A stretch of DNA of 64,000 nt from Sorangium aterium (GTDB taxonomy: Bacteria > Myxococcota_A > Polyangia > Polyangiales > Polyangiaceae), in the NCBI RefSeq assembly GCF_028368935.1, contig NZ_JAQNDK010000003.1, forward strand, positions 1,364,001 to 1,428,000, read 5' to 3'. Numbering within the stretch: position 1 is the first letter of the stretch; each line of letters starts with the position of its first letter. Both the position numbers and the translations under genes were made by a program. The notes under the pieces were generated by a model that was not told the DNA's origin, did no database searches, and saw nothing but the letters and a program-made list of their open reading frames with translations. Shown in pieces: positions 1 to 64,000 of this stretch.

Positions 1-1071
1 GGTCGGCCCGACCCGGACCATCACGAAGAGCTCCCCCGCGAGCGCGAGCGCGAGCCGGAGCGCCGTGGCGCGCGCGTCGGCCACCGAGGCGACGTGGGCC
101 GCCGCGAGCACCACGGCGGGCAGCGCCGGGACGACGAGCCGCGAGAGCGGCATCCAGTCGCCGCCCGCCGCCGCGACCGCGAGGAAGTGCACCGCGACCG
201 CCGCGAGCAGCCCGCGCGGCCACGCGGGGAGCGCGCGCCACGCGGCCGGCGCGATCAGCGCCACCGGCCCGGTCAGGAGGAAGCACGCGAGCGCGTACCG
301 GGCCCCGAGCGCCGCGTCCGGCGCCTTCGCCAGCGCAGAGAGCGGCGCGGCCCGCCCGAAGATGGAGAGGCGCGCCGCCGCCACGGCGACGAAAGGGAGG
401 CCCGCGAGCGCGAGCGCGGCGAGCGCTCGGGCCCACGCGGGCCGCGGCGGCGCGTTCCCTGCGGCGTCGCGGCGCGGCGCCGCCTGGGCCGAGAGCGCGA
501 CGATGAGCGCGAACGGCAGGAGCTCCGGCCGGAGGGCCGCCGCGGCCCCGGCGCAGGCCGCGCCGGCGAGCGCGCCGCCGAGCGCTGGCAGCGCGACGGC
601 GAGCGCCCCGAGCGCCGCGACGACGCCCGTCTCCATGCCGGCCACGCTCCAGGCGGCGAGCGGCGCCGACGCTGGCACGAGCGCAAGCGCCGCGAACCGC
701 GCGGGCCGGGCGGACGCCCGATCGACCGCGAGCGCCAGGACGCCGGCGGCGAGCGTCCACGCGAGGGCGCCGAGCGCCTTCGCGGCCGCGAGCGCGGCGA
801 GCGGCCCGCCGGCCGCGAACGGCGCCAGCACGAACGCCCACCCGAGCGGCGTCACGCCGTCGGTCACCGGCCCGGCCGCGTTGAAGCGGTAGCCCAGCCC
901 CCGAGCGAGGTGGTGCGCATAACGCGCCGTGATCAGGGCATCGTCGACCGTGAACCCCGAGAGCGCGAGCGCCGGGAGCAGCGCCGAGAGCGCGCCGGCG
1001 AGCGCAATGAGCAGCGAACGCTCCCGCCGCGTCACGCCGCCTGTGCGTCCGCGCGGCACTCCGATGGACAC
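1..1071 (-). CDS. GT-C-like integral membrane glycosyltransferase (partial, runs off the left edge)
   Basis: The minus strand reads open for 357 codons from a GTG at 1071 to the window edge. The product is almost entirely hydrophobic, with roughly eight to ten membrane segments. After the first segment comes TVDDALITARYAHHLARG followed by LGYRFNAAGPVTDG. An acidic DD in the first outward loop with a downstream RYxxxLxxGxGxxxN pattern is typical of lipid-linked-sugar GT-C transferases (glycosyltransferase 39 or arabinofuranosyltransferase-like). By family knowledge it would move a sugar from a polyprenyl-phosphate donor on the outer face of the inner membrane; acceptor and sugar are unknown. 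A second in-frame GTG at 1137 is possible, and neither start has a clear ribosome site. The C-terminus is missing. It diverges from the gene at 1398. Confidence 0.72.
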   Translation of the reverse strand, partial: MSIGVPRGRTGGVTRRERSLLIALAGALSALLPALALSGFTVDDALITARYAHHLARGLGYRFNAAGPVTDGVTPLGWAFVLAPFAAGGPLAALAAAKALGALAWTLAAGVLALAVDRASARPARFAALALVPASAPLAAWSVAGMETGVVAALGALAVALPALGGALAGAACAGAAAALRPELLPFALIVALSAQAAPRRDAAGNAPPRPAWARALAALALAGLPFVAVAAARLSIFGRAAPLSALAKAPDAALGARYALACFLLTGPVALIAPAAWRALPAWPRGLLAAVAVHFLAVAAAGGDWMPLSRLVVPALPAVVLAAAHVASVADARATALRLALALAGELFVMVRVGPT

Positions 1072-1218
1072 GAGGCGGAGGCGCCCGCGCTGGACAGCAG
1101 CCCGCGCCGCTCCGCGCGATCTCCATCGAGGACGCACCGACAGCGGAGCAAGCGCTCAGGGTGGACGGCCATCAGCACGCAGCGATCCTGTGACAGGCGC
1201 ACGAAGGACGCAATTGCG

Positions 1219-1250
1219 CTCGCCTGCTCGCAATCATGCGAGCAGGCGAG
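1219..1250. other. Perfect 13-bp inverted repeat (strong hairpin) between divergent genes
   Basis: CTCGCCTGCTCGC at 1219-1231 is followed by AATCAT and its exact complement GCGAGCAGGCGAG at 1238-1250. The gap it lies in separates divergent genes starting at 1071 and 1398. No T-run follows on either strand, so an intrinsic terminator is unlikely. A second, smaller hairpin (7-bp arms CAGCGGC/GCCGCTG, 3-nt loop) sits at 1335-1351. It could be an operator, an RNA structure or a dispersed palindrome. Confidence 0.7.
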
Positions 1251-1384
1251 ATGCGAGATGCGACCACGCGGACGCGCGGGCACGTGCGCGAACGTCGCGA
1301 ACACCTGGGCTCGCCGCGGGGCGCACGCCTCGGACAGCGGCAGCGCCGCTGCGCCTGGTGGCAGCCATGCGCCCTCGTGGACGG

Positions 1385-1390
1385 TATAGT
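1385..1390 (+). promoter_or_regulatory. -10-like TATAGT 7 nt before an ATG
   Basis: TATAGT lies seven bases upstream of the ATG at 1398. If it is a -10 element, transcription would begin at or next to the start codon, giving a leaderless mRNA. No convincing -35 hexamer and no Shine-Dalgarno sequence are visible. Comparable hexamers precede the starts at 9546, 37719 and 39821. Confidence 0.35.
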
Positions 1391-1397
1391 TCCCCGC

Positions 1398-2132
1398 ATG
1401 GCACTTCCTGCCGCGCTCCTGGCCGCCGTCGAGCGGCATTCGTGTTTTACCGGCTGCTATCGCAGCGAATCGGAAGTCCAGGTCTGCATCGATCCGGCGC
1501 AGGCGCTCGCGCCGACGGTGCCTGTCTGTTGCAGCGATTGCCTGAACTTCCACCCGGCGGCGCTCGTGAGCCTCTTGCCCCTCGGCATGACGTCGTACGC
1601 GCTCGCGAACGCGCTGACGACACACGTGCGCTCGCTGCGGGGGTACAAGTGGGCGACCGGCGGCTATCACACCGCGGGCACCGGCTTCTGGCTCAACGCC
1701 GCCTACTACGGCAATGGCCTCTTCCTGGTCGACGCCGCGCGCAACCGCAACGCGAGGACGGACGTCGACATGCTGATCGAGGCCTTCCAGCACGGGATCG
1801 TGCAGCCAGAGGACCCGCGCATGCTCGATCCGGCGCTCTACACGATCGAGCTCGCCTACATCAACATGTCGCGGCCCATCCTGCCGGTCCGCAACAAGCA
1901 GGATCTCCTGGCGTCGCCGCAGCGCAGCGCCACGCCGAGGCAGGGGTTCTCGCGGGTGTCGATCGTGGAGTTCCAGCCGCTCGCCGTCGCGGGGACGTCC
2001 CCTTCCGCGCAGCCGGCGAAGCCGGCGCCGCAGCCCCGGGAGCTCAAGCTCGGCGAGACGTGCCCGACGTGCGGCGCCGCCGTGATGGAGCGACCGCTGT
2101 TCTCGGGCACGTTCGTGGGCTGCCTCTGCTGA
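1398..2132 (+). CDS. Cysteine-containing protein with C-terminal zinc-ribbon-like motif, function unknown
   Basis: The product has 244 residues, counted from the ATG preceded by TATAGT. I do not recognise a family. Cysteines cluster in the first 55 residues (including a CCSDC stretch) and again at the end, where TCPTCGAAV and a terminal CLC could form a zinc-ribbon-like or disulphide-bonded knuckle. The middle is aromatic-rich (GYKWATGGYHTAGTGFWLN) and ordered. A Pro/Ala-rich linker at about 200-225 precedes the last motif. There is no signal peptide or membrane segment, so it is probably cytoplasmic. It converges on the gene ending at 2200. Upstream in-frame starts exist but would run back through the hairpin region. 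Confidence 0.6.
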   Translation: MALPAALLAAVERHSCFTGCYRSESEVQVCIDPAQALAPTVPVCCSDCLNFHPAALVSLLPLGMTSYALANALTTHVRSLRGYKWATGGYHTAGTGFWLNAAYYGNGLFLVDAARNRNARTDVDMLIEAFQHGIVQPEDPRMLDPALYTIELAYINMSRPILPVRNKQDLLASPQRSATPRQGFSRVSIVEFQPLAVAGTSPSAQPAKPAPQPRELKLGETCPTCGAAVMERPLFSGTFVGCLC

Positions 2133-2152
2133 GGGCGCGCCGCGGGCCACGT

Positions 2153-2200
2153 CGACGACCGGCTCGACGACCGGCTCGACGACCGGCTCGACGACCGGCT
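2153..2200. repeat. Four exact tandem copies of a 12-bp unit
   Basis: The unit CGACGACCGGCT occurs four times head to tail, filling most of the 67-bp gap between two convergent genes. It ends at the first base of the stop codon of the leftward gene. Such a short tandem repeat is prone to slippage. No hairpin with a T-run is visible. Confidence 0.9.
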
Positions 2201-3309
2201 CACGGCGACGGCGGCGTGGTCGCGCGCCACGCGGTCTCGCCGGTCGCCGGGTCGATCGCGCGCAGCGCAGCGCCGCTCACCGCGGCGCCGCTGACGACGT
2301 AGACGTAGGGGCCCGACGCCTTCGCCGCCGTGAGCCGGTCGCCGAGGTAGGCTGCGGCGCGCTCGTACCGCACGGCCCCGGACACCGGATCGAGGGCGAT
2401 GATCCGCGGCTCGGTGCCGTTCACCACGTCGACGCCGACGACGACGGCGGCGCCGCCGCTCGAGACGAGGAACAGGTCGGGCCGCCCGCCGGAGAGCGGC
2501 GCGCGGGCGGCGAGCTCCTTCTTCCAGAGCGACTCGCTGCCGCGCCGCCCCTCGGCCGTGAGCCGCGGCGGGCCCTCGGTCGGCACGGTGAGCACGACCT
2601 CCACGCCGCCGGCCTGGACCACCTGGGGGTTCTTCTTGCGCTCCCAGAACTGCCCCGTGATCGCCGACGGTTGCGGCGCCGTCGGGCAGTCGGCCGCCGC
2701 GCCCCCTTCGAGCTTGATCCCGGTGGCCGTGCCGTCCTTCATCACCACGGTCGCGCAGCCGTTGCCCCCTGCGATCTCGTCGGGGACCCCGGGGAGGTTC
2801 GCCACCCACCGCTCCTTGCCGGTGCGGGCGTCGAGCGCGCGCAGCGCGGCGTCGCCCCCGCCCGCGAGCACCATGTTCGGGTCCGGGCAGGCGAGCGCGT
2901 CCGGCTCCTCGATCTCCCGCGAGGCCCAGATCCCCTGCCCGCTGCGCCCGTCGATGGCCACCACGCGCCCGCGGGTCTTGCCGTCCTGCCACAGCACCGG
3001 GTCGGGCGCGTCGTCGCCGTTCGCGTCCACGAAGCAGAGGGCGTCGAGCTGCGTGGAGAGCGGGCGCGCGCGCGGCGCGGGCTCCTGCGGCGGCTCGACG
3101 CGCGCGAAGAACATCACCGCGAAGCCGATCCCGACCGCAGCCATCGCCACGGCGAGGAGCACCTTCGTCGCACGGGACGGCCCCGGCGCGGGCGCGCCCT
3201 GCGGTGCAGCCGCGCCTGCGACGCCGGGGGCATCAGCGCCGCAGCGCGGGCATGCGATCCCATCATGACTTGCCTCCAGCGAGGCACCACAGCTCCTGCA
3301 GGGCCGCAT
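2200..3309 (-). CDS. Zinc-ribbon, membrane-anchored PQQ-like beta-propeller protein
   Basis: The 369-residue product begins with a CxxC...CxxC zinc ribbon (C4, C7, C20, C23). A Pro/Ala linker and one membrane segment at about 47-71 follow, and the rest is a beta-propeller. PQQ-type blade motifs recur, for example GRVVAIDGRSGQGIW, ALRALDARTGKERW and ALRAIDPATGETAW. No quinoprotein catalytic residues can be assigned, so a structural or binding role is more likely than dehydrogenase activity. The N-terminal ribbon should lie in the cytoplasm and the propeller outside. The same architecture class, without the membrane segment, appears in the 811-aa protein at 4945. Confidence 0.75.
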   Translation of the reverse strand: MRPCRSCGASLEASHDGIACPRCGADAPGVAGAAAPQGAPAPGPSRATKVLLAVAMAAVGIGFAVMFFARVEPPQEPAPRARPLSTQLDALCFVDANGDDAPDPVLWQDGKTRGRVVAIDGRSGQGIWASREIEEPDALACPDPNMVLAGGGDAALRALDARTGKERWVANLPGVPDEIAGGNGCATVVMKDGTATGIKLEGGAAADCPTAPQPSAITGQFWERKKNPQVVQAGGVEVVLTVPTEGPPRLTAEGRRGSESLWKKELAARAPLSGGRPDLFLVSSGGAAVVVGVDVVNGTEPRIIALDPVSGAVRYERAAAYLGDRLTAAKASGPYVYVVSGAAVSGAALRAIDPATGETAWRATTPPSP

Positions 3310-3387
3310 CCGGGCAGTCTATCGCCGCCGGGTGCCCGTGATCGAGAGCGACCGTGCGCGGCCCGCCGGACCGGGGACTTGCCTCTG

Positions 3388-3978
3388 CTACTTCGCCCAG
3401 AGCACCGAGAGATCGATCTCGAGGGCCTCGAAGGGCACGGCCCGGACCCGCGCCGCGTCTCGGTGGACGGGGCCGGGCTCCCAGCCCCGGCCCGCCGCGA
3501 GCGAAAAGACCTCGAGGGTGCGCCGGATTGGATCGACGAGCCACGCATGGAGCACGCCTTCGCGCGCATAGAGGGGCATCTTCTCCGTGCGATCGACGTC
3601 CTCGGTCGACGGGCTCAGGACCTCGCAGATCCAGTCGGGAGCGAGCGGGAAGAAGGCCGTCTCGGGCAGCTCGGGCATGCGCTCGATCCGCCAGCCGGCG
3701 AGGTCGGGCACGAGCGCGTCGAACTCACCAGCCGTGTGCGGGTCGGGGAAGTGCAGCTCAGGCTCGACCAGGATGGTCCAGCCGCCGGGCCCGCCTTCGC
3801 CCAGGTCGAAGGGGCCGGACAGCTTCCCCCCAAGCCTGGACGCGGCTCGCGCATGTCGCGGCGCCGGCCGGGGGAACACGTGCAGGGTGCCGCGGACGAG
3901 CTCCGCCACCTTGTTCGACGGGACGGCTTCGAGGTCGGCGTACGTGGCGCGGGGCTGTTTCTCCGCGGGCTGGCCCAT
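3388..3978 (-). CDS. Uma2-family (DUF820) restriction-endonuclease-like protein
   Basis: The product has 196 residues, starting at MGQPAEKQPRATYADLEAVP. It shows the Uma2/DUF820 pattern: an opening 'tyadleavPsnkvaELVrGtLhv' segment, then ILVEPELHF, EFDALVPDLAGWR, and WICEVLSPSTEDVDRTEKMPLYAREGVLHAWLVDP. The acidic E/D residues before and inside ICEVLSPST are where the PD-(D/E)XK fold carries its metal site. The family is abundant in cyanobacteria and myxobacteria. Nuclease activity is inferred from the fold, and the biological role is generally unknown. It stands alone, with the propeller gene downstream and the phosphatidyltransferase gene upstream on the same strand. Confidence 0.85.
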   Translation of the reverse strand: MGQPAEKQPRATYADLEAVPSNKVAELVRGTLHVFPRPAPRHARAASRLGGKLSGPFDLGEGGPGGWTILVEPELHFPDPHTAGEFDALVPDLAGWRIERMPELPETAFFPLAPDWICEVLSPSTEDVDRTEKMPLYAREGVLHAWLVDPIRRTLEVFSLAAGRGWEPGPVHRDAARVRAVPFEALEIDLSVLWAK

Positions 3979-4076
3979 GACCGGAGCCTGCCTGGGCGCC
4001 CAGGGAGAGGCAAGTCGTGTGGCGCCACAAACCCGAGCGAGGCCGGCGCGCGTCGGCGCGCGCCCGCCCCTCCCCG

Positions 4077-4703
4077 CTACGGCTTCGGTATCCTCAACGT
4101 GCCGCTGACCATGGCGCTGCCGCTCACGGCATAGACCAGGCTGAGCGGGTGGAACACCCAGGGGCCGATCGCGATGGACCCGAGCCAGAGCTGCTCGTGC
4201 ACGCGCTCCTTGGCGAAGAGCACCCCGAAGAGCAGCACGATGAGCAAGCTCGTGGGGATCGGCGTCCCCTCGTAGTAACGCACCTTTCCCCGCTCGTCCG
4301 ACAGCTCGGCGGCCGTCACGTTGTACCGCGCGAGGCGGCTGATCCCGCAGGCGACGAAGTACACGAGGGCGGCGGCGTCCCACAGCCCGCGCAGGCCGAG
4401 CGCGAAGCCGAGCACCGCCGGCGCGACGCCGAACGAGACCACGTCGGCGAGCGAGTCGAGATCGGCCCCGAGCGGCGAGTGCTTGCGACGCCAGCGCGCG
4501 ATCGTGCCGTCGAGGACGTCGCACGCCAGCGCGAACGGCAGGAGCCCGAAGGCCACCCAGATGTAGATGCGCTCGCGCTCGGCCACGTAGTTCAGGCAAA
4601 GCAGGATGCTCAGCGTGCCGCTCGCCGCGTTCGCCAGCGTGACGAAGTCGGCGAGCACGAACGATCGGAGCATCGAGAAATGGGGCGGTTTATCGGGAGG
4701 CAT
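4077..4703 (-). CDS. pssA: CDP-alcohol phosphatidyltransferase, phosphatidylserine synthase type
   Basis: The product has 208 residues if started at MPPDKPPHF; a start 16 codons earlier at 4751 is open. It carries the family signature D-G-x2-A-R-x8-G-x3-D-x3-D as DVLDGTIARWRRKHSPLGAD followed by LDSLAD. The rest is hydrophobic, with about six membrane segments and the phrase 'DVVSFGVAP' typical of bacterial phosphatidylserine synthases. It would condense CDP-diacylglycerol with L-serine in the inner membrane, the first step toward phosphatidylethanolamine. No decarboxylase gene is adjacent. The serine specificity is by resemblance only. Confidence 0.85.
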   Translation of the reverse strand: MPPDKPPHFSMLRSFVLADFVTLANAASGTLSILLCLNYVAERERIYIWVAFGLLPFALACDVLDGTIARWRRKHSPLGADLDSLADVVSFGVAPAVLGFALGLRGLWDAAALVYFVACGISRLARYNVTAAELSDERGKVRYYEGTPIPTSLLIVLLFGVLFAKERVHEQLWLGSIAIGPWVFHPLSLVYAVSGSAMVSGTLRIPKP

Positions 4704-4944
4704 GGCGCTCGGGGCGCGCAGTTTCGCACGTCCGGTTCGATTGCCAAACAACCTGCGCGGCGCGCGTCGCCGTCATCGGGCCGTCATCGACCCATCGCCC
4801 CATCCTCTCGTGGCAGGGCGCCTCGGGCCGCGGCGCGCCCGGCGCTGGCGCCGTCTAGCCAGGTGGCACGTGCTTGTCCACTCCGCGGCGATCCGCGCAC
4901 AAAACTTAGGACCAGGCCGCGCGCTGCCTAGCATCCGTCGGCGG

Positions 4945-7380
4945 ATGCCCGGACTGTCACTTGTCGCCGACAACACCCGATGCTCAGCGGAGCCCGAGCG
5001 CACGTCGCTGCACGATGTGCTCGACTTCGTCCTGGAGGGGGCGCGCAACGCGTCTCCTCCGCTCGATGGAGCGGCGCTGCCGCTACGCGCCGAGGCCGAG
5101 GCGCTGCCGCTGCTCTGCGAGCTCGCCGAGGCCGCGGGGGAGCTCGCCTCCGGACGCCGCGCGCGCGCGGTCGTGCGCCTGTGCCTCGAGCCCGACCCCT
5201 GGGAGCTCGGGCTGGAGCGCGTGGGCCGCGACCTCCTCGTCACCGTCTTCCAGGGCGGAGACGTGCCCGAGGTCGCCCTGCACGAGCGGCGCTTCGACGG
5301 CGAAGCGCTCTGCGCGCGCCTCCTCGCGACCATCGACCGGTTCGCCTCGCACAGGGGCCCCGGCGCGCGCCGCGACGCCGCCTTCGCCGACAACGACGCG
5401 GAACTCGGCGGGCTCGGCGGGCTCGGCGAGCAACGGCTCTCGGCCGCCCGGCGGTGCCTCGCCACCTCCCTGCCGTTCTCGCCCGACGAGGCGGGAGGAG
5501 AGCCGGCGATCGTGGGCGTCGAGCCGACCGGCGAGATCCCGATCGCCATCGCGGCCGAGGCGCTCCTGCGCACGTCGCAGGGCGCTGCGCTCACGCAGCC
5601 GGCCGTGCTCCGGGCCGACCTGTTCTCGCTCCTCTTTCGGGGCAAGATCCGCGTGCTCGTGGGCGAGGAGGCGCGGGAGCTGCCCGACGTCTTCGTCTTC
5701 CCGTTCGCCGAGCAGCTCGCGTCGCTGTCGCTCGAGTCGCTCGACGCGTGGGCGCGGCGCCAGCCTTACCACCGGCGGCTGACCGTCGGCGGCGCGATCC
5801 TCGGCGTCCGGCTGCACAGCGAGGGGGCGCTGTCGCTCACGCTCGGCGTGCCCCGCGTGGGCCGCGTCCCCTCCGCCGATCCCCGCGCGCCCGGCCCTGG
5901 CCGCGTACCCTCGTTCGCGGCCGCCGAGGAGCGGGCGCAGACCTGGACCTTCCCGGCCGTCGACGTGGCGGCGCTCGCCCAGGGCGTGGTCGCGTTCGGG
6001 CGGGCGCTCGCGCGCAGCCTGGTGCGCCGCGATCGCGGGCAGACGTCGAACCTGCGCCTGTTCGAGTTCCGGGCGCGCGTCCGCGAGCTCGCCGAGCGGC
6101 TCCGCGAGCTCACGCGCAACGACGCGAAGATCAACGTGGCCCCGGAGACGTACCGAGCCTTCGCGGCGGCGGCGCGCCCGCAGGCCGCGGCCGAGGACAC
6201 GTTCGGGCGGACACGCCTGCGCTTCACGGCCCGGTGGATCGCGGCGATCCCGTCGCTCGACCTCCGCGCCACCTTCCTGTGCGGCGACGTGCTCGTGGTG
6301 GGCTCGACGCGCGAGCTGACGTGCATCGATCGGCGCACCGGCGAGTGCCTGTGGCGCAAGCCTGCGCCCCGCGCGGTCTCGGTGATGACGCCGGTCGGCC
6401 TCGGGAGGCTCCTGCCCGACGGCACGCTGCAGCTGCACGATCTGGCGAGCGGCGAGGTCGCCTGGTCGACGCGGCTCTCGCCGCGTGTCGGCGCGAACGC
6501 CTCGGGCGCGGTGGTGAGCGCCCCCGGGCTGCCGCGGATGCTCATCGTGAGCGAGGGGACGCGCCACCTCGCGGCCGTGGACCTCTACTCCGGCGAGGTG
6601 CGCTGGCGCTACGCCGCGCGGCGCGGCGAGAACTTCCGGCTCCGCCGCGCGGGCAAGCTCGTCCTCGTGGGCAGCGGCGAGCCGGCCCTCGCGGCGCTCG
6701 ACGTGCTGAGCGGCGAGGTCGTGTGGCGCTTCTGCGACCGGCTTCCGTTCGCGTCGCCGGTGGCGGTCGATCACGACGCGCTCTTCGCCCTGGCCGGCGA
6801 CGGCGCCTTCGTCGGCCGCGGCGGGGCGCGGCTGCACCACCTCGACCCGTGGTCCGGCGAGGCGCGGTGGACGGTCGATCTGCCGAAGCACGTGGCGCCG
6901 GTCGGCGCGCCGCTGCTCGGGCCCGAGACGGTGTGCGTGGTGACCCACGGGCGGCGCGGCACGGGTCTCGTGGGGATCGATCGCCGCACCGGGGCGACGC
7001 GCTTCGACCTGACCGCGTGCGCGGCGACAGCCTCGTGCCTCATGGTGGACGATGTGGTCGTCGTGAACAGCGAGGCAGGCGAGATCGTCGGGGTCGGCGC
7101 GCACGACGGCGCGGTCCGGTACCGGCACGTCATCGCGGGCGGCGTCGAGGGCGACAGGCCGCGGCGCCTCGAGCCGGTGCTCCGCTCGGGCGCGCTGTTC
7201 GTGCCGCAGAGCGAGGTGCACGTCGTCCGGCCGCGGGACGGCGCGCTGCTCGGCAAGGTGCCGACGGACCTCATCCCGGATCTCCTGCGGGTGGACGAGC
7301 GGTGCGACGTCTACGTGGCCGAGGAGAGCGGCCACCTCGCGGCCTTCGCCGCGGCCCCGCGGCTCAGCCTCGTCCAGTAG
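4945..7380 (+). CDS. Large PQQ-like beta-propeller protein with unknown N-terminal domain
   Basis: The product has 811 residues from the ATG at 4945, about ten bases after a TAGCAT hexamer. Residues up to about 400 form an unfamiliar region rich in Leu, Ala and Arg. The C-terminal half is a PQQ-type propeller with clear blades: ELTCIDRRTGECLW, TLQLHDLASGEVAW, HLAAVDLYSGEVRW, ALAALDVLSGEVVW and RLHHLDPWSGEARW. There is no signal peptide and no membrane segment, so it is predicted cytoplasmic, which is unusual for propellers of this type. No enzyme active site can be identified. The divergent neighbour is the phosphatidyltransferase gene, with a 241-bp shared promoter region. Confidence 0.75.
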   Translation: MPGLSLVADNTRCSAEPERTSLHDVLDFVLEGARNASPPLDGAALPLRAEAEALPLLCELAEAAGELASGRRARAVVRLCLEPDPWELGLERVGRDLLVTVFQGGDVPEVALHERRFDGEALCARLLATIDRFASHRGPGARRDAAFADNDAELGGLGGLGEQRLSAARRCLATSLPFSPDEAGGEPAIVGVEPTGEIPIAIAAEALLRTSQGAALTQPAVLRADLFSLLFRGKIRVLVGEEARELPDVFVFPFAEQLASLSLESLDAWARRQPYHRRLTVGGAILGVRLHSEGALSLTLGVPRVGRVPSADPRAPGPGRVPSFAAAEERAQTWTFPAVDVAALAQGVVAFGRALARSLVRRDRGQTSNLRLFEFRARVRELAERLRELTRNDAKINVAPETYRAFAAAARPQAAAEDTFGRTRLRFTARWIAAIPSLDLRATFLCGDVLVVGSTRELTCIDRRTGECLWRKPAPRAVSVMTPVGLGRLLPDGTLQLHDLASGEVAWSTRLSPRVGANASGAVVSAPGLPRMLIVSEGTRHLAAVDLYSGEVRWRYAARRGENFRLRRAGKLVLVGSGEPALAALDVLSGEVVWRFCDRLPFASPVAVDHDALFALAGDGAFVGRGGARLHHLDPWSGEARWTVDLPKHVAPVGAPLLGPETVCVVTHGRRGTGLVGIDRRTGATRFDLTACAATASCLMVDDVVVVNSEAGEIVGVGAHDGAVRYRHVIAGGVEGDRPRRLEPVLRSGALFVPQSEVHVVRPRDGALLGKVPTDLIPDLLRVDERCDVYVAEESGHLAAFAAAPRLSLVQ

Positions 7381-7416
7381 GCGCCGCGGCGCGCGCAGTA
7401 GGGGCCGCGGCGCGCG

Positions 7417-7980
7417 TCAGCGCGGCCCCCGGGCCGGCTTCCAGATGAGCTCGAGCGTCACCTGGGTGACGCCGTCCTCGATGAGCCCGATCCGCTCGGC
7501 GGCCTTGCGCGATAGGTCGATGATCCTGCCGCGCTTGAACGGGCCGCGGTCGTTGATCCGCACGCGCACGCGGCGGCCGTCCCGGCGGACCACGTCGACC
7601 ACGGCGCCGAAGGGCAGCGTCCGGTGCGCGGCCGTGAGCGCGCGCGGGTTGTAGCGCTCGCCGCTCGCGGTGCGGCGGCCTTTGAACTTGTCGGCGTAGT
7701 AGGTGGCCCGCCCGCGCTGGATCGGCGTCCCTTTCGCCGCGCTCCGCGCGCTCGCGGGCGCGGTCGGCGTGGAGATGCCGTCGCCGTCGTCCGGCTCGTC
7801 GCCCTCGGCCTGGTGGCGCGGGCGCGCCGGCGGGGTGCTCGGCGCGACGCCGAGCGCCATCGGCGCGTCGGCTCCCGTGCGGGGCGCTGCCGGCTGGTGA
7901 GCGGAGCAGGCGGGGGTGAAAAAGAGGAAGAGGAAGGCGAGCGTCCTCGCCACGCCGCGGCGTCCACCGGGCGTCGTCAC
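7417..7980 (-). CDS. rlpA: RlpA-like lipoprotein (septal-ring lytic transglycosylase family)
   Basis: The 187-residue product starts at a GTG that overlaps the upstream gene's stop by four bases (GTGA). A signal peptide ends in [10 protein letters not shown], a lipobox-like site, followed by a Pro/Thr-rich linker. The double-psi beta-barrel domain is at about 95-185: [35 protein letters not shown], and [19 protein letters not shown]. The family cleaves denuded glycan strands at the division septum or is a catalytically idle relative. The residues I expect for activity, Asp in INDRGPF and the His after TAA, are present. No SPOR domain is fused here. It is probably anchored to an outer-membrane or periplasmic face. 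Confidence 0.85.
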
Positions 7981-8528
7981 GTCGCCTCGGACGCGGCGCG
8001 CTCGGCCGACGAGGGGTCGAGGTCGGCCGCGGGCGAGGTCACCGCGGCGACAAGGGCCAGGGCCGAGGGCTCGCCGCTCCCTGCCCCGTCCGCGGACGGC
8101 GCCGCCTGGGCCCTGGCCTTGGCCCGCACGAACCCGGCCAGCTCGCGGAACGGCACGCCGGTCGGGCAGATCCTCTCCTTCTCGGCGAGCACCTCCTCCG
8201 GCACGTGCGCGAGCGCGAGCGCCGCGGCGTCGAAGTCCGGCATGCTCCGCGACGACGCGAGCACCACGGTCATGAGGCCGCGGTAGGCCCCCTTGGAGGC
8301 CGCGATGCGCTCGGCCTCCCCGAGATCGCAGCGCCCGCACGCGATGCAGCGGGAGAAGCGGGGCAGGGCCGCGCGCTCGGCGGGCGAGAGCGGCGGCAGG
8401 CCATCGGCGTCGTAGTTCTCGCGGAAGAGCGCAAGCCCGCTCGGACCGTCGTCGAAGAGACGGCGCACCGCGACCTTGAGGAGCGACCACGCGAGGACCG
8501 CGAGAGCCAGGGCACGACCGGAGAGCAC
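7977..8528 (-). CDS. Membrane-anchored 4Fe-4S ferredoxin-like protein
   Basis: The product has 183 residues. An N-terminal hydrophobic helix (about 5-20) anchors a soluble domain with CIACGRC (C61, C64, C67) and a distant CPTGVPF (C121). Together these make a CxxCxxC...CP cluster ligand set of the kind found in succinate dehydrogenase or heterodisulphide reductase iron-sulphur subunits. Only one complete cluster set is present. It would transfer electrons at the inner membrane, but no partner oxidoreductase is adjacent. Its stop overlaps the start of the RlpA-like lipoprotein, so the two are translationally coupled. The Ala/Ser-rich tail looks disordered. Confidence 0.65.
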
Positions 8529-8843
8529 GATCCGTCCATAACCCGAAACAGGCCCGCGCGCCGAGCCGATGCGCGCGGGGTCTCAAGAACCGCGCCGGGC
8601 ACGTGAACCCGCGTTAACAGCGCCTCGGGCACACGCAGGTCCGCGACGACCCGCCGCCGCTGCGATGACGCCTGCGGCGCGCGCTCGTCGCCCGATCTCC
8701 GCGGCGCCCGAGATCGCGGGCCGCGCCGGCGCTCCGCGGCAGATCGCGCGACGGCGGCCGCCGCCGGGCGAGGACGCCGCGCAGCGACGCGACCCCTCCG
8801 CGCGTCGGTCCTCGCTGGCACGTCGGGTGCACAGGCGCCAGGC
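8529..8843. other. Intergenic region, no gene seen
   Basis: These 315 bases separate the divergent Fe-S protein and ECF sigma genes. I see only GC-rich sequence with Arg/Ala-coding bias in every frame and no convincing promoter hexamers. Confidence 0.5.
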
Positions 8844-9485
8844 ATGCCCAACGACTTGCTTCTCTGCGACAACGGACGCTCGGAAAACCTCGGCGAGCTC
8901 GCCGAAGGTGCGCTGGTGGAGGCGATGATCGCGGGGGACGAGCGCGCCTGGCGCGCCTTCCACGCCCGCTACGATCGGCTCGTCCACCGCTGCATCAGCG
9001 GCGTGATCGCCCGCTTCTCTGCTGTAGTCGCGCAGGACGACATCCGCGACATCCACGCTACGCTGCTCGTGCAGCTGCTCTCGAACGACATGCGCAAGCT
9101 GAGGAGCTTCGACGCGGGCCGCGGAACGCGGCTGAGCTCCTGGATCGGCACGCTCGCCGTCCACTGCGCGTACGACCATCTGCGCTCGAGGAGGCGCGCG
9201 CCGCGCTGTGCCCCGCTCGACGACGCGGCGGTCGAGCTCCCCTGCGAGCGCCCCTCGCCGCAGGAGCAGGCCGAGCGCCGCGAGCGCGCCGCGCTCGTGG
9301 GGCGGGTGCTCCACGCCTTCTCCAACAAGGACCGCGAGTTCGTCGCGCTCTACTTCGCCGAGGGCCTGCCCCCGGAGCAGATCGCGGAGCGGATGGGGAT
9401 CAGCGTGAAGACGGTGTACTCGAAGCGCCACAAGATCCAGAGCCGCCTGGAGGCGATGCTGTCCAGCGTCAGCCTCGCGGCGTGA
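8844..9485 (+). CDS. ECF-type RNA polymerase sigma factor
   Basis: The product has 213 residues. Sigma region 2 lies at about 25-115: MIAGDERAWRAFHARYD, then DIRDIHATLLVQLL and GTRLSSWIGTLAVHCAYDHLRSRRR. A linker follows, then region 4 at about 150-205: FSNKDREFVALYFAEGLPPE and AERMGISVKTVYSKRHKIQSR, a clear helix-turn-helix. It would direct RNA polymerase to a small regulon. No anti-sigma factor is adjacent: the next genes are unrelated lipoproteins, so control may be transcriptional or by a distant partner. A short GC hairpin (CCCCC GAA GGGGG) lies ten bases past its stop. Confidence 0.85.
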   Translation: MPNDLLLCDNGRSENLGELAEGALVEAMIAGDERAWRAFHARYDRLVHRCISGVIARFSAVVAQDDIRDIHATLLVQLLSNDMRKLRSFDAGRGTRLSSWIGTLAVHCAYDHLRSRRRAPRCAPLDDAAVELPCERPSPQEQAERRERAALVGRVLHAFSNKDREFVALYFAEGLPPEQIAERMGISVKTVYSKRHKIQSRLEAMLSSVSLAA

Positions 9486-9494
9486 CGTTTCCAT

Positions 9495-9507
9495 CCCCCG
9501 AAGGGGG
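9495..9507 (+). terminator. Short GC hairpin after the ECF sigma gene
   Basis: CCCCC-GAA-GGGGG begins ten bases after the stop codon at 9485. No T-run follows, so it is at best a weak or factor-assisted terminator. Confidence 0.25.
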
Positions 9508-9545
9508 CTCGGCGGCCGTCGGCCCTGTGGTATGAGCCGGAGTGG

Positions 9546-10418
9546 ATGGCTCGACCGCCCCGCACCTGCTCCGCGCTCCCGCTCATCGCGGCCGCCGCCC
9601 CGCTGCTCGGCGCGTGCGGCGGCGGCGACGGAGACGCCACCGCGATCCCCCTCGCCGACGAGCGCGGCGGCGGCGCTCGCATCGCCGAGATCGTCGGTGA
9701 CGCCGGGTGGCTCGCCCCGGAGGACGACGAGAGCCGGCGCTGCGCCGTGCCGCCCGCTCGCCGCGCGCACGTCACCGGCGCCACGATCGTCGCCATCGAC
9801 CGCTTCGACGAGACCGGCGAGGGCGCGCGCGGCAACTACTACGTGCAAGACAGCGCCGACGAGCCGGTCCCCTACTCGGGGATGACGGTCTTCCAGCCCG
9901 CGTTCAGCCCCCCGGACCTGCGGCTCATCCCCGGCGACGTCATCGACGTGCTCGGCGAGCTCACCGAGTTCCTCGGCCCCTCCGCCGGCCGCTTCGGCGG
10001 CTGCCGCACCCTGCCCGAGATCGGCGGGACCTTGAGCTTCCGCTTCGAGGACCACCCCGCCGTCCCGATCCACGTGCCGCTCGCCCACCTGAGAGGCTAC
10101 GCGTCGGCGCGCCCGTACATCGGCATGCTCGTGCGGGTCGAGGGCGTCAGCATCGCCGGCGACCCATCGAGCCGCGACGGCCGCTACGCGGCGTCGATCG
10201 ACGTCGGGGCCGGCGTGCCCCCCGCCGACGTCCCGCGCCTCTCGAACGAGCTCTACGACCTCGAGCGCGAGGGGCCGCCCCTCGCGGACGGCGCCTCCTT
10301 CCGGTCCGTCACTGGCGTGCTCACCTACTTCTACGGCTTCAAGATCGCCCCGCGTTGCCCGGCCGATTTCCAGCTGGAGGGCGCGCCGCTGCCTTCCGAC
10401 GACGCATGCGCTCCCTGA
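9546..10418 (+). CDS. Secreted lipoprotein, OB-fold-like beta protein of unknown function
   Basis: The 290-residue product has a signal peptide ending in the lipobox LLGACG. The mature protein contains VTGATIVAIDRFDETGEGARG then NYYVQDSADEPVPYSGMTVF, LIPGDVIDVLGELTEF and IGMLVRVEGVSI. This alternation of short strands resembles the OB-fold domains that accompany extracellular nucleases, but no nuclease domain follows. Several cysteines (C65, then GGCRTLPE and PRCPAD) could form disulphides. TATGAG lies nine bases before the ATG. Its end overlaps the next lipoprotein gene by 13 bases, so the two are probably made together. Confidence 0.65.
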   Translation: MARPPRTCSALPLIAAAAPLLGACGGGDGDATAIPLADERGGGARIAEIVGDAGWLAPEDDESRRCAVPPARRAHVTGATIVAIDRFDETGEGARGNYYVQDSADEPVPYSGMTVFQPAFSPPDLRLIPGDVIDVLGELTEFLGPSAGRFGGCRTLPEIGGTLSFRFEDHPAVPIHVPLAHLRGYASARPYIGMLVRVEGVSIAGDPSSRDGRYAASIDVGAGVPPADVPRLSNELYDLEREGPPLADGASFRSVTGVLTYFYGFKIAPRCPADFQLEGAPLPSDDACAP

Positions 10419-12904
10419 GGCCCGCGCTCCTCTCGCCGCTCGTCCTGCTCGCGGCCTGCGGCGGCGCGGCGCCCGGCGGCCCGCCGGCGCACGCGCTCGC
10501 CTCGACGCCCGAGGGAAGCGTCGGGCGCATCGAGGTGCGCAACCTCGACGCCCGGCCACGGCTCACGCTCGTCTCGCGCGACGGCGATCCCGCGCCCGCG
10601 CTCGTCGTCTCGGTCGCGACCGATCTCGGCTCGGTCGCGACCACGGCGCTCGCCAGCGTGGTCGAGGCGCGCCTGCTCGCGGCCGGCTTCGACGTGGACG
10701 CGCGCATCGACCGCAGCGCCTTCCGCGTGCGCCTGCTCGTCAGGGACGCGGCGCGCGTAGCGCCGTTCCTGCGCGCGCTGTCGGCGGCGTTCGCGCAGCC
10801 CATCGCGGCCGGCAGCCCGGAGGTCGCCCGGGCGGCGGAGCGGACGCAGGCGCTCCGATCGAGCCCGCTCGACGCGCCGGAGCTCTCGCCGATCGCGGCG
10901 TGCACCGGCCAGCTGGGCCTCGCGGGCGCGGAGCCCGTGGTCGACCCGGCGACGCCCGCAGGCGCGCGGGAGCTCGAAGGGTGGCGCGCCGCGGCGCTGC
11001 ACGCCGGGCGCACCTCGATCGCCGCCGTCGGCCCCGCCGCGTTCTGCGAGGAGGCGGCGCGCGCGGCGGAGGGCATCGACGCCTGGCCGGCGGGCAGCCC
11101 GCCCGCGGACCCCTGGCCGGCGGCGGACACGGTCGGCGTGTACACGACGAACCAGCTCGGGCGGCGGGCCGCCCGCGTCACCGTGGCCGCGCGTGTCGCG
11201 AGCCCCCAGGCGGCCGTCGCCGCGGCGGAGCGGCTCGGCGCGCCTGGGTCCCCGCTCCGCGCGCGCCTCTCGGCGCTCCCGTCCCCGTTTCGCGCCGTCG
11301 AGGTGCTCGGGGTCGCCCGCCCGCGCGGCGGCTGCGTGAGCGTGACCATCGAGGCCGCCGATCTGCCCACGGCCCCGGCCGTCGAGGCCTCGGCGGCGCT
11401 CGCGGCGGCGGTGGCGCGGCAGGAGATCCGCCGCGGCCTCTCGGCGCCGCCGAGCCCCGCCGTCGCAACGCGGCAGATCCTCACCGCGCAGGACCCCCGC
11501 GACGCCGGCGCGCGCGCCTCGTGGTGGGCGCTCTCCGGGAGCGCCCCGGGCGCGCCGCCGGAGCGGTGGGCGACGGCGCTCGGCCTCCCTCCGAGCGCCG
11601 ACCCGCCGAAGCCCGCGGCGCCGGGCGAGGCCGGCGCGCGGCGCTTCGAGGCCGAGCTCTCGCGCGCGCTCGCGCCGGGAGCCCAGCCCGCCCTGGAGCG
11701 GCGGGCGCTGGTCGAGCGCGGGCAAGGCGAGGTCTGGGTCCTGCTCGGGAGCCCGTGCGGCGTCGCCGAGGAAGGGCTGTACGACGCCGGCGCGACGGCG
11801 CTCGCCGCGCTCGCCGCCGTGCAGACCCGGCGGCGCGAGCTCGACGTCACGATCGAGCCGTGGGTCACGGCGGATGCCGTCGGCGTGATCGCGCACGCGC
11901 CGTTCCGCGACGAGCGCGAGACCCCGGCCGAGCTCGGGCGGCGCGTGGCGAACGCCGCCGCGCGCACGGTCGCGGCGACCACGCTGGGCCCGGAGGCGCT
12001 CACGCTGGCGCGCGCCGCGGCGCTCCAGCACCTGGAGCACCTCTCCGGAGGGCGCGCCGCGGCGCTCGAGGCCTTCGCCTCCGCGATCGCGCCGGACCAC
12101 CCGTCCTGGATCGAGCCGTTCGGCGTCTGGGACCGGGTGGCGAGCGGCGCGCTCGAGACCGTGCAGCTCCGCTGGCAGGCGCTCGCGACCGGCCCGCTCC
12201 GGCTCGCGGTCCTCGCGAACGCCGACGCTTCCCAGGCGGCCGCCGCGGCGGAGGCCGCCGAGCGCTGGCTCTCGCCGCGGCTCACCGCGCGCGGGTGCGG
12301 CTCACCGGACGGCGCTGTGGTGCCCCGGCTCGGTCACCACGACGCCCGCCTGCCGGCCGGGGCGTCCCTCTCGCAGGCCGTCGTCGGCGCGCGGCTCCCT
12401 GCGGCGCGCGAGGCCGCTCCCACGGCGCGCGAGCTCGCCGAGCTCACGGTCTCCGCCCTCAACGGCGAAGGCGGCCTGCTCGCGGCTGCGCTCTCTCCTG
12501 CGGCGAGCACGGCGTCCCCGGCTCCAGCCAGCGCGGCGCCGGCGAAGCGGCCGCTCGCGGCCCGCGCGAGCGCGCGCGTCCTCGGCGGGACACGCGCCGC
12601 GGCGCTCGCCGTCGAGATCAGGGCAGAGGCCGGCGAGCTGAGCGAGGCCTCGGCCCGCGTGAAGGAGCTCCTGGCCGGCCTCGCGCAGCGGGTGACCGAC
12701 GCCGATCTCGGCCGCGCCGACGCCCTCCTCGCCCGGCGGGAGCGCGACGCGCTCGCGGAGCCCAGGCGCAGGCTCATCCAGCTGTTCAACGGCCGCCCCT
12801 CCCGCGCGGCCGCCGCGAAAATCACGCTGGCCGCGTGGCGCGCCTTCCTGGCGGGCGCGCTCGGCGCGGACGCGATCGTGACCGTCGAGGCCCGGCCCGA
12901 CTGA
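10406..12904 (+). CDS. Large lipoprotein, M16-peptidase-like without zinc motif
   Basis: The product has 832 residues. A signal peptide with lipobox LLAACG is followed by an Ala-rich alpha/beta protein. The layout is that of an M16 (pitrilysin/processing-peptidase) double repeat: paired halves containing segments such as ALVVSVATDLGSVATTALASVVEARLL and, near the end, AGELSEASARVKELLAGLAQRVTDADLGRADALLARRERDAL. The HxxEH zinc motif expected in an active first half is absent, so it would be a non-catalytic subunit. The M16 assignment is an inference from pattern, not a certain family call. The start overlaps the upstream lipoprotein by 13 bases. Its TGA abuts the opposing gene's stop as the palindrome TGATCA. 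Confidence 0.55.
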   Translation: MRSLRPALLSPLVLLAACGGAAPGGPPAHALASTPEGSVGRIEVRNLDARPRLTLVSRDGDPAPALVVSVATDLGSVATTALASVVEARLLAAGFDVDARIDRSAFRVRLLVRDAARVAPFLRALSAAFAQPIAAGSPEVARAAERTQALRSSPLDAPELSPIAACTGQLGLAGAEPVVDPATPAGARELEGWRAAALHAGRTSIAAVGPAAFCEEAARAAEGIDAWPAGSPPADPWPAADTVGVYTTNQLGRRAARVTVAARVASPQAAVAAAERLGAPGSPLRARLSALPSPFRAVEVLGVARPRGGCVSVTIEAADLPTAPAVEASAALAAAVARQEIRRGLSAPPSPAVATRQILTAQDPRDAGARASWWALSGSAPGAPPERWATALGLPPSADPPKPAAPGEAGARRFEAELSRALAPGAQPALERRALVERGQGEVWVLLGSPCGVAEEGLYDAGATALAALAAVQTRRRELDVTIEPWVTADAVGVIAHAPFRDERETPAELGRRVANAAARTVAATTLGPEALTLARAAALQHLEHLSGGRAAALEAFASAIAPDHPSWIEPFGVWDRVASGALETVQLRWQALATGPLRLAVLANADASQAAAAAEAAERWLSPRLTARGCGSPDGAVVPRLGHHDARLPAGASLSQAVVGARLPAAREAAPTARELAELTVSALNGEGGLLAAALSPAASTASPAPASAAPAKRPLAARASARVLGGTRAAALAVEIRAEAGELSEASARVKELLAGLAQRVTDADLGRADALLARRERDALAEPRRRLIQLFNGRPSRAAAAKITLAAWRAFLAGALGADAIVTVEARPD

Positions 12905-13672
<768 letters not shown>

Positions 13673-13855
13673 GCGCTGCCTCCGTTTGGTAGCGTCTCCG
13701 CTCTCAAGCGCGCGCGTCTCTCCCCGTACGTCCGAGTCCCAGCTCGAACGCAGAGGGATCCGCTCCTTAAGCCCGACGTAAAGCCGGATGCCGTCCCTAA
13801 AAAATTGCGACGAAACGAGCCGATGCCCGTCCCGTCGATCGCATCAAACCCAGGC

Positions 13856-13875
13856 GGGGCCGCGCCCGCGGCCCC
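13856..13875 (-). terminator. Candidate hairpin terminator of the MerR gene
   Basis: GGGGCCGCG and CGCGGCCCC form a 9-bp stem around CC, about 40 bases past the stop of the leftward MerR-type gene. In that direction only a short GGGTTT follows, so termination would be imperfect. Confidence 0.35.
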
Positions 13876-13914
13876 ATCTACTTCACGACGACGAAAACCC
13901 CGCGACTCGGCCCC

Positions 13915-14445
13915 TCAAGAGGAAGCCGCCTGTTTCGTGAGCCGCGCCTGCGCCATCAAGCGCTCTTCTATCAACGCCAGCTTGGCGACGAGCTCCCGCG
14001 CGAGCGACTCCGCGCTCGCGAGGTCCTGGGCTATCGCCCTGCCGCTCGTCTCGCTCCGCCTCTCTTTGGCGGCATCCCTGAGCGCATTGAAGACCTTGGC
14101 CATCGTGCGCTCGAGCTCCTCGATATCACCTCTCACGAACAGGAATTCACGCTGGATTTCTTCGATGGTGTAGTCCTGGGCCATCATCTCTTTGATGCGC
14201 TGAACCTGGCGGACTACCGTGGCCGGATACATCCCCTGCGAGCCCTGGTGCTTGCCCTTGCGCCCCACCCGCACGCTGCGCGGGAGCAAGCCGAGCTGCA
14301 CATACTTCCGGAGCGTCGCCTCGCTGAACTTGATGCCATGAGCCGCGAACAGCTCGAGGATATCGCTCGAAGTGATCCCCTGGGCGTGCTCCCGCTCGAT
14401 GCGTTCAAGCACCTCCTCGGGGATCCTCTGCACCGGTCCTCCCAT
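13915..14445 (-). CDS. MerR-family transcriptional regulator
   Basis: The product has 176 residues. The winged-helix region at about 20-95 reads GITSSDILELFAAHGIKFSE, TLRKYVQLGLLPRSVRVGRKGKH, GMYPATVVRQVQRIKEMMAQ, and DYTIEEIQREF: the DNA-binding helices, the 'Y..GLLP' wing and the arm of the family. A long dimerisation helix follows, then a helical tail with no cysteine sensor or known ligand domain. The annotated ATG lacks a ribosome site upstream, but GGAGG lies just inside it, so translation may begin at the GTG four codons later (14433). A 19-bp dyad between -35 and -10 elements upstream suggests autoregulation. Confidence 0.85.
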   Translation of the reverse strand: MGGPVQRIPEEVLERIEREHAQGITSSDILELFAAHGIKFSEATLRKYVQLGLLPRSVRVGRKGKHQGSQGMYPATVVRQVQRIKEMMAQDYTIEEIQREFLFVRGDIEELERTMAKVFNALRDAAKERRSETSGRAIAQDLASAESLARELVAKLALIEERLMAQARLTKQAASS

Positions 14446-14480
14446 CGATTGCCGGAGGCCCTACCCAACCGACGCGGGCG

Positions 14481-14510
14481 ACTCTATTCCACTGAATGGA
14501 ATACAGTCAA
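14481..14510 (-). promoter_or_regulatory. MerR-type promoter with 19-bp dyad between -35 and -10
   Basis: Reading leftward, TTGACT (14510-14505) and TAGAGT (14486-14481) are separated by 18 bp. The spacer holds the dyad TATTCCACTGAATGGAATA (14485-14503), with 7-bp perfect arms. A palindrome inside an over-long spacer is the hallmark of MerR-controlled promoters. The MerR-type gene starts 36 bases further on. The remaining 276 bases up to the hydrolase gene at 14787 hold a perfect TTGACA at 14569 without a matching -10, and nothing else I can name. Confidence 0.55.
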
Positions 14511-14786
14511 TTGACGCGACTACGATTATTGTGTGGCTGTCGCGAGACGCGGTGCTTTGCCGGGGTTCTTGACATGCCTCGGACATTTTTCGTCCGTCGG
14601 AACGACGCGTCGGCCCGCCCGGCACGGCGCAGGTCGGGGGCCGGGGTGGGAAAAAAGCGACGCTCGGTGCAATGGGTGCGAGCAAGGGGGCGCCCGACAC
14701 CCAGCGGGGCTCGTGCAGCGGCATGCCCCGCACCCTGACACACATCGGTCCTTTCAGACAAAAGGGCTGATAGTCTCGCCGCCACC

Positions 14787-15680
14787 ATGGCCAAGACCCT
14801 CGCCAGCGAGGGTCGGAGCTCGGCCTCGCCCGCCGCCCCCCGACCCGTCGAACGCGTCATCAGGGATGTCACCGCCCGGGGTGTCAGGATGCGGGTCCTG
14901 GTCGCCGGCGCGGGCAACGGCCCGGCGCTGCTCCTGATCCACAGCTTCCTCGTCAGCCACCTGGAGTTCGATGACGTGATCGACACGCTGGCCCAGCGGT
15001 TCCACGTCATCGCCCCGGACCTCCCGGGCTTCGGCGAGAGCGAGAAGCCGAGCCCGGCGCGGTACGCTTACGGCATCGAGACGTTCGCCGAGGCCGTGGC
15101 CGACCTCATCGCCGCCTTCGGCGTCGGCCGCGCGCACCTCGTCGGCCACGCGATGGGCGCCGCCGTCGCGATCACGCTGGCCGCCAACCACCCGGAGCTC
15201 GTGCAGCGGCTCGTCCTGGAGGACGCGCTCTGTTACCCGTTCCCGATGAGCTTCAAGATGAAGCTCCCGCTCCTGCCGATCGTCGGCGGCATCGTCTTCA
15301 AGCAGCTCCACGGCCGCGGCACGTTCCGGTCGTACTTCCGCGACGATGTGTTCCGGGCGGACGCGGCCGTGCCGCTGTCGCGCGTCGACCGGCACTACGA
15401 CCTCTTCAACGCCCCCTCGGCGCGCGAGAGCGCCCACGCGGTGATGCGCTCGGTGCTCGACGCGCGCCCCGTCGTCGCGCGCCTCACCCGGATCACGGCG
15501 CCGACCCTCGTCGTGTGGGGGCGCGACGACCGCATCTTCCCGGCGGCGAGCGCGCAGCGGCTCGCCCGCGAGATCTCCGGCGCGATGCTCGAGATCATGG
15601 ACGCCGGACACTCGCCCCACGAGGAGCGCCCGGGGGAGTTCGTCGCGCTCGTGACGCAGTTCCTCGAAGGGAAGCGGTGA
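14787..15680 (+). CDS. Alpha/beta-hydrolase fold protein with Ala at the nucleophile position
   Basis: The product has 297 residues. The fold is plain: LLLIHSFLVSHLEFDDV (oxyanion region, with HS where HG is usual), FHVIAPDLPGFGESEKP, the elbow HLVGHAMGAAVAI, VVWGRDDRIFP (acid at D247 or D248) and DAGHSPHEERP (His at 275). The elbow normally reads GHSMG; here codon GCG gives Ala122, so the Ser/Asp/His triad is incomplete. It may be non-hydrolytic, bind ligand, or use another mechanism. Its stop overlaps the GTG of the permease fusion gene by four bases, so it belongs to that transporter operon. A GATAGT hexamer lies 12 bases before the ATG. Confidence 0.85.
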   Translation: MAKTLASEGRSSASPAAPRPVERVIRDVTARGVRMRVLVAGAGNGPALLLIHSFLVSHLEFDDVIDTLAQRFHVIAPDLPGFGESEKPSPARYAYGIETFAEAVADLIAAFGVGRAHLVGHAMGAAVAITLAANHPELVQRLVLEDALCYPFPMSFKMKLPLLPIVGGIVFKQLHGRGTFRSYFRDDVFRADAAVPLSRVDRHYDLFNAPSARESAHAVMRSVLDARPVVARLTRITAPTLVVWGRDDRIFPAASAQRLAREISGAMLEIMDAGHSPHEERPGEFVALVTQFLEGKR

Positions 15681-18367
15681 CGGCGGCGGCGCGCTGGGCT
15701 CGGCTTTCGCGCGGCGCGGCGCGAGCGGCCGAGCGCGCCGGGCGCGCCGTCCTCGGCGAGGACGCGGCGCGGCGGTTCCTCGGGGACCGCTCGGCGCTGC
15801 TCGGCCTCGGGATCGTCGCGCTGCTCTCGCTGTTCGCCGCGGTGGGGCCGGCCGTCATCGCCCACGACCCGAACGCGAGCGACTTCACCCTGGCCCGCGA
15901 CGCCTCCGGAGCGCCGCCCGGGCCGTCGGCCGCCCACTGGCTCGGGACGGACCCGCTCTTCCGCGACCTGCTCGCGCGCCTCGCGCACGGCGCGCGGCTC
16001 TCCCTCGCCATCGCGCTCTCGTCGACCGCCCTCGCCACGGGGCTCGGGGCGCTCGTCGGCGTCACGGCCGGCATGGCCGCCGGCACGCGGGCGGACGCGC
16101 TCGACGGCGCGCTCATGCGGCTCGTCGACGTGATCCTCGCCCTGCCGTACCTCCTGTTCGTGACCGCGATCGGCGTCGCCGTGGGGCGCGCGGACGTGGG
16201 GACGATCCTGCTCGTGCTCGGCCTCACGGGGTGGACCGGCGCGGCGCGGGTGGTCCGGGCCAAGACGGCAGAGCTCGCGCAGCGCGATTTCGTGGCCTCC
16301 GCGCGCGCGCTCGGCGCGGGGCCGCTGCACATCGTCCGGCGGCACGTCCTGCCGAACGTCGGCGGGACGCTGCTCGCGCTCGCGACGATCAGCGCCGGGC
16401 AGATGATCCTCGCGGAGGCCGCCCTCGGCTACCTGGGCGTCGGCGCGCAGCCGCCAACCGCGACCTGGGGCCGCATGCTGCACGAGGCCGAGCCGTACCT
16501 CGGGGTAAGGCCGCTCCTTGTGGCCGCGCCGGGCTTCGCCATCGTGCTCGCCGTGCTCGGCTTCCACCGCGCGAGCGAGGGGCTCCGCGACGCGCTCGAT
16601 CCGGCCGGCGCGGCGCTCCCGCGCGGCCGTCGCCTGCCTGTCGATCTGCTCGTCGCGGGCGCGGCGCTGCTCCTGCTCTCGGGCGGCTCGGCGGGCGGCG
16701 TCCGCGCTCCCCTCGGCGGCGAGCCGGCGTCCCGCGCGCCCGTGCGCGGCGGGACGCTGCGCCTCGCGACCACGGTCAACGCGCGCGCGCTCGATCCGGC
16801 GATCGCCTACGACGAGCTCTCGAGCACCGTCGCGGAGCTCGTCTTCGCCCGCCTCGTCGCGTGGGACCAGGGCGGCCGCATCACGCCCGATCTCGCGCGC
16901 GCGATCGAGGTGGAGCGCGGGGGGCGGACGTACGTCTTCACGCTGCGCGAGGGCGTGCGGTTCCACGACGGCGCGGAGCTCCGCGCCGCCGACGTGAAGC
17001 GCTCGATCGAGCGGACCCTCCACCCGAGGACGCCGAGCCCGGGCGCGAGCCAGTACGACATGATCGAGGGCTTCGCCGAGTACCGCGCGGGCGCGGCGCC
17101 GCACCTCGCCGGCGTGCGGGTGCTCGGCGACCACGCCGTCGCGATCGATCTGCGCGCGCCGGACGCGACGTTCCTGCCCCTCATGACGCTCGCGTTCATG
17201 GCGCCGGTGTGCCCCTCGTCCGGGGCCGCGGTCGACGCGGCGAGCCCGCCGCCGCCGTGCGGCGCCGGCCCGTTCCGCGTCGCGCGGTGGGACCAGGACG
17301 GCAGCATCGGGCTCGCCCGCCACGAGGGGTACTTCCGCCCGGGCCTGCCGTACCTCGACGCCATCGAGTGGCAGACGGGCGTGCGCGCGACGACCCAGCG
17401 CTACAAGTTCGAGGAGGGCGAGCTCGACACCCTGCGCGATCTGACCGCGATCGACGCGGCGGCCTACCGCGCCGCGCCCGGGTGGGAGGGGCACAGGCGC
17501 TGGCTGACGCGGAACAGGACCAACGCGGTCTTCCTCAACACCGAGCTCGCGCCGTTCGACCAGCTCGCCGTCCGGCGCGCGGTCGCGTTCGCCCTCGACC
17601 CCACCGTGCTGGAGAAGGTGCGCCCCGATCTGCTCGCGCTCGACCGGGTGCTGCCGCCGTCGATCCCGGGCCCCCCGCGCGACGCGCCGATGCGGCAGCA
17701 CGACCTCTCGCGCGCGCTCGAGCAGATGGCCGCGGCCGGCTACCCGTTCGATCCGGCGACCGGGAGGGGCGGCTACCCGGGCGTCATCGACTACATCGCG
17801 GTCCCGGACACGCTGGAGCAGGCGATCGGCGAGATCGTCCAGCAGCAGCTCGCCAGGATCGGCCTCCGCGTCCGCCTGCGGCTCGTCAGCTGGGCGACCT
17901 ACCTCGCCGAGGCCTCGCGGCGCCGCGCCGTCCCCATGGGCTGGGTCGGGTGGCAGGCCGATTTCCCCGACCCGGCGAGCGTCTTCGAGCCGACGCTCTC
18001 CACGCGCGCCATCCGCGACGAGGGCTCGCAGAACTACGCCTTCTTCAGCGACGAGGAGCTCGATCGCACGCTCGACGCCGCCCACGCCGAGCAGGATCGC
18101 GCGCGGCGCCTCGCGCTCTACGACCGCGCCGAGCGCATCGTCCGCGACCGCGCGCCGTGGGTGCCCACGTACACGGCGCGGCAGCTCGAGCTCTGGCACC
18201 CCTACGTGCGCGGCCACGAGGGCGCCGCCGCGCTCACGTCCCGCCTCCACGAGGTCTGGCTCGACCCGTCCGCGCGGCCCCCGGCCGGCGGAGGGCCGCG
18301 CGCCGCCGCGCCACGAACCGCGACGCCGCTCCGCGCGCTGCTCGCGCGCGCGGCCCTCCCCCGATGA
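15677..18367 (+). CDS. Fusion of DppC-type ABC permease and family-5 solute-binding protein
   Basis: The product has 896 residues from the GTG that overlaps the hydrolase stop. Residues up to about 310 are a DppC/OppC-type permease: HWLGTDPLFRDLLARLAHGA, then the cytoplasmic coupling loop RDFVASARALGAGPLHIVRRH and about six membrane segments. An extra hydrophobic segment (LPVDLLVAGAALLLLSGGSAGG) follows and would carry the chain outward. The rest is a peptide/nickel-type (SBP family 5) binding protein: GTLRLATTVNARALDPAIAY, TPDLARAIEVERGGRTYVFTLREG, VRFHDGAELRAADVKRSIER and later conserved lobes. Fused binding domains are known for osmolyte and glutamine transporters but are unusual in the peptide family. 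It is immediately followed by the partner permease. Confidence 0.85.
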   Translation: MTAAARWARLSRGAARAAERAGRAVLGEDAARRFLGDRSALLGLGIVALLSLFAAVGPAVIAHDPNASDFTLARDASGAPPGPSAAHWLGTDPLFRDLLARLAHGARLSLAIALSSTALATGLGALVGVTAGMAAGTRADALDGALMRLVDVILALPYLLFVTAIGVAVGRADVGTILLVLGLTGWTGAARVVRAKTAELAQRDFVASARALGAGPLHIVRRHVLPNVGGTLLALATISAGQMILAEAALGYLGVGAQPPTATWGRMLHEAEPYLGVRPLLVAAPGFAIVLAVLGFHRASEGLRDALDPAGAALPRGRRLPVDLLVAGAALLLLSGGSAGGVRAPLGGEPASRAPVRGGTLRLATTVNARALDPAIAYDELSSTVAELVFARLVAWDQGGRITPDLARAIEVERGGRTYVFTLREGVRFHDGAELRAADVKRSIERTLHPRTPSPGASQYDMIEGFAEYRAGAAPHLAGVRVLGDHAVAIDLRAPDATFLPLMTLAFMAPVCPSSGAAVDAASPPPPCGAGPFRVARWDQDGSIGLARHEGYFRPGLPYLDAIEWQTGVRATTQRYKFEEGELDTLRDLTAIDAAAYRAAPGWEGHRRWLTRNRTNAVFLNTELAPFDQLAVRRAVAFALDPTVLEKVRPDLLALDRVLPPSIPGPPRDAPMRQHDLSRALEQMAAAGYPFDPATGRGGYPGVIDYIAVPDTLEQAIGEIVQQQLARIGLRVRLRLVSWATYLAEASRRRAVPMGWVGWQADFPDPASVFEPTLSTRAIRDEGSQNYAFFSDEELDRTLDAAHAEQDRARRLALYDRAERIVRDRAPWVPTYTARQLELWHPYVRGHEGAAALTSRLHEVWLDPSARPPAGGGPRAAAPRTATPLRALLARAALPR

Positions 18368-19476
18368 GCACCACGCGCGCGCGCCGTGCCTCCACGCCCC
18401 GCCCGGGCCGCGCCTCCGCGGTGGGCTCCGCGCTCGCGCGCCTGCTCCGGCGCCTCGGCTGGGCCGCGATCGTCATCGCCGGGGTCACCGCCGTCTCGTT
18501 CGGGATAGCGTACCTCCTGCCGGGAGACGCCGCGCGGATGCTCGTCGGGCCGCAGGCCTCGGCGGCGGACCTCGAGCGCGCGCGGGCCATCCACGGGCTG
18601 GATCGCCCGGTCCCCGTGCAGTTCGCGCGGTTCGTACGGCGGCTCGTCCACCTAGGCCCCGCGCGGGGCGGCGACGGCAGCGGCGCTGGCCCCGACGCGG
18701 GCGCGCGCGCCGATCCGGAGCACCGCAGCTGCGCGGCGGGTCCGCTCGGCCTGCACGTCGACCTCGGGTACAGCTTCCACTACCGCAAGCCGGTCGTGGA
18801 TCTGCTCGAGGCGAAGGTGCCGCGATCCGTCGAGCTCGCGCTGGCCGCCCTGCTGGTGCAGCTCCTGCTCGGCCTCTCGCTCGGGATCGTCGCGGCGGCC
18901 CGCCGCGGGACGGCCTGGGAGGACACGGCGCTCGGCGCCACGCTGCTCGGCGCCAGCGCGCCGACCTTCGTGCTGGGCCCCGCCCTCCAGTACGTGCTCG
19001 CCTACAAGCTCCGGCTCTTGCCCTACGACGGGTACGGCGCCACGGCGGCCGATCACCTGCGCTCCCTCGTCCTGCCGGCGCTGACCCTCGGCGTGTTCGG
19101 CAGCGCCCTCTACGCGCGCATCGTCCGCGAGGAGCTCCGGACGCTGCTCCGCCAGGACTTCATCCGCACCGCGCGGGCCAAGGGCGCCTCTCGCCTGCGC
19201 GCGCTCGTCGTCCATGCGCTGCGCAACGCGCTCTTGCCGCTCGCCACGCTCGCCGCGCTCGATCTCGGGGCGCTGGCGGGCGGCGCGATCGTCACGGAGA
19301 AGCTCTTCCGCTGGCCCGGCGTCGGGAGCATGGCGGTCGAGGCGCTCCAGAACCGGGACGGCCCGCTGATCGTGGGGACGGTGCTCTTCTCCGCGGCCAC
19401 GATCGTGCTCGCCACCGTCGCGCTCGATCTCGCGGCCCTGGCGCTCGATCCCCGGCTCAGGTCGCGGTCGCGCTGA
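18364..19476 (+). CDS. DppB-type ABC transporter permease
   Basis: The 370-residue product overlaps the previous gene by four bases (ATGA). After a basic N-terminus comes the first membrane segment WAAIVIAGVTAVSFGIAYLLPGD, typical of DppB/OppB, then RAIHGLDRPVPVQFARFV. An Asp/Gly/Ala-rich insertion sits at about 95-125, and YSFHYRKPVVDLLEAKVPRS follows. The coupling loop RQDFIRTARAKGASRLRALV is intact. It would pair with the fused DppC-SBP protein to form the inner-membrane pore for a peptide-like or other family-5 substrate. No ATPase gene (DppD/DppF) adjoins: the next gene is on the other strand 15 bp away, so ATPases must come from elsewhere. Confidence 0.88.
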   Translation: MSTTRARRASTPRPGRASAVGSALARLLRRLGWAAIVIAGVTAVSFGIAYLLPGDAARMLVGPQASAADLERARAIHGLDRPVPVQFARFVRRLVHLGPARGGDGSGAGPDAGARADPEHRSCAAGPLGLHVDLGYSFHYRKPVVDLLEAKVPRSVELALAALLVQLLLGLSLGIVAAARRGTAWEDTALGATLLGASAPTFVLGPALQYVLAYKLRLLPYDGYGATAADHLRSLVLPALTLGVFGSALYARIVREELRTLLRQDFIRTARAKGASRLRALVVHALRNALLPLATLAALDLGALAGGAIVTEKLFRWPGVGSMAVEALQNRDGPLIVGTVLFSAATIVLATVALDLAALALDPRLRSRSR

Positions 19477-19491
19477 GCGCGGGCCGCACGC

Positions 19492-24850
<5,359 letters not shown>

Positions 24851-24971
24851 CCCATCGAGTCTAGCCGAAAGCGCGCTCAGTGGTTCGGATCAGATGGCGC
24901 CAGTTTGGCGACCGCCGTGGAGCGCCCCCCCGAGGGTCGCCGCGCGCGGCGGACAGCGCGCCTGGAAGGAC

Positions 24972-26207
24972 TCAGATCTCTTCCAGAATCTTCGCCTTGC
25001 GGGCCTGGAACTCCTCGTCGGTGATGAGGCCCTTGCTCTTGAGCTCCCCGAGGCGCTCCAGGCGCTGCTCGATCGACGGCGCTGCGGCGGGGGCAGCCTG
25101 CGGCGCGCCCGGATAGCCCTGCGGCGCGCCCGGATAGCCCTGCGGCGCGCCCGGATAGCCCTGCGGCGCGCCCGGGTAACCCTGCGGCGCACCCGGCTGC
25201 TGCATGTGCGGCGGCACGAACTGAGGCTGGCCCTGCGCCGCGAGCGCGGGGTTCATCGCCTGCGCCAGGCCGGCGCCGATCGCCACCTGGGCGCCCAGCC
25301 CGGCGACGCCGCTGCCGTCGCCGCCCTGCGCCATGCCCTGGCCGGCGCCCATCATGGCCTGGCCGGCGGCGTAGTTCTGCCAGTTGCCCGCCAGCTGCTG
25401 CACGTACCGAGCGTCCTGCTGGAACCGCTGGTCGAGCTCGAACTGCTTCGCGCGGGCGGTGTCCTGCGCGACGCCGACGCCGCGGCGCGCATCGCCGCGC
25501 GCCTTGTTCGCCTCGCGGAGGAGCTTCTGCTCTTCGGCCGAGAAGTTGATGTTGAAGTTGCCGATCTCGAGGATCTTGCAGCCGATCTCCTCGAGGTTCG
25601 GCGCGGACTGCACGATGCGGGCGCCGAGCTCCAGGCTCATGCCGCCGAGGTTGAGCAGGCTCTTCTGCTGCTGCGCGCAGACCTGGCCGATCACGGTCTT
25701 CACGCTCATGAAGAACTTGCCCTTGATCCAGCTCAGGACGACATCGTTGTCGCCGCTGCCGCCGCACTGCCCGTGGTACCCGACGACGAACCGCACCGGA
25801 TCGACCACGACCAGCGAGAACTCACCGAAGATGCGCGGCGTCACGAACTCGAAGAGGACGGGGTCCTCCATCGACTCCAGCGGCCCGCCGAACGGCACGC
25901 CGCGGACCGGCTGCGTCTTGACGAAGAAGATCTCGGCGATGAAGACGTCCCCGCCCGTGAACTTGTTGACGAGGTTGTTCAGGAACGGGATGTTCTGGGT
26001 CTGGAGGGTGTGGCGCCCTGTGGGCAGGTAACCCATGTACCTGCCGTCCTTGAAGAAGAGGGCACACTCATCGCTGTCGACCGTCAGCTGCGACCAGAAG
26101 GGGACGTTCTGATCCGGGTGCTTGTAGACGATGAGATGCTTCGCCGCGTCCGGGCGCGCGATCATCATCTCGCGGACGCCGCTCTTCACGAAATCGAAAA
26201 TCCCCAT
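24972..26207 (-). CDS. SPFH-domain protein with C-terminal SHOCT domain
   Basis: The product has 411 residues. The N-terminal part (MGIFDFVKSGVREMMIARPD, then HLIVYKHPDQNVPFWSQLTV, ALFFKDGRYMGYLPTGRHTL, GGDVFIAEIFFVKTQP) matches the bacterial SPFH 'virion core protein-like' family. A helical stretch and a Gly/Met/Ala-rich region follow, then five GAPQGYP repeats. The chain ends in a SHOCT domain (IEQRLERLGELKSKGLITDE then EFQARKAKILEEI). There is no membrane segment. Relatives often accompany phage-shock or vesicle-type membrane stress functions, and an oligomeric membrane scaffold is the family-level guess. The 298-bp divergent gap to the next gene holds no gene that I can see. Confidence 0.85.
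   Translation of the reverse strand: MGIFDFVKSGVREMMIARPDAAKHLIVYKHPDQNVPFWSQLTVDSDECALFFKDGRYMGYLPTGRHTLQTQNIPFLNNLVNKFTGGDVFIAEIFFVKTQPVRGVPFGGPLESMEDPVLFEFVTPRIFGEFSLVVVDPVRFVVGYHGQCGGSGDNDVVLSWIKGKFFMSVKTVIGQVCAQQQKSLLNLGGMSLELGARIVQSAPNLEEIGCKILEIGNFNINFSAEEQKLLREANKARGDARRGVGVAQDTARAKQFELDQRFQQDARYVQQLAGNWQNYAAGQAMMGAGQGMAQGGDGSGVAGLGAQVAIGAGLAQAMNPALAAQGQPQFVPPHMQQPGAPQGYPGAPQGYPGAPQGYPGAPQGYPGAPQAAPAAAPSIEQRLERLGELKSKGLITDEEFQARKAKILEEI
25097..25201. repeat. Five tandem 21-bp units encoding GAPQGYP
   Basis: The units are almost identical; only the last two differ at a few bases. They encode a flexible GAPQGYP linker between the SPFH and SHOCT domains. The near identity suggests recent expansion. 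Confidence 0.85.
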
Positions 26208-26505
26208 GTCGCGCTCCTCTTCGGTGTGCTCGGTGTGCTGGGTGTAACGGACCTGCCGGTCCCCTGCCCCCCGGGACCTCGGGCTTCATTCCGGCAGGCG
26301 GCGCGCAGGGCCCGCGCCGTTCATTCTCCGTTGACGATCGCCGCGCCTTTCAGGCACACAGCGGCCTCAGGATAATCCGCAGATCGCAGGGCAGCAATGC
26401 CCGCCGGGAGGACCGTATGCCCGTTGCTCCGCTTGCTCTGCCAGCTCTGCTTGCTCTGCTCGAGCCGCTGGGGCCACATGGGGCCGCGCCGGCGAGGGCG
26501 CCTCG

Positions 26506-27624
26506 ATGACCGCGCCGATCGACGTCGGCGCCCTCTCGGCGCCCGCGCAGAAGCTGGCGCAGCCGAGCGCGCCGCAGAAGCTCAGGGAGATGGCGGCGCG
26601 CGGCATCGCCCCCGGGCTCAAGCCGGGCGAGGTCGTGACGGTGCTCGTGCTGCTCGCCTCGCGCGAGGAGGAGCCGGCCCGCGAGGCCGCGGAGAAGACG
26701 CTGGCGGCGCTCCCCGAGCCGCTGCTCCAGGGCGCGCTCGGCGCGGATCTGCAGCCGCCGGTCATCGATCGGCTGGCCCGCGCGTACGCGGACCGCCTCC
26801 CGGTCGTCGAGAGGCTCTGCGCGATGCCGGGCATCGCCGCGGAGACGCTCGAGGAGCTCGCGCGGACCGGGGGCGAGGCGGTGACGGAGCTCATCGCCGT
26901 CAACGAGGAGCGGCTGCTCAAGAACCCGCGCGTCATCGAGAAGCTCTACCTCAACAAGAACACGCGGATGTCGACCGCAGACCGCCTCGTCGATCTCGCC
27001 TCCCGCAACGGGGTCGAGCTCACGGGCATCCCGGCGTGGCGCGAGGTCAGCGTCGCGATCAAGGACGAGCTCATCGCGGAGCCGTCGCCCGAGCCCACGC
27101 CGGACGACGTGCTGTTCAGCGAGACGCAGGCGCTCGCGGAGGCCCTCGCGGCGGACGAGCCGGTCGACACCCACGTCGAGGACGAGGAGGGCAAGGAGGA
27201 GATCAAGGAGCAGTACGTCCCGCTCTACAAGCGGCTCGCCGACATGACCATGTCGCAGCGGATCCGGCGGGCGATGCTCGGCTCGCGCGAGGAGCGCATG
27301 CTGCTCGTGCGCGACTCGAACCGCCTCGTGGCCAGCGCCGCCGTGCGCAGCCCGCAGATGCAGGAGGAGGAGGTCGTCCTCATCAGCCGCAACCGGAACA
27401 TCTCGGACGAGGTGCTGCGGATCATCTCGACGACGCCCGAGTGGCTGAAGAGCTACACGGTGAAGCGGAACCTCGTGGAGAACCCGAGGACGCCGGTGCT
27501 CGTCGCGACCCGGCTGGTCCAGCACCTGCGCGAGTCCGATCTCCGGGGCATCGCGAAGAGCAAGAACGTGACGTCGCCGGTGAAGGACGCCGCGAGGCGG
27601 CACCTCGAGCGGCGCAAGAGCTGA
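26506..27624 (+). CDS. Conserved helical protein of unknown function
   Basis: The product has 372 residues. I do not recognise a named domain. The N-terminal two-thirds is helical with HEAT-like pairs: KLREMAARGIAPGLKPGEVV, then EEPAREAAEKTLAALPEPLL, LEELARTGGEAVTELIAVNE and PRVIEKLYLNKNTRMSTADR. An acidic linker (about 205-235, rich in E and D) leads to an ordered end (YKRLADMTMSQRIRRAMLGS, EERMLLVRDSNRLVASAAVR, VVLISRNRNISDEVLRII). There is no signal peptide, so it is cytoplasmic. It precedes the NikR-like regulator gene by 14 bp, so the two are likely cotranscribed. Confidence 0.75.
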   Translation: MTAPIDVGALSAPAQKLAQPSAPQKLREMAARGIAPGLKPGEVVTVLVLLASREEEPAREAAEKTLAALPEPLLQGALGADLQPPVIDRLARAYADRLPVVERLCAMPGIAAETLEELARTGGEAVTELIAVNEERLLKNPRVIEKLYLNKNTRMSTADRLVDLASRNGVELTGIPAWREVSVAIKDELIAEPSPEPTPDDVLFSETQALAEALAADEPVDTHVEDEEGKEEIKEQYVPLYKRLADMTMSQRIRRAMLGSREERMLLVRDSNRLVASAAVRSPQMQEEEVVLISRNRNISDEVLRIISTTPEWLKSYTVKRNLVENPRTPVLVATRLVQHLRESDLRGIAKSKNVTSPVKDAARRHLERRKS

Positions 27625-27638
27625 ACGGGGGACGAGCG

Positions 27639-28061
27639 ATGAGCGACCTGGTCCGCTTCGGCGTGGCGATGGATCGCGCGCTGCTGGCCGACTTCGATCG
27701 GCGCATCACCGCGCAGGGCTACGAGAACCGCTCGGAGGCGCTGCGGGATCTGGTCCGCGCCGACCTGACGCGCGCCGCCCTGGACGAGGGGGCCGAGGTG
27801 GCGGCCACGCTGACGCTCGTCTACGAGCCCGAGGTGCGCGAGCTCGTGCTGCGGATCTCCGAGCTGGAGGAGCGGCGCGCGGGTCTGGTGGTCTCCAGCC
27901 TGCTGGTCCGCCTCGACGCGGACCGGCTGCTCCAGGTGATGGTGCTGAAGGGCCGCGGGCAGGAGCTGTCCGAGCTCGCCGGGCAGCTCGCCGGGGCCAA
28001 GGGGGTGCTGTCCTGCGCGCTCACGCCGGCCGCGGCGCTGCCGGGGGCGGCGCGCCGGTAA
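27639..28061 (+). CDS. NikR-like ribbon-helix-helix regulator lacking nickel ligands
   Basis: The product has 140 residues. Residues 4-45 are a ribbon-helix-helix (VRFGVAMDRALLADFDRRIT, NRSEALRDLVRADLTRA), and 55-130 form the ACT-like NikR C-terminal domain (TLTLVYEPEVRELVLRISEL, LLVRLDADRLLQVMVLKG). Aligned by eye to E. coli NikR from memory, the nickel ligands His76, His87, His89 and Cys95 fall on E78, L89, R91 and L97. None is retained. DNA binding is probably intact, but metal sensing of the NikR type is not expected. It lies 14 bp after the helical unknown gene. Confidence 0.85.
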   Translation: MSDLVRFGVAMDRALLADFDRRITAQGYENRSEALRDLVRADLTRAALDEGAEVAATLTLVYEPEVRELVLRISELEERRAGLVVSSLLVRLDADRLLQVMVLKGRGQELSELAGQLAGAKGVLSCALTPAAALPGAARR

Positions 28062-28109
28062 CAGGGGCCGGCGGCCGGCAGCAGGGCCGACGCGGCGGGG
28101 CGAAGGCCG

Positions 28110-28199
28110 TCACTTGCGCAGCTCCACCACCGTACCGGCCCCCTGGTTCGCGCAGCAGACGTCGCCGTCGTCGACCGCGATGGACCTGGAGCCGCTGAT
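28110..28199 (-). pseudogene. Remnant of a beta-propeller repeat protein (C-terminal fragment)
   Basis: Directly after, and in frame with, the TAA of the SPOR gene there are 29 sense codons and a TGA. They read ISGSRSIAVDDGDVCCANQG then AGTVVELRK. The IAVDD-x-VYWAN-x-G-x-GTV pattern is the blade repeat of large secreted myxobacterial propeller proteins. No start codon or other blades are present, so this is the tail of a deleted gene whose rest has been replaced by, or rearranged against, the SPOR gene. Confidence 0.55.
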
Positions 28200-29027
28200 T
28201 TACGCGTCGTCGCCGGGGCTTTCAGCCACCTTCACCGTGGTCTTGGGCGGGTCGACGATGAACGTCACGAGGCGCTCCTTGGCCTCGAACTCCTGCCGGT
28301 AGATCACGGCCGAGCGCTTGTACTTGAAGGGGCCGACGCGCACCCGGTGCCAGAGGCCGCGGCCCTTCACGTACGCCGGCTCGACGTACGCCTTGTGCCC
28401 GCGCCGGCGCAGGGCCGCCGCGAAGTTCTCGGCGTCGGTGGGGTCCTTGAACGAGCTCACCTGGAGCTGGTAGCTGCCAGGCCCTCCCCGCTCGGTCTCG
28501 GGCCCCTCCTCGCGCGACACGTGGCGGGCCATCGCCGTGAGCGTGTCGTTCGGGGCGACCTCGCCCCCGGAGGGCCCGAGCACGTGCTGCGCCGGCAGCG
28601 GGACCACGGGCAGCCGGTCCGCGGCAAGCGGCGGGGCGGGCGCGGCAGCGGGCGCCTCGGCGGAGGCGGCCGCCTTGGCCGCCCGCGGATCGCGCACGGC
28701 CTCGAGCGCTGTCGTCGGGTGCTCCGCGTCCGAGAGGACCGCGGGGAACGTCACGTCCTCCCCGATCGTGGCGGGGCGCGGGGCCGGCTTCACGCCGGCC
28801 GGGTGGGCGCGCGCGACCAGATCGCCGAGCGGATCGGCGTTGACCGGCCGCTCGCGGTGCGGGGCGCGCAGGAGCGCCACCGCCGCGAAGACGATGCACG
28901 CCCCGCCGAGCGAGGCCAGCACCAGCGCGCCCGCGCGCGACGGGCGAGCCCCGGGATCCTCTTCCTGGATCTCCTCGAGGTTCCGCACCGCCCCGGTGTC
29001 CATGCTCTCGCCCTTGCTGCGCCTCAT
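28200..29027 (-). CDS. SPOR-domain membrane protein
   Basis: The product has 275 residues, with AGGAGG six bases before the ATG (29031-29036). A short cytoplasmic head is followed by one membrane segment at about 33-54 and a Pro/Ala-rich periplasmic spacer. A SPOR domain sits at about 185-262 (SYQLQVSSFKDPTDAENFAA, ALRRRGHKAYVEPAYVKGRG, WHRVRVGPFKYKRSAVIYRQ). SPOR domains bind denuded peptidoglycan at division sites, so the role is probably septal. An AT-rich TAAAGT lies upstream as a possible -10. The divergent 319-bp gap to the sigma gene holds no further gene that I can see. Confidence 0.88.
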   Translation of the reverse strand: MRRSKGESMDTGAVRNLEEIQEEDPGARPSRAGALVLASLGGACIVFAAVALLRAPHRERPVNADPLGDLVARAHPAGVKPAPRPATIGEDVTFPAVLSDAEHPTTALEAVRDPRAAKAAASAEAPAAAPAPPLAADRLPVVPLPAQHVLGPSGGEVAPNDTLTAMARHVSREEGPETERGGPGSYQLQVSSFKDPTDAENFAAALRRRGHKAYVEPAYVKGRGLWHRVRVGPFKYKRSAVIYRQEFEAKERLVTFIVDPPKTTVKVAESPGDDA

Positions 29028-29346
29028 GCGTCCTCCTCGCCCCGTCTACCCTGCCCCGCCGCCGACCAACAACTTTCGTGTGCTACTTTATCCTACATCC
29101 CCCGGACGGGTCCGGTCTCTGCGAGCGCTCTCGGGCGAGCGCGCGCTTCGGCGGGGCCGGGCAGCCTCGCATGCGCGGCGCGCGCGAGGAAAGTTCTCGG
29201 CCGGCGCCGGGCGCGCGCTGCCCGCCCTGTTCCCCCGGGCTTCGTCCGCGGTGAGCCGTCCCGCGACGCTGCCGTGACTCAAGGGGGCCGATCGGATCAC
29301 GAGGCGGCAGGAGGCGTTCGGTCATTCTCAGCGGAGCCCCACGACC

Positions 29347-29970
29347 ATGGTGATGCGCGCCGGCGCGCTCGCCCCCCCGCGACGGCTCGGCGTGGTCGCC
29401 TACGCGAGCGACGAGGCGCTCGTGGAGGGCCTCCGCGCGAGGCATCCCGCCGCGCTCTCCGCCTTCCACGAGCGCTTCTCCGGGCACGTGCTCCGCGTCC
29501 TCGGCCGGCTGCTCGGCGGCAGCCGCGACCTCTCCGACGCTCATCACGACGCCTTCGTCCGCGCGCTGTCCTCCCTCGACACCTTGCGCGATCCGGCAGC
29601 GTTGAAGGCGTGGATCACCTCGGTCGCCGTGTTCACGGCGCGGACCTGCATCCAGCGGCGCGCGCGCCGAAAATGGCTCCTCTTCTTCGCCCCCGACGAG
29701 CTCCCACCCCTCGTGGAGCCCCCGTACCAAGGTGAGGCCCACGAGGCGCTGCGCGCTACCTATCGCGCGCTGGAGCGGCTCCCGGCCGACGAGCGCATCG
29801 CGTTCGCGCTGCGGCGCATCGAGGGGATGAACCTCCAGGAGGTCGCCGACGCGTGCGGCGTCTCGCTCGCGACCATCAAGCGGAGGCTGGCCCGCGCCGA
29901 GGTCCATTTCCTCGAGGCGGCGCGGGACCAACCCGCCCTCGAGGAGTGGCTGAAGGGAGGCGCGCCATGA
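29347..29970 (+). CDS. ECF-type RNA polymerase sigma factor (partner of FecR-like protein)
   Basis: The product has 207 residues (a second Met lies two codons in). Region 2 spans about 20-105: DEALVEGLRARHPAALSAFH, RDLSDAHHDAFVRALSSLDT and ALKAWITSVAVFTARTCIQR. Region 4 spans about 137-190: ALERLPADERIAFALRRIEG, MNLQEVADACGVSLATIKRR. The stop overlaps the start of the FecR-like gene by four bases. An ECF sigma next to a FecR-like membrane protein points to cell-envelope signalling, with the FecR-like partner as likely sigma regulator, although no outer-membrane receptor gene is adjacent. Confidence 0.88.
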   Translation: MVMRAGALAPPRRLGVVAYASDEALVEGLRARHPAALSAFHERFSGHVLRVLGRLLGGSRDLSDAHHDAFVRALSSLDTLRDPAALKAWITSVAVFTARTCIQRRARRKWLLFFAPDELPPLVEPPYQGEAHEALRATYRALERLPADERIAFALRRIEGMNLQEVADACGVSLATIKRRLARAEVHFLEAARDQPALEEWLKGGAP

Positions 29971-31238
29971 GCGATCCTCCGTCGCTCGATCGTCTTCGTG
30001 AGCTCCGCCGGGCCCAGGATGAGGAGCTCGCGGCGCAGGATCTCGATGGTGCGCGCCAGCGGTTCCTGGAGGTGGCGGCCGGCGGCTCGTCCCGTCCCGG
30101 GGCTGCCCGCCTCGGCCCCGCGCGTGCTCGGTGGATCGCGCCCGCGGCCCTCGTGGCGCTGGCAGGAGCTTGCGCCGCGCTGCTCCTCGTCCTGCTCCCG
30201 TCGTCGCGGTCGCTCTCGTTCGCGGTCGGCTCGGCGCAAGGTCAGGTCGGGGCGTGGATCGCCGCCGGCGCGGACGCTCCTCTGGCGGTCGCCTTCTCGG
30301 ACGGCACGTCCCTGGCGCTGGACGCGAACGCCCGGGCGCGCGTGGTGGCCGCCGACGCGCGTGGCGCGCGCGTGCTGCTGGAAGGCGGCCGGCTCACGGC
30401 GACGGTGACCCACACCGCGACGAGCGCATGGAACTTCGACGTCGGCCCGTTCGACGTGCTGGTCACCGGCACGCGCTTCGAGCTGAGCTGGTCCCCGGTG
30501 AGCGAGGAGCTCAAGCTGGTGCTGCGGGAGGGCTCGGTCGCCGTGTCGGGGCCGCTCGTTGGGGGGCGACGCACCGTCGCTGCGGGCGAGACGCTCGATG
30601 TCTTCTGCAAGGAGCAGCGCTTCGAGCTCACGCGCGGGGAGCTGCCCGCCGCCGCCCCACCTCCGCCGCCTTCCACGCGCGTCGATCAGGCAGCCTCCGA
30701 GCCGGCCCCCGCGGCGACCGGCACCAGCGAACGAGCGAGGACCGCGAAGGCCGCGGACGCCTCCCCGCGCCCGCCGAGCTGGCGCGATCTCGTGGCCGGC
30801 GACAGGTACCGAGAGGCCATGACCGCGGCCGAGGCCGAGGGCTTCGACGGGCTCGTCGCCCGCGCGAGCGCGGCGGATCTGCTGATGCTCGCGGACGTCG
30901 CGCGCTTCTCCGGGAAGCCGGATCGCGCCGCGGCGGCGCTCACCGCGGCGCGGAGCCGGTTCGCGGGCTCGGGCGAGGCGGCGAAGGCCGCCTTCCACCT
31001 CGGCCGGATGGCGTTCGACCAGCGGCGATCGTACGCCGAGGCCGAGCGCTGGTTCCTCGTGTACCTCGAGGAGCAGCCGGGCGGCTCCTTTGCGCAGGAG
31101 GCGCTCGGGAGGGTCATCGAATGCCGGGAGTCGATGGGCTCGGCCGGCGAGGCCCGCGAGGCCGCGCGCCGCTACCTGGCGCGGTATCCGGCGGGGCCGC
31201 ACGCCGCGCACGCCAGGGATCTCCTCGAGGGAGAGTGA
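29967..31238 (+). CDS. FecR-like membrane protein with C-terminal TPR-type repeats
   Basis: The product has 423 residues. A cytoplasmic helical head (1-50, a plausible sigma-binding part) precedes one membrane segment (57-77). A FecR-type beta domain is at about 86-212 (GQVGAWIAAGADAPLAVAFS, GTSLALDANARARVVAADAR, FDVLVTGTRFELSWSP, REGSVAVSGPLVGGRRTVAA). A Pro/Ala linker follows, then TPR-like helices at about 265-420 (DRYREAMTAAEAEGFDGLVA, AKAAFHLGRMAFDQRRSYAE, AERWFLVYLEEQPGGSFAQE). Coupling to the ECF gene upstream and to the secreted-protein gene downstream suggests a three-gene signalling unit. Confidence 0.87.
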   Translation: MSDPPSLDRLRELRRAQDEELAAQDLDGARQRFLEVAAGGSSRPGAARLGPARARWIAPAALVALAGACAALLLVLLPSSRSLSFAVGSAQGQVGAWIAAGADAPLAVAFSDGTSLALDANARARVVAADARGARVLLEGGRLTATVTHTATSAWNFDVGPFDVLVTGTRFELSWSPVSEELKLVLREGSVAVSGPLVGGRRTVAAGETLDVFCKEQRFELTRGELPAAAPPPPPSTRVDQAASEPAPAATGTSERARTAKAADASPRPPSWRDLVAGDRYREAMTAAEAEGFDGLVARASAADLLMLADVARFSGKPDRAAAALTAARSRFAGSGEAAKAAFHLGRMAFDQRRSYAEAERWFLVYLEEQPGGSFAQEALGRVIECRESMGSAGEAREAARRYLARYPAGPHAAHARDLLEGE

Positions 31239-32384
31239 GTGCGGTCTCGAAGGCCGGCTCGCGCGGCGCACGGCCGAGCCTGGGCGCTCGGGCTCTGCCT
31301 CCTCGTCGCCCCCGAAGCGCGCGCAGCGCCGCCAGAGCCGCCGCCGAAGCCGCCGCGCCCGAAGGTCGTCCTGATCGCCGATCGCCGCTCGGACCCCATC
31401 ATGGCGCGCGTCTACGCCGAGCTCGCGACGCTCGGCTTCACGGTGGAGGTCGTGAGGGTGCGAGGCGCCGATGCGCCCTCCCACGGACCCATCGAGACGA
31501 GCGCGCGCGAGGCCGGAGCGGCGGTGGCGCTCCGCGTGGCGGAGGTGCCGGGCGGCGTCGAGGTCTCGATCGACCAGGGTGCGACGGGCAAGTCGGTCCA
31601 GCGCACCGTGATGGCCGACGATCCCGCCACGGTCGCGATCCGCGCGGTGGAGCTCCTGCGCGCGAGCCTCCTGGAGGTGCGCTCTCCCCCGCCCTCGCGG
31701 GGCGAGGTTGAAGCCGATCCGGCGGCCCCCGCCGTCGTCGACGCGCGAGAGCCGCCGCCGGCCAGGCCCGCGCCCGTCGCCGCCCCCCTCCCGCGAGCCG
31801 ACGGCGCCTCCCAGGCGCGCCCTCCTCCGCCATCCAGGCCAGGCGCGACCGCGAGCGCACCGGCGACGTTCGGCGTCGGGGCGGCGCCGGCGGTCCTGTG
31901 GAGCCCCGGCGGCGTGCCCGCCACCCCGATGCTGGACGTGTCGGGGTACGCGATGATCCGGCCTCGACTGGGGCTCTCCACCTTCGCCCAGATCCCGCTC
32001 GCCACCGCGAGCCGCGAGGGCAAAGAGGGCACGCGGCGCGTGTGGGTGGCCCTCGCCTCCCTGGGGGTGCGCGTCCCGCTCGGCCCCACCGACGCCGCGT
32101 GGCAGCCTTCGATCGGCGCGGGGCTCGCCGCCGCCTGGCTGCACGTCGAGGGCGAAGGCCGCTCGCCGGGGTACGTCGGCAGGTCGAAGGACGCGTACGC
32201 GGTCGCGCCGTACCTGCGCGCGGGGCTCTCGTTCGCGCCGACTCCACACCTGCGGATCAGCGAGCACCTGCTCGCCGGGATCGCGGCGCCGCGCATCGTG
32301 ATCGACGCCGCAGGCCGCGCGACCGACACGTGGGGTCGCCCGTTCCTTGGCGCATCTCTCGGGGTGGAGCTCGTGCTGCCATGA
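31239..32384 (+). CDS. Secreted/outer-membrane protein of the ECF-FecR unit, unknown function
   Basis: The product has 381 residues from a GTG immediately after the FecR-like stop. A signal peptide ends near LLVAPEARAAPP. An alpha/beta segment follows (KVVLIADRRSDPIMARVYAE, LATLGFTVEVVRVRGADAPS), then a Pro/Ala linker. The C-terminal half has alternating hydrophobic strands (MLDVSGYAMIRPRLGLSTFA, VALASLGVRVPLGPTD, APYLRAGLSFAPTPHLRISE, GASLGVELVLP) that look like a small outer-membrane beta-barrel. No enzyme motif is seen. Similar triplets of sigma, FecR-TPR and barrel-like proteins are common in myxobacteria, but their signal is not known to me. Confidence 0.75.
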   Translation: MRSRRPARAAHGRAWALGLCLLVAPEARAAPPEPPPKPPRPKVVLIADRRSDPIMARVYAELATLGFTVEVVRVRGADAPSHGPIETSAREAGAAVALRVAEVPGGVEVSIDQGATGKSVQRTVMADDPATVAIRAVELLRASLLEVRSPPPSRGEVEADPAAPAVVDAREPPPARPAPVAAPLPRADGASQARPPPPSRPGATASAPATFGVGAAPAVLWSPGGVPATPMLDVSGYAMIRPRLGLSTFAQIPLATASREGKEGTRRVWVALASLGVRVPLGPTDAAWQPSIGAGLAAAWLHVEGEGRSPGYVGRSKDAYAVAPYLRAGLSFAPTPHLRISEHLLAGIAAPRIVIDAAGRATDTWGRPFLGASLGVELVLP

Positions 32385-32463
32385 GCCGAATTGGGCAGCT
32401 TCCGTGACCTCAGCGCAGACCATCTGGACGCCGGGCGCCTCGGCGCTCGGCGTGGAGGACCGA

Positions 32464-32967
32464 ATGAAGATCACGGCTACGAAGCTCTGGGCCCTTGGCC
32501 TGTCGGCGGCCTTCGCGTCCGCGCAGGCGGCGTGCGGCGACCGCCATATCGATTCGATCGTCGAAGTCCACCTGGCCACCTCCGTCGAGGGCGCCACCGA
32601 AGGGCCGTGGGCTGCCTGCGTGGCCCCGCCCGGGGATGAGGGCGACTTCTCCCTCCCCCATGTCTGTCCGGATCCCGAGGCGAACGGGGAAGAGCGCACG
32701 TGCATGGTGTCGTACGTGGCCGAGCGGCAAGAGGATGGATCGATGTGGTGCGACGTGGCGGCGCTCTGCAACTACGCGTGCGAAACGGCGGAGGACTGCC
32801 CGCGGCCGCCGAGCGGAACCGCCACGCCCATGTGCAACACGGTCTGCTGGTTGCCCTGCGACGAGAACACCACGTGTCCGCGTGGGATGGAGTGCTGGCA
32901 CCAGTACCACGGGCCTGGCCTCACGGACGAACAGGGCGTCTGCATGTGGAAGTACGAATGTGACTGA
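32464..32967 (+). CDS. Secreted cysteine-rich protein
   Basis: The product has 167 residues. A signal peptide MKITATKLWALGLSAAFASA is followed by a mature chain with about 13 cysteines spaced like small disulphide domains (CVAPP, CPDPE, CMVSYV, CDVAALCNYACETAEDCPR, CNTVCWLPCDENTTCPRGMECW). The even pattern of C-x(4-8)-C suggests a disulphide-rich extracellular or surface protein comparable to short EGF/Kazal-like units, but no named family fits. It stands alone between the barrel-like gene and the MYXO-CTERM gene. Confidence 0.72.
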   Translation: MKITATKLWALGLSAAFASAQAACGDRHIDSIVEVHLATSVEGATEGPWAACVAPPGDEGDFSLPHVCPDPEANGEERTCMVSYVAERQEDGSMWCDVAALCNYACETAEDCPRPPSGTATPMCNTVCWLPCDENTTCPRGMECWHQYHGPGLTDEQGVCMWKYECD

Positions 32968-33215
32968 AGGCCGAGGTCGACGAACCCGGCCCCGTCGGGG
33001 AGAGCCCGCTCGTTATCGTTTCTTCCGGGCGTCGTCTCCATGGCGCATTGGATGCGCTGGCCCACTGGCGTGATTTTTCTCACAAGCCGGCCTCCAACGA
33101 TCCCCGAGTGAAGAGCACGCTCGGGGCGTCCCAACGCCAGACGCGGCGACTTTCTCCGGGATGGTCGGCGGCTTTCCATGGGCGAGCGAGCTCGAGCGTG
33201 AGAAATTGCGGGCAC

Positions 33216-37352
<4,137 letters not shown>

Positions 37353-37718
37353 GCCCACCGCCTGACCCGCGCGGAGCGCGACCGTCCTGGAGGGGGCCTC
37401 TCCCGGTCCGGCGCCGGTGGATTCAACAGTTCCTGGTCTTCGTGCGCCGCGCGATGTCACCGCGCCCGGACGAAGAACGTCGAGCGCGGTGGCAGCTTCA
37501 ACCACGATCGCAGCTTGAGCCAAGATGACCGGCTCCGTCTCGCGACGAGCGCTTCACCTCAATGCATCGCGCGGAGCTGGTCGACCAGGCGCTGCAGGAG
37601 GTCCCGATCCAAGTTCTCACCAAGCCGCAGCGGGTGCCAGGCCAGGATTCCCAGCATCGGGGCCGAGCACGCGCGCGGCGGTGGGCTTTCACGACGACGA
37701 GCGCTATGACTCCGCCCC
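37353..37718. other. Intergenic region with possible gene remnant
   Basis: Most of these 366 bases look non-coding. On the minus strand, ending with a TGA at 37559-37561, one frame reads ILAWHPLRLGENLDRDLLQR then LVDQLRAMH. This looks like the helical end of a protein, but it has no identifiable start because its frame enters the kup gene antisense. I cannot name the parent. The last 35 bases hold a promoter-like block shared with the gene at 39821. Confidence 0.35.
37683..37710 (+). promoter_or_regulatory. Promoter-like block GGGCTTTC ... CGCTATGAC before kup
   Basis: GGGCTTTC (37683-37690) and TATGAC (37705-37710) are separated by 14 bases, and the ATG follows after eight more. The same pair, with a 15-base spacer, precedes the gene at 39821. 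There is no Shine-Dalgarno sequence. If TATGAC is the -10, the leader would be only a base or two long. Confidence 0.4.
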
Positions 37719-39737
37719 ATGAACGACCGGGCCTCTGCCGAGCCTCCCCCCGGCGCTCTGCCGGCCCCTCCTGGAGCGACGCAGCGGGCGGTGACCCGCG
37801 CGGACGATGGTCCCACGCAGCACGGCGCTGCTCGCCGTGACGCCGACGCTACCGCGCCGCACGGCCACCACGGCGGCAAGGCAGCGCTCGCCCTGGCCGC
37901 GCTGGGGGTCGTCTTCGGCGACATCGGCACGAGCCCGCTCTACGCGCTCAAGGAGTGCGTGAGCGGCACGCACGGCGTCCCGCCGACGCCCGACAACGTC
38001 CTCGGGCTGCTCTCGCTCCTCTTCTGGTCGCTGATGATGGTCGTCACGGTCAAGTACGTCACCTTCATCACCCGGGCCGACAACGACGGCGAGGGCGGCA
38101 TCCTCGCCCTGCTCGCGCTGGTGCCGGAGCGGCTGCGCGCCAGCGGGACGCAGGGCGTCGGCTGGCTCGCCGGGCTCGTGGTGCTCGGCGCCGCGCTCCT
38201 CTACGGCGACGGCGTGATCACGCCCGCCATCTCGGTGCTGAGCGCCATGGAGGGCCTCGAGGTGGCGACGACCGCGCTCAAGCCGTTCGTCGTGCCGCTC
38301 ACCTGCGCGATCCTCGTCGGGCTCTTCAGCGTGCAGCGCTGGGGGACGGCGCGCGTCGGCAAGGTCTTCGGCCCCATCATGGTCCTCTGGTTCACCGCGC
38401 TCGCCGCGCTCGGGCTCGTGTTCATCGCCAGGAACCCGGCGGTGCTCGCCGCGCTGAGCCCCGTGCACGCGGCGCGCTTCTTCGCCGCCCACGGCCTCCA
38501 CGGGGTCGCGATCCTCGGGTCGGTCGTGCTCGTCATCACGGGGGGCGAGGCGCTCTACGCGGACATGGGGCACTTCGGGCGCGGCCCGATCCGGCTCGCC
38601 TGGTACGCGATCGCGCTGCCGGCGCTCGTGCTCAACTACTTCGGCCAAGGGGCGCTCCTGCTGCAAACGCCCGAGGCCGCCGCGAACCCGTTCTTCGCGA
38701 TGGTGCCGAAGGGCCCCCTCACCTACGCGCTGGTCGCGCTCGCCGCCATGGCCACCGTGATCGCGTCGCAGGCGCTGATCTCGGGCGCCTACTCGCTCAC
38801 GCACCAGGCGATCCAGCTCGGGTACCTGCCGAGGACCCAGGTGCGCCACACCTCGAGCGAGGCCGCGGGGCAGATCTACATCCCCCTGACGAACTGGGCC
38901 CTCGCGGCCGGGTGCCTCGCGCTCGTGCTGATCTTCCAGCAGTCGAGCCGGCTGGCCGCGGCGTACGGCATCGCGGTGACCGGCACGATGGGGATCACGT
39001 CGATCGTCTTCTTCATCGTCATGCGCCACACGTGGCGAGCCCCGCTCGCGAAGGCCCTGCCGCTGCTGATCCTGTTCCTCTCGTTCGATCTGCCGTTCTT
39101 CGGGGCCAACCTGATCAAGTTCCTCGACGGCGGGTACGTGCCGGCGGTCATCGCCGCTGTCCTGTTCATCATGATGGTGATCTGGAAGCGAGGCCGCGCG
39201 ATCCTCGCCGAGCGCTTCACGCGGGCGGCCCCCTCGGTCTCTGCCTTCGTGCGCGAGCTCGACGCGAAGTGCCGCGCGCGGGTCCCCGGCACGGCGGTGT
39301 TCCTGAGCTCGCGCGCAGGCAAGACGCCGTATGCGCTGACGCACCACCTCAGGCACAACAAGGTGCTCCACGAGACGGTGGTGATCTTGACGGTGGTGAC
39401 GGAGCACGTCCCGCGGGTCGCCGACAGGGAGCGTCTCGACGTGACGAGCCTCGACAAGGGGGTTCACCAGGTCGTCGTCCGCTCGGGCTTCATGCAGTCG
39501 ACCGACGTGCCGGCGCTCTTGCGGCGCGCCGCGGCCACGCACGGACTCCCCATCGATTTCGCGGACGTGGCGTATTACCTCGGCCGCGAGACGATCCTCG
39601 CCACCGACAGGGGCCGGATGGGCAGGATCACGGAGACGATCTTCGCGGTGATGGCGCGGAACGCCGGCGCCGTGCCCGACTACTTCAGGCTTCCGCCGGA
39701 GCGGGTCGTGGAGATCGGCGTGCAGGTCGACCTGTAG
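37719..39737 (+). CDS. kup: Kup-type potassium uptake permease
   Basis: The product has 672 residues, slightly long because of a 50-residue Pro/Ala/His-rich head. The transporter begins at AALALAALGVVFGDIGTSPL YAL, the Kup signature, and continues with VKYVTFITRADNDGEGGILA, LLYGDGVITPAISVLSAMEG, GEALYADMGHFGRGPIRLAW and about twelve membrane segments. A soluble C-terminal part at about 510-672 is ordered as in other Kup proteins. It imports K+ with H+ across the inner membrane. The gene stands alone. The promoter-like block just before it recurs before the following lipoprotein gene. Confidence 0.95.
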   Translation: MNDRASAEPPPGALPAPPGATQRAVTRADDGPTQHGAARRDADATAPHGHHGGKAALALAALGVVFGDIGTSPLYALKECVSGTHGVPPTPDNVLGLLSLLFWSLMMVVTVKYVTFITRADNDGEGGILALLALVPERLRASGTQGVGWLAGLVVLGAALLYGDGVITPAISVLSAMEGLEVATTALKPFVVPLTCAILVGLFSVQRWGTARVGKVFGPIMVLWFTALAALGLVFIARNPAVLAALSPVHAARFFAAHGLHGVAILGSVVLVITGGEALYADMGHFGRGPIRLAWYAIALPALVLNYFGQGALLLQTPEAAANPFFAMVPKGPLTYALVALAAMATVIASQALISGAYSLTHQAIQLGYLPRTQVRHTSSEAAGQIYIPLTNWALAAGCLALVLIFQQSSRLAAAYGIAVTGTMGITSIVFFIVMRHTWRAPLAKALPLLILFLSFDLPFFGANLIKFLDGGYVPAVIAAVLFIMMVIWKRGRAILAERFTRAAPSVSAFVRELDAKCRARVPGTAVFLSSRAGKTPYALTHHLRHNKVLHETVVILTVVTEHVPRVADRERLDVTSLDKGVHQVVVRSGFMQSTDVPALLRRAAATHGLPIDFADVAYYLGRETILATDRGRMGRITETIFAVMARNAGAVPDYFRLPPERVVEIGVQVDL

Positions 39738-39756
39738 CGGGTGGTGGAGATCGGCG
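39701..39756. repeat. 20-bp direct repeat across the kup stop codon
   Basis: GCGGGTCGTGGAGATCGGCG (39701-39720) recurs with one change at 39737-39756, at a 36-bp offset. The TAG stop ends at the first base of the second copy. It is a small tandem duplication that partly repeats the last codons of the gene. Confidence 0.8.
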
Positions 39757-39782
39757 CGCGGCGCGATCGGCCCACCTCCGCT

Positions 39783-39811
39783 GGGCTTTCGCGCGCCCGA
39801 GGCGCTATGAC
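39783..39811 (+). promoter_or_regulatory. Promoter-like block GGGCTTTC ... GCTATGAC before the Kelch-like gene
   Basis: GGGCTTTC (39783-39790) and TATGAC (39806-39811) are 15 bases apart, and the ATG follows after nine. Base-for-base resemblance to the block in front of kup covers about 35 bp, including the CGAG before GCGCTATGACTC. No Shine-Dalgarno sequence is present. Confidence 0.4.
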
Positions 39812-39820
39812 TCGGCCCTC

Positions 39821-41224
39821 ATGAAGATCCCGCCCCTGGGCCGTGTCCTGCCCGCGCTCGGCCTGTCGCTCCTGGGCTGCGCGTCCGAGCCGTGGACGCT
39901 CACGATCGAGGTCATGCCGGGGCACGAGGCGACCGCCTTCCAGGAAGATCCGCCCGTCGCCCGGATCGAGGTGACCGCGACGGCGGCCGAGGGGGACGTC
40001 ACCGTATCGGCGGCGGCGGCACCGGGCGGCGAGCTCGATTTCGGCGAGATCCCGGCGCAGCGGGCGTACACGTTCGAGGTGCGCGGCCTCGACGCGGGCG
40101 GCGCGACGGTGGTGCGAGGCCGCTCCGCGGCGGGCATCTACCTCGCCGCGCTGACGGGCGACGTGCTGCCGCTCTTCGCCCAGCGGACCGGCCGGTGGGC
40201 GCGGCCGCCGGGCGAGCTCGCGGCGTCGCGCGTCGGCGCGCCCGGGGCGGCGCTGGCAGAGCGTTACCTGGTCCTCACCGGCGGGGCCGCGGCCGGGGGC
40301 GCCGCGGCGGGCGACGTGGACCCGGCGCGGCTCGACGCGTACGACCTCGCGACGTGGGGCGGGAGCGCCTCCAGCGGCGCGCTCCCGCGGGCGGCGCGGT
40401 CGCTCGTGGTCCGGGGAGACCTGCTGCTCACGCTGGACGACGAGGGCGCGACCTGGACCGACCTCGCGGCGGGGCAGAGCGCCGAGGCGTCGCTGCCCGA
40501 GGGGCTCGGCTCGTTCGCGGAGGTGGCGGGCGGCCGGACGATCGAGGCCTCGGACGGGCGCTCGTTCGTCGTCGGCGCGACGCGCTCGGGCGCGGCCGCG
40601 GGGGCGCCGGGCGAGCCCTCGGACAAGGTGCTCGTCGTCGGCGCGGACGGGGCGCTCTCGGTGGCGAAGCTCCGTCATGCGCGGGCCGGCGCCGCGGCCG
40701 TGTGGGTGGAGGGGCTGGGCCTGGTCGTCGCCGGCGGGAGCGCGGACGGCGCGGGGCTGGAGGTGCTCGGCGACGGCGCCACCGCGTTCTCGCCGAGGCC
40801 GTTTCCGCCGGACCCCTCCGAGGGGGCGGGCGCCGCGGTGACCGGTCCCGGGGAGATCGCGCTCGTCGGCGGGGTCCAGGGCGGCGCCGCGGCGCCGACC
40901 CGGCGGCTCGCGCCGGGGTGCGCCGTGACCTGCGCGGCGGTGGAGGTCGAGGGGGCAGCGCTGACCGCGGCCCTCGGGGGCGTCGCCGCGTTCGCGCTGC
41001 CCGGCGGGCGCATCCTCGCGGTGGGGTCCGAGGCGGGCGAGGACGGGCTGACGCGGAGCTTCATCGTCGACGTCGCGGCGGCGCAGGTCGAGGAGCTGCC
41101 GCTGAGGGAGCCGCGGCGCGGCGCGGCCGTGGTGCCCGCGCCGAACGGGACGCTCGCGGTGCTCGGCGGGATCCACGCGGATGGGACGCCGGCGCTGACG
41201 ATCGAGACGTTCTTCCCGGAGTGA
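39821..41224 (+). CDS. Kelch-like beta-propeller lipoprotein
   Basis: The product has 467 residues. A signal peptide ends in the lipobox LSLLGC. A beta-sandwich-like N-terminal part (TLTIEVMPGHEATAFQ, ARIEVTATAAEGDVTVSA) is followed by a propeller with Kelch-type repeats: AASRVGAPGAALAERYLVLT, LRHARAGAAAVWVEGLGLVV AGG, GPGEIALVGGVQGG, LREPRRGAAVVPAPNGTLAV. It should be anchored in the outer membrane or periplasm. Its function is unknown and no enzyme residues are visible. It is followed eight bases later by the palindrome array, which should terminate its transcript. Confidence 0.75.
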   Translation: MKIPPLGRVLPALGLSLLGCASEPWTLTIEVMPGHEATAFQEDPPVARIEVTATAAEGDVTVSAAAAPGGELDFGEIPAQRAYTFEVRGLDAGGATVVRGRSAAGIYLAALTGDVLPLFAQRTGRWARPPGELAASRVGAPGAALAERYLVLTGGAAAGGAAAGDVDPARLDAYDLATWGGSASSGALPRAARSLVVRGDLLLTLDDEGATWTDLAAGQSAEASLPEGLGSFAEVAGGRTIEASDGRSFVVGATRSGAAAGAPGEPSDKVLVVGADGALSVAKLRHARAGAAAVWVEGLGLVVAGGSADGAGLEVLGDGATAFSPRPFPPDPSEGAGAAVTGPGEIALVGGVQGGAAAPTRRLAPGCAVTCAAVEVEGAALTAALGGVAAFALPGGRILAVGSEAGEDGLTRSFIVDVAAAQVEELPLREPRRGAAVVPAPNGTLAVLGGIHADGTPALTIETFFPE

Positions 41225-41232
41225 GCGGTCCG

Positions 41233-41423
41233 CCGGAGGCTGTCGACAGCCTCCGGATTGAGTTTTTTCTCTCCCCGGAGGCTGTCGACAGCCTCCGGGT
41301 TGAGTTTTTTCTCTCCCCGGAGGCTGTCGACAGCCTCCGGATTGAGTTTTTTCTCTCCCCGGAGGCTGTCGACAGCCTCCGGTTGAGTTTTTTCTCTCCC
41401 CGGAGGCTATCGACAGCCTCCGG
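41233..41423 (+). terminator. Five tandem 24-bp palindromes, four with T-runs (tandem intrinsic terminators)
   Basis: Five copies start at 41233, 41275, 41317, 41359 and 41400 (period 42, last 41). Copies 1-4 are perfect palindromes with half-site CCGGAGGCTGTC centred on GTCGAC. Copy 5 has one change (CTATCGACAG). After copies 1-4 comes TTGAG and six Ts (T-runs at 41263, 41305, 41347 and 41388); after copy 5 the T-run is lost (GTTGAATTCCCC). On the plus strand each unit is a stem plus U-tract, so rightward transcription from the Kelch-like gene should stop. On the minus strand no T-run follows. Confidence 0.85.
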
Positions 41424-41483
41424 GTTGAATTCCCCAGGCACGACGCGCGCTGCGCCGGAAGCGGCGCGCCCCGCCCGACCATC

Positions 41484-41512
41484 GCCCAGGGCCTGCTCGG
41501 CCGGCCCTGGGC
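41484..41512. other. 10-bp inverted repeat downstream of the terminator array
   Basis: GCCCAGGGCC (41484-41493) and GGCCCTGGGC (41503-41512) form a perfect stem with a nine-base loop. The rest of the gap up to the gene at 41722 shows nothing recognisable except a strong ribosome site (AAGGAGG at 41711-41717). Confidence 0.5.
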
Positions 41513-41721
41513 CGCGGTGGCCGACCGTGAGTGGGCTGGCTGCCACCTCGGCGGTCCTTGGTTCTTTTGGGCAGCCATTTCACCGATGGATTTCACCGGG
41601 AGATCGGGGGCAATCCGTTGGCCGTCCGGCGCCTCCGAGGACGGCCACCGACCGATCGCAAGATCCTCCAAGTCGGCCGGCCTGCCGGTGCGTAACTTCC
41701 GCGAGGTCGGAAGGAGGGCTC

Positions 41722-42398
41722 ATGATCGGTGGTATCAAGCGCGCGCAGGCCAAGGCGGGTTCCGAGGCGGAGTTCGAGGCGATCTTCAGGACCCACGCGG
41801 CTGCGGTCCGGGCCCAGGAGCCGGGCAGCTCAGCTACGACCTGTTCAGGGACGGCGCGCCCGGGCGCTATGTGGTCCTGGACCGCTATCAAGACGGAGAG
41901 GCGCTGGCGGCCCACTGCGGCTCGCCCCACGGAGCCGCCTTGTTTCCGCGCATGCGTGCGCTGCTGGAGCGCCTGGAGGTGAGCTACTATCCGGGACACG
42001 AGCCCGGGGACACGCGATATACAGCCCTCGCCCTGACGCGCGCTCCCCTGGACACGGCGTTCCGTCTGGCCGCGGACATCCGCCTCCTGCCCCGCTGGGG
42101 CACGCGCTTCTGCCAGGGATTGCGACAGGAGGGGGAGCGCTGGATCGTGAGCTCCCCCCAGGGCGACGTGCGCTTCCGCTACGAGGCAGACCCGTCCGCG
42201 GGCGTGGTCTGGCACTGCGTGGATCCAGGCAGCGGGGAGCTGCGGATGCCCATGCGCATCGTGCGGCACGGCCCCGGGAGCCTGCTCCTCTTCACCATCC
42301 AGCGGCCGCCGGGGTGCTCCGAGGCGGCTTTCGACGAGCAGAGAGAATGGGTGGATCGGGAGCTGACTCAGCTTCGAGATCTGGTCGAGGGGTCTTAA
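41722..42398 (+). pseudogene. ABM-like plus SRPBCC protein, interrupted by a frameshift
   Basis: A strong ribosome site (AAGGAGG, 4 bases before) leads into MIGGIKRAQAKAGSEAEFEA then IFRTHAAAVRAQEPGS. The reading then fails, and the next frame continues the same domain as LSYDLFRDGAPGRYVVLDRY and QDGEALAAHCGSPHG. The two halves join as an antibiotic-biosynthesis-monooxygenase-like (ABM) ferredoxin fold if one base is added near 41826. The rest (about 105-225) is SRPBCC/polyketide-cyclase-like (RYTALALTRAPLDTAFRLAA, WIVSSPQGDVRFRYEADPSA, RIVRHGPGSLLLFTIQRPPG). It is either a true pseudogene or a sequencing error; codon usage stays normal on both sides. Confidence 0.7.
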
Positions 42399-42528
42399 GT
42401 ACTACCCCCGGGACTCTGCAGTCTCTCTCCCGCTCGCTCGATCGCCCTCGCACAGCTCCTCGCCGGTGCGGCCCATCGGCGCGGACGGCAACCGGCCCGA
42501 TGCGCCCCCGCGGGCGCCTCGCCGCCCG

Positions 42529-42690
42529 TCACCGCCCCGGCGGCACGAGCCGGTCGAGCGGCGGCTCATCACCCCAGGGATAGAGGCGTCCATCGACGCC
42601 CCGCGCGGCGTACTCCCACTCTGCCTCCGGGGGGAGCCGATAGCCGTTCGCCTCGCGGTGCCAGATCACGCCCTTCCCGTCGTGCTCATG
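42529..42690 (-). pseudogene. Fragment of a formylglycine-generating-enzyme (SUMF1-type) domain
   Basis: On the minus strand these bases read [20 protein letters not shown], then [20 protein letters not shown] and LDRLVPPGR before a [21 protein letters not shown]...YPWGDE is the core of the FGE-sulfatase (SUMF1) domain. The start of the domain and everything after WGDE (the usual W-G-L-x-D-M-x-G-N-V-W-E-W block) are missing. It is a short relic inside the 464-bp gap between the frameshifted gene and the WYL regulator. The rest of the gap shows nothing. Confidence 0.75.
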
Positions 42691-42862
42691 CAAACAATTG
42701 AAAACAATTCGACGATGAACGAGCTGCCAGGTGTCGGCATCCTATGTCCGCACCGCCGAATCGTCTTCTTCACGACTTGACATGCATGTGACTGGGAGAT
42801 CGGGTATTCGTGTCCCGGCGCGGAATGAGCCTGGGCACGTTCGCGATCCCTCCGGCGTCGGA

Positions 42863-43873
42863 TCACCTCTTCCTGCCCGCGCGTCGAGGCGCCGCCGCGC
42901 CGCGCGCGCCGTAAACCGCTCGTAGATCCTCCGCTATCTCCCGGAGCCGCGCCCGCAGCGCCGCCGGCTCGACCACCTCGACGCCCCTGCCCAGCGCGAC
43001 GATCTGCGAGATCGCTATCGACTCCCGCTCGAAGTCGACCGTCACAACGCTCTTCCCGTCACGCCCGCACGTTCCCCGCCCCCACCGCTCGTGCTCGCCG
43101 CCGGGCCGGACCCGCCGGAGCGCCTCTTCCCCGTCCCCGGTCACGCGCAAACTCACCACGTAGCTCGCCCTGCGCTCCGCGAACCGCCCGCTCAAGGCCT
43201 TCCAGCACGCCGCCAGGTCGAACCCCTCCGGCCGCGCAAACGCGGCTTCGAGGAGCCGCGCCCCCGCCACCCGCGCTCCCCGGAAGATGCTCGGCCCCCG
43301 CTCGGTGCCGGCGACGAGGTACCAGCGGTCGGCCTTGATCACGAGCCCGTACGGCTCCACCACCCGCTCGCTCGCCTCCCCGTCGAAGTCCCGGTACGCG
43401 AGCCACACCTTGCGATCCTGCCAGACCCCCTCCCGCAGGACGTCGAGGTGCGGCACCACCTCCCTGCCCTGGAACCACCCCGACGCGTCCACGTGGAGCC
43501 GCTGCCGCGCGTGCTCGGCCAGCGACCTGTGCACGGCCGGCAGCGCCGCCGACAGCTTGATCAGCCCGCTCTCCAGCGCCGCCGAGAGCCCGATGTCGGC
43601 CAGCGCTCCGGGCGCGGCGACCGCGGCGAGCGCCTGCACCTCGGGCTGCGTCAGCCCGGTCAGCGTCGTCTGCCACCCCTCCGCCAGCGCGATCCCGCCG
43701 CTCGGGCCGCGCTGCGCATAGACGGGCACGCCCGCGGACGACAGCGCGTCGAGGTCCCGGTAGATCGTCCGCGCCGAGACCTCCAGGCGACGCGCCAGGT
43801 CCTCGGCCGTCAGCTGCCGGCTCTTCGCCCGCTGCAAGAGCAACATCAAGCTGAGCAGCCGATCCGCGCGCAT
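42863..43873 (-). CDS. YafY-type transcriptional regulator (HTH plus WYL domain)
   Basis: The product has 336 residues. The N-terminal winged helix (MRADRLLSLMLLLQRAKSRQ, LTAEDLARRLEVSARTIYRD, LDALSSAGVPVYAQRGPSGG) is the HTH_11 type. The WYL domain is at about 150-235 (VWLAYRDFDGEASERVVEPY, GLVIKADRWYLVAGTERGPS; the W-Y-L triplet is present), followed by a WCX-type end. Such regulators sense oligonucleotides or other ligands and commonly control the neighbouring gene. The short-chain dehydrogenase gene starts 189 bp away on the opposite strand and is the most likely target. A Gly/Ala/Arg-rich tail closes the protein. Confidence 0.9.
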   Translation of the reverse strand: MRADRLLSLMLLLQRAKSRQLTAEDLARRLEVSARTIYRDLDALSSAGVPVYAQRGPSGGIALAEGWQTTLTGLTQPEVQALAAVAAPGALADIGLSAALESGLIKLSAALPAVHRSLAEHARQRLHVDASGWFQGREVVPHLDVLREGVWQDRKVWLAYRDFDGEASERVVEPYGLVIKADRWYLVAGTERGPSIFRGARVAGARLLEAAFARPEGFDLAACWKALSGRFAERRASYVVSLRVTGDGEEALRRVRPGGEHERWGRGTCGRDGKSVVTVDFERESIAISQIVALGRGVEVVEPAALRARLREIAEDLRAVYGARGAAAPRRAGRKR

Positions 43874-44061
43874 GACCGTCCGTGGCTCCCGACCCCGAAA
43901 TGACCCACCCGAGAGGCTACGCGCAATTCATGACAGGAGACGTCAGGAATTCTCCCGTAGCGTCGCAGGACGACCGGAACAGGCCGGAACGCAAGGGCGC
44001 GCGCGCCGCAGGAGCCCGCGCGCGTCCGCGACGACGCCGGTCGCCAAGGAGGAGACATCGT

Positions 44062-45015
44062 ATGAGACCACTCGAAGGACAGGTCGCCCTCGTCGCCGGA
44101 GCCACGCGCGGCGCGGGGCGCGCCATCGCACGCTCGCTCGGCGAGGCCGGCGCCACGGTCTATTGCACAGGGCGCAGCGTCCGCGGCCGGCCCGCCACGG
44201 GCCAGCGCCCCGAGACCATCGAGGAGACCGCCGAGCTCGTGGCCGCGGCGGGAGGGCGCGGCGTCGCCGCGCAGGTCGACCACACCGTCGAGGAGCAGGT
44301 CGAGGCGCTCTGCGCCCGGATCCGGCAGGAGCAAGGGAGGCTCGACGTCCTGGTCAACGACGTGTGGGGCGGCGACGAGCTCACCGAGTTCGGCCAGCCG
44401 TTCTGGAAGCTCTCCCTGCCCAGCGGGAGGATCCTGCTCGAGCGGGCCGTCACCTCGCACATCATCACGAGCCGCCACGCGGTGCCGCTCATGCTCGAGC
44501 GCGATCGCGGCCTCATCGTCGAGATCACCGACGGCGACCACTTCGGTTACCGCGGCAACCTCTTCTACGATCTGGCGAAGATGTCGGTCATCCGCCTGGC
44601 CTTCGCCATGGCCTGGGAGCTGCGCCGCCACCCCGCCGTGACGGCGCTCGCGGTGACGCCCGGCTTCCTGCGCTCGGAGGCCATGCTCGACCACTTCGGC
44701 GTCACGGAGGCGAACTGGCGAGACGCCGCCGAGAAGGAGCCGCACTTCATCGAATCGGAGACGCCGTTCTACGTGGGCCGCGCCGTCGCGGCGCTCGCCG
44801 CCGATCCGCGCGTCGCGGCGAAGTCCGGCCGCGTGTTCAGCTCGTGGGATCTCGCGAGGGAGTACGGGTTCACCGACGTCGATGGCCGGAAGCCCCACTG
44901 GGGCGAGTACTTCGAGCGGAACCTCGGCAGGTACAACAGGGCCGGCGAGGCGGCCTATGCGAGCTGGTTCAATGGACCGATGGAGCTCGCGTGCCCCGAC
45001 TGGCCCAAGGAGTGA
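44062..45015 (+). CDS. Short-chain dehydrogenase/reductase
   Basis: The product has 317 residues, chosen from an ATG eight bases after AAGGAGGA (44046-44053); longer readings start before this ribosome site. The Rossmann start VALVAGATRGAGRAIARSLG gives TGxxxGxG-like cofactor binding, with TVYCTGRS suggesting NADP(H). VLVNDVWGG occupies the NNAG position. The active-site helix has YDLAK (YxxxK), while the usual Ser 13 residues before it is Thr in EITDGDHFG. The tail is long and Trp-rich. The substrate is unknown. It is divergent from the WYL regulator, which probably controls it, and converges on rlmH. Confidence 0.9.
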   Translation: MRPLEGQVALVAGATRGAGRAIARSLGEAGATVYCTGRSVRGRPATGQRPETIEETAELVAAAGGRGVAAQVDHTVEEQVEALCARIRQEQGRLDVLVNDVWGGDELTEFGQPFWKLSLPSGRILLERAVTSHIITSRHAVPLMLERDRGLIVEITDGDHFGYRGNLFYDLAKMSVIRLAFAMAWELRRHPAVTALAVTPGFLRSEAMLDHFGVTEANWRDAAEKEPHFIESETPFYVGRAVAALAADPRVAAKSGRVFSSWDLAREYGFTDVDGRKPHWGEYFERNLGRYNRAGEAAYASWFNGPMELACPDWPKE

Positions 45016-45028
45016 CCGGCGCTCCGCC

Positions 45029-45466
45029 TCAGTGGGCGTAGGGCTCGCCGCGCAGCAGGGTCATCGCGCGGTAGAGCTGCTCGATCAGCACGAGCCGGGC
45101 GAGGCGGTGCGGGAACGTGAGCGGCGACAGGCTCCACCGGTCGTCCGCCGCGGCGGACACGTCGGGCGGCAGCCCGTCCGCGCCCCCGATCAGGAACGTG
45201 ACCACGCCCTTGCCGCGCGAGCCCCAGCGCTCGACGCCGGCCGCGAACGCCTCGCTGCCGAGCGCCTTGCCGCCCACCTCCATGGCGATGACGCTCGCCC
45301 CCGCCGACGCGCGAGCGAGCAACGGCCCGACCTTCGCCGGCGGGCCGTCCTGGATCTCGATCTCGTCGCACGCCACGTAGCGGCGGATGCGGCCGAGGTA
45401 CTCGTCCATCGCCGCGCGCAGCGGCTTGTCCTTCACGCGCCCGACGGCGGCGACGACGAGTCGCAC
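45029..45466 (-). CDS. rlmH: 23S rRNA pseudouridine-1915 N3-methyltransferase
   Basis: The product has 145 residues, close to the usual 155. The SPOUT fold is clear: a short N-terminal strand RLVVAAVGRVKDKPLRAAMD EYLGRIRRY, then VIAMEVGGKALGSEAFA, VVTFLIGGADGLPPDV and SLSPLTFPHRLARLVLIEQL YRAMTLLRGEPYAH. The last segment is the SAM-binding knot with the characteristic terminal Y-A/H-H. It methylates the pseudouridine in helix 69 of 23S rRNA. It follows rsfS by 7 bp, the classic order. Confidence 0.97.
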   Translation of the reverse strand: MRLVVAAVGRVKDKPLRAAMDEYLGRIRRYVACDEIEIQDGPPAKVGPLLARASAGASVIAMEVGGKALGSEAFAAGVERWGSRGKGVVTFLIGGADGLPPDVSAAADDRWSLSPLTFPHRLARLVLIEQLYRAMTLLRGEPYAH

Positions 45467-45473
45467 GGCGCGC

Positions 45474-46367
45474 TCAGCTCGGATCGAACCGCGGGGCGGG
45501 CTGCGCCCCCGGCGGCAGGCTCTCCTCCGGGACCGGGACGCGCCCCGCGTCGATCCAGAGCCCCTCGATGTCGTAGATGCGGCGCGTCTCCTCCTGGAAC
45601 ACGTGCACCACCACGTCGCCGAAATCGATGAGCACCCAGGTCGCCGCGGCGAGGCCCTCCATCGAGAGCGGCGCGAGCTTCTGCTTGCGCACCGCCTCCT
45701 CCAGCCCCGTCGCGATCGCGTGGACGTGCCGGTCGGAGCGGCCGGTCATGATCACGAGGTAGTCCGCGTAGTCGACGCGCCCCACGACCTCCAGGATCTC
45801 GACGCCGATCGCCTTCTTGTCGAGCCCCGCCGCGGCCAGCGTCAGCGCGAGCTCGCGCGCGGGCGCCGAGGGCTCGGGGACGGGCGGCGGCGTGCTCCGG
45901 CGCGAGCCGGCGCGCTTCGGGCCGGTGAGCGGCGACTTGGCGCGCGCGGGCGACCGCCCCGCGAGCGGCAGCACCGCCTTCGCGCCCTCGCCGCCGCCAC
46001 GCGCGGGCCGCGGGGCCGGCGCGTCGCCTTCGTCGCGCGCCGGACGCCGCGCCCTCGAAGCCGGCCGATCCGCCGGGATCGGCCGCTCCGCGCGCTCCAG
46101 CGGCTCCGCCTCGCCGCCCGCGCGGCGCGCGCGGACCACCTTCTTCTTCGCGCCGGCCTCGCCGACGCCCGCGTGGGAGGCGCGGATCCGGGGAGACGCC
46201 GGCCGCTTCGGCTTGGCCGCGGACGACGCCCGGCCGGCCGCGCCCGCCTTGGCGGTGGTCGCCTTCTTCCGCGCCGGCGCGCGGGGCTCCGCGCCCTCGC
46301 CCGCCTTCGACCCCGACTTCGCCCGCGGCTTGCTGCTCCCCTCGCCTGCGTCCTTCTTGCTCGCCAA
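45474..46367 (-). CDS. rsfS: Ribosomal silencing factor RsfS with long basic N-terminal extension
   Basis: The C-terminal 120 residues are RsfS: LALTLAAAGLDKKAIGVEIL, EVVGRVDYADYLVIMTGRSD, RHVHAIATGLEEAV, APLSMEGLAAATWVLIDFGD, VVVHVFQEETRRIYDIEGLW. RsfS binds ribosomal protein L14 (uL14) and blocks subunit joining in starvation. Ahead lies about 170 residues of Lys/Arg/Ala/Pro-rich sequence if translation starts at the TTG at 46367 (297 aa). A GTG at 45974 would give a 166-aa protein closer to normal size. The start is therefore uncertain. It sits between proA and rlmH on the same strand. Confidence 0.88.
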   Translation of the reverse strand: MASKKDAGEGSSKPRAKSGSKAGEGAEPRAPARKKATTAKAGAAGRASSAAKPKRPASPRIRASHAGVGEAGAKKKVVRARRAGGEAEPLERAERPIPADRPASRARRPARDEGDAPAPRPARGGGEGAKAVLPLAGRSPARAKSPLTGPKRAGSRRSTPPPVPEPSAPARELALTLAAAGLDKKAIGVEILEVVGRVDYADYLVIMTGRSDRHVHAIATGLEEAVRKQKLAPLSMEGLAAATWVLIDFGDVVVHVFQEETRRIYDIEGLWIDAGRVPVPEESLPPGAQPAPRFDPS

Positions 46368-46423
46368 CGTTCTCTCGCTTTCTTGCGCCCGGTCGATGAC
46401 CGGCGCCCCTCGTCTCGCCCGCG

Positions 46424-47704
46424 TCAGCGGGTCTGGCCCTCGCCGTACGCGATCCACTTGAGCGTCGTCAGGCTCGCGAGCCCCATCGGGCCGTAGGCGT
46501 GGAGCTTCGTCGTGGAGATGCCGATCTCCGCGCCGAGGCCGAGCTCGCCGCCATCGTTGAACCGGGACGACGCGTTCACGAGCACGCAGCTCGCGTCGAC
46601 CTCGCGCAGGAACCGCTGCGCGTGATCGTAGCGGGGCGTGCAGATGACCTCGGTGTGCATCGAGCCGTAGCGGCCGATGTGCTCGATCGCCTCGTCGAGC
46701 GACCTCACCACCCGCACCGCGAGGATGGGCGCGAGGAACTCCCGCCCGTAGTCGTCCTCCGCGGCCTTGCGCGCCGACGGCACGAGCGCGCAGGTGGCGG
46801 CGTCGCCGCGCAGCTCGAGCCCGCGCTCCGAGAGGGCGGCCACGCGCCCGAGCAGCGGCGCCGCGACGCCCTCGTGGACGAGCAGGCACTCCAGCGCGTT
46901 GCAGACGCCGGGGCGCTGGAGCTTGCCGTTCTCGACGAGGCGGTAGGCCATCTCGACGTCGCAGCCGGCGTCGGCGAAGAGGTGGTTCACGCCCTTGTAG
47001 TGCTGGATCACCGGGACGCGCGCGTTCTCGGCCACGAACCGGATGAGCCCCTCGCCGCCGCGCGGGATGGCCAGATCGATCATGCCGGTCAGGCCGAGCA
47101 GGATCCGCGTGGCCTCGCGGTCGAGCGAGGGGACCATCTGCACGGCGTCGGCCGGCAGGCCGACCGAGCGCAGCGCGTCCGAGATCAGCTCGCCGAGGGC
47201 GGCGTTCGAGCGAGCCGCCTCCTTGCCGCCGCGGAGGACCGCGGCGTTGCCGCTCTTCAGGCAGAGCACCGCGGCGTCGACCGTCACGTTGGGGCGCGAC
47301 TCGTAGATCATCGCGATCACGCCGAGCGGGACGCGCACCTGCCCGACGAGGAGCCCGTTCGGCCGCCGCTCCATCCCGACGACCTGCCCGACCGGATCGC
47401 TGGCGGAGGCGACCTCGAGCACCGCGCCGGCGATCGCCGCGAGCCGCGCCTCGTCGAGCACGAGCCGGTCGACGAGCGCCTCGGAGACGCCGGCGGCGCG
47501 CGCCGCGGCCACGTCCTCGGCGTTCGCGGCCAGCACCGCGGAGCGCTTGCCCTCGCCGGCCTCGGCGCGCAGCCGCTCGGCGATCGCGCGCAGCGCGCGG
47601 TCCTTCTGGGCCCGGTCCAGCGGGGCGAGGGCCCGGGCAGCCGTCCGGGCGCGCTGGCAGAGCGCGCGAAGCGTGCCCTCTAGATCGATGTTGCTCTGTT
47701 CCAC
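46424..47704 (-). CDS. proA: Gamma-glutamyl phosphate reductase
   Basis: The product has 426 residues, the normal length. Hallmarks include VRVPLGVIAMIYESRPNVTV, DAAVLCLKSGNAAVLRGGKE and the catalytic cysteine in QRPGVCNALECLLVH. FNDGGELGLGAEIGISTTKL and HAYGPMGLASLTTLKWIAYG close the protein. It reduces gamma-glutamyl phosphate to glutamate semialdehyde with NADPH, the second step of proline synthesis. No proB is adjacent. It is first in the proA-rsfS-rlmH group, which is conserved in many bacteria. Confidence 0.98.
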   Translation of the reverse strand: MEQSNIDLEGTLRALCQRARTAARALAPLDRAQKDRALRAIAERLRAEAGEGKRSAVLAANAEDVAAARAAGVSEALVDRLVLDEARLAAIAGAVLEVASASDPVGQVVGMERRPNGLLVGQVRVPLGVIAMIYESRPNVTVDAAVLCLKSGNAAVLRGGKEAARSNAALGELISDALRSVGLPADAVQMVPSLDREATRILLGLTGMIDLAIPRGGEGLIRFVAENARVPVIQHYKGVNHLFADAGCDVEMAYRLVENGKLQRPGVCNALECLLVHEGVAAPLLGRVAALSERGLELRGDAATCALVPSARKAAEDDYGREFLAPILAVRVVRSLDEAIEHIGRYGSMHTEVICTPRYDHAQRFLREVDASCVLVNASSRFNDGGELGLGAEIGISTTKLHAYGPMGLASLTTLKWIAYGEGQTR

Positions 47705-47774
47705 AGCGGGAACCTAGCTCGCCTCCCTGCGCGGGCCAACCGTTCTCCTGCGCGTCCATGCTAGCGTACCCGCC

Positions 47775-48155
47775 GTGTCCGGCGATCTCCGAAGCTCGAG
47801 CCAGGCGTCCTTCGCACCCGGATCCCGAGACGCCGGCCGCGCGCCGCGGGCAGGCACCGCGCGGCGCGGCGCGGCGCTCCTCGCGGGGGCGCTCGTCGCC
47901 GTGATCGCGCCGGCGTGCCGCGGCTCGGACGCAGGCGCAGACGCGCCCGCCACGGCGAGCACGGGCATCCCCCTCGCGGCGCCGGGCGCGCTGGGGGCGC
48001 CGCTCGACGCGCCGCCGGCGGCCCGCTCCGTCCCCTCCTCGCCTTTCGCCGATCCGGAGGGGCTCCAGGTGCCGCCCGATCCGGCCGGCCCTCCCGAAAT
48101 ACCACCGTATCGTGCTCCTCCCGCGAACAGCGGGGGGAGCGGAGTGGAGCTATGA
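47775..48155 (+). CDS. Small Pro-rich lipoprotein
   Basis: The product has 126 residues from a GTG seven bases after TAGCGT. A signal peptide (AALLAGALVAVIAPAC) ends in a lipobox-like PAC. The mature chain is Pro/Ala/Gly-rich and probably disordered (IPPYRAPPANSGGSGVEL at the end). No function can be assigned. The stop overlaps the next small lipoprotein by four bases (ATGA), so the pair is cotranslated. Confidence 0.6.
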   Translation: MSGDLRSSSQASFAPGSRDAGRAPRAGTARRGAALLAGALVAVIAPACRGSDAGADAPATASTGIPLAAPGALGAPLDAPPAARSVPSSPFADPEGLQVPPDPAGPPEIPPYRAPPANSGGSGVEL

Positions 48156-48448
48156 CACGCGCCCGCCACGCCTCGCCGATCGCGGCGCTCGCCGCGATCC
48201 TCGCCGCGCACCTCGCCGCGGCGTGCTCCTCCGCCGCGCCGAAGCCGCTCCCTCCCGGTCCGCCGCCCGAGTACGAGCGCCCGCGCGTGTACGACGGCGG
48301 CGTCGGCGACGCGCCCGCCGCGCCGCCGGACGAGTCGGATGCGACGGATGCGACGCCGGGCGCGCCGCTGCTCGCCCCGTCGCCGGGCGCGCCGCCCGCG
48401 TCGACGCAGCCGCCGCCCACCACGCCGCCGCCGCCCACGCAGCCGTAG
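48152..48448 (+). CDS. Small Pro-rich lipoprotein
   Basis: The product has 98 residues. The signal peptide SPIAALAAILAAHLAAACSS carries the lipobox AAAC. The mature part is Pro/Asp/Ala-rich (PPPEYERPRVYDGGVGDAPA) and ends in repeated PPP and PTQP. It looks like a wall or outer-membrane spacer peptide. It is coupled to the preceding lipoprotein and followed by guaA. Confidence 0.6.
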   Translation: MTRARHASPIAALAAILAAHLAAACSSAAPKPLPPGPPPEYERPRVYDGGVGDAPAAPPDESDATDATPGAPLLAPSPGAPPASTQPPPTTPPPPTQP

Positions 48449-48532
48449 CGCAGGGCGCTGCGAGCGGGCGTGCGGCGAGCGCCTCGGCCGCGCGACTCTG
48501 GCGGATCCAGCCCCGCCATGCTAGCGGCAGCC

Positions 48533-50092
<1,560 letters not shown>

Positions 50093-50094
50093 CG

Positions 50095-50412
50095 ATGGCC
50101 AGCGCGAGCGCAAAGCGGACGCGCGCCACGGCGGCGCTCCTGATGCTCGGGCTGTCGGCGTGCGTCGCTCGGACTCCGGCGACGGTCTCGCTGCGGGTGA
50201 AGGGGAACGTGCCCGACGCGTCGGTCACCATCGACGACCAGTACATCGGCGCGCTCGCCTACGTCGCCGCCCACGGCGTCGCGCTGCCGCCGGGCGCGCA
50301 CCGGATCACCGTGGAGAAGGCCGGCTACTTCGCCTGGGACCGCCTGGTCGAGGCCAGGAGCGGCGCCCCGCCGATCCACCTCCAGGTGCAGCTCACGCCC
50401 GTGCCGGATTGA
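50095..50412 (+). CDS. PEGA-domain lipoprotein
   Basis: The product has 105 residues. The signal peptide TAALLMLGLSAC ends in a lipobox. The mature chain is a single PEGA-like beta domain: ATVSLRVKGNVPDASVTIDD QYIGALAYVAAHGVALPPGA HRITVEKAGYF. The phrase 'LPPGAHRITVEKAGYFAWDR' is diagnostic of the PEGA motif, a surface-layer or carbohydrate-binding-like fold. It is probably outer-membrane linked. The ATG lies two bases after the guaA stop. Confidence 0.8.
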   Translation: MASASAKRTRATAALLMLGLSACVARTPATVSLRVKGNVPDASVTIDDQYIGALAYVAAHGVALPPGAHRITVEKAGYFAWDRLVEARSGAPPIHLQVQLTPVPD

Positions 50413-50525
50413 CGATCTCGCGGGGCCGACGCCGGCCGGCCCTGGCGCCGCCGCACATCCACCGGCGCGCAGGCGAGAGGACACAGGACGAAATCATCCG
50501 CAGGCGGTCTCCGTAATTCATGCGG

Positions 50526-50544
50526 TGGATGCACGTGGCATCCA
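50526..50544. promoter_or_regulatory. 19-bp dyad upstream of a hypothetical protein/ECF sigma pair
   Basis: TGGATGCACGTGGCATCCA has perfect 7-bp arms around ACGTG. It lies 31 bases before the ATG at 50576. The size fits a homodimeric repressor or activator operator. The rest of the gap is uninformative. Confidence 0.35.
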
Positions 50545-50575
50545 TCGCGATCTCGACCTTACGGGGGACCGAATC

Positions 50576-51007
50576 ATGCCGAATCGGAGCAGTCCGAAGG
50601 CGCGCGTGACGAAGACGCGCGCGCCTTCCATGCACAAAGCAGCCCGGCGCGCCCGCCGGCGCGCCACCCTCGATGTGTGCGGTCCCGAGAGCTGTCGCCC
50701 GGGAGGCCGCCTGTTTCACGCCCTGTGCGATCTCGCCGATCGCTTCCTGCAACGCCGGGGAGATCCGCGGGCGATGCAGCTGGGCACCGTGCTGTTCTAT
50801 GTCGCGTTCCACAGCGCCCGAGCCGCCGAGGACGACGACTTCCGCCTCTCTCTCCGGACCTCCCTGGACATGCTGGTCGAGCTCGAGCCGGTCGAGCGCT
50901 GGCTCCGGCCGCCGCCGGCGTCCGATCTGCCGGCCGGCCGGCCTGCGCCGCGCCCCTACCCCACCTGCGCCGGCGCCGAGCTCCCGGCGCCGCGAGGCTC
51001 CGGATGA
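50576..51007 (+). CDS. Hypothetical protein coupled to an ECF sigma factor
   Basis: The product has 143 residues. The basic head (SPKARVTKTRAPSMHKAARR ARRRATLD) could bind nucleic acid. A helical middle (LFHALCDLADRFLQRRGDPR, MQLGTVLFYVAFHSARAAED) and a Pro-rich tail follow. I recognise no family. Its stop overlaps the ECF sigma gene by four bases, so it may control that sigma factor, but it lacks known anti-sigma features and any membrane segment. Confidence 0.6.
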   Translation: MPNRSSPKARVTKTRAPSMHKAARRARRRATLDVCGPESCRPGGRLFHALCDLADRFLQRRGDPRAMQLGTVLFYVAFHSARAAEDDDFRLSLRTSLDMLVELEPVERWLRPPPASDLPAGRPAPRPYPTCAGAELPAPRGSG

Positions 51008-51822
51008 CGCCGCCGCGTTCCTCGCCGTCCGCGCCGCCGTCCGCGCCGGCGCGCCCGTCGTTCGAGACGGTCTATGCCGTGGGCTTGCCGTTCCTTCATC
51101 ACGCGCTCCGCTGGCTGGGCGTCTCGGTGAACGATCTGGACGACATGCTCCAGGAGGTCTTCCTCGCGGCCTATCGGGGCCTGGCCAGCTACGAGCCATG
51201 GCGTTTCCACGCGGCCCCTGCGGGCGGGCTCTCCGCGTCAGGGCCGCCGCCCCTTCGCATCACGCCCGAGGCGGCGCTGCATCGGTGGCTGTTCGGCATC
51301 GCATGGCGAAAGACGAGCCACTACCACGCGCGCGCTCACCGGCGCCGCGAGATCCCCTCCGGGGCCGGCGTGTCCTGGCCGTTCGACGGGCGCGCCCCGG
51401 CGCCGACGCCGGAGCAGTCGCTCGCGAGCGCGGACCGCGCCGAGATCGTGACGGCGCTGCTGCTGAAGGTCGCGCCCGAGCGGCGCGTGATCCTCGTCAT
51501 GTACGATCTCCTCGGCGTCGCGGTGGCCGACATCGCCGGCGAGCTTTCGCTCAACGAGAACACGGTCCGCTCCCGCCTGCGCCTCGCCCGCGAGGACTTC
51601 CGCGCCGCGGTCGCGCGTCAGTCGGCCGAGCGCCGCAGCGCCCTGTGCGCCCTCACCGCGTCGGAGCGCCCCCTCCACACGAGCGCCACAACCATGCTCC
51701 ACGCCGTGCGCGCGTTCCCTGCCGTCCCCGCGCCCGCTGCACGCGCGCTCTGGCGCCGCCTCCAGCAGCGGATCGCCGAGCGCTCCGCGATTGCCAGGAC
51801 CACCCCGCCAGCACTGTGGTAA
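51004..51822 (+). CDS. ECF-type RNA polymerase sigma factor with C-terminal extension
   Basis: The product has 272 residues. Region 2 spans about 20-120 (FETVYAVGLPFLHHALRWLG, VNDLDDMLQEVFLAAYRGLA) with an insert before LHRWLFGIAWRKTSHYHARA HRRRE. Region 4 spans about 150-205 (LLLKVAPERRVILVMYDLLG, VAVADIAGELSLNENTVRSR). A 60-residue helical extension follows, such as occurs in ECF groups that regulate themselves. It is coupled to the preceding gene, and a weak -10/-35 pair follows after the stop for the next gene. Confidence 0.87.
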   Translation: MTPPRSSPSAPPSAPARPSFETVYAVGLPFLHHALRWLGVSVNDLDDMLQEVFLAAYRGLASYEPWRFHAAPAGGLSASGPPPLRITPEAALHRWLFGIAWRKTSHYHARAHRRREIPSGAGVSWPFDGRAPAPTPEQSLASADRAEIVTALLLKVAPERRVILVMYDLLGVAVADIAGELSLNENTVRSRLRLAREDFRAAVARQSAERRSALCALTASERPLHTSATTMLHAVRAFPAVPAPAARALWRRLQQRIAERSAIARTTPPALW

Positions 51823-51958
51823 GTGCCAGCGGGCCAGCGCCACAAACGCAGGGACGATAGGGACAGAACGCAGCGCGCACGGCGCCGCACACAACAACGC
51901 GACCACGCGACAGCAAGACGAGAGCGAAAAATACGAAGCGGGCGACCCCACTGGCAGC

Positions 51959-51986
51959 TTGACGCCCCGGCACGTTTGTGTAGTCT
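51959..51986 (+). promoter_or_regulatory. Candidate promoter TTGACG-N16-TAGTCT
   Basis: TTGACG (51959-51964) and TAGTCT (51981-51986) are 16 bp apart. They lie 31 bases before the ATG of the 56-aa gene, so a normal leader is possible here. Confidence 0.4.
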
Positions 51987-52017
51987 CCGCCGCCCTCGCA
52001 GAGAAAGTCCTACGATC

Positions 52018-52188
52018 ATGGCCAATACTCCGAAGTGGAATGTCCGTCTGCGTCACGAATGGCTCGCCACCCCGCTCAAGAAGAAGCGCCTGAAGCGCTG
52101 CCAGAAGGCGCGGATCGGCCTGCTCGATGCGGAGCAGCGCAAGGCTGCCAAGCAGAAGCCCGTCCAGGTCGAGCAGCCCGCGAGCTGA
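52018..52188 (+). CDS. Small basic protein, 56 residues
   Basis: The product, MANTPKWNVRLRHEWLATPL KKKRLKRCQKARIGLLDAEQ and the rest, is strongly basic in the first 35 residues, with KKKRLKR and a single Cys. Its predicted helical, charged character is like ribosome- or nucleic-acid-binding small proteins, but I know no family. Support comes from a promoter-like pair upstream, an ordered Trp-containing head and standard codon use. Confidence 0.6.
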   Translation: MANTPKWNVRLRHEWLATPLKKKRLKRCQKARIGLLDAEQRKAAKQKPVQVEQPAS

Positions 52189-52407
52189 AGGGGCGACCAC
52201 CCGTTACGCACCGCGCGACACTTGCCAGTCCGGCCGCGCGAACACCTCGAAATCACGAGCCGCTCACGGTTCCGCAGGTCGGCGCCCTCGCGCGGCGCGA
52301 TCCGTGGTAGCGTCGCCTCGCGGTGTTCGCCCGCGCGTTGGCGACGAATCGTCGATCCCCACCTCTGGTGAGGGTCGACCCGGATCCATGGGAGCGAGGC
52401 CCTGAGC

Positions 52408-54219
52408 GTGTCGGATTCGAGCTTTTCGCCCGGTCGCTCGGGCACTCCTGCCGTGCCATCGTCCCGCGCGCCCTCCACGGGAGGCGAGGAGGGCGACGGA
52501 CCCACCCGCGTCATGAGCGACACGGAGCGGCAGGCCGCGCTTGCCGCCGTGCGCGGAGCGCAGGCCGCGGCCGCCGCCGCTGCCGCCACCTCCACGACCG
52601 CGGAGACGGTTCGCCCTCCGCCGCCCCCTCCGCCCGCGGCGGGCGCGGCGGCGCACGAGCTGGCCGCGGAGACGGTCCGCCCCGCTGCCCTCCCCAAGGG
52701 GCTGGCAGCGGCGGCGGCGCACGACGCGACCGCCGACACGGTCCGTCCACCCGCTCCTCCCGCGGGGAGCGCGGCGGGCCCCCCGGACAGCGCGGCCGGC
52801 GGGCAGCCGGCGGAGGCGGACCCGCTCGTCGGCACCACGGTGGCGGGCGCGTACCACGTCATCCGCCTGCTCGGTGAAGGCGGCATGGGCCGCGTCTACG
52901 AGACGCACCACACCCGCATCCCGGGCAAGCGGTTCGCGCTGAAGACGCTCCACCCCGAGCTCGCCCAGCAGCCCACCGTCCTCGCGCGGTTCCAGCGCGA
53001 GGCCGAGGCCGCGGCGTCGATCCGGAGCCCGCACGTCGTCGAGATCTTCGACGTGAACCGGCTGAGCGACGGCCGACCGTGCATCATCGCCGAGTACCTG
53101 GAGGGCAAGGGCCTCGACGAGCTCCTCGCAGGGTCGGGAGGGCGGCTGCCGGCCGGCGCCGCGGTGCGGATCGCGCGCGAGGTATGCGAAGGCATCGCGG
53201 CCGCGCACGCCGCGGGCATCGTGCACCGGGACATCAAGCCGGAGAACATCTTCCTCACGGGCGACCCTGCGTGCCCGACCGTGAAGGTCCTCGATTTCGG
53301 CATCTCGAAGACCTCCGCGCCGTCCACGCTCACGAGGACGGGCATGGTGCTCGGAACGCCGGCGTACATGGCCCCGGAGCAGGCGAAGGGGGAAGATATC
53401 GACCCTCGAGCCGACATCTACGCCGTGGGGGCGGTCCTCTACCACGCGCTCACGGGGCAGCGCCCCTTCGAGCGCAGCGACCCGACGGCAGTCCTCCTCG
53501 CCGTCATGACGGAGGAGCCGCCGCCGCCGCGATCGCTGAACCCGGAGATCCCGCCGGGCCTGGAGGTCATCGTCCAGCGCGCCATGGCGAAGCAGCGAGA
53601 GGGCCGCCACGCCTCGATGGGCGAGCTCGCCGGCGAGCTCGCGCCCTACGAGGAAGCGGCCGCGCCCGGGCCGCCCAGCGCTCGCGCGTCGCTCGCGCGC
53701 GCGTCCGTCGTGCTCGGGCGGCCTTACGCGCTCTCGCACGCGTTCGGCCTGCCCGGCTCCGCGTCGTCCGAGGCGTACCTGACGCGGCAGATGGTCTTCC
53801 TCGTGGTGAGCCTCGGCCTGGGGTGGCTCGGCGCGGGCCTCGTCAGCTGCCTCGCCGGCTTCGCGCGCGCGGCGCGCGGCGACGCCGCCGCGATGTCGGG
53901 CCAGGGAGCCACCTTGCTCACGCTCGGGATCCTGTGCGCCCTGTTCGGCGTCGGGCTGCTCGGCGGCTTCTATATCTTTCGCCGCGTCTGGAGGGACGAC
54001 GCCCGGATGAGCGCGCTCGCGCCGCGGCTCACGACGCCCGTCGTGCTCGCCCTCGTGGCCTACGGGTCCGCGTCGCTGCTCGTGCGGCTCGTCGAGGCCG
54101 TGGTCCTGCGGCGCGCCATCGGCATCGCGTGGCCGGTCTGGGACGCGCTGCTCTTCCTCATCAGCGCGCTCGCCGCGGGCGCCGCCGCCCTGTTCCAGTG
54201 GCGAGGCCAGCGGCGATGA
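52408..54219 (+). CDS. Ser/Thr protein kinase with four-helix membrane tail
   Basis: The product has 603 residues from a GTG. Residues 60-115 carry three TAETVRPP-like repeats. The kinase domain (about 147-425) has GEGGMGRVYET, the ATP lysine K179 in FALKTLHPE, HRDIKPEN (D275), DFG at 296-298 and GTPAYMAPEQA. An Arg/Ala-rich linker leads to four hydrophobic segments at about 455-600 (MVFLVVSLGLGWLGAGLVSC and others), so the kinase faces the cytoplasm and the end is a multi-pass membrane module, not a single-pass sensor. Its neighbour 67 bp away is a single-pass membrane protein that may be a partner. Confidence 0.93.
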   Translation: MSDSSFSPGRSGTPAVPSSRAPSTGGEEGDGPTRVMSDTERQAALAAVRGAQAAAAAAAATSTTAETVRPPPPPPPAAGAAAHELAAETVRPAALPKGLAAAAAHDATADTVRPPAPPAGSAAGPPDSAAGGQPAEADPLVGTTVAGAYHVIRLLGEGGMGRVYETHHTRIPGKRFALKTLHPELAQQPTVLARFQREAEAAASIRSPHVVEIFDVNRLSDGRPCIIAEYLEGKGLDELLAGSGGRLPAGAAVRIAREVCEGIAAAHAAGIVHRDIKPENIFLTGDPACPTVKVLDFGISKTSAPSTLTRTGMVLGTPAYMAPEQAKGEDIDPRADIYAVGAVLYHALTGQRPFERSDPTAVLLAVMTEEPPPPRSLNPEIPPGLEVIVQRAMAKQREGRHASMGELAGELAPYEEAAAPGPPSARASLARASVVLGRPYALSHAFGLPGSASSEAYLTRQMVFLVVSLGLGWLGAGLVSCLAGFARAARGDAAAMSGQGATLLTLGILCALFGVGLLGGFYIFRRVWRDDARMSALAPRLTTPVVLALVAYGSASLLVRLVEAVVLRRAIGIAWPVWDALLFLISALAAGAAALFQWRGQRR

Positions 54220-54286
54220 GCCCGCGGCCGGGCCGCCGGACGTGAGCCATGGGCCGCCGTCCGGGCGTGTGTTAGGGGAGCGGGCC

Positions 54287-55270
54287 ATGCCAGCGCAGGC
54301 ATCTGGGACGGGCGCCAGCCAGGCCAGCACCCCTGACAGACCGGGCGCACAGGCGGGAACGACCACCGTGCTCGGCGCAGGCGGCAACGCCTCGGGCTCG
54401 CGCGCCTCCCTGCTGGCGCGGACGCCGCCCGCTGCGCTGTGGCTTGTCACGGGCGCGGCTGCCCTCGTGGTCGTCGTGATCGCCGCGGCGCTGCTGCGCG
54501 ACGGCGTCTCCCTCTCCCGGCTCGAGGCGGCCTCGCTCGCCGAGCGCGCGACGCCGTCGAGCTCCGGCCTCCGGCGTCCGGTCGCGCCGAAACCCTCCGA
54601 TGCCGTCCCCGCCGACGAGCTGGCGACGGCGACCGCGGGCGGCGTGCTCGCGCTCGAGGCGCTCGCCTCGCGCTACCCGAAGGATCCGGCGATCTTCCGC
54701 GCGCTGATGCTGCGTCACGCGCTCCCGCCGCCTTACCACGCCGCCGCGCTCGCCGCGGCGAAGCGGCTGCTGGAGCTCGATCCGGGGGCGGCGGCCGACG
54801 ACGACGTGGAGCGCATCGTCTCGAGCGCCGCCGGAGGACCGCCCGAGGTGGCCTCGGCCGCGCTCGACCTGATGGCGAGCGGCATGGGCAGCCACGGGGC
54901 GGATCTGCTCTACGAGCTCGCGGTGGGGACCTCCGCGCTGAAGGAGCGCGCCGCGAAGCGGCTCGCGGAGGCGGCGGTCCAGGGGCGGGCGACGCCCGCG
55001 CTGCGCATCGCCCACGAGCTCCGGGTCGCGCCCTCCTGCAAGGCGAGGCAGGCCTTGCTGGCGCGCGCGACGACCGACGGAGATCGGCGCGCCATCGATG
55101 TCCTCGCGCCGCTCATCACCAGCAAGGGCAAGGGGTGCGGCTTTCTGGGCATGAGCCGCTGCACGGCGGCGTGCGCCTCGATCGCGGGAGAGATCAAGGC
55201 GGCGATCCAGGCGATCGAGGCGCGCACCGGGCCATCGCCCCGAGCGGCGGACGCGCCTGCGAGCCGATGA
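54287..55270 (+). CDS. Single-pass membrane protein with helical-repeat domain
   Basis: The product has 327 residues, started at the ATG six bases after AGGGGAG; a longer GTG start at 54242 is open. A disordered head and one membrane segment (AALWLVTGAAALVVVVIAAA) are followed by a helical-repeat extracytoplasmic domain (LEALASRYPKDPAIFRALML, AALAAAKRLLELDPGAAADD, VASAALDLMASGMGSHGADL, RIAHELRVAPSCKARQALLA) that resembles HEAT or TPR arrays. Cysteines cluster near the end (KGCGFLGMSRCTAACASI). The final codons lie in the tandem repeat array. It is probably linked functionally to the kinase gene upstream. Confidence 0.7.
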   Translation: MPAQASGTGASQASTPDRPGAQAGTTTVLGAGGNASGSRASLLARTPPAALWLVTGAAALVVVVIAAALLRDGVSLSRLEAASLAERATPSSSGLRRPVAPKPSDAVPADELATATAGGVLALEALASRYPKDPAIFRALMLRHALPPPYHAAALAAAKRLLELDPGAAADDDVERIVSSAAGGPPEVASAALDLMASGMGSHGADLLYELAVGTSALKERAAKRLAEAAVQGRATPALRIAHELRVAPSCKARQALLARATTDGDRRAIDVLAPLITSKGKGCGFLGMSRCTAACASIAGEIKAAIQAIEARTGPSPRAADAPASR

Positions 55271-55460
55271 CCGCGCCTGCGAGCCGACGACAGCGTCGGT
55301 GAGCCGATGACCGCGCCTGCGAGCCGATGACCGCGCCCGCGAGCCGATGACCGCGCCTGCGAGCCGACGACAGCGTCGGTGAGCCGATGACCGCGCCCGC
55401 GAGCCGATGACCGCGCCTGCGAGCCGACGACAGCGTCGGTGAGCCGATGACCGCGCCCGC
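55261..55460. repeat. Ten tandem 20-bp units with 60-bp higher-order pattern
   Basis: The array is exactly ten units of 20 bp. Three types occur: T = GAGCCGATGACCGCGCCTGC, C = GAGCCGATGACCGCGCCCGC and S = GAGCCGACGACAGCGTCGGT. The order is T S T C T S C T S C, so C-T-S trimers form a 60-bp higher-order repeat. Each S unit can fold as CCGACG-ACAG-CGTCGG (6-bp stem, 4-nt loop). The stop of the upstream gene lies in the first unit. The next gene starts 82 bases after the array. Confidence 0.9.
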
Positions 55461-55542
55461 GAGCCCATCGCCTCACGCTCGAATCGATGACGTTGACCGA
55501 GGGTTGCGCAGGTGGGAGCCTTGACATAGTAGGGCTCAACTC

Positions 55543-56916
55543 ATGTACGTTCCTGCTCAACCCTGGTCGCCGGATTCATGGCGTGAACGTTTCAACGCTG
55601 CGCCCCTCCCGTATGACGAGCCCGAGGCCGTCCAGGCGGCCGTCGAGAAGCTCCGGGCGTTGCCGCCGCTCGTGACCTCGTGGGAGGTCGAGCGACTCAA
55701 AGGCTATCTGGCCGAAGCGCAGCTCGGCCGCCGGTTCGTGCTCCAGGGGGGAGACTGCGCGGAGACGCTCGACGACTGCCGCCCGAACATCGTCACGAAC
55801 AAGCTGAAGATCCTGCTCCAGATGTCGCTCGTGCTTGTGCACGGCGCCCGCCGGCCGGTGGTGCGCCTCGGGCGCTTTGCCGGGCAGTACGCCAAGCCGC
55901 GCTCCAGCCCGGTCGAGACGCGCGACGGCGTGAGCTTGCCCAGCTATTTCGGGGATCTCATCAATCGTGCTCCCTTCGACGCCTCCTCCCGGCGCCCCGA
56001 TCCGAACCTGATGATCACGGGATATCAGCACGCGGCGATCACCCTGAATTTCATCCGTTCCCTGTCGGAGGGCGGCTTCGCCGATCTGCACCACCCGGAG
56101 TACTGGGACCTGAGCTTCCTCGAGCGGGCGGATCTGCCCGGCGAGCTGCGCGAGCGATACCAGCGGATGACGGAGCAGGTCGGGGAGGCCCTTCGGTTCA
56201 TGGAGGCGCTCGCGGAGGTGCCGGTCGGGGAGCTCTCGCGGGCCGAGTTCTTCACGAGCCATGAAGGGCTCAACCTGCACTACGAGTCCGCGCAGACGCG
56301 GAAGGTCGCGCGCCGGCCCGGCTTCTACGACCTGACGACCCACCTGCCCTGGATCGGCGAGCGCACGCGGCAGCCGGACGGCGCGCACGTCGAGTTCTTC
56401 AGCGGCGTGGAGAACCCGCTGGGCATCAAGCTCGGCCCGAAGACGCTCCGCGACGACGTGATTCGCCTCCTCGACCGGCTCAACCCGGCGGACGAGCCGG
56501 GCAAGATCGTGCTCATCGTGCGCATGGGCGCGGGCCGCGTGCGCGACGGGCTCCCGCCGCTCATCGAGGCGGTGCGGTCCGCCGGGCGCAAGGTGCTCTG
56601 GATGTCCGACCCGATGCACGGCAACACACTGACGACGTCCGGCGGGATCAAGACACGGAATTTCGAGGATATCCTCACCGAGATCGAGGGGAGCTTCGAG
56701 GTGCACGAGTCCATGGGATCCCACCTCGGCGGCGTTCACTTCGAGCTCACGGGCGACGATGTCACCGAGTGCGTCGGGGCAGGGCTCACGGAGTCCGATC
56801 TCGACCAGCGCTACGCGAGCCTGTGCGACCCGAGGCTGAACTACCGCCAGTCCCTCGAGATGGCGTTCCGTATCGCCCACCGCATGACGGAGGCCTCCCG
56901 GCGCGCGAAAGGCTGA
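55543..56916 (+). CDS. Class II 3-deoxy-7-phosphoheptulonate (DAHP) synthase
   Basis: The product has 457 residues. Class II hallmarks include FVLQGGDCAETLDDCRPNIV, VRLGRFAGQYAKPRSSPVE, SHEGLNLHYESAQTRKV, HLPWIGERTRQPDGAHVEFF, GVENPLGIKLGP, VLWMSDPMHGNTLTTSGGIK and HLGGVHFELTGDDVTECVGA. It condenses phosphoenolpyruvate and erythrose 4-phosphate to open the shikimate pathway. Metal-site residues (Cys in GGDC, His in DPMHG, Glu, Asp) are present. No other shikimate genes adjoin. A CATAGT hexamer lies 12 bases before the ATG. Confidence 0.96.
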   Translation: MYVPAQPWSPDSWRERFNAAPLPYDEPEAVQAAVEKLRALPPLVTSWEVERLKGYLAEAQLGRRFVLQGGDCAETLDDCRPNIVTNKLKILLQMSLVLVHGARRPVVRLGRFAGQYAKPRSSPVETRDGVSLPSYFGDLINRAPFDASSRRPDPNLMITGYQHAAITLNFIRSLSEGGFADLHHPEYWDLSFLERADLPGELRERYQRMTEQVGEALRFMEALAEVPVGELSRAEFFTSHEGLNLHYESAQTRKVARRPGFYDLTTHLPWIGERTRQPDGAHVEFFSGVENPLGIKLGPKTLRDDVIRLLDRLNPADEPGKIVLIVRMGAGRVRDGLPPLIEAVRSAGRKVLWMSDPMHGNTLTTSGGIKTRNFEDILTEIEGSFEVHESMGSHLGGVHFELTGDDVTECVGAGLTESDLDQRYASLCDPRLNYRQSLEMAFRIAHRMTEASRRAKG

Positions 56917-56989
56917 GTCGAAGGGCAGGAGTCCCCTGCTGGCGTTCCGTCGAGACTGCCCAATGAACACCCGCAGGGGGTAGTTCGCC

Positions 56990-57700
56990 ATGCAGACCAT
57001 CTCGACGGAACAGGGTGAGAGCCGACAGGGCGGAGAGCAAGCCACGACGGATGCCTCGCACGGGTGTCCGCAGCGCTCCGGCGCCAGCCCCACGCTGCTC
57101 GAGCATATCCTGCCGGAAGCCGATATCGTCATGAACCACGCGATCGTGGTGATGGCGCCACCGGAGGTGACGTACGCCACGCTGAAGAGGGTGGATTTCG
57201 CGAGGAGCCGCTCTCTCCTGCTGCGCGCGGTCTTCGCGCTCCGCCTGGCCGCCGTGCGGCGCGCCCGGCGCAGGCTCCGCCTCGCGCCGCTTCCGGCGCG
57301 CGCGCGGATGTCGCTCCAGAACATCGAGGATTACGGCCAGTCCAAGCTCGCCGAAAAGGAGGGATCCGAGATCGTCATCGGCTCGATCGCGCGCCTGTTG
57401 AGCGTGGAGAGCCTGTTCACGAGGCGGACCGCCGCCGAGTTCAAGTCGTTCGACTGCCCCGGTCACTTCAAGGCGGCGGCGAGCTTCGTCGTGATGCCCT
57501 ACGGACAGCGCCGGACGCTGCTCGCGTACGAGGCGCGCATCCGCGCGACCGACACGCGGACGAGGCGGCGGCTGTTCCTCCTGGACGCGCTGACGGCGCC
57601 GCTCGGGAGGCTCGTCATGCGCCGGATGCTCCGCGTCGTCGCCAGGGTCGCCAAGTACCAGTGCGCGGCGCCGGCGCATCATCGCCAGCAGGCCATCTAG
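56990..57700 (+). CDS. Protein of unknown function, 236 residues
   Basis: After a polar head the chain reads ADIVMNHAIVVMAPPEVTYA TLKRVDFARSRSLLLRAVFA, a segment like the opening of START/SRPBCC or DUF2867 folds. It continues with a basic stretch (RRARRRLRLAPLPARARM) and an ordered end (GSEIVIGSIARLLSVESLFT, FDCPGHFKAAASFVVMPYGQ, RRTLLAYEARIRATDTRTRR). There are no membrane segments. A lipid- or ligand-binding fold is a guess. AGGGGGTAG precedes the ATG. Confidence 0.65.
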   Translation: MQTISTEQGESRQGGEQATTDASHGCPQRSGASPTLLEHILPEADIVMNHAIVVMAPPEVTYATLKRVDFARSRSLLLRAVFALRLAAVRRARRRLRLAPLPARARMSLQNIEDYGQSKLAEKEGSEIVIGSIARLLSVESLFTRRTAAEFKSFDCPGHFKAAASFVVMPYGQRRTLLAYEARIRATDTRTRRRLFLLDALTAPLGRLVMRRMLRVVARVAKYQCAAPAHHRQQAI

Positions 57701-57797
57701 CGCGATCATCGGCGATCACCCCGCCGGGAGCGCAGCCGGGGCGCGCCTTGCGCCTCGGCCCTCGCTCGTGCACCCTACGCAGCGAAGGAGGCCCGCC

Positions 57798-57842
57798 ATG
57801 CACCCCATTGCATCCACGAGCCTCGGCCTGACGCGCCGCTGA
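57798..57842 (+). CDS. 14-residue ORF with strong ribosome site (possible leader peptide)
   Basis: AAGGAGG (57785-57791) stands six bases before ATG, followed by MHPIASTSLGLTRR and a TGA. It precedes the RbfA-like gene by 98 bases. It could be a translated leader controlling the operon or a stub of a lost gene. It is too short for statistical support from composition. Confidence 0.4.
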   Translation: MHPIASTSLGLTRR

Positions 57843-57940
57843 GCGCGCCGGCGAGGCTCACATCCCCGAGCTCATCTCGCGTGTCGCTGGAACCGCGCGG
57901 CCGACGCGTAGGTGCGTCGCCGCGCCCTCGGGAGCATGGC

Positions 57941-58324
57941 ATGGGCAAAGATCGATCGCGGAGCCGCGAACGCGCGCGCTCCGTCGTGGATGCAGGTTCG
58001 TTGTTCGGTCGGACGGCGGCGCGGAACGCGCAGCGCAAGGAGCGCCAGCTCTGCCGTCAGGTGCAGGAGGCGGTGAGCGACGCGCTCGCCGCGCTCCGCG
58101 ACGACGTCCTCCAGGGCGTCTGGGTGATGGGTGTGGAGCCGGCGCCGGACGCCAGCCGGCTCGCGGTGGTCGTGCAGGTCAGGCCTGGCACGCCGCCGGA
58201 GCTGGCGGCGGCGCGGCTGGAGAAGGTGGCGGGCTACGTGCGCTCGGAGGTCGCAGGGGCGATCACCCGCAAGCGCGCGCCGACGCTCGCGTTTCAGGTG
58301 CTGCCGCCGGAGGGAGAGCCGTGA
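57941..58324 (+). CDS. RbfA-like ribosome-binding factor
   Basis: The product has 127 residues; a GTG at 57881 would add 20 mostly Arg/Pro residues. The pattern RKERQLCRQVQEAVSDALAA, DVLQGVWVMGVEPAPDASRL AVVVQVRPGTPPELAAARLE and YVRSEVAGAITRKRAPTLAF QVLP follows the RbfA KH-like fold, including the 'v.veps.d.s.a.V.v' strand and the R-K-R-x-P-x-L end. RbfA helps mature the 16S rRNA 5' end. As only one window is visible, I cannot tell whether this is the canonical RbfA or a paralogue tied to RtcB. Its stop overlaps the RtcB-like start (GTGA). Confidence 0.75.
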   Translation: MGKDRSRSRERARSVVDAGSLFGRTAARNAQRKERQLCRQVQEAVSDALAALRDDVLQGVWVMGVEPAPDASRLAVVVQVRPGTPPELAAARLEKVAGYVRSEVAGAITRKRAPTLAFQVLPPEGEP

Positions 58325-59448
58325 GCGCGCGCATCTCCGCGTGGCTCCCGGAGGGCGCGAGCGCGGCGCTCAGCGCGTCGCTCTCGCGGCTCGCGCGCAC
58401 CGAAGACGTCGCGCACATCGCGGTCATGCCGGACGCGCACGTGGCCGACGACGTGTGCGTCGGCACGGTGACCGCCACGACCCGTCGCCTCCTGCCGGCG
58501 GCGGTCGGCGGCGACATCGGCTGCGGCATGGTCGCGCTGCGGCTCCGCGCGGACGCCGATCTGCTCGCGGATCGCGATCGCGCGGCGCAGCTCCTCTCCG
58601 CGCTGGGCCGCCACGTCCCTCACCTGTTGCGCCCCGCCGCCGGCGCCCCGCCGCTGCCCGGCGATCTCGCCGAGGCGCGGCTCGCCGCGCCTCGCCTCGA
58701 GGCGATGAAGCACCGCGAGGGCCGGATGGAGCTGGGCACGCTGGGCCGGGGCAACCATTTCCTGGAGGTGCAACGCGACGAGGAGGGCGCGCTGTGGCTG
58801 CTCCTCCATAGCGGTTCGCGCGCCATGGGCCCCGCGATCCGGCAGCACCACGAGGCGCTCGCGGCGCGCAACGCGTCGGGCGTCCGCTTCCTCGACGCCG
58901 ACAGCGAAGCCGGGCGCGCGTACCTCGATGACGCCGCCTGGGCCGCAAGGTACGCGCGGGCGAGCCGCGCACGGATGGTCACCGAGGCCCTCTCGCTCTT
59001 CGCCGAGCTGTTCGGCGTCGACGCCGACGCGTCGTCGCGCGTCGAGGTCGATCACAACCACGTCCGGCGCGAGGAGCACGGCGGACGCGCGCTGTGGGTG
59101 CACCGCAAGGGCGCCATGGGGCTCCGCGAGGGGGAGCTCGGCGTCGTGCCCGGGTCGATGGGGAGCCCGAGCTTCCACGTCGAGGGGCGCGGCCACCCCG
59201 AGGCGCTCGGCTCGTCAGCGCACGGCGCCGGGCGCGCGCTGCCGCGGGGCGAGGCGCGGCGCCGCATCGGCGCGCGGCAGCTGCTGCGAGAGGCCGAGGG
59301 CGTGTGGTTCGACCACCGCCTCGCGGACCGGCTGCGCGAGGAGGCGCCCTCGGCGTACAAGGACATCGGCGCGGTCATGCGGGCGCAACGCGACCTCGTG
59401 CGCGTCGCGCGCCGGCTCTGGCCGGTGCTCGTCTACAAGGCGCCATGA
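58321..59448 (+). CDS. RtcB-like RNA 3'-phosphate/2',3'-cyclic phosphate ligase
   Basis: The product has 375 residues, shorter than E. coli RtcB (about 408). Motifs in order are VMPDAHVADDVCVGTV (D38, H40), VGGDIGCGM (C68), TLGRGNHFLEV (N145, H146), LLHSGSRAMG (H163), VDHNHV (H245), WVHRKGAMG (H261, K263), VPGSMGSPSF and SSAHGAGRALPR (H301, the guanylate-bearing His by family analogy). All metal and catalytic residues I can map are kept, so ligase activity is plausible. Unusual points are DAH-VADD in place of the more common DxHxGxG context and the short length. It is coupled to the RbfA-like gene. Confidence 0.9.
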   Translation: MSARISAWLPEGASAALSASLSRLARTEDVAHIAVMPDAHVADDVCVGTVTATTRRLLPAAVGGDIGCGMVALRLRADADLLADRDRAAQLLSALGRHVPHLLRPAAGAPPLPGDLAEARLAAPRLEAMKHREGRMELGTLGRGNHFLEVQRDEEGALWLLLHSGSRAMGPAIRQHHEALAARNASGVRFLDADSEAGRAYLDDAAWAARYARASRARMVTEALSLFAELFGVDADASSRVEVDHNHVRREEHGGRALWVHRKGAMGLREGELGVVPGSMGSPSFHVEGRGHPEALGSSAHGAGRALPRGEARRRIGARQLLREAEGVWFDHRLADRLREEAPSAYKDIGAVMRAQRDLVRVARRLWPVLVYKAP

Positions 59449-59457
59449 GCGGACCCG

Positions 59458-62094
59458 TCACGGCCGATCGAGGGTGACGACAGGCGACGTCCACGTCTCC
59501 CAGTGCGCCTCGTTGTCCGGATCGCCGAGCGCACGGAGCGCGCGGAGCTTGATCAGGTAATCCCCGTCCGGGACGACGGTCAGCCTCCCGTCGAGCGTCG
59601 TCGTCCCCTTCCATCCGTACCGCGTGACCGACGTCGCGGAAGCGCTCTGACCGACGTGGGACAGCATCAGCGCGCGCCCCCACGGCTTCGCCGTGGTGGC
59701 GTCGACGATGTCCAGCGTCATGCGCTCCGCGCCGTGATCGAGGTGGACGACCACATACGGCACGTCGTCCGACTCCAGCGTGTAGGCGGCGCCGCGCGGC
59801 TGCTGGGTCAGGCGCGTCCCGCTCAGCTTGCCGAGCCACGGAGCCCCGAGACCCGACGGCTTGAGGACGGGCAGGCTCTGATAATCGCCCTTGAAGCCCG
59901 CATACGGCACCCGCAGCAGGCCGTCGGCCGCGCCGCCCCGCGGCGTGAACACGAGGTAGCCGCCGAACAGGCCGCCTTCCGCGAGCGCATCGCTCGCCGT
60001 GACCGTGACGGAGACGGTCGCGCTCCCGGCGGCGGGCACCGTGACGCTCGCGGCGCTGAAATCGACGCGCGCGGCGCCGGTCGTGGCGCTCGCCGGCGCC
60101 CAGTGGTCACCCGCGGTCGCGCACGCCGCGGGCACGTGCGACAGGTCGTAGGTGACGTCGTGCCCGCTCGAGTTCTCGAGCGTCAGCGTGCGCGCGGCGG
60201 GGCCGGCCTCGCTCTCTCCCAGCGAGACCTTTCCCGGGATGATCATGGTGGTCGCGCGGATCGCCCGGTCGACGCGGATCACCCCTGCGCCCTGCCGATG
60301 CGCGCTCTCCGGCACGCCGGCGCTCACATCGCCGCTCCACGGCGCGGGGACCGCGGTGTTCTGCAGGACGTCGCGCACGCGCGCCGCGGACAGCTCCGGG
60401 CGCGCGGCGAGCAGGAGCGCGACGGCCCCGGCCACGTGCGGCGCCGCCATCGACGTCCCGCTGAGCGTGTCGTACGAGCCTTGCTCGATCGGCACCGTCG
60501 AGTAGATCGTGCCGCCGGGCGCCGCGAGATCGGGCTTGAAGGACAGCGCCGCGCTCAGGCCGTACGAGCTGAAGCGGGAGACGAGGCCCGCGGTGCCGTT
60601 CCGCGCGGCCACGGCCCGATGGGTCCAGGTCTGGGTCACGGATCCCGCGTCGAGGCGCGCGTTGAGGAGCTCGCCGTCCGCCTGCGCGATCCCCACGACA
60701 GGGATGGTGATCGGGTCGTCGCCCTCCACGGACGGGCTCATCGCCCCGGCCCGGTCGTTGTAGAGCACGACGCCGACGGCGCCCGCGGCCTGCGCGCGCG
60801 TGGCCTTCAGGTGGAACGAGCAGCCGCCGCGCCGGACGAGCGCGATCTGGCCCGCGAGGCTGCCAGCGGGGAGAGCGGCGCACGCGTCGCGCGCGCTGGT
60901 GATCGTCCCCGTGCGCGCGAGAGCGGCGCTCCCCGAGAGCGGCGCGGGCGGGCTCCCGGCGGCGCGAGCGTAGCCGATCACGGCGTCGCCCGGCGAGACG
61001 GTGAACGACAGGGTGGTGACGCGGGTGCTGTCGACGGACGCGGTGCCGATGACCGCCTCTCCCACGCCGGGCGCGCCGGCGGCCCAGAGCCCCTTCTCGC
61101 CGCTGTTGCCGATCGACGCCACGACCACGACGCCGCGCCCGACGAGCGCGCTCGCCGCCGCCGCCGTCGGGTAGTCAGGCCACTGGAACGGCGTTCCGAT
61201 GCTGATGTTGATGACGTGCATGCCGTCGCTGGCTGCCCGCTCCATCGCCTTGAGGATGATGTCCGCGCGAGAGCCGCCGCGGCAGCCGAACACGCGGTAA
61301 GCGCCGAAGGTCACGTCCGGGGCCACGCCCTGCACGACCCCGTTCGCCCCGATGATGCCGGCGACGTGCGTGCCATGGCCCAGGCAATCGTCGGGCTGTC
61401 CGTCGGGCACGGGCGGCTTGCTCGGGTCGCCGGCGACGAAATCGTCGCCGACGAAATCGTAGCCAAACGCCACGCGGCAGCCCGGGCCGAAGCAGCCTCC
61501 GAGATCGGGGTGATTGTAGTCGATGCCGCTGTCGATCACGCCGACGCGGATGCCCTCGCCGGTCACGCCGAGCTCTCGGCGCACGACGTCCGCGCCCGAC
61601 ATCTCGCCTGCGACGGCGAGGTCCGGGTCGACCGTCGGCGCCGCGCGCGTGGTGTCGAGCTCCACCGGCACCACGGGGTAGACGGCCTTGACCCCGGGCA
61701 TGTCCGCGAGCGCGGCGGAGCTCTCCTGCGCGACCCGGACGGAGAGGCCGTTCCAGAGCTCCTCGAACGAGAATCGTTGTTTGTACCGGAGCCCGCGGGC
61801 CGCGGCAGCTCGCCGGAAGAGCTCCCGCTCCTCCTCGACAAGGCGCTTGACGCGGTCGCCCCCGCTGTCCCTCGCAGCCGGCGCTCGCTCGAACTCCACG
61901 AACCAGAGCTCCGTGGCCTCGGCCGGCGCGAACGTCGCTTCGCCTGGCTCCGAGTCGTCTGGAGGGGCAGTGTCGTGGCCCGCCTCCTTGTCTCCAGTCT
62001 CTCCGCTGCACCCTGAAATGGCGAACCAGAGAGATGCCAGAACGAGCCGGCAACCACCGCACCTCACAAGCCCCTTTCCGCGCGCTCCGATCAT
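59458..62094 (-). CDS. Subtilisin-like (S8) serine protease lipoprotein with PA insert
   Basis: The product has 878 residues. The signal peptide ends in FAISGC (lipobox, C29). An inhibitor-like prodomain sits at about 60-145. The catalytic domain has D188 in VGVIDSGIDYNHP, H240 in LGHGTHVAGIIG and S548 in SGTSMAAPHVAG, with a protease-associated (PA) domain inserted at about 368-490. Beta-rich domains make up the rest. Similar cell-wall subtilases such as C5a-peptidase-like proteins cleave extracellular proteins. It is probably displayed on the outer surface. It converges on the RtcB-like gene, with nine bases between their ends. Confidence 0.95.
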   Translation of the reverse strand: MIGARGKGLVRCGGCRLVLASLWFAISGCSGETGDKEAGHDTAPPDDSEPGEATFAPAEATELWFVEFERAPAARDSGGDRVKRLVEEERELFRRAAAARGLRYKQRFSFEELWNGLSVRVAQESSAALADMPGVKAVYPVVPVELDTTRAAPTVDPDLAVAGEMSGADVVRRELGVTGEGIRVGVIDSGIDYNHPDLGGCFGPGCRVAFGYDFVGDDFVAGDPSKPPVPDGQPDDCLGHGTHVAGIIGANGVVQGVAPDVTFGAYRVFGCRGGSRADIILKAMERAASDGMHVINISIGTPFQWPDYPTAAAASALVGRGVVVVASIGNSGEKGLWAAGAPGVGEAVIGTASVDSTRVTTLSFTVSPGDAVIGYARAAGSPPAPLSGSAALARTGTITSARDACAALPAGSLAGQIALVRRGGCSFHLKATRAQAAGAVGVVLYNDRAGAMSPSVEGDDPITIPVVGIAQADGELLNARLDAGSVTQTWTHRAVAARNGTAGLVSRFSSYGLSAALSFKPDLAAPGGTIYSTVPIEQGSYDTLSGTSMAAPHVAGAVALLLAARPELSAARVRDVLQNTAVPAPWSGDVSAGVPESAHRQGAGVIRVDRAIRATTMIIPGKVSLGESEAGPAARTLTLENSSGHDVTYDLSHVPAACATAGDHWAPASATTGAARVDFSAASVTVPAAGSATVSVTVTASDALAEGGLFGGYLVFTPRGGAADGLLRVPYAGFKGDYQSLPVLKPSGLGAPWLGKLSGTRLTQQPRGAAYTLESDDVPYVVVHLDHGAERMTLDIVDATTAKPWGRALMLSHVGQSASATSVTRYGWKGTTTLDGRLTVVPDGDYLIKLRALRALGDPDNEAHWETWTSPVVTLDRP

Positions 62095-62512
62095 CGATCA
62101 GCTATGTTCGATGACGCGAATCGGTCAAGCGTGAGCGGCGCGAGAACGGAGGGAGGCGCGCGCCGCGGACCGTCATTGTCGCAGACCATGGAAGAGTGGT
62201 TGTTTCGGAGCAGCCGCCCATTCGGGTGGGGCGTAACGAGGACCGCGCTGTGCGGCCCTGCCACGCGCAGCGGAGCGCGGCGGCGCGGTGTCCACGAAGC
62301 CCGGAGCGCCCAGAGAAGCCCCCTCGAGAGATGTCGTTATCTCGCGATGTCGTCGCTGTCCTGCCATGCCGCGGCGTCCTAGCTCATCGCGCTCACGAGG
62401 CCGCCTGGGGCTCCGGCGGCGCGTGTCCGGCCCCGGGCGTTGCCGGTCCTCGGGCGCTCGACTAGCGTGGCGCGGCTCTCCGGCGCGGGCGGCGCCGGGG
62501 CTCGGATGCACG
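62095..62512. other. Intergenic region, no gene seen
   Basis: These 418 bases between divergent genes show no coding frame that looks real and no clear promoter. A TAGCGT hexamer at 62463 lies 44 bases before the methyltransferase ATG, and the following sequence is very GC-rich. Confidence 0.5.
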
Positions 62513-63160
62513 ATGACGGTCCTAGAGCGCGCCTTGTTCTCCTTGCACCATCGCCTGGTCCACGTGCCGCGCGTGGTCCGCGTCGCGCGGGCGCTGGCCG
62601 CGCAGGTGGGCCCTGCGGCGTCGCTGCTCGACGTGGGCGCGGGTGACGGCACGGTCGCGCTGGAGGTCGCGCGCCTGGTCGGGGCGCCCCGCGTCGTCGG
62701 CGTGGACGTGAAGGCGCGTCCCGGGGCGGCGCTGCCGGTCATCGGCTATGACGGCGAGCGCCTCCCCTTCCCCGACGCGGCGTTCGAGGCGGTGCTCCTC
62801 TCCGACGTGCTGCACCACGCCGCGCGCCCCGGCGCGCTGCTCGCCGAGGCGCTGCGGGTCGCGTCCCGCGTCGTCGCGCTCAAGGATCACTTCCGGTTCG
62901 GCCCGGTCTCGGAGCGCGTGCTGCTCTGGATGGATCTCGCCGGGAACGCCGCGCCCGGCGTCGAGGTGCGGGGCACGTATTTCACGCCGGGCGGGCTCGT
63001 CGATCTCGTGCGCGGCGCGGGCGGTCGCATCACCGGCCTCGAGTGGCCGCTCCGGATCCACGATCTGCCGTTCCGCCTCGTGACCCAGGATCGCCTCCAG
63101 TTCGCGGCGCGGATCGAGCGCCTGGCCTCGGGGATCGCGGGAGCCGCGGGAGACGCGTGA
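62513..63160 (+). CDS. Class I SAM-dependent methyltransferase
   Basis: The product has 215 residues. Motif I is SLLDVGAGDGTVALEVARLV, with acidic residue D in VVGVDVKARPG. The post-I strand is LPFPDAAFEAVLLSDVLHHA, typical of Methyltransf_11 enzymes. The rest follows the fold (ALRVASRVVALKDHFRFGPV). A lipid, sugar or polyketide substrate is possible but not determinable. Its TGA overlaps the epimerase ATG by one base, suggesting an operon in sugar or polymer synthesis. Confidence 0.9.
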   Translation: MTVLERALFSLHHRLVHVPRVVRVARALAAQVGPAASLLDVGAGDGTVALEVARLVGAPRVVGVDVKARPGAALPVIGYDGERLPFPDAAFEAVLLSDVLHHAARPGALLAEALRVASRVVALKDHFRFGPVSERVLLWMDLAGNAAPGVEVRGTYFTPGGLVDLVRGAGGRITGLEWPLRIHDLPFRLVTQDRLQFAARIERLASGIAGAAGDA

Positions 63161-64000
63161 TGAAGGAGCTCAGGTCGTTCGTCGTCGGCGGCGCCGGGTT
63201 CATCGGGAGCCACCTTGCCGATCGCCTGGTCGAGCGCGGCCCCGTGACGATCTACGACAACCTCTCTGTCGGGCGCCGCGCGTTCGTGGCGTCGCACCTC
63301 GCCTCCGGGCGCGCGGCGCTCGTCGAGGCCGACGTCCTCGATCTGGAGCGGCTCACCGAGGCCATGGCGGGCCACGACCTCGTCGTGCACCTCGCGGCGA
63401 ACCCCGAGGCGCGCTGGGGGCTCGCGCGGACGCGGCTCGACCTCGATCAGGGCACCATCGCGACGTACAACGTGCTCGAGGCGATGCGGCGGACGGCCGT
63501 CGGCCGGCTGATCTTCTCGTCCTCCGGGACGGTCTACGGCGACACCGCGCGTCGGTGCGCGGAGGGCGATCTCGGCGCCTTGCCCATCTCGCTCTACGGC
63601 GCGAGCAAGCTCGCGGGCGAGGCGCTCATCAGCGCCTATGTCGAGTGCTTCGGCCTCACGGCGTGGATCTACCGCTTCGGCAACGTCGTCGGGCCGCGCG
63701 GGACGCACGGCGCGGCGCTCGATTTCCTGAAGAAGCTGCGCGATCGGCGGACGGAGCTCGAGGTGCTCGGCGATGGACGCCAGTCGAAGCCGTACCTCGA
63801 TGTCCGGGACTGCGCGGAGGGGATCCTGTTCGGCTTCGATCAGGCCAGGGAGCGGCTCAACATCTACAACCTCGCGCCCGAGGACACGACGAGCGTCTCG
63901 CGCATCGCGGACCTGTGCGTGGCGGCGTCGCCCTATCCCGACGCGGTGATCCGGTATCAGGGAGGCGAGCGCGGGTGGCCTGGGGACGTGCCGCGATCGC
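63160..64000 (+). CDS. NAD-dependent epimerase/dehydratase (partial, cut by right edge)
   Basis: 280 codons are visible. The Rossmann motif FVVGGAGFIGSHLADRLVER starts the protein. Motifs typical of extended SDRs follow: LVVHLAANPEARWG, SSSGTVYGDTARR (the catalytic Ser lies before TVYG), YGASKLAGEALI (YxxxK) and YRFGNVVGPRGTHG. Members act on nucleotide sugars (UDP-glucose 4-epimerase or dTDP-glucose dehydratase class); the exact reaction is undetermined. The C-terminus lies beyond the window. It is in an operon with the methyltransferase, consistent with cell-surface polysaccharide work. Confidence 0.92.
   Translation, partial: MKELRSFVVGGAGFIGSHLADRLVERGPVTIYDNLSVGRRAFVASHLASGRAALVEADVLDLERLTEAMAGHDLVVHLAANPEARWGLARTRLDLDQGTIATYNVLEAMRRTAVGRLIFSSSGTVYGDTARRCAEGDLGALPISLYGASKLAGEALISAYVECFGLTAWIYRFGNVVGPRGTHGAALDFLKKLRDRRTELEVLGDGRQSKPYLDVRDCAEGILFGFDQARERLNIYNLAPEDTTSVSRIADLCVAASPYPDAVIRYQGGERGWPGDVPRS

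Follow-up and report, generated by a model that had tools for sequence, protein, structure and literature searches.

Introduction

REP elements are targets of insertion elements and are common in the 3' flanks of genes. The REP/BIME elements comprise the GTAG and CGTC superfamilies, and some REP families (CGTC) are also without a dedicated transposase (PMC3733652). The TMECO/PIT intrastrand-triplex motifs of E. coli are always intergenic, conserved and structure-forming DNA (PMC4666352); an earlier study that is cited there had detected neither promoter nor terminator activity.

Here, we describe a tandem palindrome array in a 64,000-nucleotide stretch of Sorangium aterium DNA (the window, which means the whole stretch that was analysed) and the repeats to which it is related. 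Like REP/BIME elements, the Sorangium repeats are short, palindromic and intergenic; the differences are that their units, each holding two hairpins, repeat directly in tandem at a fixed length of 41-42 bp, and that the family is of low copy number (tens) and has no RAYT/Y1 transposase. The intergenic position, conservation and structure-forming character are shared with TMECO/PIT, but the sequences are unrelated, TMECO/PIT being a purine/pyrimidine triplex motif. As in minisatellites (VNTRs), copy number varies among arrays and units resemble each other more closely inside an array than across arrays, whereas the Sorangium unit is conserved across dispersed loci and species and holds two palindromes. 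The window units also resemble intrinsic (Rho-independent) terminators, since each presents a G+C-rich hairpin and a coding-strand T6 just past a stop codon; they differ from these in that the T-tract lies off the main stem, that four copies stand in series and that most arrays of the family have no T-tract.

Anatomy of the window array

The array sits between two called genes, of which one ends at 41224 and the next starts at 41871, and it begins 8 nt past the TGA of the upstream gene (Table 1). The original prediction had described five palindromes spaced by 42, 42, 42 and 41 bp, with TTGAG and six Ts after each of the first four. Both features were confirmed in the sequence, the linkers reading (A/G)TTGAG or TTGAG, then TTTTTT and CTCTCC. 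The palindrome of copies 1-4 is CCGGAGGCTGTCGACAGCCTCCGG. Tandem Repeats Finder (TRF) reported a period of 42, 4.7 copies, 96% match and a score of 364, and a 20-mer palindrome core matched five times in the window versus 0 expected from shuffles.

Table 1. Coordinates of the upstream gene, the parts of the window array and the transposons found in palindromes
Feature	Locus	Position	Strand	Remarks
Upstream gene	window	39821-41224	+	467-aa protein; orthologues 82-85% identical within the genus
Palindrome copy 1 (hairpin A)	window	41233-41256		perfect, 24 bp
Linker 1	window	41257-41274	+	ATTGAG, T6, CTCTCC; T6 at 41263-41268
Palindrome copy 2	window	41275-41298		perfect, 24 bp; RNA fold of 41269-41310: -28.0 kcal/mol, z -6.0
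Linker 2	window	41299-41316	+	GTTGAG, T6, CTCTCC; T6 at 41305-41310
Palindrome copy 3	window	41317-41340		perfect, 24 bp; fold -23.6 kcal/mol, z -5.5
Linker 3	window	41341-41358	+	ATTGAG, T6, CTCTCC; T6 at 41347-41352
Palindrome copy 4	window	41359-41382		perfect, 24 bp; fold -22.8 kcal/mol, z -5.4
Linker 4	window	41383-41399	+	TTGAG, T6, CTCTCC; T6 at 41388-41393; 1 nt shorter
Palindrome copy 5	window	41400-41423		one mismatch (GGCTATC; CTATCGACAG); cmsearch with R1, own genome: E 9.4e-13
Truncated family-type linker half, array boundary	window	41424-41435	-	minus strand GGGGAATTCAAC; compared with the family consensus
Element	L095	2254-6409		hairpin A centre
Element	L105	2030-9075		hairpin A centre; carries N6 DNA methylase and metallo-beta-lactamase-fold protein
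Element	L124	1071-5672		hairpin A centre
Element	L125	1046-6037		hairpin A centre
Element	L149	1233-7540		hairpin A centre
Related element	L146	4634-9700		other palindrome (GGCCAGACGTCTGGCC type), duplication AGACGTCT
Related element	L152	4795-9360		other palindrome (GGCCAGACGTCTGGCC type), duplication AGACGTCT

Copy 5, which is the first unit of the array in the family (minus) orientation, had been called decayed. It has a single mismatch, and its tail is not merely a lost T-run: the sequence after copy 5 is GTTGAATTCCCC, and its reverse complement agrees with the normal family linker in the 3' half of the latter (..GAAATTCAAC). A copy followed by a piece of ordinary family linker marks the boundary of the array, and because this piece persists, the idea that stem and tail decayed together was unsupported.

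The protein encoded upstream had no Pfam match, and by eye its N-terminus was lipoprotein-signal-like. On the other side of the array, the start of the downstream gene (41722-42398, MIGGIKRAQAKAGSEAEFEAIF...) and its continuing open frame differ in frame near 41830, possibly by a frameshift or a sequencing error. Elsewhere in the window, at 55252-55465, there is a tandem array of 10.7 copies of a 20-bp unit, which is not a multiple of three.

A family of two-hairpin tandem repeats in Sorangium

When the own genome (13.47 Mb) was searched with the half-site, matches were also found outside the window array, two of them spaced by 84 bp. These belonged to a second array that kept the 42-bp period with a different linker, and a search with this linker (GGAGAGATGAAACTC) yielded further arrays in the own genome. 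The window unit, in its minus-strand reading, matches a 41-42-bp unit (consensus CCGGAGGCTGTCGAGAGCCTCCGGGGAGAATTGAAATTCAAC) made of two palindromes, hairpin A (GGAGGCTGTCGASAGCCTCC) and the small hairpin B (GAATTGAAATTC, with variants GAGTTGAAACTC, GAGCTGAAGCTC and others). Linker 1 reads GGAGAGAAAAAACTCAAT on that strand and is an altered hairpin-B linker of the family, the loop TGAA having become AAAA in the window.

A covariance model detected the unit in every one of the six Sorangium genomes, the own genome and five others, as intergenic arrays of about 1-6 copies. The searches scored 108-150 candidates per genome, and copy numbers, including the ~10 loci of the own genome, are lower bounds. 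The model R1, built partly from window units, gave 55-62 bits for these units in the own genome (E about 1e-14 to 1e-12) and 45-60 bits for units from genomes outside its building set. A refined model with a stricter cut-off, run on 60 genomes of the taxonomic family, found the repeat in the three of three genus members sampled, and outside the genus it gave a single array in G008, from a neighbouring genus, and a partial match in G021, from another. In the latter genome, a tandem array with a period of about 41 was observed at about 700-1100 of L129; it shares GAGTTGAAACTC and has GATTTTT after several units, and it is possibly a distant relative of the family with a T-tract.

The search of the rest of the genome and of related genomes thus yielded a dispersed family with a tandem spacing of 41-42 bp. 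A dispersed repeat family had been offered in the original prediction as an alternative, and it proved to be correct and the better description of the array, the unit recurring in the own genome and in relatives. We regard it as very probable that the window array belongs to a family of head-to-tail tandem repeats that are dispersed between genes in the Sorangium lineage. At one array locus, 5' of a conserved hypothetical gene, the flanks were homologous in G000, in Sorangium cellulosum So ce26 and So ceGT47, and in G005, implying that some arrays are old.

Comparison with known repeat and RNA classes

Tandem palindromic repeats carrying a GTTGAAAC-like motif could call to mind a CRISPR array or its remnant, but here the linkers are repeated as well, and there are no unique spacers because the entire 42-bp unit repeats; the chance of this explanation is close to nil. 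A known RNA family was likewise rejected, as there was no Rfam match at gathering score; the sub-threshold matches, mostly to eukaryotic microRNAs, were taken as chance.

Classical REP/BIME elements mobilised by a RAYT would also be short intergenic palindromes, targeted by insertion sequences and frequently next to stop codons. Nevertheless, the Y1 transposase domain (PF01797) was detected in none of the six genus genomes, while the same search was positive in 5 of 14 control genomes, and a RAYT-driven REP was rejected on this ground. Moreover, the Sorangium units are direct and not alternating, and number tens of copies instead of hundreds, so that this origin appears very unlikely. GGAG adjoins both hairpins; no unpaired end tag could be assigned, and no GTAG or CGTC end tag was recognised in the unit by eye. 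The repeats are best read as REP-like tandem palindromes that form a family lacking a Y1/RAYT transposase. As REP-like intergenic palindromic repeats the family is ordinary in kind; its tandem two-hairpin build is unusual. Among the papers searched, none described a Sorangium tandem twin-palindrome family, which is apparently undescribed so far.

Unit similarity and covariation

The mean identity of units was 97% in the window array, at most 95% in other arrays and 70% between arrays. Such high identity within compared with between arrays is as expected if local amplification homogenises each array, and it bears out the earlier proposal of a recent tandem amplification in the window. Some arrays, among them those in L105, L011 and L106, were not homogeneous (57-62% identity).

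Among 61 distinct units, the pair 30-37 of hairpin B covaried (A-T to G-C), being Watson-Crick in 49 of 61 units versus 31.5 expected from independent sides; as the sequences are related, these counts do not amount to a formal test. Hairpin A was conserved in the 61 units, with little compensation. Selection at the RNA level on the family strand was also considered, and the mismatch counts (42 G.U versus 65 A.C) were unconvincing and confounded by relatedness. The 12-mer count of hairpin B (GARYTGAARYTC) was overall not above that of the reversed control because most matches were GAGCTGAAGCTC, which were taken to be coding background; the count is usable only for the spacing of known arrays.

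T-tracts and the terminator question

A scan of 36-47 kb for terminator-like sites returned 10 sites versus 2.0 expected, and six of the 10 were inside the array. The computed folding energies were -21 to -28 kcal/mol for each copy (z -3.1 to -6.0). The T6 is confined to the coding strand of the upstream gene, and 5-6 nt separate it from the main stem. For copies 2 and 3, the predicted structure includes an outer CUC/GAG pairing by which the U-tract comes to lie beside the stem.

T-tracts are not a feature of the family. The linker of other arrays is the small hairpin without a T-tract, and T-runs of at least 5 were found in 4 of 37 array segments, namely the window (four copies), L096, L099 and L108. 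The window array was the only family member found with a T-tract per repeat (after copies 1-4), and these four T6 units count as one event because they probably come from one amplification. An orientation rule for the family was discarded, since the T-run faces a gene 3' end in the window and in L099 and not in L096 and L108. On the same strand, the nearest linker observed in the family was GAGTTTCATCTC, from which the window sequence GAGTTTTTTCTC is two substitutions away. The T6 tails look as if TTTCATC had changed locally to TTTTTTC and had then spread through the recent amplification.

The original prediction regarded the array as tandem terminators. If they were purpose-built for the upstream gene and selected as such, strong folds and four hairpins with T6 starting 8 nt past the stop codon would be accounted for, as would the copy in So ce26, where ~1.5 degraded units lie behind the orthologous gene in the same orientation as in the window and likewise have a T-rich tail (GAGTTTCTTTTCT). 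However, the T6 is displaced from the main stem, the arrays elsewhere mostly have no T-tracts, and no array was found behind the orthologous gene in So ceGT47, G002, G004 and G005, that is, in four of five relatives. The array is thus not a required terminator, and selection for this purpose is unlikely. Strong hairpins, the T6 on the coding strand only, the start close behind the stop codon and the T-rich copy in So ce26 also speak for a redundant intrinsic terminator of the upstream gene that arose by exaptation; we put the chances of this at about even.

Transposons in the palindrome centres

Five IS1-like cargo elements of 4.1-7.0 kb were inserted exactly in the middle of hairpin A, each between 8-bp duplicates TGTCGAGA (TCTCGACA on the other strand). 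Pfam scanning of the transposases of four elements identified PF03400 (IS1) in three, two being above the curated cut-off and that of L125 below it. The L095 transposase matched only PF00665, below the cut-off, and was 54% identical to that of L124. Two related elements lie in another palindrome (Table 1), and by eye those of L150 and L144 seemed to lie between inverted arms. The ends of the L143 and L148 elements were found, with no obvious palindrome at the insertion site, and no convincing element ends were found in L141, L142, L145 and L147. A preference of these transposons for palindrome centres in general seems likely, judging by about nine copies. At about 770-900 of L126 (G000 C6), a ~38-bp remnant with similar terminal repeats and a flanking TGTCGACG duplication lies inside a family unit; it seems to have arisen from such a transposon by deletion.

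Placement of arrays relative to genes

Genes were called with a simple codon-usage caller trained on the window. By these calls, 36 of 37 array segments had no overlap with a called gene and one overlapped partially; a stop codon faced the array within 75 nt in 15 of 37 segments, and a start lay within 75 nt in 4 of 37. Avoidance of divergent gene pairs was dropped as too weak to claim (3 divergent among 26 loci with both neighbours called).

This placement bears on a candidate protein-binding array, in which a regulator or nucleoid protein would meet the core CTGTCGACAG once per four helical turns (42 bp). The perfect palindrome, the near-constant 41-42-bp phasing across arrays and the use of the palindrome centre as insertion point by IS1-like transposons are compatible with it. 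But gene 3' flanks are favoured over start-adjacent positions, constant phasing is equally expected from common descent, and no candidate binding protein was found; we consider this explanation improbable.

Discussion

In the history that we propose for the repeat-family reading, arrays would grow and shrink through unequal recombination or replication slippage, and they may be tolerated or kept in gene 3' flanks, where hairpins would do little harm and might, REP-like, stabilise or end transcripts. In the window, one unit probably acquired the two substitutions in the hairpin B loop (plus strand). This T-rich unit would then have been amplified to the four hairpin-plus-T6 units facing the upstream gene, and these may by now provide that gene with a redundant intrinsic terminator. 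The analysis found no mechanism for the dispersal of the family. Taken as a whole, it is conceivable, and we propose only tentatively, that this is a genus-specific two-hairpin tandem family that has no dedicated mobility enzyme, has been retained in 3' flanks while species diverged, offers IS1-like cargo transposons a common docking site and has on one or more occasions become a multi-hairpin terminator.

A striking array thereby finds its explanation in a dispersed repeat family whose host genomes are among the largest in bacteria. The defined 8-bp landing site of a cargo-carrying transposon group makes target choice by palindrome or cruciform testable. The window array, for its part, suggests a route by which repeat DNA may be co-opted as a terminator, through two base changes and amplification.
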